Below, piece by piece: positions 1-51,458 of a DNA stretch of 51,458 nt; the first letter of the stretch is position 1, and every line of letters begins with the position of its first letter. The notes under the pieces were generated by a model, which saw only the letters and a list, made by a program, of their open reading frames with translations, made no database searches and had not been told where the DNA came from. The stretch comes from Alphaproteobacteria bacterium (GTDB lineage: Bacteria; Pseudomonadota; Alphaproteobacteria; Micropepsales; Micropepsaceae). The stretch covers positions 1-51,458 of the forward strand of contig JANXXU010000039.1 of the NCBI GenBank assembly GCA_025350465.1, given 5' to 3'. The translations under genes were made by a program, and so were the position numbers.

Positions 1-290
1 ATTTACGAGAAATGAAACCGTAGCGAGCTGAATCGGCTCTTGAAAATTATCTTTCACATAGTTAAAAATCACATTGATGCGGTCATTGTCTTGCACTTGT
101 AATTCAAGCACAAAACCATCTGCATTTAAAATAGTGTATTCGTTATTTGTTTCTAAAGTATTCAAAATACTAATCATACTCAACAATCGGTCGAGACTAG
201 ATTGATTTTCCATTTCCTCAATTTTGCTTGCGATCAGTTTTTTGGTCTGAGATCCAAATGCAATTCCTCCTTTTGCTTTGCGTAAAAATA
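1..290 (-). CDS. Partial AraC-family regulator, foreign to the backbone
   Basis: Read on the minus strand, codons run without a stop from about 290 to base 1 and give a peptide containing LRKAKGGIAFGSQTKKLI, then a helical stretch with SLDRLLSMISILNTL, then DRINVIFNYVKDNFQEPI. This is the linker between the cupin sensor and the first helix of the DNA-binding domain in AraC regulators, and the wording matches the type common in Bacteroidota. The helix-turn-helix proper is cut off by the window edge, and the N-terminal cupin is missing on the other side. Base composition is strikingly AT-rich compared with everything after ~300. I infer a chimeric join rather than a native gene. The family call is from motif memory only; the exact junction lies somewhere around 270-300. 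Confidence 0.6.
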
Positions 291-458
291 GGTTTGATGC
301 CAACGGTGCAGGTGGTTCTCTTCCAAGAACGGAATCCACCTTTCTTCCCATTCGCTCCAAAGGGCGTCGGTGGCTATGAACCCAGCCACGCACATGACGT
401 TGGGCTGGCGCTTGGGATCATCGTGCGTATTGGCGGCATCTAGGTAGGCCTGGAGCAC
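290..458 (-). pseudogene. DUF3800-like protein, N-terminal fragment
   Basis: About 56 residues from a GTG at 458 read AYLDAANTHDD, then VMCVAGFIATDALWSEWEERW and HRWHQT. This is the pattern at the start of DUF3800 proteins: an Asp in the first strand, a VAGYIA-like strand, a W..W helix, then an FH-type motif. The family is of unknown function, suspected to be a nuclease-like fold. The frame runs upstream to an ATG at 533, but the family homology begins at about 458, so the GTG is preferred. Downstream the reading frame passes into the AT-rich foreign DNA and stops at 234, so about three quarters of the expected protein is missing. Assignment is tentative. Confidence 0.4.
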
Positions 459-620
459 CGCCAGATATCCTATGGTCGCTAGGTTAGGCCTCGCGATCCG
501 AGCAACAATGCCAACGGTTCGGACCAGGCTCATTCAGAGCCCCCGTAACCATAGCTCTTGGGCCTGGGGCCGCCAAGTGAAACGTCCCGTGATAATTTCC
601 CATAATATATATTAGACGAT

Positions 621-636
621 AATCCGATATCGGATT
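621..636. promoter_or_regulatory. Perfect 16-bp palindrome upstream of mazG
   Basis: AATCCGATATCGGATT is a perfect palindrome without a spacer, lying in a locally AT-rich stretch between the DUF3800 fragment and mazG. The AT-rich run just before it (about 601-613) could hold a -10 box. It may be an operator for a dimeric regulator, but no matching regulator is visible nearby. The mazG ribosome-binding site GGAGGG follows at about 725-730. Confidence 0.35.
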
Positions 637-733
637 TAGCTGATATTCCTGAGGATTCCGCGCCAGCGCGCCTCCTGTCGGTAGCGTCGCCCTGCTCGCT
701 CTCGTACATCTCGGCGACGCGATTGGAGGGCCT

Positions 734-1558
734 ATGACCGCGCCGCCGGCCGACACACGACGCATTGAGGGGCTGCTGGCGATCATGGCACGGCTGCGCG
801 ACCCCGAGGGTGGCTGCCCATGGGACGTGGCGCAGACCTTTGCGACCATCGCACCCTACACGCTCGAGGAGGCGTACGAGGTCGCCGATGCGATCGCCCG
901 GGGCGACCTCGGCGATCTGAAGGACGAACTCGGCGACCTTCTTCTGCAAGTCGTCTTCCACGCGCAGATGGCAGCCGAGGCCCGAGCCTTCACCTTCGCC
1001 GACGTCGTCGATGCGATCTGCACCAAGATGATCCGCCGCCATCCGCACGTCTTCGGCGACGCGACCGTGGCATCAGCCGACGCGCAGACGACGGCGTGGG
1101 AAGAACACAAACGCTTGGAGCGCGAAGAGCGCGACGCGAAAGTCGGCGGTGAAAAAGGATTGCTCGACGACATACCCCTCGCCCACCCTGCCCTCACGCG
1201 CGCGTTAAAGATTCAGAAACGTGCGGCGCAGGTCGGCTTCGATTGGCGCGAGCGGGCACGCGTGCTCGACAAGCTCAAGGAAGAGATCATGGAGCTGTCG
1301 CAGGCCATCGCCGAGAAGCGCAACGCCGAGAAGCTCACCGACGAAATGGGCGACATCCTCTTTGTATGCGTGAATCTCGCGCGCCATATCGGCGTCGATC
1401 CAGAAGCGGCGCTGCGTGCGACTAACGATAAATTTGCCCGCCGCTTCCGGCACGTCGAGAAGACGATCGGCGCGCGCGGCAAAGCGCTGAGCGATGTGAC
1501 GCTCGACGAAATGGACGCCGCCTGGGACGACGCCAAGCGCTCAGAGCCCGGGCGATAG
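734..1558 (+). CDS. mazG: Nucleoside triphosphate pyrophosphohydrolase MazG
   Basis: MazG hydrolyses (d)NTPs to the monophosphate and pyrophosphate, cleaning the nucleotide pool and lowering ppGpp stress signalling. The protein has 274 residues, the usual length of full two-domain MazG. Both domains are visible: an N-terminal one with the family opening LRDPEGGCPWD, then EEAYEVADAI and DELGDLLLQ, and a C-terminal repeat with EEIMELSQAI and DEMGDILF. These paired E..E and E..D sets bind magnesium. GGAGGG eight bases upstream supports the ATG. It lies convergent to hflX, from which it is separated by a repeat-rich gap; in related genomes mazG, hflX and hfq are also neighbours. Confidence 0.95.
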   Translation: MTAPPADTRRIEGLLAIMARLRDPEGGCPWDVAQTFATIAPYTLEEAYEVADAIARGDLGDLKDELGDLLLQVVFHAQMAAEARAFTFADVVDAICTKMIRRHPHVFGDATVASADAQTTAWEEHKRLEREERDAKVGGEKGLLDDIPLAHPALTRALKIQKRAAQVGFDWRERARVLDKLKEEIMELSQAIAEKRNAEKLTDEMGDILFVCVNLARHIGVDPEAALRATNDKFARRFRHVEKTIGARGKALSDVTLDEMDAAWDDAKRSEPGR

Positions 1559-1629
1559 GCAGCCTCAATCAACAACGAGCTGTTATCCCGGCCTTGAGCT
1601 GCGCCAGATCGCGAACCGACTCTTTGTCA

Positions 1630-1689
1630 TCCCGGAGTTAGGCAAGCCCAACTGCGTCAGCAGTTGGTGTGCGAGCCTTACATCCGGGA
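1630..1689. repeat. Intergenic hairpin repeat (TCCCGGA ... TCCGGGA type)
   Basis: Outer arms TCCCGGA (1630-1636) and TCCGGGA (1683-1689) enclose an inner stem CCAACTGC (1648-1655) / GCAGTTGG (1660-1667). The flanks, GTCATCCCGG and CCGGGACCCAGGAG, are typical of a dispersed intergenic repeat often seen in alphaproteobacterial chromosomes. It lies just downstream of mazG and could fold in the transcript. Naming it as a known repeat class rests on memory of similar sequences. Confidence 0.55.
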
Positions 1690-1731
1690 CCCAGGAGTAG
1701 CTGGCGAACGCTGAGCCAAAGACGTGCTTAT

Positions 1732-1868
1732 CTTCCCCCCTTGCGGGGGAAGGTGGCTCGACGCGGAGCGGCGAGACGGAAGGGGGGACAGCATCGCCGA
1801 GTCTGTCCCCCCTTCCGCCTGCCGTCGGGTTGATCGCTCCGGCATCCACCTTCCCCCTCAAGGGGGGC
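1732..1868. repeat. Nested GC-rich inverted repeats
   Basis: Three nested symmetries are visible. An outer pair GGGGGAAGGTGG (1745-1756) and CCACCTTCCCCC (1846-1857). A central pair GGAAGGGGGGACAG (1778-1791) and CTGTCCCCCCTTCC (1803-1816), a 14-bp perfect stem. Small hairpins at each end, CTTCCCCC...GGGGGAAG (1732-1752) and the mirrored CTTCCCCCTCAAGGGGGG. The layout suggests a palindromic intergenic repeat unit or a non-autonomous mobile element. No coding capacity is seen. Confidence 0.6.
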
Positions 1869-1935
1869 AGACAAGGCGGTGCTTCACGGGACGGATGAAA
1901 TGCGTTTTCGAAGGGCTTTTCCTTGCGCCGCCTTA

Positions 1936-2136
1936 GTTTTTGTTCTATATTTGTTCACGTGCGCGATTAGGCTAATCCCGCGTCGCCAGCTCTATGACAT
2001 CGTCTATCCGAGTTCAGAATGGCGGCCGTGGCCAAAAGCACGGTGTGTGCCCCGAGCTATGTTCTTTTGGGGCGGTACTCGCGATCAGGCTCTCGCTGTA
2101 AATTTCGGTAATTAACAGCGGAATACAGCGGGACGG
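1936..2136 (+). repeat. SOS-box/palindrome intergenic element, copy A
   Basis: A ~200-bp element also present in inverse orientation at ~30983-31195. Left end: GTTC-TATATTT-GTTC (1942-1956), matching the alphaproteobacterial LexA consensus GTTC-N7-GTTC. Middle: GGTGTGTGCCCC (2042-2053), shared with copy B. Right end: an 11-bp-arm palindrome (2094-2120; arms CGCTGTAAATT and AATTAACAGCG around TCGGT) followed by an extra half-site ATACAGCG and GACGGC, which abuts the hflX stop codon. No intact ORF is conserved between copies. Confidence 0.55.
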
Positions 2137-3477
2137 CTAACCGCGCGCGGCCTCGCCGAAGCGCTTTTCGAAGCGCGACCACTGCGCCGGCGGAACGGCG
2201 ACGCGCAGTTCCACCTTGCCGTCGCTCTTGGCGATGCGCGAAATCACCTGCGTGTTGGCATAGATCCAAGCGAGCCCTTCGCCGTCTTCCGGCTGCAACG
2301 TCAACTCCGTCACGTTGGCCCGCTCGCTTAGCGCTGCGTCGATCACATCGAGCAGCGCCTCGAGACCCTCGCCCGTCAACGCAGACACCGGGATCGTTGC
2401 GCGTCGTATTTGCACCGGGCCGGGCGGCAAGGGCGGGCGCGCCTCCACCGACAACCGGTCGATCTTGTTCCAGACCTCGATCATTCGTTCGCACTGCTGA
2501 TGTTCGACACCCAACTCATCGAGCACGCCGAGCACGTCGTTCTTTTGCGCCAGCCAATCCGGGTGGCTCACGTCGCGCACATGGATGAGCAAATCGGCCT
2601 CGAGCACTTCCTCGAGCGTCGCGCGGAACGCGGCAACGAGCTGCGTCGGCAAGTCCGAGATGAAGCCGACGGTGTCGGACAAAATGATCTTGCGCTTCGA
2701 CGGCAGCACGACGCCGCGCATCGTCGGGTCGAGCGTCGCGAAGAGCAAATCCTTCGCCGCCACCTCGGCCTTGGTCAGCGCATTGAACAAAGTCGATTTG
2801 CCGGCGTTGGTGTAGCCGACAAGCGCCACGACCGGAAACGGCACCCGCCGTCTGGCCTCGCGATGAAGCTCGCGTGTGCGCTTAACCTCCTCAAGCTCGC
2901 GCTTGAGTTTGGCGATGCGATCGCCGATCGCGCGGCGGTCCGCCTCGATTTGCGTCTCGCCCGGACCGCCGAGAAAGCCGAAGCCGCCGCGTTGGCGCTC
3001 CAAGTGAGTCCATGAGCGCACCAGCCGGCTCTTCTGATAGGTCAAATGCGCAAGCTCGACCTGGAGCGAGCCTTCCTTGGTTCGCGCACGTTCCCCGAAG
3101 ATCTCGAGAATGAGGCCGGTGCGATCCACGACCTTGGTGTTCCACACCTTTTCCAAATTGCGCTGCTGCCCAGGCGTGAGCTGCCCGTCGACGACCACAA
3201 GCTCCGGCTCGATCGCTTCGCAGAGCGCCTTGATCTCCTCGACCTTGCCCTTACCGATCAGCGTCGCGGGCCGCATTTCAGCGAGCGGGGCCGGTAACGC
3301 CGTGACGACGTCGAGCCCGATCGCCCGGGCAAGCCCCTTGGCTTCCTCGAGGCGCGCTTCGACCGTGCGCGTCGCCACCGCATCGTCGCGTCGCGATTTC
3401 AGATAGGGGTGAACGACAAGCGCTCGGCTCGCGCCCTTGGCGCCGCCGATCCCTGCCCCTGCGGTTTTTGAACTCAA
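2137..3477 (-). CDS. hflX: Ribosome-associated GTPase HflX
   Basis: HflX binds the 50S subunit and splits stalled or heat-damaged ribosomes. The 446-residue protein has the HflX N-terminal domain (VVHPYLK, then VDGQLTPGQQRNLEK, then GPGETQIEADRR around 170-185) followed by a GTPase domain with G1 GYTNAGKST, G3 DTVGFI and G4 NKID. The likely start is a TTG at 3475-3477 which overlaps the end of hfq, and no ATG lies before the conserved core; translation is probably coupled to hfq. hfq-hflX is a classic operon. The 3' end abuts copy A of the SOS-box element. Confidence 0.95.
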   Translation of the reverse strand: MSSKTAGAGIGGAKGASRALVVHPYLKSRRDDAVATRTVEARLEEAKGLARAIGLDVVTALPAPLAEMRPATLIGKGKVEEIKALCEAIEPELVVVDGQLTPGQQRNLEKVWNTKVVDRTGLILEIFGERARTKEGSLQVELAHLTYQKSRLVRSWTHLERQRGGFGFLGGPGETQIEADRRAIGDRIAKLKRELEEVKRTRELHREARRRVPFPVVALVGYTNAGKSTLFNALTKAEVAAKDLLFATLDPTMRGVVLPSKRKIILSDTVGFISDLPTQLVAAFRATLEEVLEADLLIHVRDVSHPDWLAQKNDVLGVLDELGVEHQQCERMIEVWNKIDRLSVEARPPLPPGPVQIRRATIPVSALTGEGLEALLDVIDAALSERANVTELTLQPEDGEGLAWIYANTQVISRIAKSDGKVELRVAVPPAQWSRFEKRFGEAARG

Positions 3478-3478
3478 C

Positions 3479-3733
3479 TCAACTCGCGTTCTCGGTAAGC
3501 TCCGTTTCCTGCTCGAACAATTGGACCGGGACGGACGGCATTACAGTCGAGATCGCGTGCTTGTAGACAAGCTGCGAATGACCGTCTCGGCGCAGGAGAA
3601 CGCAGAAATTGTCGAACCACGAGATTATGCCCTGCAGCTTGACGCCGTTGACGAGAAAAATGGTCAAGGGCGCTTTGCTCTTGCGACAGGCGTTCAGGAA
3701 CGTGTCCTGTAAGTTTTGCTGACGCTCGCTCAT
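3479..3733 (-). CDS. hfq: RNA chaperone Hfq
   Basis: Hfq is a hexameric Sm-like protein that pairs small RNAs with mRNAs. The Sm1 motif ([20 protein letters not shown]) and the Sm2 signature YKHAIST are complete. Two starts are possible: an ATG at 3763 giving 94 residues, or the one at 3733 giving 84 residues. The second is preferred because GGGGA sits eight bases before it and because Hfq in this group begins with a short (M)(A/S)ER.QNLQD. The C-terminal tail is short, as usual for alphaproteobacteria. It is first gene of the hfq-hflX operon. Confidence 0.95.
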
Positions 3734-3914
3734 GGGTTGGTCCCCATTTTGTGTACTGCTCATGCCGAACTTGTGCGCTAACCCGGTGCGGCAAGACTAC
3801 CGTGCCGGTTGTGCGATCCCGCCGACTCTTGCGGTTTGGCACACCCAGCAGGCGAACATTGACCGACCGGCAAGTTTGCTGCAAGTGCGAAATCGCACAA
3901 GTCAGCGATCCCGG

Positions 3915-4763
3915 CTAGGCCCGATCGGCCCAATAGGCGGCCCTCAGCCGCTTTGCAACCGGACCCGGCCGCCCGTCCCCGACGACGGAGCCATCCAATT
4001 TCACCACGGGAATGACACCGATGGTGGCAGCCGTGATGAAAGCCTCGCGCGCGGCTTTTGCCTCGGCAATGGTGAACGCCTTCTCGGCCACCTGAATGCC
4101 AAGCTGGCGGCACATCGGCAGCAGCTCGCCGCGCGTTACGCCGGGCAATATTTCATTGCCGAGCTTGCGGGTGCGCAAGACGCCCGCGGCGTCGACGATC
4201 CAAGCCGTCGTGGAGGCGCCCTCCGTGACATGTCCATCGCCGTCGACGAACCACGCCTCAAAAGCGCCGGCCTCGCGCGCGCTCTGCTTGGCAAGGACGT
4301 TGGGAAGAAGCGCCACCGACTTGATATCGCAGCGCGCCCAACGGGTCTCGGGCATCGACTTCACCGCGACGCCGGACGCCGCCCAGGCTTCGTATTTTTC
4401 AATCGAGAGATTGCGCGCGGTAACGACCAGCGACGGCTTGGCCGTCGCGGGAAACGCGTGGTCGCGCCGCGCCACGCCGCGTGTCACCTGAAGATAGACG
4501 AGCCCGTCGCCGACGGCGTTGCGCCGAATGGTCTCGCGCATGATGTGCGCCAATGCGGCGCTCGCGACGGGTGGACGAATATGCATCTCCTGAAGCGACC
4601 GGTCGAGGCGCGCGAGATGGGGCGCCTCATCGACGAGCTTGCCGCCGCGCACGGCGCAAACCTCATAGACACCGTCGGCGAACTGGTAGCCGCGATCCTC
4701 GATATGGACGCGCGCTCCCGCGAACGGCACGTACCGCCCATTCACATATGCGATACGCGACAT
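3915..4763 (-). CDS. D-amino-acid/branched-chain class IV aminotransferase
   Basis: A PLP-dependent fold type IV transaminase of 282 residues, the normal length. It begins with YVNGRYVPF and ED RGYQFADGVYEV as in D-alanine aminotransferases; the Schiff-base lysine is in CDIKSVALLPNVLAKQ, and the phosphate-binding TEGASTTAWIV and LPGVTRGELL motifs follow. Likely role: conversion between D-alanine and D-glutamate for cell-wall precursors. It starts 9 bp after ntrX on the same strand, so it is probably the last gene of the ntr transcript; the same ntrX-transaminase-hfq order occurs in Bradyrhizobium-like genomes. Substrate cannot be fixed from sequence alone. Confidence 0.85.
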   Translation of the reverse strand: MSRIAYVNGRYVPFAGARVHIEDRGYQFADGVYEVCAVRGGKLVDEAPHLARLDRSLQEMHIRPPVASAALAHIMRETIRRNAVGDGLVYLQVTRGVARRDHAFPATAKPSLVVTARNLSIEKYEAWAASGVAVKSMPETRWARCDIKSVALLPNVLAKQSAREAGAFEAWFVDGDGHVTEGASTTAWIVDAAGVLRTRKLGNEILPGVTRGELLPMCRQLGIQVAEKAFTIAEAKAAREAFITAATIGVIPVVKLDGSVVGDGRPGPVAKRLRAAYWADRA

Positions 4764-4772
4764 TCGCCAGCC

Positions 4773-6188
4773 TTAGGTGATTTCTTCGCCACGCGCACCC
4801 GTGTTGATGCCGAGCGACTTGAGTTTGCGGTGCAAGGCCGAACGCTCCATCCCGATGAACGCCGCCGTGCGCGAGATGTTGCCGCCGAAGCGATTTATCT
4901 GCGCGATGAGATACTCTTTCTCGAACATTTCGCGGGCATCGCGCAACGGCAAGGCAATGATGCGCTCGCTCCCCGCGCCTTGACTGACCGCAGGCGTCGA
5001 GTTGCCGACTTCGGCCGGCAACAGATCGGCGGTGATGACGCCTTCCGGCGTATCGGCCGCAAGGATCATCAAACGCTCCACATTGTTGCGCAGTTGCCGG
5101 ACGTTGCCCGGCCAATTATGCGCTTGCAGAGCCGCCATCGCATCGTCACCCACGGTGCGCCGCTGAAGCCCCGTCGCCGCTGCAATACGCTCCATGAAAT
5201 ATTCGACAAGCACGGGAATATCTTCTCGCCGCTCGGTCAGCGGCGGCACGCGGATCGGCACCACGTTCAGGCGATGATAGAGGTCCTCGCGCAGGCGCCC
5301 GTCCTGAATTTCGGCGCGCGGATCGGCCGAGCAGGACGACACAACGCGAACGTCGACTTGCACCTTCGGACCGCCGCCGACGCGCTGAAAATTTTGCTCC
5401 ACAAGCACGCGCAGAATCTTGCTCTGCGTCTCGAGCGGCATGTCCGGCACTTCGTCGAGGAAGAGCGTCCCGCCGTGGGCCTGCTCGAAAAGCCCGACCT
5501 TGCGCCCGCCCTCGCCGGTGCCCTCCACGCCGAAGAGTTCGATCTCCATGCGCTCGGGTGCGATCGTCGCGCAATTGATCGCGATGAACGGGCTACGCAG
5601 TCGCCGGGATTTCGCATGCAGCAGCCGGGCAACGACCTCTTTGCCGGAACCGGGCGGGCCCTGAATCATAATCCGACTATTGGTCGGCGCGACCTTTTCG
5701 AGCGTTTGGCGCAACTGGCTGACGGCATGGCTGTTGCCGACGAGCTCGAACTCGTCCCAAAGGCGTTCCTTCAGGGACTCGTTTTCTTTTCGAAGGCGTT
5801 GCGCCTCCAGGGCGCGTTCGACCGTCAACAAAATGCGGTCCGCTTTGAAGGGCTTTTCGACGAAGTCGTAAGCGCCCTTCTTGATTGCCGTGACAGCCGT
5901 CTCGATGTTGCCGTGGCCGCTGATCACGAGCACCGGCAACTCGGCATGATCTTTCTTGATCTCGTCGAGCACTTGCAATCCGTCAAGCCGGCTGCCTTGC
6001 AGCCAAATGTCGAGGATCACAAGCGACGGCCGCCGCGCCCGGATTTCGCGCAGCGCGCTATCGCTGTCGCTTGCGAGCCGCGTGCCGTAGCCTTCGTCGG
6101 ACAAAATGCCTGCGACGAGCTCCCGAATATCCGCCTCGTCGTCGACGATGAGGATCTCAAGCGCCGACAGAGCGCCGTTCTTGCTCAT
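4773..6188 (-). CDS. ntrX: Response regulator NtrX
   Basis: Partner of the sensor kinase NtrY in control of nitrogen and redox metabolism. The 471 residues show a receiver domain (1-120; DD at 16-17, phosphoacceptor D60, K112), an AAA+ domain with Walker A GPPGSGKE (177-184) and Walker B GGTLFLDE, and a Fis-type C-terminal helix-turn-helix ending with GMERSALHRKLKSLGI. The sigma-54 contact loop GAFTGA is absent: ELFGV is followed by EGTGEGGR. Loss of GAFTGA is typical of alphaproteobacterial NtrX, which therefore probably acts with sigma-70 or as a repressor. The start overlaps the 3' end of ntrY by 32 bp. Confidence 0.95.
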   Translation of the reverse strand: MSKNGALSALEILIVDDEADIRELVAGILSDEGYGTRLASDSDSALREIRARRPSLVILDIWLQGSRLDGLQVLDEIKKDHAELPVLVISGHGNIETAVTAIKKGAYDFVEKPFKADRILLTVERALEAQRLRKENESLKERLWDEFELVGNSHAVSQLRQTLEKVAPTNSRIMIQGPPGSGKEVVARLLHAKSRRLRSPFIAINCATIAPERMEIELFGVEGTGEGGRKVGLFEQAHGGTLFLDEVPDMPLETQSKILRVLVEQNFQRVGGGPKVQVDVRVVSSCSADPRAEIQDGRLREDLYHRLNVVPIRVPPLTERREDIPVLVEYFMERIAAATGLQRRTVGDDAMAALQAHNWPGNVRQLRNNVERLMILAADTPEGVITADLLPAEVGNSTPAVSQGAGSERIIALPLRDAREMFEKEYLIAQINRFGGNISRTAAFIGMERSALHRKLKSLGINTGARGEEIT

Positions 6189-8457
6189 TGCTTGTCACCT
6201 GCGGTTTGGCCGCGCCAGAGTGGCGCGGGAAGGTCAAACGGACGAGCGCGCCGCTCTTGCGCGGCGCTCCCGTTTCATCGAGCGGCGGCGCATCCTCAAG
6301 AGTTATGCCGCCGTTGTGGTCTTCCATGATCTTCTTCACGATCGCCAGGCCAAGTCCGGTGCCCTTGGCGCGCTTCGTGACATAAGGCTCGGTCAACCGG
6401 TTGCGATCTTCGCTCGGCAATCCGACGCCATTGTCGATCACCTCGATCACGATCGTCTCGGGATATTCACGCATGCGGATTTCGATCCGCCCGCCATCGT
6501 TCATTGTTTCGCCGTCGTCGCCGACACCGAAACACGCACGCACCGCCTCGCCGGCATTCTTGAGGACGTTCGTCATTGCCTGACTTACCAGGCGATGATC
6601 GCAATCGACCACCACGGCCTGGTCGGGTATCAAGAGTGCGTAAGTAACCTGCGGGTTCTCTAACCGCTGCAAGAATACCGAGCGGCGGATCACGTCGCAT
6701 ATGTCTTCTTCGCGAATAACCGGTTGCGGCATCCGTGCGAAGGACGAGAATTCGTCGACCATGCGCCCGATATCGCCGACTTGGCGGATGATGGTTTGGG
6801 TGCATTGCTCGAAGACTTCGGGGTCGGTGGTGATTTCCTTTTTGTATTTGCGCCGCAAGCGCTCGGCCGAAAGCTGAATCGGCGTCAGAGGGTTCTTGAT
6901 CTCGTGCGCGATGCGGCGCGCGACATCGGCCCACGCCGACGTACGCTGCGCCGAAATTAGATCGGTAATGTCGTCGAACGTAACGACGAACCCCGGATCA
7001 TGCTCGCTCGCGCGCTCGCGCGTCACGCGAACCGTAAGATTACGCGTCTTGCCCTGACGCGTGATGTCGATCTGTCCGGCGGCCCGACCTTCAGGGTGAG
7101 CCATTGCTTGGCGCACCAGCACGTCGCATTCAGGCACCACAACGCCCAAGTCATACCCGACGATGTCGTCGCGTTGTGCCCCGACCAAGGTCAGCGCCGA
7201 GCGGTTGATGATGTCGACGCGCCCGTGACCGTCCATGCCGACGACGCCCGCACTCACGCCTGAGAGCACCGCTTCGGTAAATCGCCGGCGCTGCTCGGCC
7301 TGACGGTTCGATTCGATGAGTTCGTTGCGCTGACTCTGCAGTTCACCCGTCATGCGATTGAAGGCCCGCCCCAGGGAAGCGAGCTCGTCGTCGCTCGAAT
7401 CCAGCTGGACGCGAGCGGTGAGATCGCCTTCCGATACGCGCTCCGACGCGCCGATGAGGCGCCCGATCGGTGTGACGATGCGATTGGCGACCCAAAGTCC
7501 GACAACCGTCGCAGCGAACAATACCGCAAGCGCGACGAGTACGTAGATCAGCGCTAGCGTGGTCTGTACGCCGAACCGCTGATCCTCAAGCCGCTTATAA
7601 TTCGCGACGGCATTTTTCGAGTCCTGCTGATACGCCAACACCTTTGCGTTTAGCGGTCGTACCGCAACCAGATATTTGTCGCGGAATGCCTCGAGCTTTG
7701 TCACGGCTCGAATCTCACTGTCGTTCGTGTCCGTGCTGACGACCAACTCGCCGGCGTCCGCGCGGTCGAACTCCTGCGGTGTCGGCGGGTCGATCGTCGC
7801 AATGAACCCCGGAGTTGCGACTTCGAGCTGTGCGCGGGTTCGATCGTATATCGCGACGCCAGCCAGCGATCGCGCAGCCGCATAGCGCTCCAAGGCCGAA
7901 TGGAACTGGAGCGGATTCCCCTCAAGCATCAACGGGCCCATCGTCAAGTTGATGTCGCCCGAAATGGTCAGGACATTGGCGCGAAATCCCTGGCTTTGCT
8001 CTTCAATGTAGCTATCGGCAATACCGATAGAATTGTTGAGGGTGCTGCGAACCGCACTCGTGAACCAGGCGGATATCGCGAGGTTCGTCGTGATGATCGC
8101 GGTGAGCGCCGTCAGCACTGCGGGGACAATTGCGATCAGACCAAAAATCATCACGAACCGGCCGTGAAGCCGAGCACCGGCCGACCCCGAGCGCCGCGCG
8201 ACCCACAGTCGAACCATCCAGCCGATGATGAGTGCTGCCAGCAGCAAGACCAGCGAGAAGTTGACGACAATCAAAACGCTGACCACATCTGTCGTGGGCG
8301 CGATCGGCGTCGCATTGGTCATAATGAGATAGGTGACCATCGCCGACAGCAGGCCTAAGCCGGCAATGATGGCCGCCATCACCGGCGTTCGTGTCGCCTG
8401 AGTAACGACCCGTTGCAGCCAATCCTGGCCGGGCTCAGATGCTGACATAACCGTCAT
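6157..8457 (-). CDS. ntrY: Sensor histidine kinase NtrY
   Basis: Membrane sensor kinase of the NtrYX pair, 766 residues. Membrane segments are visible at about 27-47, 58-83, 103-130 and 299-324; the last two bracket a periplasmic sensing region of ~170 residues. A HAMP domain (~322-375), a PAS domain (~388-500) and the kinase core follow: H518 in [18 protein letters not shown]-box NVLKNAGEA, G-box [13 protein letters not shown]. The start at 8457 has a close in-frame alternative at 8448. It is separated from ntrC by 127 bp, so it may have its own promoter in addition to read-through from dusB-ntrBC. Confidence 0.95.
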   Translation of the reverse strand: MTVMSASEPGQDWLQRVVTQATRTPVMAAIIAGLGLLSAMVTYLIMTNATPIAPTTDVVSVLIVVNFSLVLLLAALIIGWMVRLWVARRSGSAGARLHGRFVMIFGLIAIVPAVLTALTAIITTNLAISAWFTSAVRSTLNNSIGIADSYIEEQSQGFRANVLTISGDINLTMGPLMLEGNPLQFHSALERYAAARSLAGVAIYDRTRAQLEVATPGFIATIDPPTPQEFDRADAGELVVSTDTNDSEIRAVTKLEAFRDKYLVAVRPLNAKVLAYQQDSKNAVANYKRLEDQRFGVQTTLALIYVLVALAVLFAATVVGLWVANRIVTPIGRLIGASERVSEGDLTARVQLDSSDDELASLGRAFNRMTGELQSQRNELIESNRQAEQRRRFTEAVLSGVSAGVVGMDGHGRVDIINRSALTLVGAQRDDIVGYDLGVVVPECDVLVRQAMAHPEGRAAGQIDITRQGKTRNLTVRVTRERASEHDPGFVVTFDDITDLISAQRTSAWADVARRIAHEIKNPLTPIQLSAERLRRKYKKEITTDPEVFEQCTQTIIRQVGDIGRMVDEFSSFARMPQPVIREEDICDVIRRSVFLQRLENPQVTYALLIPDQAVVVDCDHRLVSQAMTNVLKNAGEAVRACFGVGDDGETMNDGGRIEIRMREYPETIVIEVIDNGVGLPSEDRNRLTEPYVTKRAKGTGLGLAIVKKIMEDHNGGITLEDAPPLDETGAPRKSGALVRLTFPRHSGAAKPQVTSNEQERRSVGA

Positions 8458-8584
8458 ACCCAGTACCTGTCGGATTCTCCGAGCCGGCGAATCTTCCGTG
8501 ACCCAAATGAGCCACGGCGTGTGGCGCGCGGGTCTCTGTTACCGCAAGAACAACAATGATGCAGGCGCTAGTTGCGTGATTACA

Positions 8585-10027
8585 TCACTTGAGCCCGCGG
8601 AGGACAGGGATGTCAAGGTCCCTAATTTTCTTGCGAAGGGTGTTCCGGTTTAACCCCAAGAGTTCCGCAGCCTTGATCTGGTTACCCCGCGTCGCAGCAA
8701 GACAGATGGAAATGAGCGGACGTTCGACCTCTCGTAAGATCCGGTCGTGGAGACCGGTTGGAGGCAAACGCCCCCCGAATTCCTCAAAATGCTTGGTTAG
8801 GTAGCGTTCGACGAGAACGTTGAGGTGACTGTCGTCCTCTTCGCCGGCCTGTTTCCCCTCAGGGACGACCTCGCGCAGCTCGCTTTCAATAATTGGCGCG
8901 CCGATCACGCGGTCCGTGTAAAGCGCGACGAGGCGGCGAACCAAATTTTCGAGCTCGCGCACGTTTCCGGGCCAGCGGTAGCGCTTCATTGCGTCGAACG
9001 CGGCCGCGTCGATAGACTTCTGCGGCAAGCCCTCGCGCTCGGCTTGATGCAGAAAATGACGCACGAGGTCCGGGATATCATCGAGTCGTTCGCGCAAGGG
9101 CGGCAGTCGCATCGGAACGACGTTGAGCCGGAAGAACAAATCCTCGCGAAACAACCCTTGATGAATCAATTGCCGAAGGTCGCGGTTCGTCGCGGCGACG
9201 ATGCGCACGTTCGTTTTGATCGGCGTCCGTCCGCCGACCGGCGTGTACTCGCCCTGCTGCAACACGCGCAGCAACCGCGTTTGCGCTTCAAGAGGCATAT
9301 CGCCGATTTCATCCAGAAACAGCGTGCCGCCCTCGGCTTGCTCAAAGCGGCCGACACCGCGTGCCGTGGCGCCGGTGAATGCGCCTTTCTCGTGACCGAA
9401 GAGCTCGCTTTCGATGAGCTCACGCGGGATGGCCGCCATGTTGACTGCAACAAACGGTCCGGTGCGCCGGCGTCCAAAGCTGTGGAGTGCCCGGGCGACG
9501 AGTTCCTTTCCTGTGCCAGATTCCCCCGAGATCATGACGGTCAGATCAGTCTGCATCAGACGGGCGATAACGCGATAAATTTCCTGCATCGCAGGCGACC
9601 GGCCGATCAGCGGCAGGTCGTCGTCACCATGCCCATCTGCCGGCTGCACCTTCCTTTCGCCTCTCGACTCGAGCGCACGCGCCACGACCGACGTCAGTTC
9701 GTTCAGATCGAAAGGCTTCGGCAGATACTCATAAGCGCCACGCTCCGCCGCCGTAATCGCGGTCATTAGCGTGTTTTGTGCGCTCATCACGATGATAGGC
9801 AGATCGGGGCGCACCTTTTTCAGCCGCGGCAGAAGCTCGAAAGCGTTCTCGTCCGGCATGATGACATCGGTGATGACGAGATCGCCCTCGCCCGCCGATG
9901 CCCAACGCCAAAGGGTTGCCGCGTTGCCGGTCGTCCGCACGAGGTATCCCGCGCGCCCAAGCGCTTGATTGAGCACCGTGCGAATGGCGGCATCGTCGTC
10001 GGCGACAATGATGGTTGCCGAATTCAT
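8585..10027 (-). CDS. ntrC: Nitrogen regulation response regulator NtrC (NRI)
   Basis: Sigma-54-dependent activator of nitrogen-limitation genes, phosphorylated by NtrB. The 480 residues contain a receiver domain (D54 in [11 protein letters not shown]104 in LPKPF), an AAA+ domain with Walker A GESGTGKE (168-175), intact GAFTGA (215-220) and Walker B GGTLFLDE (233-240), and a Fis-type HTH with [20 protein letters not shown] near the C-terminus. The ATG at 10027 overlaps the ntrB stop as ATGA; the open frame runs further upstream but homology begins here, so this start is well supported. Confidence 0.96.
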
Positions 10028-11166
10028 GGCGTGCTCCGTTCGGAATTCGTTCGTTTTTGTCGATGCATCGGCAAACGAACCCGAAAGACGGTTCGCCGCG
10101 GCTCGGACTCGCATTCAATCGTGCCGCCATGGTCGCCGACGATTTTCGCCACGAGAGCCAAGCCGAGCCCAGTGCCTTTGGATTTCGATGTCACGAAGGG
10201 TTCGAACATCGACGGAAAAATTTCGACCGGAACACCCGCGCCGTTGTCCTTGATGGTGATCTCAAGCGGCAACGCCATTCGATCGCGCGCGCCGCCGATC
10301 GCCAGATGCACGCCCGGGCGATAGGCCGTTTGCAGGTGAATTTCGCTGTCGCTCCGGCCTTCGAGCGCGTCGGCAGCATTCTTGATCAAGTTCAGAAACA
10401 CTTGGATGAGACGGTCCTTTTCGCCCATCACGGGCGGCAACGAAGGGTCGAAATTCTCGGTGAATTGGATACCCTTCGCGAAACTCGATCGCGCGAGGCT
10501 GCGGACATGATCCAGCACCTCGTGGATGTTGACGGGCTTGGCGTCTATCGGCCGGCGGTCGCTGAAGACTTCCATGCGGTCGACAAGTTTCCGAATCCGA
10601 TCCGTCTCTACGCAAATCAGCTGCGTCAGTGCGCGATCGGACTCGGTCGCATTCTGCTCGATCAACTGTGCCGCGCCACGGATGCCGGCGAGCGGATTCT
10701 TGATCTCGTGCGCCAGCACCGCCGACATCGCCGAAACACCGCGCGCCGCCTGCCGATGCGTCAATTGACGATCCATTTTTTGCGCGATCGAGCGTTCCTG
10801 CAGCATCACGAGTACCAGGCCCGCTTGATCAGCGACCGGCGATACATGCGCATCGACGACGCGCAAAGGAAGCCGAGGCGTCGTCAATTCCAGCCCATAC
10901 TCGCTGACCGTGACGCCATGTTCTTCAACCTGACCAATGAGCGCGAGCAGCTGGCTTCCGAACGGCAACAGCGACGACAGCGGCTGCCGTTTGAGCCAAG
11001 CCGCGCTCATGTCGAAGAATTGTTCGGCCGGGGGATTAGCGAACACGACGCGTTCACCTTCCGCGATGGCAATAATCGGATGCGGGACGGCCGCAAGCAA
11101 GGCGTCTGGAGTCGGCACCAGTGAAGCGATCATGTTGCCTCGAGCGATCCGGCGCGCGTTCGTCAT
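10024..11166 (-). CDS. ntrB: Nitrogen regulation sensor kinase NtrB (NRII)
   Basis: Soluble histidine kinase/phosphatase which, under PII control, sets NtrC phosphorylation according to nitrogen status. 380 residues: an N-terminal PAS domain (about 20-125, opening [20 protein letters not shown]), the H-box with H153 in [17 protein letters not shown]-box LIKNAADAL and G-box [13 protein letters not shown]. No membrane segment is present, as expected. Four-base ATGA overlaps with both dusB upstream and ntrC downstream indicate tight translational coupling in a dusB-ntrB-ntrC operon. Confidence 0.95.
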
Positions 11167-12146
11167 GCAGCCATCGCCGTGATAGGCGGCGGCTCACCGG
11201 CCGCCAGCGAAACAAGCAAGGACTCCGGATCCGCCGTTCGAACCAGGTCTCCACGAATTTCGTGCTGCCCGGCTTGTTCTGCATACCAGCCCAAATGTTT
11301 GCGCATCACGCGCCGGCCTTGCGCTTCGCCATAGTGCGAGAGCGTCGCTCGATATTGGTCGAGCGCCACTTGCCAGCGTTCCGTAAGCGGCGGATCAGTC
11401 GGTATCGCTCTACCGAGCAGCGCGCTTGCTGCTTGAGCAATGAACCAGGGGCGACCGAAAGCGCCGCGCCCGACCATCACGCCGTCAGCGCCGGACGCTT
11501 TGATGATCTCCACGGCATCGATCGGCTCGACGACGTCCCCGTTTGCCAGAACGGGGATGGAAACCGCCGCCTTCACCTCGGCGATGAACGCCCAGTCGGC
11601 GCGGCCTTCATAGAACTGGCAGCGCGTCCGCCCGTGCACGGCAATCATCCGCACGCCTTCGCCTTCAAGTGTGCGAGCGAGCTCTGCGGCGTTGCGTGAG
11701 CTTTCGTCCCAACCTGTGCGCATCTTCACCGTCACTGGTACTTGCACGGCTTTGGCAACCGCTTGCACCAGAGCGCGAGCCAATTCCGGTTCGCGCATCA
11801 ATGCGGAACCGCACAAACCGCCAACGACTTTCTTGGCCGGACAACCCATGTTGATGTCGATGAGGTCTGCGCCTTCGGCTTCGGCCATTCGCGCTGCCTC
11901 AGCAAGCGCGGCAGGATCGCGTCCAGCTAGCTGAATCGCAAAAGGTCCACCGGTCCGTTCGCTTTTCAACCTGAGTGCGGCGGTGCGGCGGTCTCGCAAG
12001 AGTTCGGCACTCGCGACCATCTCCGAATAGATAAGCGCAGGTCCGAAACGCCGGACGGCGGCGCGGAACGGCGCGTCCGTTACGCCGGCCATGGGCGCCA
12101 GGACAACCGCCGTGTCGAACTTTACTGACCCTAGCTGAATGCTCAT
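11163..12146 (-). CDS. dusB: tRNA-dihydrouridine synthase (DusB/NifR3)
   Basis: Flavoprotein that reduces uridine to dihydrouridine in the tRNA D-loop. The TIM barrel opens with [15 protein letters not shown]; the conserved [11 protein letters not shown] (98-108) holds the active-site cysteine; HGRTR and NGDV motifs follow. At 327 residues it has the usual length. It is the first gene of the nitrogen regulation operon, the historical nifR3-ntrB-ntrC arrangement of alphaproteobacteria. The promoter must lie in the 122-bp divergent gap shared with ispDF. Confidence 0.95.
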
Positions 12147-12268
12147 TATCTGTGCAGTTCGTATGCTTGCCTAAACTCTAGACACGCTAGCGCTTTGTGT
12201 GATTGTTCGCAAGTGCAGCAATGTATGTGCCGAGGGACAAGGTTAGCGCCAATGGCCAAGATGCTCCC

Positions 12269-13426
12269 ATGAATCACCCACGCCCTTGCTTCGCCCTGAT
12301 CGTCGCGGCCGGCAGAGGCGTTCGCGCCGGCGAGGGCCTGCCCAAGCAATATCGAGAACTCGGCGGCATGTCGGTACTTCGACGAGCGGTGAATGCGTTT
12401 GTCGTGCATCCAGCGATTGACGGCGCGTGCGTAGTCATTGGCGCTCAAGATCACGGCGCCTATGAGGCCGCAACACGCGGCGTTGCGTTGCTTCCACCCG
12501 TTGCCGGCGGCGACACGCGTCAGATGTCGGTGCGCCGCGGACTCGATGCTCTGAAAGATCATGGGCCTGCGACAGTCTTGATCCACGATGCAGCGCGCCC
12601 GCTTGTCGATGCCGCCATCATCACCGCTGTTGTACGCGCCCTCGAGACATTTGCTGGCGCCGTACCGGTTCTCGCGGCGGCCGATACGCTAAAGCGGGTT
12701 ACGGATCTGACCGTGGTGACGACAGTGCCGCGCGAAGGCATTGCAATCTCACAAACACCGCAAGGCTTTCGCTATTCGGAAATCTTGGCCGCGCATCACA
12801 ACGCCGTCGACCTCGCCTTGACCGACGATGCCGCCGTTGCCGAACATGCTGGCCTGCTGGTCGCGACGGTCCCGGGCGCGAGGCAAAACTTCAAGCTGAC
12901 CACTGCGGAGGATTTCGCCATGGCGGAAGCATTGCTCGCGGCGCGGCGGAAGAGCCGAACAGGCCAAGGCATTGATGTCCATCGCTTCGGTCCGGGCGAC
13001 CATGTCTGGCTGTGTGGTGTGAAGGTGGCGCACACGCACGGCCTGATCGGTCACTCCGACGCGGACGTGGGATTGCATGCGCTGACGGATGCCATCCTTG
13101 GTGCAATTTCGAAAGGCGACATTGGCCAACATTTTCCGCCGAGCGATGATCGCTGGCGCGGAGCGCCCTCGCATGTATTTCTTGCACATGCCCGGGCGCT
13201 GGCTAGTGAGATGGGTGCACGCATCGAACACGTGGACGTCACGCTGATCTCCGAACTCCCCAAGATTTCTCCCCATCGTGCAGCAATGATCGCGCGCATC
13301 GCGGAACTTCTTGAACTCGATGAAGATCGTGTCAGCGTCAAAGCGACCACCACCGAAGGTCTGGGTTTCACCGGGCGCTCCGAAGGCATCGCCGCTCAGG
13401 CGATCGCCACCGTGAGTTTGCCTTGA
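12269..13426 (+). CDS. ispDF: Bifunctional IspD/IspF (MEP pathway)
   Basis: A fusion of 2-C-methyl-D-erythritol 4-phosphate cytidylyltransferase (IspD, about 1-225) and 2-C-methyl-D-erythritol 2,4-cyclodiphosphate synthase (IspF, about 230-385). IspD shows [13 protein letters not shown] and HDAARPLV; IspF opens with GIDVHRFG (metal-binding D and H) and has [19 protein letters not shown]. Together they do two nonconsecutive steps of isoprenoid precursor synthesis. The fusion is usual in alphaproteobacteria. The ATG at 12269 is preferred over in-frame starts at 12203 and 12221 because homology starts six residues later; no strong ribosome-binding site separates them. Confidence 0.95.
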
Positions 13427-13923
13427 TCAAGGCGACGTTCGGCACGCTGCCCGAGGGAAGAAGCCTGTGGGAACCATCGACCGCTCTCGCCACCTTCTTC
13501 GGGGTAGGACTGTTGCCCATCGCGCCGGGCACTTGGGCTTCCGCCACCGCCCTGCCCTTCGCCTGGGCCATCCAATCCATCGGTGGCTGGCCGGCGCTCT
13601 TGATTGGAGCGATCGGGATCGGTTTTGTCGGCTGGTGGGCATCGGCACGTTATGTAACGCAGACGAAGCGAGAAGATCCGTCCGAAATAGTGATCGACGA
13701 GGTTGCCGCACAATGGCTGGTACTGTGCGTCGTCCCTGTTTCGGTTGTTCCTTATCTCGCCGCCTTTTTTGTATTTCGGGTCTTCGACACGCTAAAGCCC
13801 TGGCCCGCAAGTTGGGCCGATTCTGAAGTCGAAGGCGGCGCCGGCGTCATGCTGGACGATATATTTGCCGGCGGTTACGCTGCGATCACACTGGTGCTAC
13901 TTCAATACCTTCACGCGATCTGA
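13423..13923 (+). CDS. pgpA: Phosphatidylglycerophosphatase A
   Basis: Removes the phosphate of phosphatidylglycerophosphate to give phosphatidylglycerol in the inner membrane. 166 residues with the PgpA signatures [12 protein letters not shown], an acidic [11 protein letters not shown] motif, [11 protein letters not shown] and [13 protein letters not shown], plus several hydrophobic segments. It starts with a TTG whose last bases overlap the ispDF stop (TTGA), implying coupled translation; no ATG lies upstream of the conserved part. cinA follows after 6 bp. Confidence 0.93.
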
Positions 13924-13929
13924 CTCAGC

Positions 13930-14421
13930 ATGTTTTCGCCCGAGCTGCTCAAACTCGCCGAAATGGTTCTCGCCGACGCTCGAGCGAGGACGCTGAAGAT
14001 TGCCACCGCCGAGAGTTGCACCGGCGGCTTAATCGCCGCCGTGCTCACGGAAATTCCCGGATCCTCCGATGTTCTCGAGCAGGGCTGGGTGACGTATTCG
14101 AATGAAGCCAAGCGGCGGGAGCTCGGCGTGCCCGAGGATACGCTAAGGATTTTCGGCGCCGTGAGCGAGGCCACGGCGCGTGCAATGGCGCATGGCGCCC
14201 TCTCCCGGGCGCCGGTCGACGCGACCGTCTCGGTCACCGGTATCGCGGGCCCTGGCGGTGGAACAATCGAAAGACCCATAGGTCTTGTTCATTTCGCGGC
14301 CGCTCGAAGGAGTCGCGAAATCATTCACGAAGAGCACCGATTCGGATCCCTCTCGCGCCATGAGATTCGCATGCGAAGTGTCGAAGTTGCGCTGACGTTG
14401 CTGCGGCAACAGCTCGATTAG
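13930..14421 (+). CDS. pncC: CinA C-terminal family (nicotinamide-nucleotide amidase)
   Basis: Deamidates nicotinamide mononucleotide to nicotinate mononucleotide in pyridine nucleotide salvage. 163 residues correspond to the stand-alone CinA C-terminal domain: TAESCTGGLIAA with the catalytic Ser-Cys-Thr region, SNEAKRRELGV, and VTGIAGPGGGT. No N-terminal MoaB-like CinA domain is present, so it is the short PncC/YgaD type. Third gene of the ispDF-pgpA operon. Its 3' end overlaps the convergent ratA-like gene by 4 bp. Confidence 0.9.
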   Translation: MFSPELLKLAEMVLADARARTLKIATAESCTGGLIAAVLTEIPGSSDVLEQGWVTYSNEAKRRELGVPEDTLRIFGAVSEATARAMAHGALSRAPVDATVSVTGIAGPGGGTIERPIGLVHFAAARRSREIIHEEHRFGSLSRHEIRMRSVEVALTLLRQQLD

Positions 14422-14861
14422 TCTCGTGCCGTGCCGTAGAGCGCGCGAGCACGTTTCTCGAAGGCGTCAGTCATCCTCATGACCGCCCGATCAAACAGAG
14501 TGCCGATCAATTGTTCGAGCACACGCATTTTTAACTCAAAATCGATATCGAAATCGACGGTGCACCCACCGTCGGTCATGGGTTCGAAGTGCCAGCGATT
14601 GGTGAGGTGCTTGAACGGTCCCTCGATATACTCAGCGACGATCACGCGCTCCGTATGGTCTAGGGTGACTCGGCTCGTGAATTTCTCGCGAAAGGATTTG
14701 AACCCGATGAGAACATCGGCGGTGAAGACCTCTTCGTTGCGCGTTTTGATCCGTGCGGCCGTGATCCACGGAAGGAATTCGGGGTACCGCTCGACGTCGG
14801 CTACCAATTCGAACATCTGCTCGGCGGTATGAGGGACGACGCGCGTTTCGTGATGATGCAT
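14418..14861 (-). CDS. COQ10/RatA START-like protein
   Basis: A 147-residue START/SRPBCC-fold protein of the Coq10/RatA family. It has the opening ETRVVPHTAEQMFELVADVERYPEFLPW and the later GPFKHLTNRWHF and DFDIDFELK strands. In alphaproteobacteria and mitochondria such proteins bind ubiquinone and help its use in respiration; in E. coli the relative RatA has been described as inhibiting 70S assembly. The position beside lipA and the PDH genes, usual in this order, fits a respiratory role better. No antitoxin partner is seen. Confidence 0.85.
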   Translation of the reverse strand: MHHHETRVVPHTAEQMFELVADVERYPEFLPWITAARIKTRNEEVFTADVLIGFKSFREKFTSRVTLDHTERVIVAEYIEGPFKHLTNRWHFEPMTDGGCTVDFDIDFELKMRVLEQLIGTLFDRAVMRMTDAFEKRARALYGTARD

Positions 14862-14920
14862 CGCCTACCGCCCACAAAAGCGATGGCCAAGTAACATGCA
14901 GCGCCGATCGATGAGCAGTT

Positions 14921-15886
14921 TTAGGCTCCGATCGATTGAGCCTGCCGCGCCGCCTTCAATCGTGCGAAGTCGTCGCCCGCCAGGTACGAGGACCTCGTCA
15001 GCGGCGAGGCCGAGACCATCAAGAACCCCTTGGCATAGGCGATTTGTTCGAGCGCCTTGAATTCGTCGGGCGTCCAGAACCGATCAATCGCGGCATGGCG
15101 CGTCGAGGGCTGAAGATATTGGCCAATCGTCAGGAAATCGACGCTCGCCGCACGCAGATCGTCCATCACCTGCATCACCTCTTCCCGCGTTTCCCCCAGC
15201 CCGACCATCAGACCCGATTTGGTAAAGGTCTGTCGGTCGATTTCCTTTGCTTCTTGGAGAAGCCGCAGACTCGCGAAATACCGCGCGCCTGGCCGTATCT
15301 TCAAGTAGAGACGCGGCACAGTTTCGAGGTTGTGGTTGAAGACGTCCGGCTTTGCCGCAATCACAACGTCAAGCGCCCTCTGTTTACGCAGAAAATCGGG
15401 TGTTAGCACCTCGATCGTGGTCGCCGGTGCGGCTTTGCGAATGGCGCAGATCGTACGCGCGAAATGCTCCGCGCCGCCGTCGTTGAGATCATCACGATCA
15501 ACGGACGTAATGACGACATGTTCGAGCGCCAGTTCCGCGACCGCTCTCGCAACTCGTTCAGGCTCACCGGCATCGAGCGCGCCAGGAATACCCGTCTTGA
15601 CGTCGCAAAAAGCACACGCGCGCGTGCAAGTGTCTCCCATGATCATGAAGGTCGCGTGGCGCTTGGCCCAGCACTCGCCGATATTCGGGCAACCGGCTTC
15701 TTCACACACGGTGACGAGTCCATGCGCCCGGACGATGGCTCGCGTTTCGCCAAAGGCCTTCGACGTCGGCGCCTTGACCCTAATCCAGTCCGGCTTGCGC
15801 GGAACGGGAGTTGCCGGACGCTCTCGCTTCTCGGGATGGCGTAGTGCCCGTAAGTCCTTGCCTGATTGGTCGAAGATGACTGCCAT
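14921..15886 (-). CDS. lipA: Lipoyl synthase LipA
   Basis: Radical-SAM enzyme that inserts two sulfurs into protein-bound octanoyl groups, producing the lipoyl cofactor used by the PDH subunits encoded in this window. 321 residues. The auxiliary cluster cysteines are C61, C66 and C72 ([12 protein letters not shown]), the radical-SAM cysteines C87, C91 and C94 (CTRACAFC), and the RSSY motif near the C-terminus supplies the serine ligand. The ATG at 15886, preceded by GTGAGG, is preferred over an upstream in-frame start at 15943. Confidence 0.96.
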
Positions 15887-16088
15887 GGCCCTCACATATA
15901 GCTTTTGGCCTGTCGAATCACAGCCCAGGAAGCGAATGCACAAGGTCGCGCAACTTATGCACTAATTTCCAGACCAGAATCGGCGTGAATGACTAAAATT
16001 GTCGACAACGATTTGCTTGTCCGTTCACCTGCGCTACCTTATTTGAAATAAATCGTGAGCGGTCAAAGACCGCCTGGGAGACGCGCCA

Positions 16089-17744
16089 GTGTCCGGACCC
16101 CAATCGTCGACTGCACCTTCCGCTGTCTCGGCCGCTCTTTCACCGCAATCGAGCGTCCGCAAATCCTCGCTCGTGCCGTTCTCTGTCGAGCGCACTCAGC
16201 GTTCGTTGATCTCAGCGCTTCTTTTGGCGCGCAAGCGCCACGGCGGCAAGACGGTCGCGTTGTGGGATGCCGATGACCGGCAGCTGACCTACGACGAAAT
16301 CGTGCGCGCCGCCTTCGCGCTTGGCTCAGCGATGCGCAAATTCGCCAAGCGCAAGGAAACCGTCGGCATCATGCTGCCGACCGGGGTCGGAGCGGTCCTT
16401 TCATTCTACGCAATCCACGCCTTCGGCCGCGTGCCGGCGATGCTGAACTTCACCTCCGGCGCACGCAATCTTAAGGCGGCCTGCGCGGCGGGTCAGATCA
16501 AAGTGATCGCCACGGCACGCAAGTTCGTCGAGCTTGCAAAACTCGAGACCCTTGTCGAGGAGCTCTCGACCGTCGCAAAGATTGTCTATCTCGAGGACGT
16601 GCGCGAAGGCCTTTCGACGATCGACAAAGTCGCGGCCGTCGTGGGGTCGCTTCTGCCCGCGTGGGCGCTCAAGCGTTGGCCGCACTACGACGATGCCGCC
16701 GTCGTACTTTTCACGTCCGGCACCGAAGGCGACCCAAAGGGCGTAGTGCTTAGTCACGGCAACATTCTGGCCAACGTCGAACAGGTCCGCGCGCATATAG
16801 AGCTCTTTCCGACTGACGTCTTGTTCAACCCCCTGCCGACCTTCCACTGTTTTGGTCTGACGGTCGGCGCAATTTTGCCGCTGATGCTCGGCGTCAAGGC
16901 CGTGTACCACCCCTCGCCGCTCCAGGCTCAAACGATCGCCAAGCGCATTCGATTGACGAAGTCGACGATCCTGCTCGCCACAGACACGTTCATTTCGCAA
17001 TATGCACGGGCCAGCGACGAGGGCGACCTCGCGAGCTTAAGACTTGCGGTATGCGGTGCAGAGCGTGTGCGCGATGAGACGCGACAATTGCTTCGCCGTC
17101 GTTGCAACATGGAGATTCTCGAGGGCTACGGCGTGACCGAGGCGGCCCCAGTCGTTGCCGCCAACCAGCTCAACGCCAATCGATTGGGTTCGGTCGGCAG
17201 GTTTATGCCGGGCATGGAGCACAAGCTCGAGCCAGTCGAGGGCATTCCCAATGCCGGCCGCCTGTTCGTGCGCGGGCCAAATGTGATGAAGGGCTATTTG
17301 AAGCCTGACCAGCCAGGCGTTCTTCAGCCCCTCGCAGACGGTTGGCATGACACCGGCGATGTCGTCGCCATCGACGATGAAGGCTTCATCGCCATCCGCG
17401 GACGCGTGAAGCGCTTTGCCAAGATCGGCGGCGAGATGGTGTCGCTTGCGGTCGTCGAAAACTGCGCCTCGGCGATCTGGCCCGACAATATGCATGCCGC
17501 CATCGCGGTGGCCGACGGCCGGAAGGGCGAGCAAATCGTGCTCGTCACCGACTGCACGAGTGCCAATCGCGGTGAGATTCTTGCGTGGGCGCAAAACCAC
17601 GGCGTGCCGGAACTCGCGGTACCGCGACGCATCGTTCACGTCGAACATGTGCCGGTCCTGGGCACAGGCAAGACCGACTACGGCAACGTGCAAAAGGCCG
17701 CGCTCGCCAATCTCGCCGCAGCAGATACGCGGGCGGCGGAATAG
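16089..17744 (+). CDS. AMP-binding acyl-CoA/acyl-ACP synthetase
   Basis: An ANL-superfamily adenylate-forming ligase of 551 residues. Visible motifs: P-loop-like FTSGTEGDPKGVVLSHGN, YGVTEAAPV, the A8 hinge region HDTGDVVAIDDEGFIAIRGR followed by VKRFAKIGGEMVS, and a C-terminal lysine in GTGKTDYGNV. Closest in style to the synthetase domain of Aas, which activates fatty acids for lysophospholipid re-acylation, though the acyltransferase half is absent here. The start is a GTG with GGGAG eight bases upstream. It is divergent from lipA across 202 bp. Chain length and acceptor (CoA or ACP) cannot be told from sequence. Confidence 0.85.
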   Translation: MSGPQSSTAPSAVSAALSPQSSVRKSSLVPFSVERTQRSLISALLLARKRHGGKTVALWDADDRQLTYDEIVRAAFALGSAMRKFAKRKETVGIMLPTGVGAVLSFYAIHAFGRVPAMLNFTSGARNLKAACAAGQIKVIATARKFVELAKLETLVEELSTVAKIVYLEDVREGLSTIDKVAAVVGSLLPAWALKRWPHYDDAAVVLFTSGTEGDPKGVVLSHGNILANVEQVRAHIELFPTDVLFNPLPTFHCFGLTVGAILPLMLGVKAVYHPSPLQAQTIAKRIRLTKSTILLATDTFISQYARASDEGDLASLRLAVCGAERVRDETRQLLRRRCNMEILEGYGVTEAAPVVAANQLNANRLGSVGRFMPGMEHKLEPVEGIPNAGRLFVRGPNVMKGYLKPDQPGVLQPLADGWHDTGDVVAIDDEGFIAIRGRVKRFAKIGGEMVSLAVVENCASAIWPDNMHAAIAVADGRKGEQIVLVTDCTSANRGEILAWAQNHGVPELAVPRRIVHVEHVPVLGTGKTDYGNVQKAALANLAAADTRAAE

Positions 17745-17766
17745 ATCCGCCGCCTCACCTTCTCGA

Positions 17767-18384
17767 TTAGAGCACCAACGCGGCTTCGTGGAATTCCAGG
17801 CGCGGCGAGCGCGGGAAAAGCTTGTTCTGATCGCCATAGCCGAGGTTGGCGATGAAGTTTACTTTCCACTTTCCGTCCGGAAAAAATTCCACATTCACCT
17901 TCTCGGCGTCGAAGCCCGACATCGGACCGACATCCAGTCCAACGGCGCGCGCCGCTAGGATAAAATAACCGCCTTGCAGCGACGAATTGCGGAAAGCGGT
18001 TTCGTGGATCAACGCATCGTTGCCGACGAAATAGGAGCGGAAATCCGCGTGCGGAAACAGCCTGGGCAAATGGTTGTGGAATTCGGTGTCCCAGGCGATG
18101 ATGGCCGTAACCGGCGCTGCCTTCGTCTTGTCGACATTGGTCGGCGACATCGACGGCAAGAGGCGCGCCTTCGCTTCCGGCGTCGTCAGAAAGATGAAGC
18201 GCGCGGGCGACGTGTTGGCGCTGGTCGGTCCCATGCGCGCCAGGTCATAAAGCTCTTGGAGGAGCGCCTTCGGCACCGCCTTGTCGCGCCATCCATTGTG
18301 GGTGCGCGCCTTATGGAACAGTAGGTCCACGGCGTCGTCGGACAGCCGTGTCGTTGCGGGCTTGGCTGCGGTCTGGGTTGTCAT
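17767..18384 (-). CDS. Nitroreductase-family FMN enzyme (RutE/HadB-like)
   Basis: An FMN-dependent oxidoreductase of 205 residues. The spacing and wording, such as ARTHNGWRDKAVP, ARMGPTSANTSPARFIFL, SLQGGYFILAARAVGLD and PMSGFD, match the malonic semialdehyde reductase RutE group. No other rut genes are present, so the pyrimidine-degradation role is unlikely and a general detoxifying reductase is more plausible. It is transcribed divergently from an hxlR-type regulator over a 113-bp gap containing inverted repeats, which suggests control by that regulator. Confidence 0.85.
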   Translation of the reverse strand: MTTQTAAKPATTRLSDDAVDLLFHKARTHNGWRDKAVPKALLQELYDLARMGPTSANTSPARFIFLTTPEAKARLLPSMSPTNVDKTKAAPVTAIIAWDTEFHNHLPRLFPHADFRSYFVGNDALIHETAFRNSSLQGGYFILAARAVGLDVGPMSGFDAEKVNVEFFPDGKWKVNFIANLGYGDQNKLFPRSPRLEFHEAALVL

Positions 18385-18456
18385 GTGTCGGTTCCTTTCG
18401 CGTCGCCTAAGCGCCTGGTTACCGCTTAGACCCTAGTTTCAATTCGTAACCGACAC
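18385..18456. promoter_or_regulatory. Candidate HxlR operator region
   Basis: The gap between the nitroreductase and hxlR contains a perfect 9-bp inverted pair GTGTCGGTT (18385-18393) / AACCGACAC (18448-18456) and, inside it, GGTTAC (18417-18422) / GTAACC (18446-18451). HxlR regulators usually bind such symmetric sites between themselves and a divergent oxidoreductase. The binding claim is inference. Confidence 0.4.
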
Positions 18457-18497
18457 TATATTGAGTACCGAGATCGACCGCGCAAGAAGGCACATTC

Positions 18498-18893
18498 ATG
18501 TCACCCAGTCACACGCCGAGAACTCACGATGCCGACGCGTGTCCCGCGGTACGCGAGGTGTTGAACCGCGTCGGCGATAAATGGAGCGTTCTCGTGGTTG
18601 GGCTCCTAGGCAATGGCCCTAAGCGCTTTAGCGAATTGCGCCGCACTATCGAGGGCATCTCTCAGCGGATGTTGACCCTGACACTGCGCGGCCTCGAACG
18701 GGACGGCCTGGTCACGCGCACAGTCGAGCCGACGATTCCCCCCAAGGTGGAATACGAGTTGACCAAGCTCGGTCGCACATTGCTGGTGCCGGTGCATGCG
18801 CTGGAGCAATGGGCCGTGGAGAACCGCACCAGCATTCACGATGCGCAGCGGAAATATGACGCGGAACAAACCCACAAGGACGCCGCGGCGTAA
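18498..18893 (+). CDS. HxlR-family transcriptional regulator (first copy)
   Basis: Winged-helix regulator of 131 residues with the family features [36 protein letters not shown] (recognition helix) and [14 protein letters not shown]. The single Cys near the N-terminus (C15) is the residue that senses quinones, aldehydes or oxidants in studied members such as YodB and HypR. Divergent orientation to the nitroreductase suggests it represses that gene until an electrophile modifies the cysteine. A paralogue with the same layout lies at 33393. Confidence 0.9.
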
Positions 18894-18899
18894 GACGCC

Positions 18900-19481
18900 T
18901 TAGTGCCAGTTGATGACCTCCGACACCGGCTTCCCGTTTCCGGTATCGTCGCACTTCGTTTTGAAGAGCGTAAGTCGGTAGGCGCCGGTCGCCGCCTCCA
19001 TGTGCCCTTCTATGGCTTGCACTGGATTCTGACCCCACGCCGCTTGAGCGCGGGGTGAAAGCGCGTCCGCGCATGCATCTTCGACGAGCGAAACGGCTAT
19101 TTGGTTTTTCTCCAATGCTATCGTCAGGTGTGCAAAATCGTCGGCCGCGCCGAGTTCGCCTTGCGGATTGGCGTTGTAGAACGCGCCCCTGACATCAATC
19201 GAAACCTTTCCGCATTGGAAATGCTTTCTGCGGGTGCCTGTTCGTTTCTCGCTGTTGTTTGTGATCAATACGCCAGCGTCGAAAAGTTGTTTGCTTGCAT
19301 AGACCTTCGAAGGCGTTGTGCCCGGAACTGAAATCCGGAACTCCGAAGACTCCGGCGTGCAGAGGAAAACAGATTTCGTCGCGTCGCCGGTCGGCATCGC
19401 CGATGGTTGTTCGGCCGAAAGCGGGCTCAACGTCAACGCGACCACTGCACCGATCGTTAGAACGCTTCTGATTGAATTCAT
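18900..19481 (-). CDS. Secreted hypothetical protein
   Basis: A protein of 193 residues that I do not recognise. The N-terminus is a signal peptide (MNSIRSVLTIGAVVALTL, then an SAEQ-like cleavage site near residue 24). The mature part contains four cysteines, two of them in VEDACAD and FKTKCDD, which could form disulfides in the periplasm. GAGGGG seven bases before the ATG at 19481 supports this start over the GTG at 19496. It begins 11 bp after lpdA and is probably the last gene of the pdh operon. Convergent with hxlR, 6 bp apart. Confidence 0.6.
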   Translation of the reverse strand: MNSIRSVLTIGAVVALTLSPLSAEQPSAMPTGDATKSVFLCTPESSEFRISVPGTTPSKVYASKQLFDAGVLITNNSEKRTGTRRKHFQCGKVSIDVRGAFYNANPQGELGAADDFAHLTIALEKNQIAVSLVEDACADALSPRAQAAWGQNPVQAIEGHMEAATGAYRLTLFKTKCDDTGNGKPVSEVINWH

Positions 19482-19492
19482 TGACTGTCCCC

Positions 19493-20893
19493 TCACATAT
19501 GCAGCGTCTTACCATAGGCGTCGAGCACAGCCTCGTGCATCATTTCCGAGAGCGTCGGGTGCGGGAAGATGGTTTGCAACAGTTCCGCCTCCGTCGACTC
19601 CAGCGCACGCGCCACCGTGTAGCCTTGAATGAGTTCGGTCACTTCGGCGCCGATCATATGCGCGCCCAAAAGCTCGCCCGTCTTCGCGTCGAACACTGTT
19701 TTGACGAGGCCTTCGGTTTCGCCGAGTGCGATCGCTTTGCCGTTGCCGATGAAGGGGAAGCGGCCGACCTTCACCTCGCGTCCCGCAGTCTTCGCTTTCG
19801 CCTCTGTCATCCCGACACTAGCCACCTGTGGCCAACAATAGGTGCAGCCGGGCACTTTCGAGACGTCTAGCGGGTGCAAGCCTTTCACCCCCGCGATGCG
19901 CTCGACGACGATGACGCCCTCATGCATTGCCTTGTGTGCGAGCCACGGCGGCCCAGCGACGTCGCCGATGGCGGAAATACCAGGCACGCCAGTGTCGCCC
20001 CATTCATTGACAACGATGTGACCCTTCTCGACCTTCACGCCCGCCGCTTCGAGTCCCATGTTTTCGACATTGCCGGTTACGCCAACGGCCAGGATTACGC
20101 GGTCGACGATTATATCCTGCGTCTTGCCGTCTTTCGCCTTGATGGTCGCGGTGACGTTGTCCTGGCCTTTGACGAGTTTCTCGACGCTGGCCCCCAAAAG
20201 AACTTTCATGCCCTGCTTGGTGAATGCCTTGAGTGCGAAGGCGGAAATTTCCTCGTCCTCCACAGGCAACACGCGATCGAGCACCTCGACGACGGTGACT
20301 TCGGCCCCCAGTGTACGAAAGAAGCTCGCGAACTCGATGCCGATCGCACCCGAGCCGATGACCAACAGCGACTTCGGCATTGCCGGCGGGACCATCGCCT
20401 CTTTGTAAGTCCAGGTCAGCTTGCCATCGGGCTCAAGGCCAGGCAGCGTTCGCGCCCGCGCGCCGGTCGCTATGATAAAGTTCTTTGCTTGATACTCCGT
20501 CGTTTGCCCCTTGTGGGTGACTGCGATCTTGTTCTTGGCGGTGAATTTTGCTTCGCCGTCGATCACCGTCGCTTTGTATTTCTTGAGCAGAAACTTCACG
20601 CCGTTCGAGAGTTGGTTCGCGACCTTTCGGCTGCGCTCCACCATCTTCGCTAGATCGAACCTGATATTGTCCGCCGAGACTCCGAACTCGCCCAAACGAT
20701 GCATGAGATGAAAAATTTCCGACGACCGCAGCAATGCCTTCGTCGGAATGCAGCCCCAGTTGAGGCAAATGCCGCCCAGATGCTCGCGCTCCACCACGGC
20801 GACCTTCAGGCCCAATTGCCCGGCGCGGATGCCTGCCACGTAGCCGCCGGGTCCTGAGCCGATGATGATGACGTCGAACTGCATTTCGGTCAT
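19493..20893 (-). CDS. lpdA: Dihydrolipoamide dehydrogenase (E3)
   Basis: FAD enzyme that reoxidises dihydrolipoyl groups of the E2 subunit, passing electrons to NAD. 466 residues: FAD-binding DVIIIGSGPGGYVAGIRAG, redox-active disulfide in GGICLNWGCIPTKALL, NAD-binding VIGSGAIGIEFASF, and the C-terminal HPTLSEMMHEA with the active-site His-Glu pair. GGAG before the ATG at 20893 fixes the start; the frame extends to 20929. Lies in the pdh operon behind two unrelated membrane/lipoprotein genes. Confidence 0.97.
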   Translation of the reverse strand: MTEMQFDVIIIGSGPGGYVAGIRAGQLGLKVAVVEREHLGGICLNWGCIPTKALLRSSEIFHLMHRLGEFGVSADNIRFDLAKMVERSRKVANQLSNGVKFLLKKYKATVIDGEAKFTAKNKIAVTHKGQTTEYQAKNFIIATGARARTLPGLEPDGKLTWTYKEAMVPPAMPKSLLVIGSGAIGIEFASFFRTLGAEVTVVEVLDRVLPVEDEEISAFALKAFTKQGMKVLLGASVEKLVKGQDNVTATIKAKDGKTQDIIVDRVILAVGVTGNVENMGLEAAGVKVEKGHIVVNEWGDTGVPGISAIGDVAGPPWLAHKAMHEGVIVVERIAGVKGLHPLDVSKVPGCTYCWPQVASVGMTEAKAKTAGREVKVGRFPFIGNGKAIALGETEGLVKTVFDAKTGELLGAHMIGAEVTELIQGYTVARALESTEAELLQTIFPHPTLSEMMHEAVLDAYGKTLHM

Positions 20894-20942
20894 CGAACTC
20901 TCCGATTTTTGTTCGCTGCGCCGATCCACTAGCGCATCCCAA

Positions 20943-21866
20943 TCAAGAACCCATGGCCAGCACGATCAAAGCCTGCAGACCGTTCACGAATGCCACGAAA
21001 TAAGCGCCGAACAAAACAATCGCGCGCCAGCCTGCCGCAACGAAGCTGAGACCATAGGCACGCCGCAGCGACAGGAACAAATAGAACGCGAGAACCAGCA
21101 ATACGAGCCAAAGAACCAGCCGTCCCGGCGCGAACGCGGCCACCGCGACGGCGCCGAACAAAAGGATAAACAAGAAGCTGTGGAAATGGAGTGCGAACGT
21201 CAGATGATCGACGAATAGAAATCGCCCCGGCCGCGAAGCCGCGGTCGCCACGGCAAAGAGCGGCATCATCAGCAACAAGAAGCGACCGATCCAGACTTGG
21301 ATATCGGAATTGAACGCGGCGCTGTCGGAATAGGCGCGGGCCATCAGGTGAACAAACCGGTCGCCGATCGCAGCGCTCGTCACATCTTGCGCCTCCAAGT
21401 TGGCCTGCATCTTGTGAAGCGCAGCTAGCTGGCTTTCGGTCAGCCTCACGTTTACGAGCGGACGAAACAGGATGAACGTCGCACCAACGGTACCCGCCAC
21501 CTTGTTCGATACGGAAACGAAGGGCGCGGGCGGCTCGGTCTTAGGGTCGTAGGGTACGAGTTGCAGGATCGCGATGCCGAGCATCGACAGGGCGACGAAG
21601 AACGCAACCGTGATGAAGAGATAGAGCCTAAGCGACGGCACATAAGGTTGGTGCCGGCCGGCGATATATTCACGCGTCAACTCGCCAGGCGCGCAGACCA
21701 GCAGCCAGAGTGTACGAAGCACACGACCGTCGATGCTGAGGAGCTGGTCGGCTGCATCGGCCAATAGCGCGCGGGCGGGCAAGCGATGAGTGTGCGAATC
21801 CTGACCGCATTGGGCGCAATAGCGGCCGGCCAATGACGTTCCACAATTAGCGCAGGTCTCAGCCAT
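20943..21866 (-). CDS. DUF3667-type zinc-ribbon membrane protein
   Basis: A 307-residue integral membrane protein. It opens with a zinc-ribbon CANCGTSLAGRYCAQCGQ, followed by a region with SIDGRVLRTLW and GRHQPYVPSLRLYLFITV that is characteristic of DUF3667, then about five hydrophobic segments (around 80-105, 190-215, 225-245, 245-270 and 280-305). Function is unknown. It sits between the lipoprotein and lpdA in the pdh operon with a 15-bp gap upstream and 49 bp downstream. Confidence 0.75.
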   Translation of the reverse strand: MAETCANCGTSLAGRYCAQCGQDSHTHRLPARALLADAADQLLSIDGRVLRTLWLLVCAPGELTREYIAGRHQPYVPSLRLYLFITVAFFVALSMLGIAILQLVPYDPKTEPPAPFVSVSNKVAGTVGATFILFRPLVNVRLTESQLAALHKMQANLEAQDVTSAAIGDRFVHLMARAYSDSAAFNSDIQVWIGRFLLLMMPLFAVATAASRPGRFLFVDHLTFALHFHSFLFILLFGAVAVAAFAPGRLVLWLVLLVLAFYLFLSLRRAYGLSFVAAGWRAIVLFGAYFVAFVNGLQALIVLAMGS

Positions 21867-21881
21867 GGGTACTGCCAGCGC

Positions 21882-22313
21882 TCATCGTGGAGTCGCCCCG
21901 CCAAGTTTCACCTCGACGGCTGGCTTGCCGTCACCGGGGTCATAAATCCAGTGGCAAGTTCGCACGGCGCAGCGCCGCAAGAGCATCGACTTGCCGTCGA
22001 GATGACGCATCAATGTGTAGCCGGCGCCGCTATCGTCGGGCGAAACCAACCAGTCTCCTACCATCAAGAAATGGCCTTGTCGGACAACGGACGCATTGCG
22101 CGGTAGACAGCCGATCGTCGAATTCGCATCCGGCGGATAGCTTCCGTGCACCTTACGACAAGCATCGAGTCCTTGCGCGACCGGAAGGGCGTCCTGCGCG
22201 AAGCGTGTCAGAGTGGGATCGTTGTCGCGAGGAACGGTGCCGGCTTGCCGGCCGTCGCATGCGGCCAGCGCAAGCGTAGCCAAACCGAACGAAGCGATGA
22301 TTCTTGCCCCCAT
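21882..22313 (-). CDS. Putative lipoprotein
   Basis: 143 residues, not recognised as a family. The N-terminus MGARIIASFGLATLALAAC is a lipoprotein signal with an AAC lipobox cysteine at 19. The mature part carries CRKVHGSYPPD, a phrase resembling the helix start of type II pseudopilin-like or small secreted proteins, and further cysteines in IGCLPRN, RRCAVRTCHW. It starts 8 bp after pdhC, so it is co-transcribed with the pdh genes. Start chosen at the ATG just before the signal; the frame is open further upstream inside pdhC. Confidence 0.6.
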   Translation of the reverse strand: MGARIIASFGLATLALAACDGRQAGTVPRDNDPTLTRFAQDALPVAQGLDACRKVHGSYPPDANSTIGCLPRNASVVRQGHFLMVGDWLVSPDDSGAGYTLMRHLDGKSMLLRRCAVRTCHWIYDPGDGKPAVEVKLGGATPR

Positions 22314-22321
22314 GCGCGCCG

Positions 22322-23683
22322 TCAGACCAGCATCGTCACTGGATCTTCGATGAAGCCCTTGAACGCTTCGAGCCACTGCGCGCCGAGCGCGCCGTCGATG
22401 ACGCGGTGATCGCACGACATCTGGACGCTCATGATTGTCGCGATCGCGAGCGCCCCTTTGCGCACGATGGCCCGCTGTTCGCCGGCTCCGACAGCAAGAA
22501 TGGCAGCTTGCGGCGGGTTGATCACCGCCGTGAAATTCTTGATCCCGTACATGCCAAGATTGGATATCGCAAACGTGCCGCCTTCGAATTCGTTGAGCTT
22601 CAGCTTCTTCGCCTTGGCGCGTTCGGCCAAATCCTTAACCTCGCGTGAGATTTGCGCCAGACTTTTCGTTTCCGCGGCAAAAACGATCGGCGTGATGAGC
22701 CCAAAGTCGAGCGCTACCGCGACGCCGACATCCGCGTGCTTGTGGCGTAACAATGCAGTGTCGGTCCAGCTGGAATTCACCCCCGGCACGCGAATGAGTG
22801 CGAGCGCAGCCGCCTTCAGCACAAAATCGTTGACGGAAAGCTTGTAGGCGCCGGGACCATCCTTCGGGGCTTTTTCGTTGACGCTCTTGCGTATCTCAAG
22901 GAGGGCGTCGAGCGCGCAATCGATCTGCAAATAGTAGTGCGGGATATCGCGCTTCGACGCAGTCAAACGCTTGGCGATCGACTTCCGCATCGTGTCGTGC
23001 GGAATCTCCTCGTAGGAATCCTTTGGGTAGAACAGCCGCGCGTCCGGAAGCGCTGAGGCGACGGGTGGCGGAGCACCCGGCGTTGCGGGCAGAGCTGCAG
23101 GGCGCGCCGCCGGCGCGCGAGCCTGTACGCCGCCCTTCGCTGCCGCGTCGATGTCAGACTTGATGATCCGCCCATGCGGGCCCGAGCCGTGAATTAGGGT
23201 GAGTTCGACGCCGGACTGCGTGGCGATCCGGCGCGCAAGCGGCGATGCAAACACACGCTGGGAAGTTGACTGAGGCGCCGGGCCAGCAGCGGGCTTTGCG
23301 ACGGCCAGCGTAGCGGGCGACGTTGGCTCTACCTTTGTCGCAGCCTTTGTCTGCGCTGGCACAGGTGCGGGCACCGTTTGCTTCGATGCGGGGGGCACCG
23401 CCGTCGCTGGCACCGGCTTGGCGCCGGGCGAAAAATTCTCGCCCTCCTCGCGCAGCTGGGCGATGACTGCGTTGACTTTGACGTTCTCGGCGCCTTCGGG
23501 AACGACGATATCTGCGACAATTCCTTCGTCGACCGCTTCAACCTCCATCGTCGCCTTGTCGGTTTCGATTTCGGCAATCACGTCGCCCGATTTCACCTTA
23601 TCGCCGACCTTCACATGCCACTTGGCAAGCTTGCCCTCCTCCATCGTGGGCGACAGCGCGGGCATAAGAATGGGCGTGGGCAT
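22322..23683 (-). CDS. pdhC: Dihydrolipoamide acetyltransferase (PDH E2)
   Basis: Core of the pyruvate dehydrogenase complex, transferring acetyl groups from lipoyl arms to CoA. 453 residues: lipoyl domain (1-80; lysine in [17 protein letters not shown]), an Ala-Pro rich linker, the E3/E1-binding domain ([28 protein letters not shown] in two parts), a second linker and the catalytic domain ending with the active-site motif [13 protein letters not shown]. The ATG at 23683 lies 8 bp after pdhB. Confidence 0.97.
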
Positions 23684-23691
23684 TTGTTGGA

Positions 23692-25077
23692 TCAGGCCTT
23701 GTAACAAACGGCTTTCGCCGCGGCGATGACCTCGTCGAGCGAAGGCAGCGCGAGCTTTTCTAAATTCGCCGCATACGGCATCGGCACGTCTTTGCCCGTG
23801 ACCCGAGTGACCGGTGCATCGAGATAGTCGAAGGCTTGCTCCATGACCTGCATTGCGACCTCTGAAGAGATTCCGCAGATCGGCCACCCCTCCTCGACAA
23901 CAACGAGGCGGTTCGTCTTCTTCACGGATTCAACGACAGTCGCCACGTCGAGCGGGCGCAGCGATCGCAAATCGATCAACTCGGCGGAAATTCCTTCTTT
24001 GGCCAATACGTCGGCGGCCTGAATGATCAGCCCCATCGTGATTGAGAATGAGACGAGCGTGACGTCGCTGCCCTCGCGCACGACGCGCGCCTTGCCAATC
24101 GGCAAAACAAAGTCGTCGAGCTTTGGCACCTCGAAACTGCGGCCGTAACAAATCTCGTTCTCGAGAAAGATCACCGGATTGGGATCGCGGATCGCCGCCT
24201 TCAAGAGTCCCTTTGCGTCCGCCGCGAAGTAAGGCGCGACCACCTTCAGCCCGGGAACTTGCGCATACCAAGCGCTGTAATTCTGGCTGTGCTGTGCGGC
24301 AACGCGCGAAGCCGCACCGTTTGGGCCACGGAAAACGATCGGGCAGCCCATCTGGCCGCCCGACATGTAAAGCGTCTTCGCGGCGGAGTTGATGATTTGG
24401 TCGATCGCCTGCATCGCGAAGTTGAAGGTCATGAATTCGACGATCGGCCTCAATCCGGCAAACGCGGCGCCCACGCCGAGCCCGGCAAACCCCTGCTCCG
24501 TGATCGGTGTGTCGATCACACGCTTGGGCCCGAACTCATCGAGTAGACCTTGCGAGATCTTATAGGCGCCCTGGTACTGCGCGACCTCCTCGCCCATCAA
24601 GAAAACGGTCGGATCGCGGCGCATCTCTTCCGCCATCGCCTCGCGCAAAGCCTCGCGAACGGTGATCGTGTGCATCTCCGTCCCGACGGGGATCGCCGGG
24701 TCAGACATAGTCGCAACCGCCGGCGCTGGAGCCGGTGCGCTCCTCGCCGGTTGAGACTTCGGCGCTGCGGATGGAGATACCGGCGTTGGAGAAGACGCCG
24801 AGATCGCCCCGCCATTCTTTTTCGGCTTCGGCTCGTCCTCGCCTTGCAACACGGCGATCGCCGCGTTGACCTTCACGCCTTCGGTGCCTTCGGGCACCAG
24901 GATCTTCGACACAACGCCTTCATCGACCGCTTCGACTTCCATTGTCGCCTTGTCCGTTTCGATTTCAGCGATGATGTCTCCCGAATTCACGTGGTCGCCC
25001 ACCTTGACGTGCCATTTGGCAAGCTTGCCTTCCTCCATCGTCGGGGAGAGCGCCGGCATCAAAATCTCGGTTGGCAT
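23692..25077 (-). CDS. pdhB: Pyruvate dehydrogenase E1 beta with N-terminal lipoyl domain
   Basis: Beta subunit of the heterotetrameric E1, 461 residues. The first ~80 residues are a lipoyl domain nearly identical in wording to that of pdhC ([17 protein letters not shown]), joined by a Pro-Ala-Ser linker to the E1-beta catalytic domain (starting [17 protein letters not shown], with [12 protein letters not shown] and later EGWPICGIS). The extra lipoyl domain on E1-beta is a known trait of alphaproteobacteria and means LipA has at least two targets here. Confidence 0.96.
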
Positions 25078-25090
25078 TAAATGCGTCCGT

Positions 25091-25495
25091 TCAGGTAAAG
25101 CGCAATTGCGGCATTAGCGCCACGAATACCATGATCGTGCCGATGAGCCCGATCGTCCAAAATATCGGCCGAATATAGGGCCACCCCGCGAGGTAGACGA
25201 CGGCGTGCGCTACGCGCGAATAGAAGAAGAGCTGTGCGCCCCAGACGGTCAGTTCGCTCGACGTATTCGTCGCCGCCGCAACAAGGATCAGCGGCGCAAA
25301 CATCATCAAACCTTCACGATGATTGTCGACGCAGCGCTTCGTGCGTGCCTGCCAAACCGAGGGCGGGCTCAGCGCATCGCGATTTCCGGCCATCACCCAG
25401 ACGCCCTGCGCCTGTGCTCCGGCGGTAGCCTGTATGACGACCAACACGAACAATAGCGCCACGCTAGCGCACAGCATGGTCAGTTCGATCAACAT
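25091..25495 (-). CDS. MAPEG-family membrane protein, inside the pdh operon
   Basis: 134 residues with four hydrophobic segments and the family phrases [21 protein letters not shown] and [26 protein letters not shown] proteins include glutathione-dependent transferases and eicosanoid enzymes; in bacteria the substrate is mostly unknown. It lies between pdhA (35 bp upstream) and pdhB (13 bp downstream), so it is almost certainly co-transcribed with them. A distant MAPEG relative lies 3 kb away at 28595. Confidence 0.8.
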
Positions 25496-25530
25496 GGACT
25501 TTGTTCTCCTGTTCGTCCGCGGGCCGTGAG

Positions 25531-26538
25531 TCAGTGCACGATTTCAGTCCACAACTCGGCCGGATCGGGTTCCGGCGATGTTTGCGCAAACTCGGCAGCG
25601 TGATTGACGATGGCGCGGAGCTCCTTGTCGAGCTCCTTCAGTTCGTCTTCGCTCGCGTGCTTCGCATCGACAATTGTCTGGCGCAAATGGTCGATCGGAT
25701 CGCGTTTCTCCCGAAATTGGTCGACCTCTTCGCGCGTCCGGTACTTTGCGGGGTCCGACATCGAGTGCCCGCGATAGCGGTAGGTCTTCATTTCCAAAAT
25801 GATCGGCCCGTTGCCTTCGCGGCACCACTTGACGGCCTTGTCGCCGGCCGAGCGCACCGCGAGCACGTCCATGCCGTCGACCTGCTCGCCGGGAATGTTG
25901 AAGGACGCGCCGCGCTTGAAGAGATGGGTTTCCGCGCTTGAGCGCTCGACCGAAGTGCCCATGGCGTATTGATTGTTTTCGATCACGTAGATGACCGGCA
26001 GTTTCCACAACTCGGCCATGTTGAAGCTCTCGAAGACCTGACCCTGATTGGCGGCACCGTCACCGAAATACGTCAAGCAAACGCGATCGTTGCCGCGATA
26101 TTTGTTGGCAAAAGAAAGGCCGGTGCCAATCGGGATCTGGGCGCCGACGATGCCGTGGCCGCCAAAGAAATTCTTCTCTCGGCTAAACATATGCATCGAG
26201 CCACCTTTGCCCTTGGAATAGCCGCCGCTGCGCCCCGTCAGTTCGGCCATAACGCCGGCCGGGTCCATTCCGCTGGCAAGCATATGCCCATGATCACGAT
26301 AGGCGGTGATGACCTCATCGCCCGTCGAGATAGCGGCCTGCATGCCCACGACGACAGCTTCCTGGCCTATATAAAGGTGGCAAAACCCGCCAATCAGACC
26401 CATTCCGTAGAGCTGGCCGGCCTTCTCCTCGAAACGCCGGATCAAAAGCATCGAGCGATAATATTCGAGCAATTCGGCCTTGCTGGCCTTCGCCGCGGGA
26501 GCACCGGCCGTGCGAGGCGCTGTTCCGGCTTTGGCCAT
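25531..26538 (-). CDS. pdhA: Pyruvate dehydrogenase E1 alpha
   Basis: Thiamine-diphosphate-dependent decarboxylating subunit, 335 residues. Recognisable parts: YRSMLLIRRFEEKAGQLYGMG, the ThDP-binding GDGAANQGQVFESFNMA, and the regulatory-loop type sequence YRYRGHSMSDPAKYRTREE. The ATG at 26538 gives the usual short Ala-rich leader; the frame is open to 26628 but without homology. First gene of the pdhA-MAPEG-pdhB-pdhC-lipoprotein-DUF3667-lpdA-secreted operon. Confidence 0.96.
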   Translation of the reverse strand: MAKAGTAPRTAGAPAAKASKAELLEYYRSMLLIRRFEEKAGQLYGMGLIGGFCHLYIGQEAVVVGMQAAISTGDEVITAYRDHGHMLASGMDPAGVMAELTGRSGGYSKGKGGSMHMFSREKNFFGGHGIVGAQIPIGTGLSFANKYRGNDRVCLTYFGDGAANQGQVFESFNMAELWKLPVIYVIENNQYAMGTSVERSSAETHLFKRGASFNIPGEQVDGMDVLAVRSAGDKAVKWCREGNGPIILEMKTYRYRGHSMSDPAKYRTREEVDQFREKRDPIDHLRQTIVDAKHASEDELKELDKELRAIVNHAAEFAQTSPEPDPAELWTEIVH

Positions 26539-26657
26539 GATTGCGTGAAGCCCAAATGAGGCGGCGGCAGAGGGCCGCTGCAGCGAGAGAATTAGTGTTC
26601 GTCTAGCCTCCGGCCAGGAGCCACGCAAGGCGCTCGCTTGTGCTGCATTGCAACAGG

Positions 26658-26975
26658 CTACCGACGGTCCTTGAGGATCACGACCTCGTCGCGTTCAGTT
26701 AGGCCGAGCCGCGCCCGCGCCTGTTCCTCAAGAAGGTCCGGATCCACGCTTTCGGGGCGCAACAGACTGACGCGGTGCTCGAGTGCGCGGCGCTCGGTGC
26801 GAATCTGTTCAAGCTCGGCCTGTTTGAGTTCGATCTGCTGCTGAACGCGAACCAGGCTGATGATGCCGTGATTGCCGTAAAGCAAGTAGTAGCCGAAATA
26901 CGCGGCGAGACCCATGCAGGCGAGCGGGAAGCCCAGCCCGCGCGTCGCTTCGCGCAAGAACGGTCGTCTCGCCAT
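26658..26975 (-). CDS. ftsB: Septum formation initiator (FtsB/DivIC)
   Basis: Small bitopic division protein of 105 residues. One membrane helix (about 14-33), then a coiled coil with leucine heptads (VQQQIELKQAELEQIRTERR) and the family C-terminal LEEQARARLGLTERDEVV. FtsB bridges FtsL and FtsQ in the divisome. It lies between eno and pdhA on the same strand, the normal position in this order. Confidence 0.88.
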   Translation of the reverse strand: MARRPFLREATRGLGFPLACMGLAAYFGYYLLYGNHGIISLVRVQQQIELKQAELEQIRTERRALEHRVSLLRPESVDPDLLEEQARARLGLTERDEVVILKDRR

Positions 26976-27128
26976 CGTCGGCCGCCGCTTCGATTCGTTT
27001 TGTTGACCCAGATTTCCGTCGGTCGAACTAGACTTGACGGCGAGAAAATAGTTGTTCCCATAAAATGAAGAATCACTTAACGCCTTCAGAATTTATGCGG
27101 CGCCGCGTAGAACCATTTTCCGCTCATT

Positions 27129-28526
<1,398 letters not shown>

Positions 28527-28594
28527 TTATCCTTCACCGTTGTGAGTCGGGACGGCGTTTGCGTCGCTGCGTGCCCGGCCAAAGGGAGGGAATC

Positions 28595-28999
28595 ATGAGT
28601 GCACTACCAGCATTGGTGACGTTGCTTGCGTTGGCTTTCTATTTTTGGACCGGCATCGTGGTGGCGCAGGCGCGCGCAAAATATAATATCAAAGCGCCGG
28701 CGATGACCGGCAACGCCGACTTTGAGCGCACCGTGCGCGTGCAGGCGAACACACTCGAATGGCTGCCGCTGTTCTTGGTCAGCCTGTGGATGTTCGCCAT
28801 GTATTGGCCCGCATGGATTGCTGCCGCCATCGGCGTTGTCTGGATCGTCGGCCGCTTCATGTACATGCAAGGCTACATTGCCGCCGCCGAAAAACGATCG
28901 ATGGGATTCTCGGTACAAGGGATCGCGGTGGCTGTTCTTTTCCTCGGCGCGCTCGTCGGCGTCATCATGAGTATGGTCAATAACGGCATCGGCTCTTAG
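28595..28999 (+). CDS. MAPEG-family membrane protein (second)
   Basis: 134 residues, four predicted membrane segments (about 5-25, 58-78, 75-93 and 108-130). Family phrases: FERTVRVQANTLEWLPLFLVSLW and GRFMYMQGYIAAAEKRSMGF, resembling the microsomal glutathione S-transferase 3 branch. This is a different subgroup from the pdh-linked MAPEG gene. GGGAGG just before the ATG at 28595 fixes the start. Stands alone between eno (divergent) and kdsA (convergent). Confidence 0.82.
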   Translation: MSALPALVTLLALAFYFWTGIVVAQARAKYNIKAPAMTGNADFERTVRVQANTLEWLPLFLVSLWMFAMYWPAWIAAAIGVVWIVGRFMYMQGYIAAAEKRSMGFSVQGIAVAVLFLGALVGVIMSMVNNGIGS

Positions 29000-29052
29000 A
29001 CAACCAACGTTGCATTGCATCGAGCATGGCGGTGGGCGCGTTGCGTCCGCCG

Positions 29053-29886
29053 CTAACGCTTTCGCTTCGCCAAGCGATCGAATTCCATCAAGTCGGACAG
29101 CAGCGCAGGCATATCTTTGAGATGCACCATGTTAGGCCCGTCCGACGGCGCCTTGTCCGGATCTTGGTGCGTTTCCATGAACACGGCGGCCACGCCGATG
29201 GCGACTGCGGCGCGCGCCAGGATCGGCACCATCTCACGCTGACCGCCGGTCGTTGCGCCCTGCCCGCCCGGCTGTTGCACCGAATGGGTGGCGTCGAACA
29301 CCACGGGACAGCCGATGCTCTTGAGCACCGGCAATGCACGCATATCGGAGACGAGGGTATTGTAGCCGAAGGATACGCCGCGCTCAGTCGCCATGACATT
29401 GAGATTGCCGGCGCTCGTCACCTTCTCGATCACATTCTTCATGTCCCACGGGGCTAAGAACTGGCCCTTCTTGACGTTCACCGCCTTGCCGGTCTTCGCG
29501 GCGGCGATGAGCAAATCGGTTTGCCGGCAAAGGAACGCCGGGATCTGCAGCACGTCGACGGCTTGCGCCGCCTCACTGCACTGCTCCTCGGTGTGCACGT
29601 CGGTAAGTACAGGTAGCCCGTATTTTTCGCGAATCTCGGCAAAGATCGGCAACGCCAGTTCGAGCCCCATGCCGCGCCCGGAATTGGTGCTGGTCCGGTT
29701 CGCCTTGTCGAAGCTGGTTTTGTAGATGAGTCCGATGCCGAGCTTAGCGGTGATCTCCTTCAGGGCCGCCGCCATTTCCATGGCGTGACCGCGGCTCTCG
29801 AGCGCGCAGGGCCCGGCGATAAGAGACAAAGGCTTGTCGTTGGCAATCTGAACGTTGCCGATGGTTACCGTCGAATTGGGTTTCAT
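29053..29886 (-). CDS. kdsA: 3-deoxy-8-phosphooctulonate synthase
   Basis: Condenses arabinose 5-phosphate and phosphoenolpyruvate to Kdo 8-phosphate for lipopolysaccharide inner core. 277 residues: [61 protein letters not shown]. Its presence indicates a Gram-negative outer membrane with Kdo. Start at ATG 29886; the frame runs on to 29931 without homology. Divergent from the secreted papain-like gene over 143 bp. Confidence 0.96.
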
Positions 29887-30029
29887 GGCGCCAAAGTAAC
29901 GCGGGATGAGGCCCCAATCAAACCAGCGCACTCGCGGCGTGGTTGCGCCGGCCTGCAGAGCGCCGCGATTGCAGCTTGCATTGTCACCGGCGGCGATGAT
30001 TTCATCGCTCGACGTAAGGGTTTGGTCCT

Positions 30030-30965
30030 ATGCGCGTCGTTCTTGCAGCGTTGGTCGGTCTTCTGTTCGCCGCCGGGCCGGCCGCGGCCACCGGAAGTTG
30101 GAAGATCACCAAGGACCATTGGGATCAGACCGACGAAGACGGCTTCGGCAAATTCATCACTGCGTTGGGTGAGAGCGACTGCAAGTCGCTCGATGCGTGC
30201 TTCAAGAGCGCCGCCAATCCCTATCGCGACAGCGATCCGCCCGAGCTGAAGATGGACGGCGACTGCGCCGATTTCATTTTTCAGACACGCGCCTATTACG
30301 CCTGGAAGAACGGGCTGCCGTTCTCCTATCCGCTTTATGTCATTCCGCGTACGGGCGTGATGTCGGAAGACAATCGCTTCTCCGATGACGGCAACATGAT
30401 CATCGCGCGCCTGCAAATCGAGTGGCAGGCGGAAGCCGACCCCGTGCGCCTGCTGCGCGATTTGCGCGGCATTGTCTCGACCGCCATGTTCCGCATTGAA
30501 GACACCTACGACACCGGCTATCAGGCGAGCGATTTCTATTCGCCGAAAATCGACCGCGGCTCGATCAAGCCGAGCTCTGTCGTTTACGACCCGTTCGGCC
30601 ACGTCGTTTACGTCTACAAGGTCGACGACGACGGCACGATCCACTACGTCGATTCGAACCCCGACCGCGTCGTGACGCGCGGCAAATACGGATCGCAATT
30701 CATGCGCGGCGATCCGAAGCTCGGTTCGGGCTTTCGCAATTTCAGGCCGATCAAACTCATCGACTACACGACGGCGGCTGACGGCTCGCTGGTCAACGGG
30801 CGTTTCGCGCTGACGCCCAATGCCGAAATTGCCGATTATTCGGAAGAGCAATATTACGGCAGCGAAGCGAACGCGGCGCGCGACTGGAAGGCCGCCGCGT
30901 TCAAAGCGGACGGCAACGCGATCGCGTTCTACGACTACGTGAAGCTGCGCATGGCCGGCCATTAG
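30030..30965 (+). CDS. Secreted protein with papain-like Cys-His-Asp pattern
   Basis: 311 residues, not recognised as a named family. A signal peptide (MRVVLAALVGLLFAAGPAAA) ends near residue 20. The mature part holds GDCADFIFQTRAYYAWKNGL with C79 at a helix start, followed far downstream by DPFGHVVYVYKVDDDG with H191 and HYVDSNPD with D208. This is the order and spacing of papain-like NlpC/P60, transglutaminase-like or amidase folds, in which Cys attacks and His-Asp/Asn assist. A second pair C51/C57 could be a disulfide. The likely target would be peptidoglycan or a protein in the periplasm, but that is inference. The gene ends 20 bp before copy B of the SOS-box element. Confidence 0.55.
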   Translation: MRVVLAALVGLLFAAGPAAATGSWKITKDHWDQTDEDGFGKFITALGESDCKSLDACFKSAANPYRDSDPPELKMDGDCADFIFQTRAYYAWKNGLPFSYPLYVIPRTGVMSEDNRFSDDGNMIIARLQIEWQAEADPVRLLRDLRGIVSTAMFRIEDTYDTGYQASDFYSPKIDRGSIKPSSVVYDPFGHVVYVYKVDDDGTIHYVDSNPDRVVTRGKYGSQFMRGDPKLGSGFRNFRPIKLIDYTTAADGSLVNGRFALTPNAEIADYSEEQYYGSEANAARDWKAAAFKADGNAIAFYDYVKLRMAGH

Positions 30966-30982
30966 GAGGCGCGCGCCCGGCC

Positions 30983-31195
30983 GTCTCGCTGTATTTCGCT
31001 GTAAATTACCGAAATTAACAGCGGGCCGATGCGCCGCCCTTGATCGACTGGAGCCTCGACGCTTGCAAACAGTTTGGGGCACACACCATCCTCTCGGCCA
31101 GGAAAACCCTTGGCCCTCGGTACGATTTCAATGAGCGATCACGCTGGGAAATTCGTCCCAACGTCACGAGAACAAACATAGAACAAACAGACAAA
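30983..31195 (-). repeat. SOS-box/palindrome intergenic element, copy B
   Basis: Inverse copy of the element at 1936-2136. Read on the minus strand: LexA-box-like GTTC-TATGTTT-GTTC (31170-31184), then GGTGTGTGCCCC (31078-31089), then the palindrome with 11-bp arms around TCGGT (30997-31023) and the extra half-site ACAGCG (30987-30992). As in copy A, the palindrome end lies directly after a stop codon, here that of the secreted protein. The ends are well conserved, the middle is not, and the short open frame in this copy (31015-31203) is not preserved in copy A. Confidence 0.55.
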
Positions 31196-31639
31196 AACCG
31201 CAAGCGGAATCAGGGCGTGGGCGTCGGTTGCAAACGAGATCTGGACTTCAGCGCGCATGCCGCAAACGCATGAGGCTAGCCAAAGAAGAAAGGGGTTTTG
31301 AATGAAGAATTTTCGCGCAGATTAGTTCTTGGCGCGCGAGGCCCAAGCTGTCCCAGTCGGGACGGTGGCCCAGGGCGAGGTCGTTTATGGGGTTGCCTCG
31401 AGCAGCACGCTTCCCGCCACGGCGCCTCTGACATTGATCCGCCCACGTCAACCGAACGCCATGATGTGACGGACAAGCTCCGATCACGAAGAGAACCATG
31501 GGTCCCAGTGGGAACAGCGATCAGGATGGAGTTGACAGATGAGACGCGATTAGAGAACCACAAACTTTCTACGCTTGCGCAGAAATACGTATGGCGTCCC
31601 TCCATTCCAGGCATCATGTGCCGAAATTATTCGCTTGTT
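31196..31639. other. Non-coding stretch with no recognised gene
   Basis: Between SOS-box element copy B and the FMN reductase. The open frames here (for example minus-strand 31276-31617) have no recognisable family content, skewed composition and no ribosome-binding site. A tiny frame of seven codons begins at 31302 after AAAGGGG but is too short to support. The region may be decayed accessory DNA. Confidence 0.5.
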
Positions 31640-32200
31640 TCATGCCTTGGCGTTCGCGCCTACCCACGCGGCATAGGCCTGCATGAACCCGTGGAGGAAC
31701 TTTCGCGTGCCTTCGTTCGCGAGCTTGCCTTCCGCATCGAACAGTTTGTCGGCGCCGCCGAGATAGACTTCGGGCTGCGGCATCGCCGGCACGTTCAGGA
31801 ACACGAGCGACTGGCGCAAATGGTGGTTCGCGCCGAACCCGCCTGCGGCGCCTGGCGAGGCGCTGACCACCGCGCCGGGCTTGCCGTTCCACACGCTCTT
31901 GCCGTAGGGCCGCGAGCCGACGTCGAGGGCATTCTTCATCGCGGCGGGAACCGAACGATTGTGCTCGGGTGTCACGAACAGGACGGCGTCTGCGGCGGCG
32001 ATGCGCGCGCGAAACGCGGTCCACGCCGTCGGCGGCGTCTCGTCGAGATCCTGATTGTAGAGCGGCAAGTCGCCGATTTCGACGATGCCGAGCCGCAGCC
32101 CGCCGGGCGCGAGTTCGACGAGCGCGTTCGCAACCCTGCGGTTGATCGATCCTTTCCTCAGACTGCCGACGATGACGGCGACGTCGCGAACCTTGTCCAT
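31640..32200 (-). CDS. NADPH-dependent FMN reductase
   Basis: Flavodoxin-like quinone/chromate/FMN reductase of 186 residues. It has the phosphate-binding loop VIVGSLRKGSINRRVA, LPLYNQDLDE, the family signature FVTPEHNRSVPAAMKNALD (LFVTPEYN type) and GKPGAVVSASPGAAGG. Such enzymes (ChrR, YieF) reduce quinones by two electrons and protect against redox cycling. The ATG at 32200 follows GGAG/GGAAG and lies 11 bp after the lipoprotein gene; the open frame upstream is a shadow. Together with two SnoaL-like genes and a divergent HxlR this forms a small electrophile-response cluster. Confidence 0.88.
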   Translation of the reverse strand: MDKVRDVAVIVGSLRKGSINRRVANALVELAPGGLRLGIVEIGDLPLYNQDLDETPPTAWTAFRARIAAADAVLFVTPEHNRSVPAAMKNALDVGSRPYGKSVWNGKPGAVVSASPGAAGGFGANHHLRQSLVFLNVPAMPQPEVYLGGADKLFDAEGKLANEGTRKFLHGFMQAYAAWVGANAKA

Positions 32201-32211
32201 CTTCCGCGCTC

Positions 32212-32793
32212 CTATTTCGCGAGCCCAATCTGTTTGTTGAACGCGTCGTTGTCCCAGATCAGCCACTCGTGATCCATGACGCCTTCCTTCGTCCAATGGC
32301 CGATCGTGACCATCTTGAGCTTGAAGGCCTTGTTGGTGGGCGCGATCGTCGTGCCGTTGGGAAGTTTCATCGGCAGCGTGAACGTGCCTTCCATCTCGCC
32401 CTGGACCGACGTCCATTCGCCGGCCGCGACCTTGATCGGATGCACCTTGATGCGCGTGTCGGGCGCGAACGAGAACATGAAGGCCAAGTCCTTGATGTGA
32501 TCGGCGAGGCCCTTGGTTTCACGCCCGTCCGGCCAAGTCACGACGATGTCCTCGGCGTGAGTTTCCTTAAGCCGGTCCCATTTCTGGTTTGTATAGACGT
32601 CGAAATCGAGAGTGTCGAAATTCGCCAAGTTCTTGGTGACGGCGGTCTCGCTCGTCCACGCGCCGCCCGCGCCGCTGGTGACGGTGAGCGCGCTGGTCCC
32701 GGGCGCGGCGGCCGACGGCGCCTTCTGATCGCACGCCGTGAGCGTTAGAAGCCCTGCCGCGATCGCCAAGGCCGAACTCGATCGATGTGTCAT
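32212..32793 (-). CDS. SnoaL-like lipoprotein
   Basis: 193 residues. The signal ends in a lipobox LTLTAC, with the lipid-bearing Cys at residue 21. The mature part has the ester-cyclase/SnoaL pattern: FDTLDFDVYTNQKWDRLKETHAEDIVVTWPDGRETKGLADHI in consecutive blocks and a closing GVMDHEWLIWDNDAFNKQIGL. This fold (NTF2-like) binds small hydrophobic ligands; catalytic function here is unknown. It lies between the frameshifted SnoaL gene (30 bp upstream) and the FMN reductase. Confidence 0.75.
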   Translation of the reverse strand: MTHRSSSALAIAAGLLTLTACDQKAPSAAAPGTSALTVTSGAGGAWTSETAVTKNLANFDTLDFDVYTNQKWDRLKETHAEDIVVTWPDGRETKGLADHIKDLAFMFSFAPDTRIKVHPIKVAAGEWTSVQGEMEGTFTLPMKLPNGTTIAPTNKAFKLKMVTIGHWTKEGVMDHEWLIWDNDAFNKQIGLAK

Positions 32794-32823
32794 GTGATCT
32801 CTCCTCAGGGGTGTGTTGGTCGT

Positions 32824-33272
32824 TCAGAACATCGTATTGGTGTTCGCCGGCTGCGCCGGAACGTCCTGCGTCACGTCCCAATGCTCGACGATCTTGCCGT
32901 GCTCGACGCGGAAAATGTCCACGATCGCGCGGCCACGATCCTTGGCGTCGGTGATCGAATATAAATGAAGAACGACGAGGTCGCCATCGCCGAGCACGCG
33001 CTTGATCTCAACGCGCGATTCTGGGTGCTCTTTGAAGAAGCCTTCGAAATAGCCGTAAAACGCCGCCGCACCGTCGGGCACGTGCGGGTTGTGCTGGATG
33101 TATTTGTCGCCGATGTATTTCTTGGCGGCTTCGGTCGGCTTGTGCTCATTGAACGCCAATCCTAGAAGTCGCGAACGATCTTCTTGTTGCTCTCTTGAAC
33201 GGGTCCTCCGAAGGCTTGGGTTGTGGCCGCGACGGCGAACGCCGCCGCGATCAGGGCTTGCGCGGATTTCAC
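32824..33272 (-). pseudogene. Secreted SnoaL/NTF2-like protein, frameshifted
   Basis: Two reading frames together make one SnoaL-like protein of about 149 residues. The first part starts at a GTG at 33272 with AGGAG eight bases upstream, has a signal peptide (VKSAQALIAAAFAVAATTQA) and reads PVQESNKKIVRDF before a TAG at 33162-33164. The second part continues in the next frame as GLAFNEHKPTEAAKKYIGD and KYIQHNPHVPDG. Adding one base at about 33162 would restore ...VRDFYGLAFNEH..., exactly the family phrase. The total is 449 bp, one short of a multiple of three. It is either a recent pseudogene or a sequencing error. Confidence 0.7.
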
Positions 33273-33317
33273 GGGTCCACTCCTACAGTTGACGGCTTCC
33301 CGCCGGATTTGAGTGCT

Positions 33318-33338
33318 GGTATCCGTTCGGTACCGGAT
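33318..33338. promoter_or_regulatory. Candidate operator of the second HxlR pair
   Basis: Overlapping short inverted repeats GGTA (33318-33321)/TACC (33331-33334) and ATCCG (33321-33325)/CGGAT (33334-33338) lie in the 120-bp gap between the SnoaL cluster and hxlR. They recall the GGTTAC/GTAACC pair in front of the first hxlR. Binding is inferred only. Confidence 0.3.
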
Positions 33339-33392
33339 GGAGCGTAAGATGATCACAAAGCAGCGGCCCGTAAGCAGGCACCTCGGACACAC

Positions 33393-33791
33393 TTGGTTTC
33401 GGGCGAGAAACCACCTCCGTCGAAGGCGAAGCCTTGGAACCCCTACGCGGCCGAATGTCCGACGCGTCTCGTGCTCGACCGGATCGGCGACAAGTGGACA
33501 GTGTTGCTCCTGGACCTTCTCGAATCCAAGCCGGTGCGGTTCAATCGCCTGAAGCGCGAAGTTGAGGGCCTCACGCAGAAGATGCTGTCGCAAACGCTCA
33601 AGAGCCTGGAGCGCGACGGATTGGTCGCGCGGCAGGCGTTCGCCACCGTGCCGGTCACGGTGGAGTACTCGGTCACGCCTTTGGGCAAGACGCTTCAAGC
33701 CAGCGTCGAGAGTTTGCGCCGCTGGGCCGAGCAGCACATCCAGGAGGTCTTGCACGCGCAAAACAAGTATGACGGCCGGCGCAGCGACTAG
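33393..33791 (+). CDS. HxlR-family transcriptional regulator (second copy)
   Basis: Winged-helix regulator of 132 residues: CPTRLVLDRIGDKWTVLL, RFNRLKREVEGLTQKMLSQTLKSL and GLVARQAF. One cysteine near the N-terminus (C22) corresponds to the redox-sensing Cys of the family. The only start in the open frame before homology is a TTG at 33393 without a clear ribosome-binding site, so the N-terminus is uncertain. It is divergent from the SnoaL/FMN-reductase cluster and likely controls it, repeating the layout at 17767-18893. Confidence 0.85.
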   Translation: MVSGEKPPPSKAKPWNPYAAECPTRLVLDRIGDKWTVLLLDLLESKPVRFNRLKREVEGLTQKMLSQTLKSLERDGLVARQAFATVPVTVEYSVTPLGKTLQASVESLRRWAEQHIQEVLHAQNKYDGRRSD

Positions 33792-33979
33792 ATCCGGGCT
33801 AAAGCTGTGCGGGTTTGGGGTCAGAGTAAAAACTCGGACTGGGAAGTGCTAGCCCGTTGGTTTGGCGGCTCACGCGAGGATGCAGGAACGGATGCTGGCC
33901 TCATGCAAGCTGGCGCGGTTGATTTGGTGATTGATACCTTCGCACGATAGAAAAAACAGGCGAATGAGGTGCAGACACT

Positions 33980-34375
33980 ATGAAAAAGAGCGCAACGACC
34001 AAAGGCGAATCCCCTTCTCGGCTGATCGACGCGCGGATCAAGGAACTGGAGGACTGGAGGGGCAAGACGCTCTCGCGCGTCCGCGCGCTCATCAAACAGG
34101 CTCTGCCTAAGGTGGTCGAAGAATGGAAGTGGAGAGGCGTTCCGTGTTGGTATCACGACGGACTGATCTGCACCGGCGAGACGTACAAGAGCGTCGTAAA
34201 GCTGACGTTCGCCAAGGGCGCTGCGCTCAAGGACCCTTCAAAACTGTTCAACTCCAGTCTTGAAGGCAACGTCAGACGCGCTATCGATATTCACGAGGGC
34301 GACGAAATAGATGAGGCTGCCTTCAAGACGCTCATACGCGCCGCCGCAGCCCTGAACAAGCCATCGGCCCGATAG
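33980..34375 (+). CDS. DUF1801 domain protein
   Basis: 131 residues of the DUF1801 (YdhG/YjhG-like) fold. Typical phrases are RIKELEDWRGKTLSRVRALIKQ, EEWKWRGVPCWYHDGLICTGE, and KLTFAKGAALKDPSKLFNSSL. The function is unknown; relatives are small cytosolic proteins often found in accessory regions. An ATG at 33980 follows a weak GAGG some 15 bases upstream. It stands alone; the 188 bp before it show no gene. Confidence 0.8.
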   Translation: MKKSATTKGESPSRLIDARIKELEDWRGKTLSRVRALIKQALPKVVEEWKWRGVPCWYHDGLICTGETYKSVVKLTFAKGAALKDPSKLFNSSLEGNVRRAIDIHEGDEIDEAAFKTLIRAAAALNKPSAR

Positions 34376-34437
34376 TCGAATCCGCGCCTCATGAGTCCAC
34401 CCGTCTTGCACCATTCTGGGCACGTGTCAGGGCGTGA

Positions 34438-36399
<1,962 letters not shown>

Positions 36400-36879
36400 T
36401 TAGTGACCACCGCCCGATGCGGGCGCAGCCGGCGGTGGTGTCGAGCCCGCTGCGGGGTGCGCGCCGGCAGGCGCCGTCGACGGCGCAGCAGGGCCAGGCG
36501 TCGCGGGGGCAGGCACGGGAACGGCCGGAACGAGCGGGCTCGCCGGTCGCGATCCGGCTGCGGCCGGTGGTGTGCCGGGCATCAGAGGTATGGTGCGCAC
36601 TCCTCCAGGTCCGGTGTTCGTGGCCGGTACCAGCACCGAGCCGCCGTGACTGTTTGCCTTTGCGACCATGGCAAGGGCGAGCGACGTCGCGATGAAAATC
36701 GCGGCGAGGAATACCGTCATGCGCGACAACGCGTTTGCAGCGCCGCGCCCCGACATCAGGCTGCTGACCCCGCCTCCGCCGCCCAGCCCGAGCGCACCGC
36801 CTTCCGACCGCTGCAACAGGATCGTGACGATCATCGCGGCGGCGACAACGAACTGAACAGTCAGCAAAATCGGGGTCAT
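36400..36879 (-). CDS. secG: Preprotein translocase subunit SecG
   Basis: Small membrane subunit of the SecYEG channel. Residues 1-80 are conserved: a first membrane helix (VQFVVAAAMIVTILLQRSEG), GLGGGGGVSSLMSGRGAANAL, and a second helix (MTVFLAAIFIATSLALAMV). Residues ~85-159 form a long Pro/Ala-rich tail, common in alphaproteobacterial SecG and variable in length. Located between the response regulator and pyrG, matching the usual tpiA-secG-pyrG order with one gene inserted. Confidence 0.93.
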   Translation of the reverse strand: MTPILLTVQFVVAAAMIVTILLQRSEGGALGLGGGGGVSSLMSGRGAANALSRMTVFLAAIFIATSLALAMVAKANSHGGSVLVPATNTGPGGVRTIPLMPGTPPAAAGSRPASPLVPAVPVPAPATPGPAAPSTAPAGAHPAAGSTPPPAAPASGGGH

Positions 36880-36982
36880 TCTAGGTCCAGCGGCCAGCGT
36901 CGGCGCGAATTCCGAGGAGCGCGGCTTTTAGCCGAACTGAAAGCCTGGCGCTACCCTAAGATTGGGCAGGTACCGGCGCGAT

Positions 36983-37951
36983 TCAATCTCGCCTGCCGCG
37001 GGATTTGATCAGTGTGATCACCTTGTTGAGCTCGGCGTTGAGATCATCCGCGCTGCGTCCGGGATTGACCGCCATGTACAGCGACACAGCCAATTCTTGA
37101 ACTTTGCCAAGATGGACCGCGACATTTTCGCCACCCTTTGCACCCGCGATCGCCTTCTCAAGCGACTCGCAGAACTCGATCGCGCCTTCGTTGCCGCTGG
37201 TTTCAAGCCGTAGAGCGAGGTCTTTTATCGTCGCCTCAAGCCGGTCGAGGTCGCGCTCGAGCGGCTGGGTTGCGGTCAACGCCTCACGCGCGAATTGCGC
37301 CAGGACGGACACCTGAAAAACGTCGCGGCGCGCCCGTTCGGAATTGATTTTTGCGCGCGCCTCGCGGATGGCGTTCGGCACTTCAGAATCGAGACGCCCA
37401 AGCTCGCCGTCGGCGCGCGATTTGAGCTTCAAGGTGTTTGGCACTTCAAACATCGGGATGCCGCCATTGCGTCCCGGATCGCGCCGCCTATCCGGGCCGA
37501 TATAGTCGCTGGTAACGACGAAACCCTTGCGGGCGTCCGTCAAGCTCTTCACCCGCCCGGATAGGAATCCAACCGAATAGGGCCGCGTGACGAGATCGTC
37601 GGCGCCACAATTCAGAGCGCGCTTGACCAGATCATCGTCGAGCTTCCAGGCCATCAAGACCACGTGCAGGAAGGGATTGCCGCCGGCACGCCCGCCTCGC
37701 ATCGACATGACGAGATCGCAGAGCTTTGCGGTATCCTGGGTAATGTCGGCGACGAACAGATCGAACAGTTTGCCGCGCAACGTTGCAATTACTTCGCCGT
37801 AGTCGGAGGTCGCAAAGACTTGTCGAAATCCAACCATGCCGAGCGCCGTGCGCGTCGTGGATCGATTTGGCGGTACGGGATCGAACAAGAGTACATCGGC
37901 AAGGTCAAAGCGTGTCTTGCTCACGCTTTGCGCGACGGCCGCGGCGGCCAT
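36983..37951 (-). CDS. Atypical response regulator receiver protein
   Basis: 322 residues. An N-terminal CheY-like domain (~15-140) has D24 and the phosphoacceptor-like D69 in FDLFVADI, but the conserved Ser/Thr position reads VVLMAWK and the conserved Lys is replaced by Arg (LVTRPYS, R123). A GPDRRRDPGR motif follows, then a mostly helical C-terminal half rich in Arg, Glu and Ala with no known output domain. Phosphorylation may be weak or absent. GGGGGA before the ATG at 37951 fixes the start. It lies between tpiA and secG, an unusual insertion into that conserved order. No histidine kinase is nearby. Confidence 0.65.
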   Translation of the reverse strand: MAAAAVAQSVSKTRFDLADVLLFDPVPPNRSTTRTALGMVGFRQVFATSDYGEVIATLRGKLFDLFVADITQDTAKLCDLVMSMRGGRAGGNPFLHVVLMAWKLDDDLVKRALNCGADDLVTRPYSVGFLSGRVKSLTDARKGFVVTSDYIGPDRRRDPGRNGGIPMFEVPNTLKLKSRADGELGRLDSEVPNAIREARAKINSERARRDVFQVSVLAQFAREALTATQPLERDLDRLEATIKDLALRLETSGNEGAIEFCESLEKAIAGAKGGENVAVHLGKVQELAVSLYMAVNPGRSADDLNAELNKVITLIKSRGRRD

Positions 37952-38022
37952 GGTTCCCCCTGCCTTTGTTGGCAATGGGAAATCATGCGCGACAATCATT
38001 GATTAAGACTTGCGCAGGTCGT

Positions 38023-38775
38023 TCAAAACGCCGGTGAAGCCTCGATGATCGGCAGGAAATCGGATGCCTTCAGGCTGGCGCCACCCACAAGCACGCCATC
38101 GACGCCGTCCAGCCTTAAGATTTGCTTAGCATTGGAGGCCTTGACCGAGCCTCCGTAGAGAATGCGGATGGTCCGCCCCGCGCTCTTCATACGCGCCTCG
38201 AGCTTTGCTCGAATGAAGGCGTGGGCGGCCTCGATATCGTCACTGGAGGGTGTGAGTCCCGTTCCGATCGCCCACACAGGCTCGTACGCCACGACCATCG
38301 TATCGGGGTGCGCCGCCTTGGGAATGCTGTTGTCGATTTGATACGCCAGCACATCTTCCGTCTCGCCGCGCTGGCGTTCGTTGCCGGTTTCGCCGATGCA
38401 GATGATAGCGCTCAACCCTGCGCGCCATGTCGCTTCGGTCTGAGCCGCGACAAGCGCGTCGCTCTCGTTGTGTTCGGCACGCCGTTCAGAATGGCCGACG
38501 ATGACGAAGGATGCGCCCGCGTCTTTCAGCATCTCGGCGCTGATGTCGCCGGTATGGGGACCCGACGGCGCGATATGGCACGTCTGGGCGCCCAACTTCA
38601 CCGGCGTATTGGCAACCGCAGGTGCCAGGGTGTGAAGCAATGTCGCAGGCGGGCAAATGACGACCTCGATACCCGGCTTGCGCGCTGCAACCGCCCGAAG
38701 GACGGTCACCACCTCTGCTCGAGAGGCGAGAAGCCCGTTCATTTTCCAATTTCCGGCGATCAGCTGGCGGGGCAT
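38023..38775 (-). CDS. tpiA: Triosephosphate isomerase
   Basis: Interconverts dihydroxyacetone phosphate and glyceraldehyde 3-phosphate. 250 residues: AGNWKMNG (N and K of the active site), VIVGHSERR (catalytic His), VVAYEPVWAIGTG (catalytic Glu) and ILYGGSVKASNA (phosphate loop), then GVLVGGASLKA. Divergent from ppiD over 155 bp. Confidence 0.97.
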   Translation of the reverse strand: MPRQLIAGNWKMNGLLASRAEVVTVLRAVAARKPGIEVVICPPATLLHTLAPAVANTPVKLGAQTCHIAPSGPHTGDISAEMLKDAGASFVIVGHSERRAEHNESDALVAAQTEATWRAGLSAIICIGETGNERQRGETEDVLAYQIDNSIPKAAHPDTMVVAYEPVWAIGTGLTPSSDDIEAAHAFIRAKLEARMKSAGRTIRILYGGSVKASNAKQILRLDGVDGVLVGGASLKASDFLPIIEASPAF

Positions 38776-38930
38776 GATTTTGTCATCGAGAGCATGGCTC
38801 TTGCCTTAGCGAACACCGCAGCCGCTGCCAAGCCTAAGCTTGCCGCGCCCAAACCCCGCACCTAATATCCGCGCCCTTCGAGGCAGTCGAGATATCTGCC
38901 GGTTTCAAGACAACAAACAAAAAGGCCGCA

Positions 38931-40811
38931 ATGAACTGGTTCCGCACGGTCCCGAAATGGGTGCTCTTCATAATTCTGCTGGGAGTGTCGGGCAGCTTCG
39001 TCTTCTGGGGCATCGGCAACGTATTTTCGTTCAGCACCGCCACCCCTTTGGTGCGCGTCGGCGACGCCCGGATCGACGCGCAGACTTTTCAGCACGAATA
39101 CAACCGGTATCTCCGCGAAAGGAGCGAACAGGAACGCCACCAAATCTCGACGGAAGAAGGTCGCGCGCGCAGTCTGGATTATTCGGCCCGCGAACGGTTG
39201 GTCACTCGGCTGCTGCTGGAGCAAAAGGCCAAGCACCTTGGTCTGTCCATTTCGACGGGCCAAGTCATCGACACGCTGAAGAGCATTCCCGGGCTCAGCG
39301 ACGGTCACGGCAACATCAACCCGGAAGCCTTGCAACAAATTCTGCGGAACAACGACGTCGGCGAAGCCGGGCTCATTGCGCAGATTCAGGGCGAAATGGT
39401 GCAGCATCAGGTCATCGGCACGGTCTTGGCGAGCGTCCACCTCCCGCCGGGCCTGGTCACCGCGCTGCAGCACTTCCGCCTCGAGCGCCGCATCGCCGAA
39501 TATGTGCTCATAGATCCCGCGCGCGCCGGCGAGATCAAAGATCCCGATGAGGCCGCTCTCAAGAAATACTACGAGGCGCACCTCGCGCAGTTTTCAGCTC
39601 CCGAATATCGCGCGGTGACGGTCGTGACCGCGAGCGCAAAGGAAATTGCCGCGCGCATCGAGATCAAGGACGAGGAAATCAAAGCGGCCTACGAGGCGAA
39701 CAAGAGCCGCTATCAAACACCTGAAAAACGCAGGATCGAGCAAATTCGTTTCCCCAGCGAAGACAAAGCGCGCGCGGCATATGCCACGTTGAGCGCCGGA
39801 AAATCCTTTGAAGACGTCGCCAAAGCAGCAGGCTACAAACCCGAGGACATTAAGCTCGGTGAGGTTTCCGCAGGCGATGCCACAGTCCCGGCGGCCGCCT
39901 TCAGTCTCGAACTATTGAAACCGAGCGAGCCTCTGAAAGGGCTCTTCGGCTGGGTGATCGTCCGGGCTACGGCGTCGACGCCGGGAACGGTCAAGACACT
40001 CGACCAAGCCCGCCAGGAGATTCACGACCTGCTTGCGGCCGATCGAGCCAAGGATCAACTGTTCAAACTGACTACGGATTTCGAAGATGCTCGCGGCGCC
40101 GGTGCCACGCTTGACGAGGCCGCCAAGAAATTCAACCTCAAACTTGCCAAGATTGCGGCGATCGACAGAACCGGCAAAAACGACGCCTCGCAAACGATCG
40201 ACAATTTGCCGGTCGGCGGAGACTTTATCTCTCGCGTATTCAGCACCGAGAGCGGCGTCGAGTCCGACCTTCAGGAGACCGAGGACGGCGTCTACTATGA
40301 ATTCCGCGTCGACAGCGTGAAGCCCGCCGCCAAGAAGCCATTCGATGCGGTGCGCAGCCAAGTTCTTGCGATGTGGCGCGCCGAACAGGAGCAACACCGC
40401 CTGCAAGCCGTCGCCGACGGCCTGGTCAAGCGCGGCAACGGCGGCGAGGCGATGAACCAGATCGCTTCTTCGCTCGGCGTCGCCGCTCTGAAAAGCGATC
40501 CGTTGCCACGCTATCCGGATCCCTCGACGACGGTCTTCTCGCAAGATGCGCTTAAGGTCCTCTTCGACACCAAGGTCGGCGGCTTCTTTTCCGCTCCCGT
40601 CACCGACGGCAAGAGCATCGTTGTCGCGCGGGTCGATTCGAGCATCCAAAAGGCCGAGGCCGCAGGCGACGCCGAAGCGGGAATGTACGGCGAAGTGCTC
40701 AATCAAGCTTTCGTCGGCGACATCGCCCAGCAGTTCACCGATGGGGTGCGTCGCGAGTACCCGCCGCAGCTCGATGAGAATCAATTCAAGCGAATTCACG
40801 CCGGCGAATAA
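38931..40811 (+). CDS. PpiD-like SurA-N/peptidyl-prolyl isomerase
   Basis: Membrane-anchored periplasmic chaperone of 626 residues. The N-terminus has one membrane helix (VPKWVLFIILLGVSGSFVFW) with the rest in the periplasm. The SurA-N domain follows (VGDARIDAQTFQHEYNRYLR, then RERLVTRLLLEQKAKHLGL), then a parvulin-like domain around 250-360 with YQTPEKRRIEQI and GKSFEDVAKAAG. The parvulin part is weakly conserved, as in E. coli PpiD, which has little isomerase activity. It assists folding of proteins emerging from SecYEG. It is followed by trpE after 6 bp. Confidence 0.88.
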   Translation: MNWFRTVPKWVLFIILLGVSGSFVFWGIGNVFSFSTATPLVRVGDARIDAQTFQHEYNRYLRERSEQERHQISTEEGRARSLDYSARERLVTRLLLEQKAKHLGLSISTGQVIDTLKSIPGLSDGHGNINPEALQQILRNNDVGEAGLIAQIQGEMVQHQVIGTVLASVHLPPGLVTALQHFRLERRIAEYVLIDPARAGEIKDPDEAALKKYYEAHLAQFSAPEYRAVTVVTASAKEIAARIEIKDEEIKAAYEANKSRYQTPEKRRIEQIRFPSEDKARAAYATLSAGKSFEDVAKAAGYKPEDIKLGEVSAGDATVPAAAFSLELLKPSEPLKGLFGWVIVRATASTPGTVKTLDQARQEIHDLLAADRAKDQLFKLTTDFEDARGAGATLDEAAKKFNLKLAKIAAIDRTGKNDASQTIDNLPVGGDFISRVFSTESGVESDLQETEDGVYYEFRVDSVKPAAKKPFDAVRSQVLAMWRAEQEQHRLQAVADGLVKRGNGGEAMNQIASSLGVAALKSDPLPRYPDPSTTVFSQDALKVLFDTKVGGFFSAPVTDGKSIVVARVDSSIQKAEAAGDAEAGMYGEVLNQAFVGDIAQQFTDGVRREYPPQLDENQFKRIHAGE

Positions 40812-40817
40812 CGCGCG

Positions 40818-42335
40818 ATGACAGAACTCAGGCCGGCCTTCGCGGACTTTGTCAAAGGGTATGAGGCTGGCAAACCGCAGATCGTCGCGCGCGCCCTCGT
40901 CGCCGATCTCGATACGCCCGTATCGGCATGGCTGAAGCTCGGCCTCGGCGATCCTTATGCTTTTCTGCTCGAAAGCGTACAGGGCGGCGAAACCCGTGGC
41001 CGCTATTCGATCATCGGCCTGAAGCCCGACATGATTTGGCGCTGCCGGGGCACCCGCGCCGAGCTTAACGCGAACGCGCTGCGCGCGCCCGATGATTTTG
41101 TTCCGGAAGCAAAGGCGCCTCTCGACTCGCTGCGCGATTTGATTGCGCGCATTCGCATCGACTTGCCACCCGAACTGCCGCCGATGGCGTCCGGTCTTTT
41201 CGGATATCTCGGCCACGATATGGTGCGGTTGATGGAGCGCTTGCCGGCGCCAAAGCCCGACCCGCTCGGACTTCCCGACGCGACCTTGGTTCGCCCGACG
41301 ATCGTCGCAATCTTCGACGCCGTGAAAGCGGACGTGACGGTTGCCACGCCAGTCCTTCCGGAAAAAGGAATGACTGCGCGCACGGCTTATGAACGCGCGG
41401 AAGAACGCCTCTCGGAAGTCGCCGTCGATTTCGCGCGCAATCGCTTGCCGGACGATGCAAGCGATGCCGAGTTGGCTGCGCTGGGCGAACCGCAGTCGAA
41501 TACGACGCGAGCCGAGTATCACGCGATCGTAGCGAGAGCGAAGGAATACATCGCCGCCGGAGACATTTTTCAAGTTGTGCCGAGCCAACGCTTTCGCCGC
41601 GAGTTCAAGTTGCCGGCGTTTCACCTTTACCGCGCGCTACGCCGATTGAACCCGTCGCCGTTTCTCTATTTCCTGAATTTTCCGGGATTTGCCGTCGTTG
41701 GATCCAGCCCGGAGATCCTCGTGCGCGCTCGCGATGGCATCGTCACGATCAGGCCGATCGCCGGCACGATCCGCCGCGGCGCCTCGCCGGACGAGGACAA
41801 AGCGCTCGCCGCGAAACTCCTGGCCGACCCCAAGGAGCGCGCCGAACATTTGATGCTCCTCGATCTCGGCCGCAACGATGTCGGGCGCGTCGCCGAAATC
41901 GGCACCGTCAAGGTCACAGAGCAATTCGTCATCGAGTGCTACAGTCACGTTCAGCACATCGTGTCCGACGTGCAGGGCCGTTTGCGAAGCGACAAGGACG
42001 CGCTCGACGCACTCATCGCCGGATTCCCGAACGGCACCACGAGCGGCGCACCCAAAGTTCGCGCGCTTGAGATCATCGACGAATTGGAGAAGGAAAAGCG
42101 CGGCGTCTACGGCGGCGGCGTCGGCTATATCTCGGCCAACGGCTCGATGGACACCTGCATCGCGCTCAGGACGGCGATCGTCAAAGACGGCATGATGTAC
42201 GTGCAGGCCGGCGGCGGCGTCGTCGCCGACAGCGACCCGGAAGCCGAGTTTCAGGAGACGGTGCACAAGGCCGCCGCGCTGTTTCGGGCGGCCGAGGAAG
42301 CTCAAAGCTTCGTCGGCGCGAAGCCCAACCGCTAA
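40818..42335 (+). CDS. trpE: Anthranilate synthase component I
   Basis: Converts chorismate to anthranilate with TrpG. 505 residues. The N-terminal part has the tryptophan-feedback site (FLLESVQGGETRGRYSIIGL, with LLES); the catalytic domain has GDIFQVVPSQRF, NPSPFLYFL, PIAGTIRRG, LLDLGRNDVGRVA, FPNGTTSGAPKVRA and VQAGGGVVADS. No leader peptide or attenuator is possible directly upstream because ppiD ends only 6 bp away. trpG lies 2.5 kb downstream, separated by an aldehyde dehydrogenase/TetR pair. Confidence 0.96.
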   Translation: MTELRPAFADFVKGYEAGKPQIVARALVADLDTPVSAWLKLGLGDPYAFLLESVQGGETRGRYSIIGLKPDMIWRCRGTRAELNANALRAPDDFVPEAKAPLDSLRDLIARIRIDLPPELPPMASGLFGYLGHDMVRLMERLPAPKPDPLGLPDATLVRPTIVAIFDAVKADVTVATPVLPEKGMTARTAYERAEERLSEVAVDFARNRLPDDASDAELAALGEPQSNTTRAEYHAIVARAKEYIAAGDIFQVVPSQRFRREFKLPAFHLYRALRRLNPSPFLYFLNFPGFAVVGSSPEILVRARDGIVTIRPIAGTIRRGASPDEDKALAAKLLADPKERAEHLMLLDLGRNDVGRVAEIGTVKVTEQFVIECYSHVQHIVSDVQGRLRSDKDALDALIAGFPNGTTSGAPKVRALEIIDELEKEKRGVYGGGVGYISANGSMDTCIALRTAIVKDGMMYVQAGGGVVADSDPEAEFQETVHKAAALFRAAEEAQSFVGAKPNR

Positions 42336-42340
42336 AAGAA

Positions 42341-42364
42341 GCGGGCCTCCGTGAAGAGGCCCGC
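42341..42364. terminator. Intrinsic terminator between trpE and aldehyde dehydrogenase
   Basis: Perfect 9-bp stem GCGGGCCTC (42341-42349) / GAGGCCCGC (42356-42364) with a CGTGAA loop. On the minus strand it is followed by TTCTTTTAG, fitting a terminator for the aldehyde dehydrogenase gene; it may also stop trpE on the plus strand, though without a T-run. Confidence 0.75.
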
Positions 42365-42384
42365 CCGTCAAACATCAATCGTGT

Positions 42385-43815
42385 TTAAGCCGCCTGATAG
42401 CCGAGCACTGCCTTGACCTCGAGGAAGTCGTGCAGGCCGAACTCGCCCCACTCGCGACCGTTACCCGATTGCTTGTAGCCGCCGAACGGGGCGTTGAAGT
42501 CGGGGCCCGCGCCGTTCAAATGCACGTTACCCGAGCGCAAGCGCGACGCGACCTTGCGGGCGTGATCGATGCTGCCAGACTGGACATAGCCCGAAAGACC
42601 ATAGGGTGTGTCGTTGGCCATCGCGATCGCCTCGGCCTCGGTGTTGTAAGGCAGGATCGAGAGCACCGGACCGAAGATCTCCTCGCGCGCGATCGTCATG
42701 TCGTTGCGCACATTGGCGAATACGGTCGGGCGCACGTAGTAGCCGCGATTCAAGCCTTCCGGCCGGCCAAGGCCGCCGGTGACAAGCGTTGCACCTTCGT
42801 CGATGCCCTTTTTGATCAACGCCTGAATCTTGTTGAATTGAGCTTCGCTGACCACCGGGCCGAGATTGACGCCCTCCTGGAACGGGTCGCCGACCTTTAC
42901 TTTCTCAGCCGTCGCCTTGGCGATGGAGATCGCCTGGTCCTGCATCCCCTTCGGCACGAACATGCGCGAAGGCGCATTGCACGACTGTCCGGAATTGGAG
43001 AAGCAGTTGAGGACGCCACCCGCAACAGCCTTCGTCAAATCGGCGTCCTCCAAAATGATGTTGGCCGACTTGCCGCCGAGCTCCTGCGTTACGCGCTTGA
43101 CGGTATCTGCGGCGGCCTTGGCGACCGCGACGCCCGCGCGTGTCGATCCGGTGAACGACATCATGTCGATGCCGGGATGCGTCGCCATGGCTTGACCAAC
43201 CGTCGGTCCGTCGCCGTTGACGAGATTGAACACACCCGGCGGAACGCCTGCCTCGTGCATGGCGTCGGCGATGAGCATGGCGCTGAACGGCGACAATTCG
43301 CTGGGCTTCAAGACCATCGTGCAGCCGGCGGCCAGCGCCGGTGCGACTTTGCACATCACCTGATTGACGGGCCAATTCCACGGCGTGATCAAGCCACAAA
43401 CGCCGACCGGCTCATACACGATGGCGGTCGTTCCACGCACGCTTTCGAAATTGAAATCCTTCAAGATCTTCATCGTTTGCGACAGATGTGCGACGCCCGT
43501 CGCCGCTTGTGCCGCCTTCGACAAGCCTAACGGCGCGCCCATTTCGCGCGTAATGGTTTCAACCATCTCGCCGTACCGCTTCTGATAGGCATCGTTGATG
43601 CGTTGAAGCAGCGCCAGGCGTTCGTCTTTGGTCGTGCGGGAAAAGCTCTCGAATGCTCGCCGCGCCGCGGCGACGGCTTTGTCGACATCGGCCTTCGAAC
43701 CCAGGCTGATGACGCCCATAGCTTCTTCGTTCGCAGGGTTGATCACCTCAAGTTGATGCGGAGTGACCGGATCAACCCACTTGCCGTCGATGTAAAATTG
43801 AAGACGCTTCAACAT
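42385..43815 (-). CDS. NAD(P)-dependent aldehyde dehydrogenase
   Basis: Oxidises an aldehyde to the acid. 476 residues. Visible motifs: VCGLITPWNWPVNQVMCK, cofactor-binding SFTGSTRAGVAVAKAAA, the general base Glu in VTQELGGKSANII, the nucleophile Cys in NSGQSCNAPSRMFVP, and GREWGEFGLHDFLEVKAV at the C-terminus. The ATG at 43815 follows GGGAGG; the much longer upstream open frame is not real. Substrate is not predictable. Divergent from a TetR regulator, which probably controls it. The pair interrupts the trpE-trpG order usual in the group. Confidence 0.9.
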   Translation of the reverse strand: MLKRLQFYIDGKWVDPVTPHQLEVINPANEEAMGVISLGSKADVDKAVAAARRAFESFSRTTKDERLALLQRINDAYQKRYGEMVETITREMGAPLGLSKAAQAATGVAHLSQTMKILKDFNFESVRGTTAIVYEPVGVCGLITPWNWPVNQVMCKVAPALAAGCTMVLKPSELSPFSAMLIADAMHEAGVPPGVFNLVNGDGPTVGQAMATHPGIDMMSFTGSTRAGVAVAKAAADTVKRVTQELGGKSANIILEDADLTKAVAGGVLNCFSNSGQSCNAPSRMFVPKGMQDQAISIAKATAEKVKVGDPFQEGVNLGPVVSEAQFNKIQALIKKGIDEGATLVTGGLGRPEGLNRGYYVRPTVFANVRNDMTIAREEIFGPVLSILPYNTEAEAIAMANDTPYGLSGYVQSGSIDHARKVASRLRSGNVHLNGAGPDFNAPFGGYKQSGNGREWGEFGLHDFLEVKAVLGYQAA

Positions 43816-43984
43816 GGATGCCTCCCTAGGGGTGAATGACGAATTGACGCTGTTGCCAGTGGCGATACGGAATGCCGATCTTAAGATTGGGCTAATTATG
43901 GAGTGTGCGCAATGTACGGAAAAACGTGTTAGCCCGTGCAGACTGCCTGCCCCCCATCTATGGTTCCCGCGAATGGCTGCATTG

Positions 43985-44617
43985 ATGAGCGAGAAAAAGA
44001 GCGTCTCTCCGGCCCGGGCGGATTTCGCGGCGAGCGTAATCAAATCCGCCTGGCGATTGTTCGTGGAGAACGGCTATATCGGCACGTCGATGGACGACGT
44101 CGCGGCGGCCGTCGGCGTGTCCAAGCCGACGGTCTATGAGGCTTATAAAAACAAGCAGGCATTGTTCGAGGCGATGATCGAAGAGATCACGCACGACTTC
44201 GATCCCTCCGCGACTCAAGCCATCGCCGACTATCAAGGGCCGATGGTCGACTTGTTTAGGGCCATCCCAAACGCCGTCAAAGTGTTCGTCCGTCAGCAAC
44301 GACGCACCGACCTCATTCGCCTACTTATGTCCGAAGGCCCTCGGATGCCGTTTCTGGTTGCGACTTACCGCAAGGCGCTTTGGGAACGTGAACTCGCCGC
44401 TTGGGCAACACTCCTCGGCCGCGCCATGGATCGCGGCGAATTCCGGCGCATGGACCCGATGGTTGCCGCACGCATTTGCGCCGGACCCGCCGTCAACATC
44501 ATGATTGAGCGCATCGTCTATGGCGAAGAGGCAGTCAGCGACAAGATCGTCGACGCCTTCATCGACGAGGCATACGCGACCATAGCTCACTCCTGCTTGA
44601 CGAAGCCGGCGCCGTAA
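43985..44617 (+). CDS. TetR-family transcriptional regulator
   Basis: 210 residues. The N-terminal HTH is clear: VIKSAWRLFVENGYIGTSMD, DVAAAVGVSKPTVYEAYKNK, ALFEAMIEE. The C-terminal ligand domain resembles the TetR_C group with IRLLMSEGPRMPFLVATYRK. Starts at 43973 (four residues longer) and 43985 are both possible; neither has a strong ribosome-binding site. The 169-bp gap to the divergent aldehyde dehydrogenase should contain its operator. The ligand is likely the aldehyde substrate or a related hydrophobic compound, but that is inference. Confidence 0.88.
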   Translation: MSEKKSVSPARADFAASVIKSAWRLFVENGYIGTSMDDVAAAVGVSKPTVYEAYKNKQALFEAMIEEITHDFDPSATQAIADYQGPMVDLFRAIPNAVKVFVRQQRRTDLIRLLMSEGPRMPFLVATYRKALWERELAAWATLLGRAMDRGEFRRMDPMVAARICAGPAVNIMIERIVYGEEAVSDKIVDAFIDEAYATIAHSCLTKPAP

Positions 44618-44777
44618 CAATCATCGGTTCAGAAACAGCGAGACGGCGGACTGCCGGCGGGATACGGCAGCAGCCATTGTGCCATCCTTAACGGCGCTTT
44701 CGTCGTTGCGGCGACATTCTCGCCTCCAAGTTTGCTTGCCCGTCGGTATGTTAGGTAAGGTGCGGCATGCTCGACGG

Positions 44778-44806
44778 CGCGGCCTTGTACTGGCCGCAAG
44801 GCCGCG
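44778..44806. promoter_or_regulatory. Hairpin upstream of trpG
   Basis: Perfect 10-bp stem CGCGGCCTTG (44778-44787) / CAAGGCCGCG (44797-44806) with a 9-nt loop, ending 32 bp before the trpG start. An in-frame ATG at 44767 precedes it, so it lies either in the leader or in an extended N-terminus. It might regulate trpG operon expression, but there is no Trp-rich leader peptide. Confidence 0.35.
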
Positions 44807-44838
44807 TAGTCTGCCCCGGCGATGACGAAGCGACTCCG

Positions 44839-45414
44839 ATGATTGTGCTGATCGACAACTACGACAGTTTCACCTGGAACCTGTTTCACTATTTGAGCCA
44901 GTTGGGCGCGACGGTCGAAGTCCATCGCAACGACGCGCTGACCGTCGACGATGTTATGGCCAAGCGTCCGAAGGCCATTGTCTTGTCACCCGGCCCCTGC
45001 GATCCCGACAAAGCGGGTATCTGCTTGTCACTCGTCGCCCGCGCGAGAGAGACCACCCCTATTCTCGGCGTCTGCCTGGGCCATCAGGCAATCGGCCAGG
45101 TCTACGGCGGAAAGATCGTGCGGGCACCCGCGCCAATGCACGGCAAAGTGTCGGCCGTTCGGCACGCAGGCAGCGGCGTGTTCAAGGGCCTGCCGGACCG
45201 CTTCAATGCGACCCGCTATCACTCGCTGACGATCGACCCGGCGACATTGCCAAACACATTGACGGTTACGGCGGAAGCCGATGACGGCGTGATCATGGGG
45301 ATCGCGCATCGCGAACATCCCGTACATGGCGTCCAGTTCCATCCGGAGAGCATTGCGACCGAACACGGGCATGCTCTCCTGCGCAACTTCCTCGATTTGG
45401 CGCGCGCCGCATGA
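44839..45414 (+). CDS. trpG: Anthranilate synthase component II (glutaminase)
   Basis: Supplies ammonia from glutamine to TrpE. 191 residues: [19 protein letters not shown], the nucleophile Cys in [13 protein letters not shown], and the His-Glu pair in [16 protein letters not shown]. Sequence is of the TrpG/PabA type and, as no separate pabA is seen, may serve both folate and tryptophan synthesis. The ATG at 44839 is chosen by homology; an in-frame ATG at 44767 would add 24 residues containing one Trp and the hairpin sequence. The stop overlaps the trpD start as ATGA. Confidence 0.95.
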
Positions 45415-47225
45415 CGAGCGATGTCTTACGGACACTCGTAGCCAAGGTCGCCTCCGGTGCATCGCTCAGCGGCGCGGAAGCCGCCGCCGCGTTCGACGTC
45501 ATCATGGATGGGCAGGCGGGCGAAGCGCAGATCGCTGCGTTTCTCACAGCCCTTCACATTCGCGGCGAGACCGTCGAGGAAATCACGGCTGCGGCCCGCG
45601 CAATGCGCGCGCGCGCCATCGCCATCGAAGCGCCTGACGACGCCATCGACACATGCGGCACCGGCGGTGACGGTTTGGGGACGTTGAATATTTCGACCGC
45701 CGCTGCAATCGTCGTCGCGGCTTGCGGGCTGAACGTGGCCAAGCATGGCAATCGCGCGCAATCATCGCAAAGCGGCTCGGCCGACGTCCTTTCGGCATTG
45801 GGTGTGAATATAGATCTCGCGCCGGGCGACGTTTCTCGCTGCATCTCCGAGGCGGGCCTCGGCTTCATGTTTGCGCCAGCACATCACAGCGCCATGAAGC
45901 ATGTGATGCCGGTGCGCCGGCAACTTGGGTTCCGCACCGTGTTCAATCTCTTGGGGCCCCTCGCCAACCCTGCGCGCGTTAGACGGCAAGTCGTCGGCGT
46001 GTTTGCCGACAAATGGATCGAGCCTTTGGCGCACGCGCTTTATGCACTCGGCGCCGAGCGCGCGTGGGTTGTGCACGGTCAGGACGGTCTCGATGAGTTG
46101 ACGGTGACGGGCGAGAGCCATGTTGCCGAGCTATCTCACGGCCAAGTTCGCCGTTTTGCCGTCAATCCCGCCGATGCAGGACTCGGCACATACCCGCTCA
46201 GCGCAATCCAGGGCGGCGACATTGCGAACAACGCTCGTGCGATCACCCGCTTGCTCGACGGCGAACGCGGCGCCTATCGCGACGTCGTAGCCCTCAATGC
46301 AGCCGCGGCGCTTCTAGTCGCCGGCAAAGCCGCGTCGCTAAGAGACGGCGCGGCAATGGCGATCGCAGCGCTCGAGAGCGGCGCGGCACGCGCGACGCTC
46401 GCGAAATTAGTCAGCGTCTCGAATGCCGGCGACCAGGGCGTGCTCGACAAGATCGCACTCTACAAACGCCGCGAAATTTCCGACGCCAAATTACGTGTGC
46501 CGTCGCGCGACGTCGAAGAGATGGCCAAGCGCGCGCCGCCAGTGCGCCCGTTCGCGGCAGCCTTGCGCGCGAGGATTGCGCACGGCTCGCATGCGTTGAT
46601 CGCGGAGATCAAGAAGGCCAGCCCCTCCAAGGGGCTAATCCGCGCCGATTTCGATCCCCCTGCCCTCGCCCGTTCTTATGAGACCGGTGGGGCCGCTTGC
46701 CTGTCCGTGCTGACCGATGGGCCATCGTTCCAGGGCGCGAAGGAGTATTTGACGCAAGCGCGCGTTGCTTCCAAGCTGCCCGTGCTGCGCAAGGACTTTA
46801 TGTTCGATCCGTATCAAGTGGTTGAAGCCCGTGCGCTCGGCGCCGATTGCATCTTGATCATCATGGCGGCCGTGAACGATGCAGAGGCGCGAGCGTTGGC
46901 GGATGCTGCGCGCACCTGGAACATGGAAGTGTTGGTCGAAATCCATGACAGACAGGAACTCGATCGAGCCGTCGCCATGCGCCCGACAATGATCGGGATC
47001 AACAACCGCAATCTGAAAACGTTCGAGACATCGCTGAGAGTTACCGAGGAATTGGCGCCGCTCATACCGAAGGAAATCTTGGTCGTGGCGGAAAGCGGCA
47101 TCAACACGAACGAGGATCTGAAACGCCTCGCGCGATCCGGTGTGCGTTGTTTCCTGGTCGGCGAGAGCCTTATGCGCCAATCCGACGTCGCATCGGCAAC
47201 GCGAGAATTGCTGGGCGCCGCATGA
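45411..47225 (+). CDS. trpDC: Fused TrpD-TrpC (anthranilate phosphoribosyltransferase / indole-3-glycerol phosphate synthase)
   Basis: One open frame of 604 residues joins two usually separate enzymes. Residues 1-338 are Trp[18 protein letters not shown] (80-96), KHGNR (111-115), [15 protein letters not shown]. Residues ~344-604 are Trp[24 protein letters not shown] (399-408), [21 protein letters not shown] (529-538) and VAESGI (559-564). The junction (SNAGDQG, about 46422-46440) has no stop codon; a GTG at 46440 sits exactly where stand-alone TrpC proteins begin, so internal initiation remains possible. TrpF is not in this window. The gene overlaps trpG and moaC by ATGA on either side. Confidence 0.92.
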
Positions 47226-48019
47226 CAAAGCTCACGCATACCGACGACGAAGGCCAAGCGCGCATGGTGGACGTCTCTGCAAAGGCCGCGACGGAGCGCG
47301 CCGCAACTGCTGAGGCCTTCATATGCATGGCACCCGAAACGCTGGCTTTGATCGCCGACGACAAAGTTGCGAAGGGCGACGTCCTTGCCGCCGCGCGCAT
47401 TGCCGGGATCATGGCCGCGAAGAAAACGTCGGACCTTATCCCGCTCTGTCACCCACTCAATATCTCGAGCGCAACCGTCGACTGCATGCTTGTCCCAGCA
47501 CCGGACGACGACGGACCGTCGGGCGTTCGGGTAAGAGCGACGGTAAAGGTCTCGGGCACGACCGGTGTCGAAATGGAAGCGCTGACCGCCGTGAGCGTTG
47601 CCGCGCTGACAATCTATGACATGATGAAAGCGGTCGAGCGCGGTATCGTTATCTCGGATGTGCGCTTGATTTCCAAGGAGGGCGGCAAGTCCGGCGTCTA
47701 TCGCGCGTCTCAATTGGCGCCGTTGCGCGCGAGCCGCCGACCCAATCTGGCTGTGTCGCACAAACCAAAGGCAAGCGAGGTGACGATCAAGACCGCCTTG
47801 CAAGTGCCCGCCAAAGATCACGCCGCGCGCCGCGACGCGTTCCGTCGCTTTATGTCGGCGCACGGCTTGACGGCGCATGCCTGGGCCAAGGATGCGGGAT
47901 TGCCGGTCGGCGCGATCTACAGCTTTCTGCATGGACGCACGCCCAGCCTGAACAAGACGGAAGAAGAAAAGCTCGCGGCGTCCGCAAAAGTCGACGTCCA
48001 AGATCTCTATCGCTCGTGA
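47222..48019 (+). CDS. moaC: MoaC (cyclic pyranopterin monophosphate synthase) with C-terminal HTH domain
   Basis: Residues 1-160 are a complete MoaC: K51 in [24 protein letters not shown] (72-82), [20 protein letters not shown] (112-131) with D133, and [10 protein letters not shown] (151-160) where the protein normally ends. MoaC rearranges the GTP-derived cyclic intermediate to cyclic pyranopterin monophosphate in molybdenum cofactor synthesis. Here 105 further residues follow: a linker (161-203) and a helix-turn-helix of XRE/S24-repressor type (204-265) with [32 protein letters not shown] and a closing [13 protein letters not shown]. The usual family length is ~160 residues. The start overlaps the trpDC stop as ATGA; moeA follows after 4 bp. 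Confidence 0.93.
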
Positions 48020-48023
48020 AACG

Positions 48024-49220
48024 ATGCTCTCGGTCGCACACGCTACGCAAAGAGTTCTCGCAAATCTAAAGCCCTTGGCGGGCGAACAAATTCCGTTGGT
48101 AAGTGCGCTTGGCCGCGTCCTCGCCAGCAGCGTTAGAGCCAAACGCACGCAGCCGCCGCTCGACGTCTCCGCGATGGACGGCTATGCGGTCAAGGCAAGC
48201 GACGTCGCAAAATTGCCCGCCAAGCTCAAAATTGTAGGCTCGATTGCAGCTGGGCAGATCTTTGCGGGCGCGATCAAGACCGGCGAGGCCGCGCGCATCT
48301 TCACCGGCGCGCCGGTCCCGCGCGGCGCCGACACGATCGTTATCCAAGAAAATGCGAAGGCAGAAGGCGCGACGGTCGAAGTCATCGAGGGCGCCGCACC
48401 GACGGGCAAACACATACGCCGTGCAGGACTCGACTTTCGCGACGGCGACGTCTTGCTGAACGCGGGGCACAAACTGACCGCGCGCGATATCGCGTTGGCG
48501 GCGGCCATGAATCACACGCGGCTCGACTGCCGTCGCCAACCGCGCGTTGCGATCCTAGCGACCGGTGACGAACTCGTGCCGCCCGGAACGGTGCCCGGCC
48601 CCGGTCAGATCGTGGCTTCGACATCGGCAGGACTCGGCGCTGACGTAATCCACTGGGGCGGCACCGTGCGCGATTTGGGAATTGCGCATGACAACATCAC
48701 TGAAATCCGGTTCAAGTCAGAAGCGGCCCTCGGCGCGGATCTCTTCATCACGTTGGGCGGCGCTTCCGTCGGCGACCACGATCTTATTCAGAAAGCGTTG
48801 GCCGAAGACCTCGATGTCGCTTTTTGGAAAATCGCCATGCGTCCGGGCAAACCCCTGATATTCGGACGCTACAAATCGGTGCCGTTTCTTGGACTCCCCG
48901 GCAATCCGGTGTCGGCGATGGTCTGTGCCCAAGTCTTTCTAAAACCCATGCTCTTAGCCCTCCTCGGTTCCTCGGAAACGGCACATCGCATTCGCGAGGT
49001 ACGGCTGACCTCGCCGCTTGCGGCGAACGACCAGCGTCAGGACTACATTCGAAGTCTGCTTCGGCCTTCTTCGGACGGCGGCGCCGAGGTCGAACCATTT
49101 CCCGTGCAGGACTCAAGCATGCTCCGTCCGCTTGCCGCCGCGAACGCTCTCATCGTGCGCCCACCAGGCGATCGCGCCCGCAACGTAGGCGAGCCCGTCA
49201 CCGTGATGACGCTGGATTGA
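48024..49220 (+). CDS. moeA: Molybdopterin molybdenumtransferase MoeA
   Basis: Inserts molybdate into adenylated molybdopterin. 398 residues: QPPLDVSAMDGYAV, GAPVPRGADTIVIQE, RVAILATGDELVPPG, GGASVGDHDLIQKAL, MRPGKPLIFGRYKSVPFLGL and LPGNPVSAMV are all present in the usual order. It lies directly behind moaC, from which it is probably translated by reinitiation. The 100 bp after it hold the LexA box of lexA, so lexA has its own promoter. Confidence 0.95.
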   Translation: MLSVAHATQRVLANLKPLAGEQIPLVSALGRVLASSVRAKRTQPPLDVSAMDGYAVKASDVAKLPAKLKIVGSIAAGQIFAGAIKTGEAARIFTGAPVPRGADTIVIQENAKAEGATVEVIEGAAPTGKHIRRAGLDFRDGDVLLNAGHKLTARDIALAAAMNHTRLDCRRQPRVAILATGDELVPPGTVPGPGQIVASTSAGLGADVIHWGGTVRDLGIAHDNITEIRFKSEAALGADLFITLGGASVGDHDLIQKALAEDLDVAFWKIAMRPGKPLIFGRYKSVPFLGLPGNPVSAMVCAQVFLKPMLLALLGSSETAHRIREVRLTSPLAANDQRQDYIRSLLRPSSDGGAEVEPFPVQDSSMLRPLAAANALIVRPPGDRARNVGEPVTVMTLD

Positions 49221-49260
49221 TCCTGCCCCTCATCTCGCCGCCAGGGTTGACGGGAGGTGC

Positions 49261-49275
49261 GAACAAGACTAGAAC
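49261..49275. promoter_or_regulatory. LexA box (SOS operator) of lexA
   Basis: GAAC-AAGACTA-GAAC is a perfect match to the alphaproteobacterial direct-repeat LexA operator (GTTC-N7-GTTC read on the other strand). It lies 46 bp before the lexA start, the expected place for autoregulation. Confidence 0.85.
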
Positions 49276-49286
49276 GAACCGTGTTT

Positions 49287-49301
49287 GTTTCGCCTTCGTT
49301 C
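49287..49301. promoter_or_regulatory. Possible second, degenerate LexA box
   Basis: GTTT-CGCCTTC-GTTC has one mismatch from GTTC-N7-GTTC and lies in opposite direction to the box at 49261, 20 bp before the lexA start. Together they could tighten autorepression. Confidence 0.4.
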
Positions 49302-49320
49302 TAGAGTTAGAGGCCGCCCG

Positions 49321-50043
49321 ATGCTGACCCGCAAGCAGTATGAACTCTTGATGTTCATCCACGAGCGGTTGCGTGAGACCGGCGTTGCTCCCTCCTTCGA
49401 CGAGATGAAGGAGGCGTTGGACCTCAAATCAAAATCCGGAATTCATCGGCTTGTGACCGCGCTGGAAGAGCGCGGCTTTCTGCGCCGCTTGGAGCATCGG
49501 GCTCGCGCGCTAGAGGTGGTGAAGCTGCCGGAGAACTCAAGCCAGCCTAAACCGCGCTCGCGCACGGTCACGCCCGCATCACCGTCGCGATCGTCCGGCT
49601 TTGGCGTCATCGATGGCGGGTTGAAAGTGCCTCAAGCGCGACCGGCACCTTCGTCGCGCCGAATGATGGAGGTGCCGATCTTGGGGCGGATCGCGGCCGG
49701 CACTCCGATTGAAGCTTTGCAGAACCCGACCGAGGTCTTGGCTGTGGCTGACTCCCTCCTCGGCCCCGGGGAGCATTACGCGCTTGAGGTCAATGGCGAC
49801 TCAATGATCAACGCCGGGATCCTCGACGGCGACACGGTGCTCATTCAGCGTGTTGACGACGCCCAGTCCGGTGAAATTGTCGTGGCACTCGTCGACAATA
49901 TCGAGGCGACGCTGAAGCGCCTTCGCAAGCGCGGCAGCCAAGTCGCACTCGAGGCGGCAAACCCCGCGCACGAGACGCGCATCTTTGGCCCCGACCGCGT
50001 CAAGGTTCAGGGACGCTTGGTCGGTTTGATCCGCCGCTACTGA
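49321..50043 (+). CDS. lexA: SOS repressor LexA
   Basis: Repressor of DNA damage genes; self-cleaves when stimulated by RecA filaments. 240 residues: winged-HTH domain (1-70, [17 protein letters not shown] and [20 protein letters not shown]), a long linker rich in Pro/Ser/Arg (71-115), and the S24 peptidase domain with cleavage site Ala126-Gly127 (RIAAGTPIE), Ser161 ([10 protein letters not shown]) and Lys199 (EATLKRL). The long linker is usual in alphaproteobacteria. ATG 49321 is fixed by homology. Its end overlaps the convergent comEC by 44 bp. Confidence 0.97.
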
Positions 50044-51160
50044 CGAATCTCGGCGCCGGCAGGGAGCCTGTCCACGGCCTGGCGCCACGCTCGCGTGCAA
50101 CCGAGGTCCAATCGATCCGATCGCCATTAAGCGAGAGCGCGATCGCGCCCTCCTGGCGCAGCAATTTCGGCGACACGACAAAGAGTGGCGAACCGCAAGG
50201 CGGCCGCCAGCCCCACGTCTGGTCAATGACGATCGCCGCTTGGTCGCAACCGTCGTGAGAGGCATCCGCCGTGCGCAGGAGCAACACGCGGCGATCGTCG
50301 CGTCCCTTGAGCTGCGCCACGCACCCGGCGTCATCGCAGGTGAAACCTTGGTCGCCGGCTCGCGCCACGTCTTTGACTTCGCGCGCATCCGCATCACGTT
50401 TGAGCCACATCTGGGCGCCGAAAACGCCTCGCCGAGCCGACAGCAGATGCAGCAAGCCGTCGCCGCCGCGGACGGCGATATTGCGGCCGTCACCGGCCAC
50501 AATCAGATCGGGCGAAGGGCCGAATGAGCTTGCGACAAGACCGGCGAAGATGAGAGCTACACCCCCCAATCGCCACGGTGCTTGCCAGAGCGCCAACCAC
50601 AGTCCGCCCGCCGTCATCAGAATGAGAGCGAAGGTCGGCATCGTGTCGACCATAACTGCGGCGACGGGCCAAGAGGCCACCCAATGTGCGACATCGAGCA
50701 TCACCCCAATGCCCCAGCCCATAATCTGTAGCGGTATTCCGTCGAGTCCGAGCGGCATCAGCAACAATGCCAGAACACCGGCCGGCATGATGACGAAGCT
50801 TACAACAGGCGTCACCAACCCATTGGCCGCCACGCCATAATTGGCAAAGCGATTGAAGTGGTAGGCAGCAAAAGGAGCGCTGGCGAACCCAGCGACAAAG
50901 CTCGTTGCCGCCGTCCCGCCGACGACGCGTAGAGCACGCGAGAGATACCCGCTCGGTGCGACATTCTCCGGACGCTTGCGCCGGCGCCACCACTCGAAGG
51001 CGGAGACGAGCCCGACGACGGCGCCGAACGACATTTGGAAGCTCGGATCAATCCATGACTCGGGCGTAACCAGCAGAATGAACAACGCCGAAAGCGCGAC
51101 CACGCGCATGCTGATGGCAGGCCTGTCGACGATGATGGCGATGAAGGCCATCGCAATCAT
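50000..51160 (-). pseudogene. ComEC/Rec2-type DNA uptake channel, 5'-truncated
   Basis: The remaining 386 residues correspond to the C-terminal half of an alphaproteobacterial ComEC. The channel part begins abruptly inside a membrane helix (MIAMAFIAIIVDRPAISMR), followed by the signature PSFQMSFGAVVGLVSAFEWW, several further helices to ~230 and a soluble tail ending [14 protein letters not shown]. Full proteins have about 700 residues or more; the missing part includes the N-terminal soluble domain and the first membrane helices. Upstream of 51160 the frame hits a TAG three codons away and the DNA no longer encodes membrane helices. Hence a break near 51160-51190, by assembly join or rearrangement. 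Confidence 0.75.
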
Positions 51161-51458
51161 GATGAACTATCGAGATTGTATGTCCGCACCATTCCTGACG
51201 ATGCCAGGTCATTCCAAGGGCCAAAGAATCGGTACCCATCAAGCGTCTTGGTGTTCTATGGGATTCCCCAAGTTGTAATTCTAGTGCTTACCCCGTGCTT
51301 ACTGTGACGCCAGCCGCCAGTCGAGGGATCGGAAGTCGGCGCGTGCCGCAAAGTTCTCCCGAGGCACATCCGGTTTTTTTGTGAGGACCGGCATCCCCTG
51401 ACAACTCATCGAGCGAGCGGCAAGAAGGGGATCGTCGGCTTGGGTGCCGCGCGCCACA
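51161..51458. other. Terminal stretch of unclear origin
   Basis: 298 bases between the ComEC break and the window end. No complete gene is recognised. On the minus strand a frame of 52 residues enters from beyond the edge and stops at 51299 (ending FRSLDWRLASQ), possibly the 3' end of an unknown gene. On the plus strand a short frame 51180-51278 ends SMGFPKL. Neither matches a family I know. The composition at 51165-51290 is somewhat richer in AT than the ComEC region. Confidence 0.35.

Follow-up and report, generated by a model that had tools for sequence, protein, structure and literature searches.

Does the gene between trpC and moeA in this genome encode a MoaC enzyme that carries a DNA-binding domain of its own, and what might such a domain be for? 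The window, that is, the whole stretch of DNA analysed, comprises 51,458 nucleotides of an alphaproteobacterial contig affiliated with the Micropepsaceae. A single ORF on its forward strand (47222-48019) encodes, without internal stop codon, a protein of 265 amino acid residues. The ATG shares four bases with the stop codon of trpC (ATGA, 47222-47225), and moeA starts at 48024, 4 bp past the stop codon of the moaC-HTH gene. The locus is composed of the following features:

44839..45414, forward strand: trpG (glutamine amidotransferase; GATase in Pfam, E 1.1e-60), upstream gene of the presumed operon
45411..47225, forward strand: trpD and trpC fused in one ORF of 604 aa (Pfam, NCBIfam), its stop overlapping the moaC start by 4 bases
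47222..47710, forward strand: MoaC catalytic domain, residues 1-163 (Pfam, NCBIfam, PDB relatives, conserved residues)
47711..47812, forward strand: linker, residues 164-197, basic and of low confidence in the model
47813..48016, forward strand: XRE/Cro/C1-type helix-turn-helix (HTH) domain, residues 198-265, predicted from family profiles, an AlphaFold2 model and structural matches
47906..47929, forward strand: predicted recognition helix, residues 229-236, the third HTH helix in the predicted structure
48024..49220, forward strand: moeA (MoeA_N, MoCF_biosynth and MoeA_C in Pfam)
49261..49275, forward strand: GAAC-N7-GAAC box before lexA (motif match)
49321..50043, forward strand: lexA (Peptidase_S24 and LexA_DNA_bind in Pfam)

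The initial annotation had described a native gene without frameshift, and both the continuous frame and the spacing to moeA bear this out. The uninterrupted fusion, with no stop after about residue 160, is shared by nine of the ten congeners searched, and the remaining one (G003, 64% complete) was without match. TrpC ORFs of at least 621 aa in these nine congeners suggest that trpD and trpC are fused there too. A local error or frameshift is ruled out by the identical fusion in the congeners and in 58 of the 96 genomes of the order. Since the majority of these assemblies are fragmented into many contigs, two neighbouring genes might have been joined artificially during sequencing or assembly; this explanation is nevertheless refuted, as the 58 fusions include those of the single-contig genomes G020, G062, G104 and G105.

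A profile of the extension matched 75 of the 96 genomes of the order; among those with a completeness of 90% or more and a contamination of no more than 5%, it matched 52 of 60. The 75 comprise 58 genomes with the fusion, one with a degenerate fusion (G064), 15 with the HTH as a separate gene and one in which it lies at a contig edge and was kept apart (G096). The 58 fusions include G023, split over two contigs, and G024, with an in-frame TAG inside the HTH; G023 and G027 are absent from the locus table and were counted as fusions from other comparisons. In a sample of the class, the extension was matched in 24 of 385 genomes (E ≤ 0.001), and 21 of the 24 belong to other orders. Four of these 21, from the families f91 and f116, encode MoaC-HTH fusions adjoining trpC, moeA or both, and 13 others, upon inspection, showed no MoaC. 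Within the orders holding these two families, the extension was found in three of five and two of four genomes, always as a MoaC fusion; the fifth such locus belongs to G477. The architecture thus recurs elsewhere, in the 58 genomes of the order and in two other families of the class. In the reference genomes G037 and G057, which belong to other families, the gene between trpC and moeA encodes a MoaC that lacks the extension. An arrangement with moaC and lexA after trpC also occurs on marine metagenome contigs, according to the available text of PMC2395257.

The MoaC part is complete. Residues 15-155 matched PF01967 in Pfam (E 2e-54; 183.7 bits versus a cut-off of 27), and residues 1-163 matched the MoaC subfamily in NCBIfam (E 3.6e-67). 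With the full-length model TIGR00581 the protein scored 199.5 bits versus a curated cut-off of 141.5. The PDB relatives 4pyd/1ekr were retrieved by sequence search with E values of about 1e-48. All residues of the conserved MoaC set (R26, K51, H77, E117, E119, D133 and K136) are present in the window protein; judging by E. coli MoaC, we take this set to include the catalytic residues, with presumed catalytic roles for K51, H77, D133 (D128 in E. coli) and K136 (K131 in E. coli). None of these four varies among the fusions of alignment A1, of which there are 26. When 68 rows were compared with the window at 20 conserved MoaC positions, 63 were identical to it, four had one change and G064 had many; this table counts the window twice and includes some unfused MoaCs. 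The window's genome holds one MoaC copy. From the residues we infer a working enzyme, a cyclic pyranopterin monophosphate synthase. Known MoaC members are hexameric, and the domain probably offers an oligomeric platform for the HTH. The full-length AlphaFold2 model, built from 10 sequences, is poor (mean pLDDT 58.8) and low also in its MoaC part.

In the full-length model, pLDDT is below 50 across residues 140-197, which take in the linker. Two short motifs recur in the linker; both were written after seeing the sequences, so that their contrast with shuffled linkers (500 shuffles) is descriptive. The first, P..[LIV][MLIVT].[ED] with a gap of one or two residues, was found in the linkers of 32 out of 60 fusions, compared with a mean of 0.9 and a maximum of 5 after shuffling, and in 15 of the 17 rows of a standalone set that takes in G064 (mean 0.8, highest 4). 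The second, around RSAGM, occurred in nine of the 60 fusions and in 12 of the 17 standalone rows (shuffle means 0.1, highest 2). The window linker has diverged and is without the first motif in its stated form.

For the C-terminal domain the evidence is of several kinds. The initial annotation had expected a Pfam HTH family to match, which held at the family level only: the window copy stayed below the cut-off, its match being to HTH_26 at residues 208-263 (E 0.094 with the whole protein, 0.054 with the extension alone), while 21 of 23 extensions reached E ≤ 1 with HTH_26, and one relative, L017, scored above the curated cut-off of this profile (27.5 versus 22 bits, E 3.9e-6). The best family-level E values for other profiles were 1.8e-6 for HTH_31 and 2.8e-4 for HTH_3. 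A PDB sequence search with the extension profile returned nine distinct sequences at E ≤ 1, the best being a TetR protein (0.0097), with an XRE protein at 0.42 and DdrO at 0.87 also among them; this list is uninformative. The weak profile matches L092-L097 were set aside, their sequences reading by eye as TetR-type regulators. An AlphaFold2 model of residues 199-265 predicted five helices with a mean pLDDT of 93.7. Most of its structural matches were XRE/Cro/C1 proteins, with VIA Z scores of 9.8 for C.AhdI, 9.2 for SinR, 8.9 for DdrO, 8.5 for P22 c2 and 8.4 for 434 Cro; values below about 13, and thus also the best one here, may reflect only a common arrangement of helices in helical models. 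In a Foldseek search with the HTH model, the best match had an E value of 0.01, and thus none reached 0.001. Since the Foldseek result is weak and the Z scores lie below the safe level, the assignment of the fold rests on the family profiles and the helix pattern together. On this predicted fold, helix 229-236 would be the DNA-reading helix. Altogether, the claim of a native MoaC-HTH fusion stands, with a complete MoaC (1-163) and an HTH at about 200-265 that is kept in relatives.

An HTH fold may serve as a structural or protein-protein domain. The HTH-like domains of the enzymes HEPD, MPnS and HppE were among the structural matches and cyanase was in the Foldseek list; these domains are not known to bind DNA. 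The recurring linker motifs, too, could bind a partner protein. Against such a non-DNA-binding role speaks the net charge, as the mean over 60 fusions is positive both for the domain (+4.7) and for the linker (+4.1), the window having +3 and +6, respectively, and so does the persistence of the domain alone after loss of MoaC, described below, which shows that it is not merely a subdomain of MoaC. We consider this role unlikely.

The relationship to phage-type repressors deserves separate mention. In the search of the order, once matches at the trp/moaC locus are set aside, the extension profile scored highest with G071:C153 (65.6 bits), a protein consisting of an HTH and a Peptidase_S24 domain (Pfam E 8.1e-10), in agreement with the S24-repressor-like character first ascribed to the HTH. 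This top non-MoaC match might indicate a domesticated prophage-repressor HTH that represses the operators of incoming phages and so confers immunity. Conservation across the order, however, suits a housekeeping role, and in the best eight of 15 rows the phage-record matches of the whole protein, all to unannotated records, cover the MoaC part only. An immunity function thus appears very improbable.

The most informative observations come from genomes in which the fusion is not intact. At the trp locus of 15 genomes (16 loci, two of them in G118) the HTH is a separate gene between trpC and lexA, an interval from which moaC and moeA are missing. In 15 of the 16 loci there is a start codon (GTGA or ATGA) at -4, counted from where the trpC stop ends; in G019 an ATG lies at -1. 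The two trpG-trpD-trpC-HTH-lexA loci of G118 (L072, L073) differ in sequence and may stem from duplication, transfer or contamination. The standalone protein of G028 had no plasmid match.

Intermediate states were found as well. In G064 (L105:5057-5884, reverse strand) a degenerate MoaC precedes the HTH in a protein of 209 aa; Pfam still recognizes MoaC (E 3.2e-10), although the N-terminal part is lost and K51, R59, K67, H77, D133 and K136 are changed or missing. No MoaA match was found in this genome. The proteins of G118 (both loci) and G108 have 172-184 aa and a short remnant before the HTH, which Pfam did not recognize as MoaC at E ≤ 1. That it derives from MoaC is deduced from hhalign, where it aligned with MoaC columns 28-148, the middle missing, at a probability of 95.9 and an E value of 5e-9, using a MoaC profile that includes the G064 row. 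The other 13 standalone loci encode proteins of 129-139 aa in which no MoaC was seen.

Codon comparisons indicate that purifying selection acts on most of the standalone HTH genes. By the Nei-Gojobori method, its dN/dS was 0.03-0.16 in nine of 11 standalone pairs and 0.22 and 0.48 in the other two, while TrpC ranged between 0.08 and 0.32 in the same pairs; the 11 pairs were chosen and are not independent, and some dS values are near saturation. In two pairs among G118 and G108 the part before the HTH had values of 0.50 and 0.33 versus 0.15 and 0.13 for the HTH. A decaying leftover is thereby ruled out for most standalone genes, the two weaker pairs apart. When the separate-gene state was mapped on a 48-row tree built from TrpD, TrpC and LexA, a minimum of three changes was required, which may be gains as well as losses, and a single clade for the 16 standalone rows was rejected (p-AU 4.6e-5). 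The standalone proteins of G019, G083 and an 11-row clade have a common N-terminal stretch. For part of the changes, one deletion followed by a regain of the fusion in G115/G113 is possible.

In 11 of the 75 HTH-positive genomes, profile searches found no match to MoaC, MoeA_N or the MoaA C-terminal domain. The HTH gene is in place after trpC in ten of them and at a contig edge in the eleventh, G096. Seven of the 11 have a completeness of 90% or more and a contamination of no more than 5% (G028, G083, G107, G110, G112, G117 and G118); the remaining four are G096, G098, G114 and G119. Five standalone-HTH genomes (G019, G069, G080, G106 and G108) encode an unfused MoaC elsewhere. These moaC genes, three of them in G106, lie on another contig near moeA and mostly near moaA, and were possibly regained. 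Conversely, MoaC is present and an HTH match absent in seven of the 96 genomes (G016, G022, G036, G066, G087, G092 and G095), which means that MoaC does not need the HTH. G025 is without MoaC and HTH; in G068 moeA is present at the locus, but neither moaC nor the HTH. Together with the MoaC-only genomes, these two with neither show that the HTH is dispensable.

This distribution bears on the role first proposed for the HTH, a link of molybdopterin synthesis to transcription. As the reason for the HTH this proposal found no support: the domain occurs in the 11 genomes without MoaC, MoeA_N and MoaA matches, which rules out a dependence on the cofactor as a general rule, and it is intact where MoaC decays (G064, G118 and G108). 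A molybdenum-linked role is possible in genomes with the intact fusion. The same observations count, indirectly, against a trigger enzyme, in which the activity or a ligand of MoaC would switch the HTH and cofactor synthesis would control transcription. Such an arrangement would fit the intact MoaC residue set and the adjoining moeA, and PMC8249747 describes enzymes that have gained a DNA-binding domain and act as regulators; yet the HTH is kept in genomes with no match to MoaC, MoeA or MoaA and with the degenerate MoaC of G064, and the seven MoaC-only genomes likewise argue against it. We regard a trigger enzyme as rather doubtful.

We therefore favour, as a reasonably probable reading, a working MoaC with a tethered C-terminal XRE-type HTH that acts as a DNA-binding regulator, its job being separable from cofactor synthesis. 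A flexible tether would hold the HTH on the enzyme, and a hexameric MoaC would present several HTH copies. The HTH would regulate genes independently of cofactor synthesis, the simplest target being its own operon trpG-trpDC-moaC-moeA; both DNA binding and this target are deduced from the fold and the gene order. In relatives giving up the cofactor, MoaC would have been pared down or deleted, with the HTH surviving as a small gene coupled to trpC.

A tie with trp is hinted at by co-occurrence: IGPS (TrpC) was found in 73 of the 75 HTH-positive versus seven of the 21 HTH-negative genomes, a comparison confounded by physical linkage and assembly gaps. The HTH-positive exceptions are G096 with its contig edge and G015, listed as 100% complete. 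Five genomes listed as at least 95% complete have neither an IGPS/TrpC nor an HTH match (G022, G092, G099, G100 and G109; contamination 6% in G092 and 8% in G100) and are possibly tryptophan auxotrophs.

Upstream of trpG, alignments viewed by eye showed no dyad common across the genus, and no operator was found. A promoter-like block around TGTGCA precedes trpG in seven of 15 standalone loci (G119, G112, G110, G080, G117, G069 and G107), and a block around GGTTGTG does so in seven of ten aligned genomes of the genus, the window not being among them. Of the 68 loci with lexA, 67 have a GAAC-N7-GAAC (or GTTC-N7-GTTC) box in the 200 bp that precede this gene. We take this to be the alphaproteobacterial LexA/SOS box consensus. 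lexA probably has its own promoter, and because of the box it is an unlikely partner in the trp-moa-moe operon.

The related genomes constitute a natural experiment that displays the intact fusion, a degenerate enzyme with HTH, a remnant with HTH, the HTH alone, MoaC alone and neither. With it one can test the idea that a regulatory domain originates within an enzyme of metabolism and persists after that enzyme is gone. More speculatively, and with less than even confidence, we suggest that a transcription factor was born from an enzyme here: an HTH captured by moaC would have acquired a use of its own and outlived the cofactor pathway more than once, in some lineages first on a dead or shrunken MoaC scaffold (G064; G118 and G108), and would then have come to regulate the trp operon, or other genes, as an independent protein.

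Compared with MoaC proteins (TIGR00581, PF01967), the window protein shares the full-length domain, the intact residues and the place between trpC and moeA seen in G037 and G057, and differs by about 100 residues of linker and HTH past the NCBIfam match (1-163 of 265). MoaC with a second domain is also represented by MoaC/MoaB (PRK03604), MoaC/MOSC (PRK14499) and MoaC/MobA (PRK14500), whose partners are, by name, cofactor-related, whereas the partner here is an HTH; the window protein scored below the cut-offs of these three models, and among the fusion models listed in the NCBIfam scan none combined MoaC with an HTH. With the XRE/Cro/C1 repressors C.AhdI, SinR, DdrO, P22 c2 and 434 Cro the domain shares a predicted five-helix fold (Z 8.4-9.8 over 63-66 residues, below the tool's safe level for helical models), at 15-23% identity to these five, and it differs in standing behind an enzyme via a long linker. 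Among S24-type repressors, the HTH of L084 from G071 matched the extension profile with 63.5 bits and is joined to a Peptidase_S24 domain, which the window protein lacks. In the titles and abstract openings of one paper library no MoaC-HTH protein was described; the HTH protein in the available text of PMC13390414 is a MarR regulator and not a MoaC. A parallel exists in the trigger enzymes of E. coli with an added DNA-binding domain, for which the available text of PMC8249747 names BirA, NadR, PepA, PutA and PyrH. Like them, MoaC-HTH combines an enzyme and a DNA-binding-type domain in one chain, as judged here from sequence and predicted fold, and MoaC would join the enzymes that carry an HTH. 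In contrast to those trigger enzymes, the putative DNA-binding domain described here outlives the enzyme once the latter is lost.
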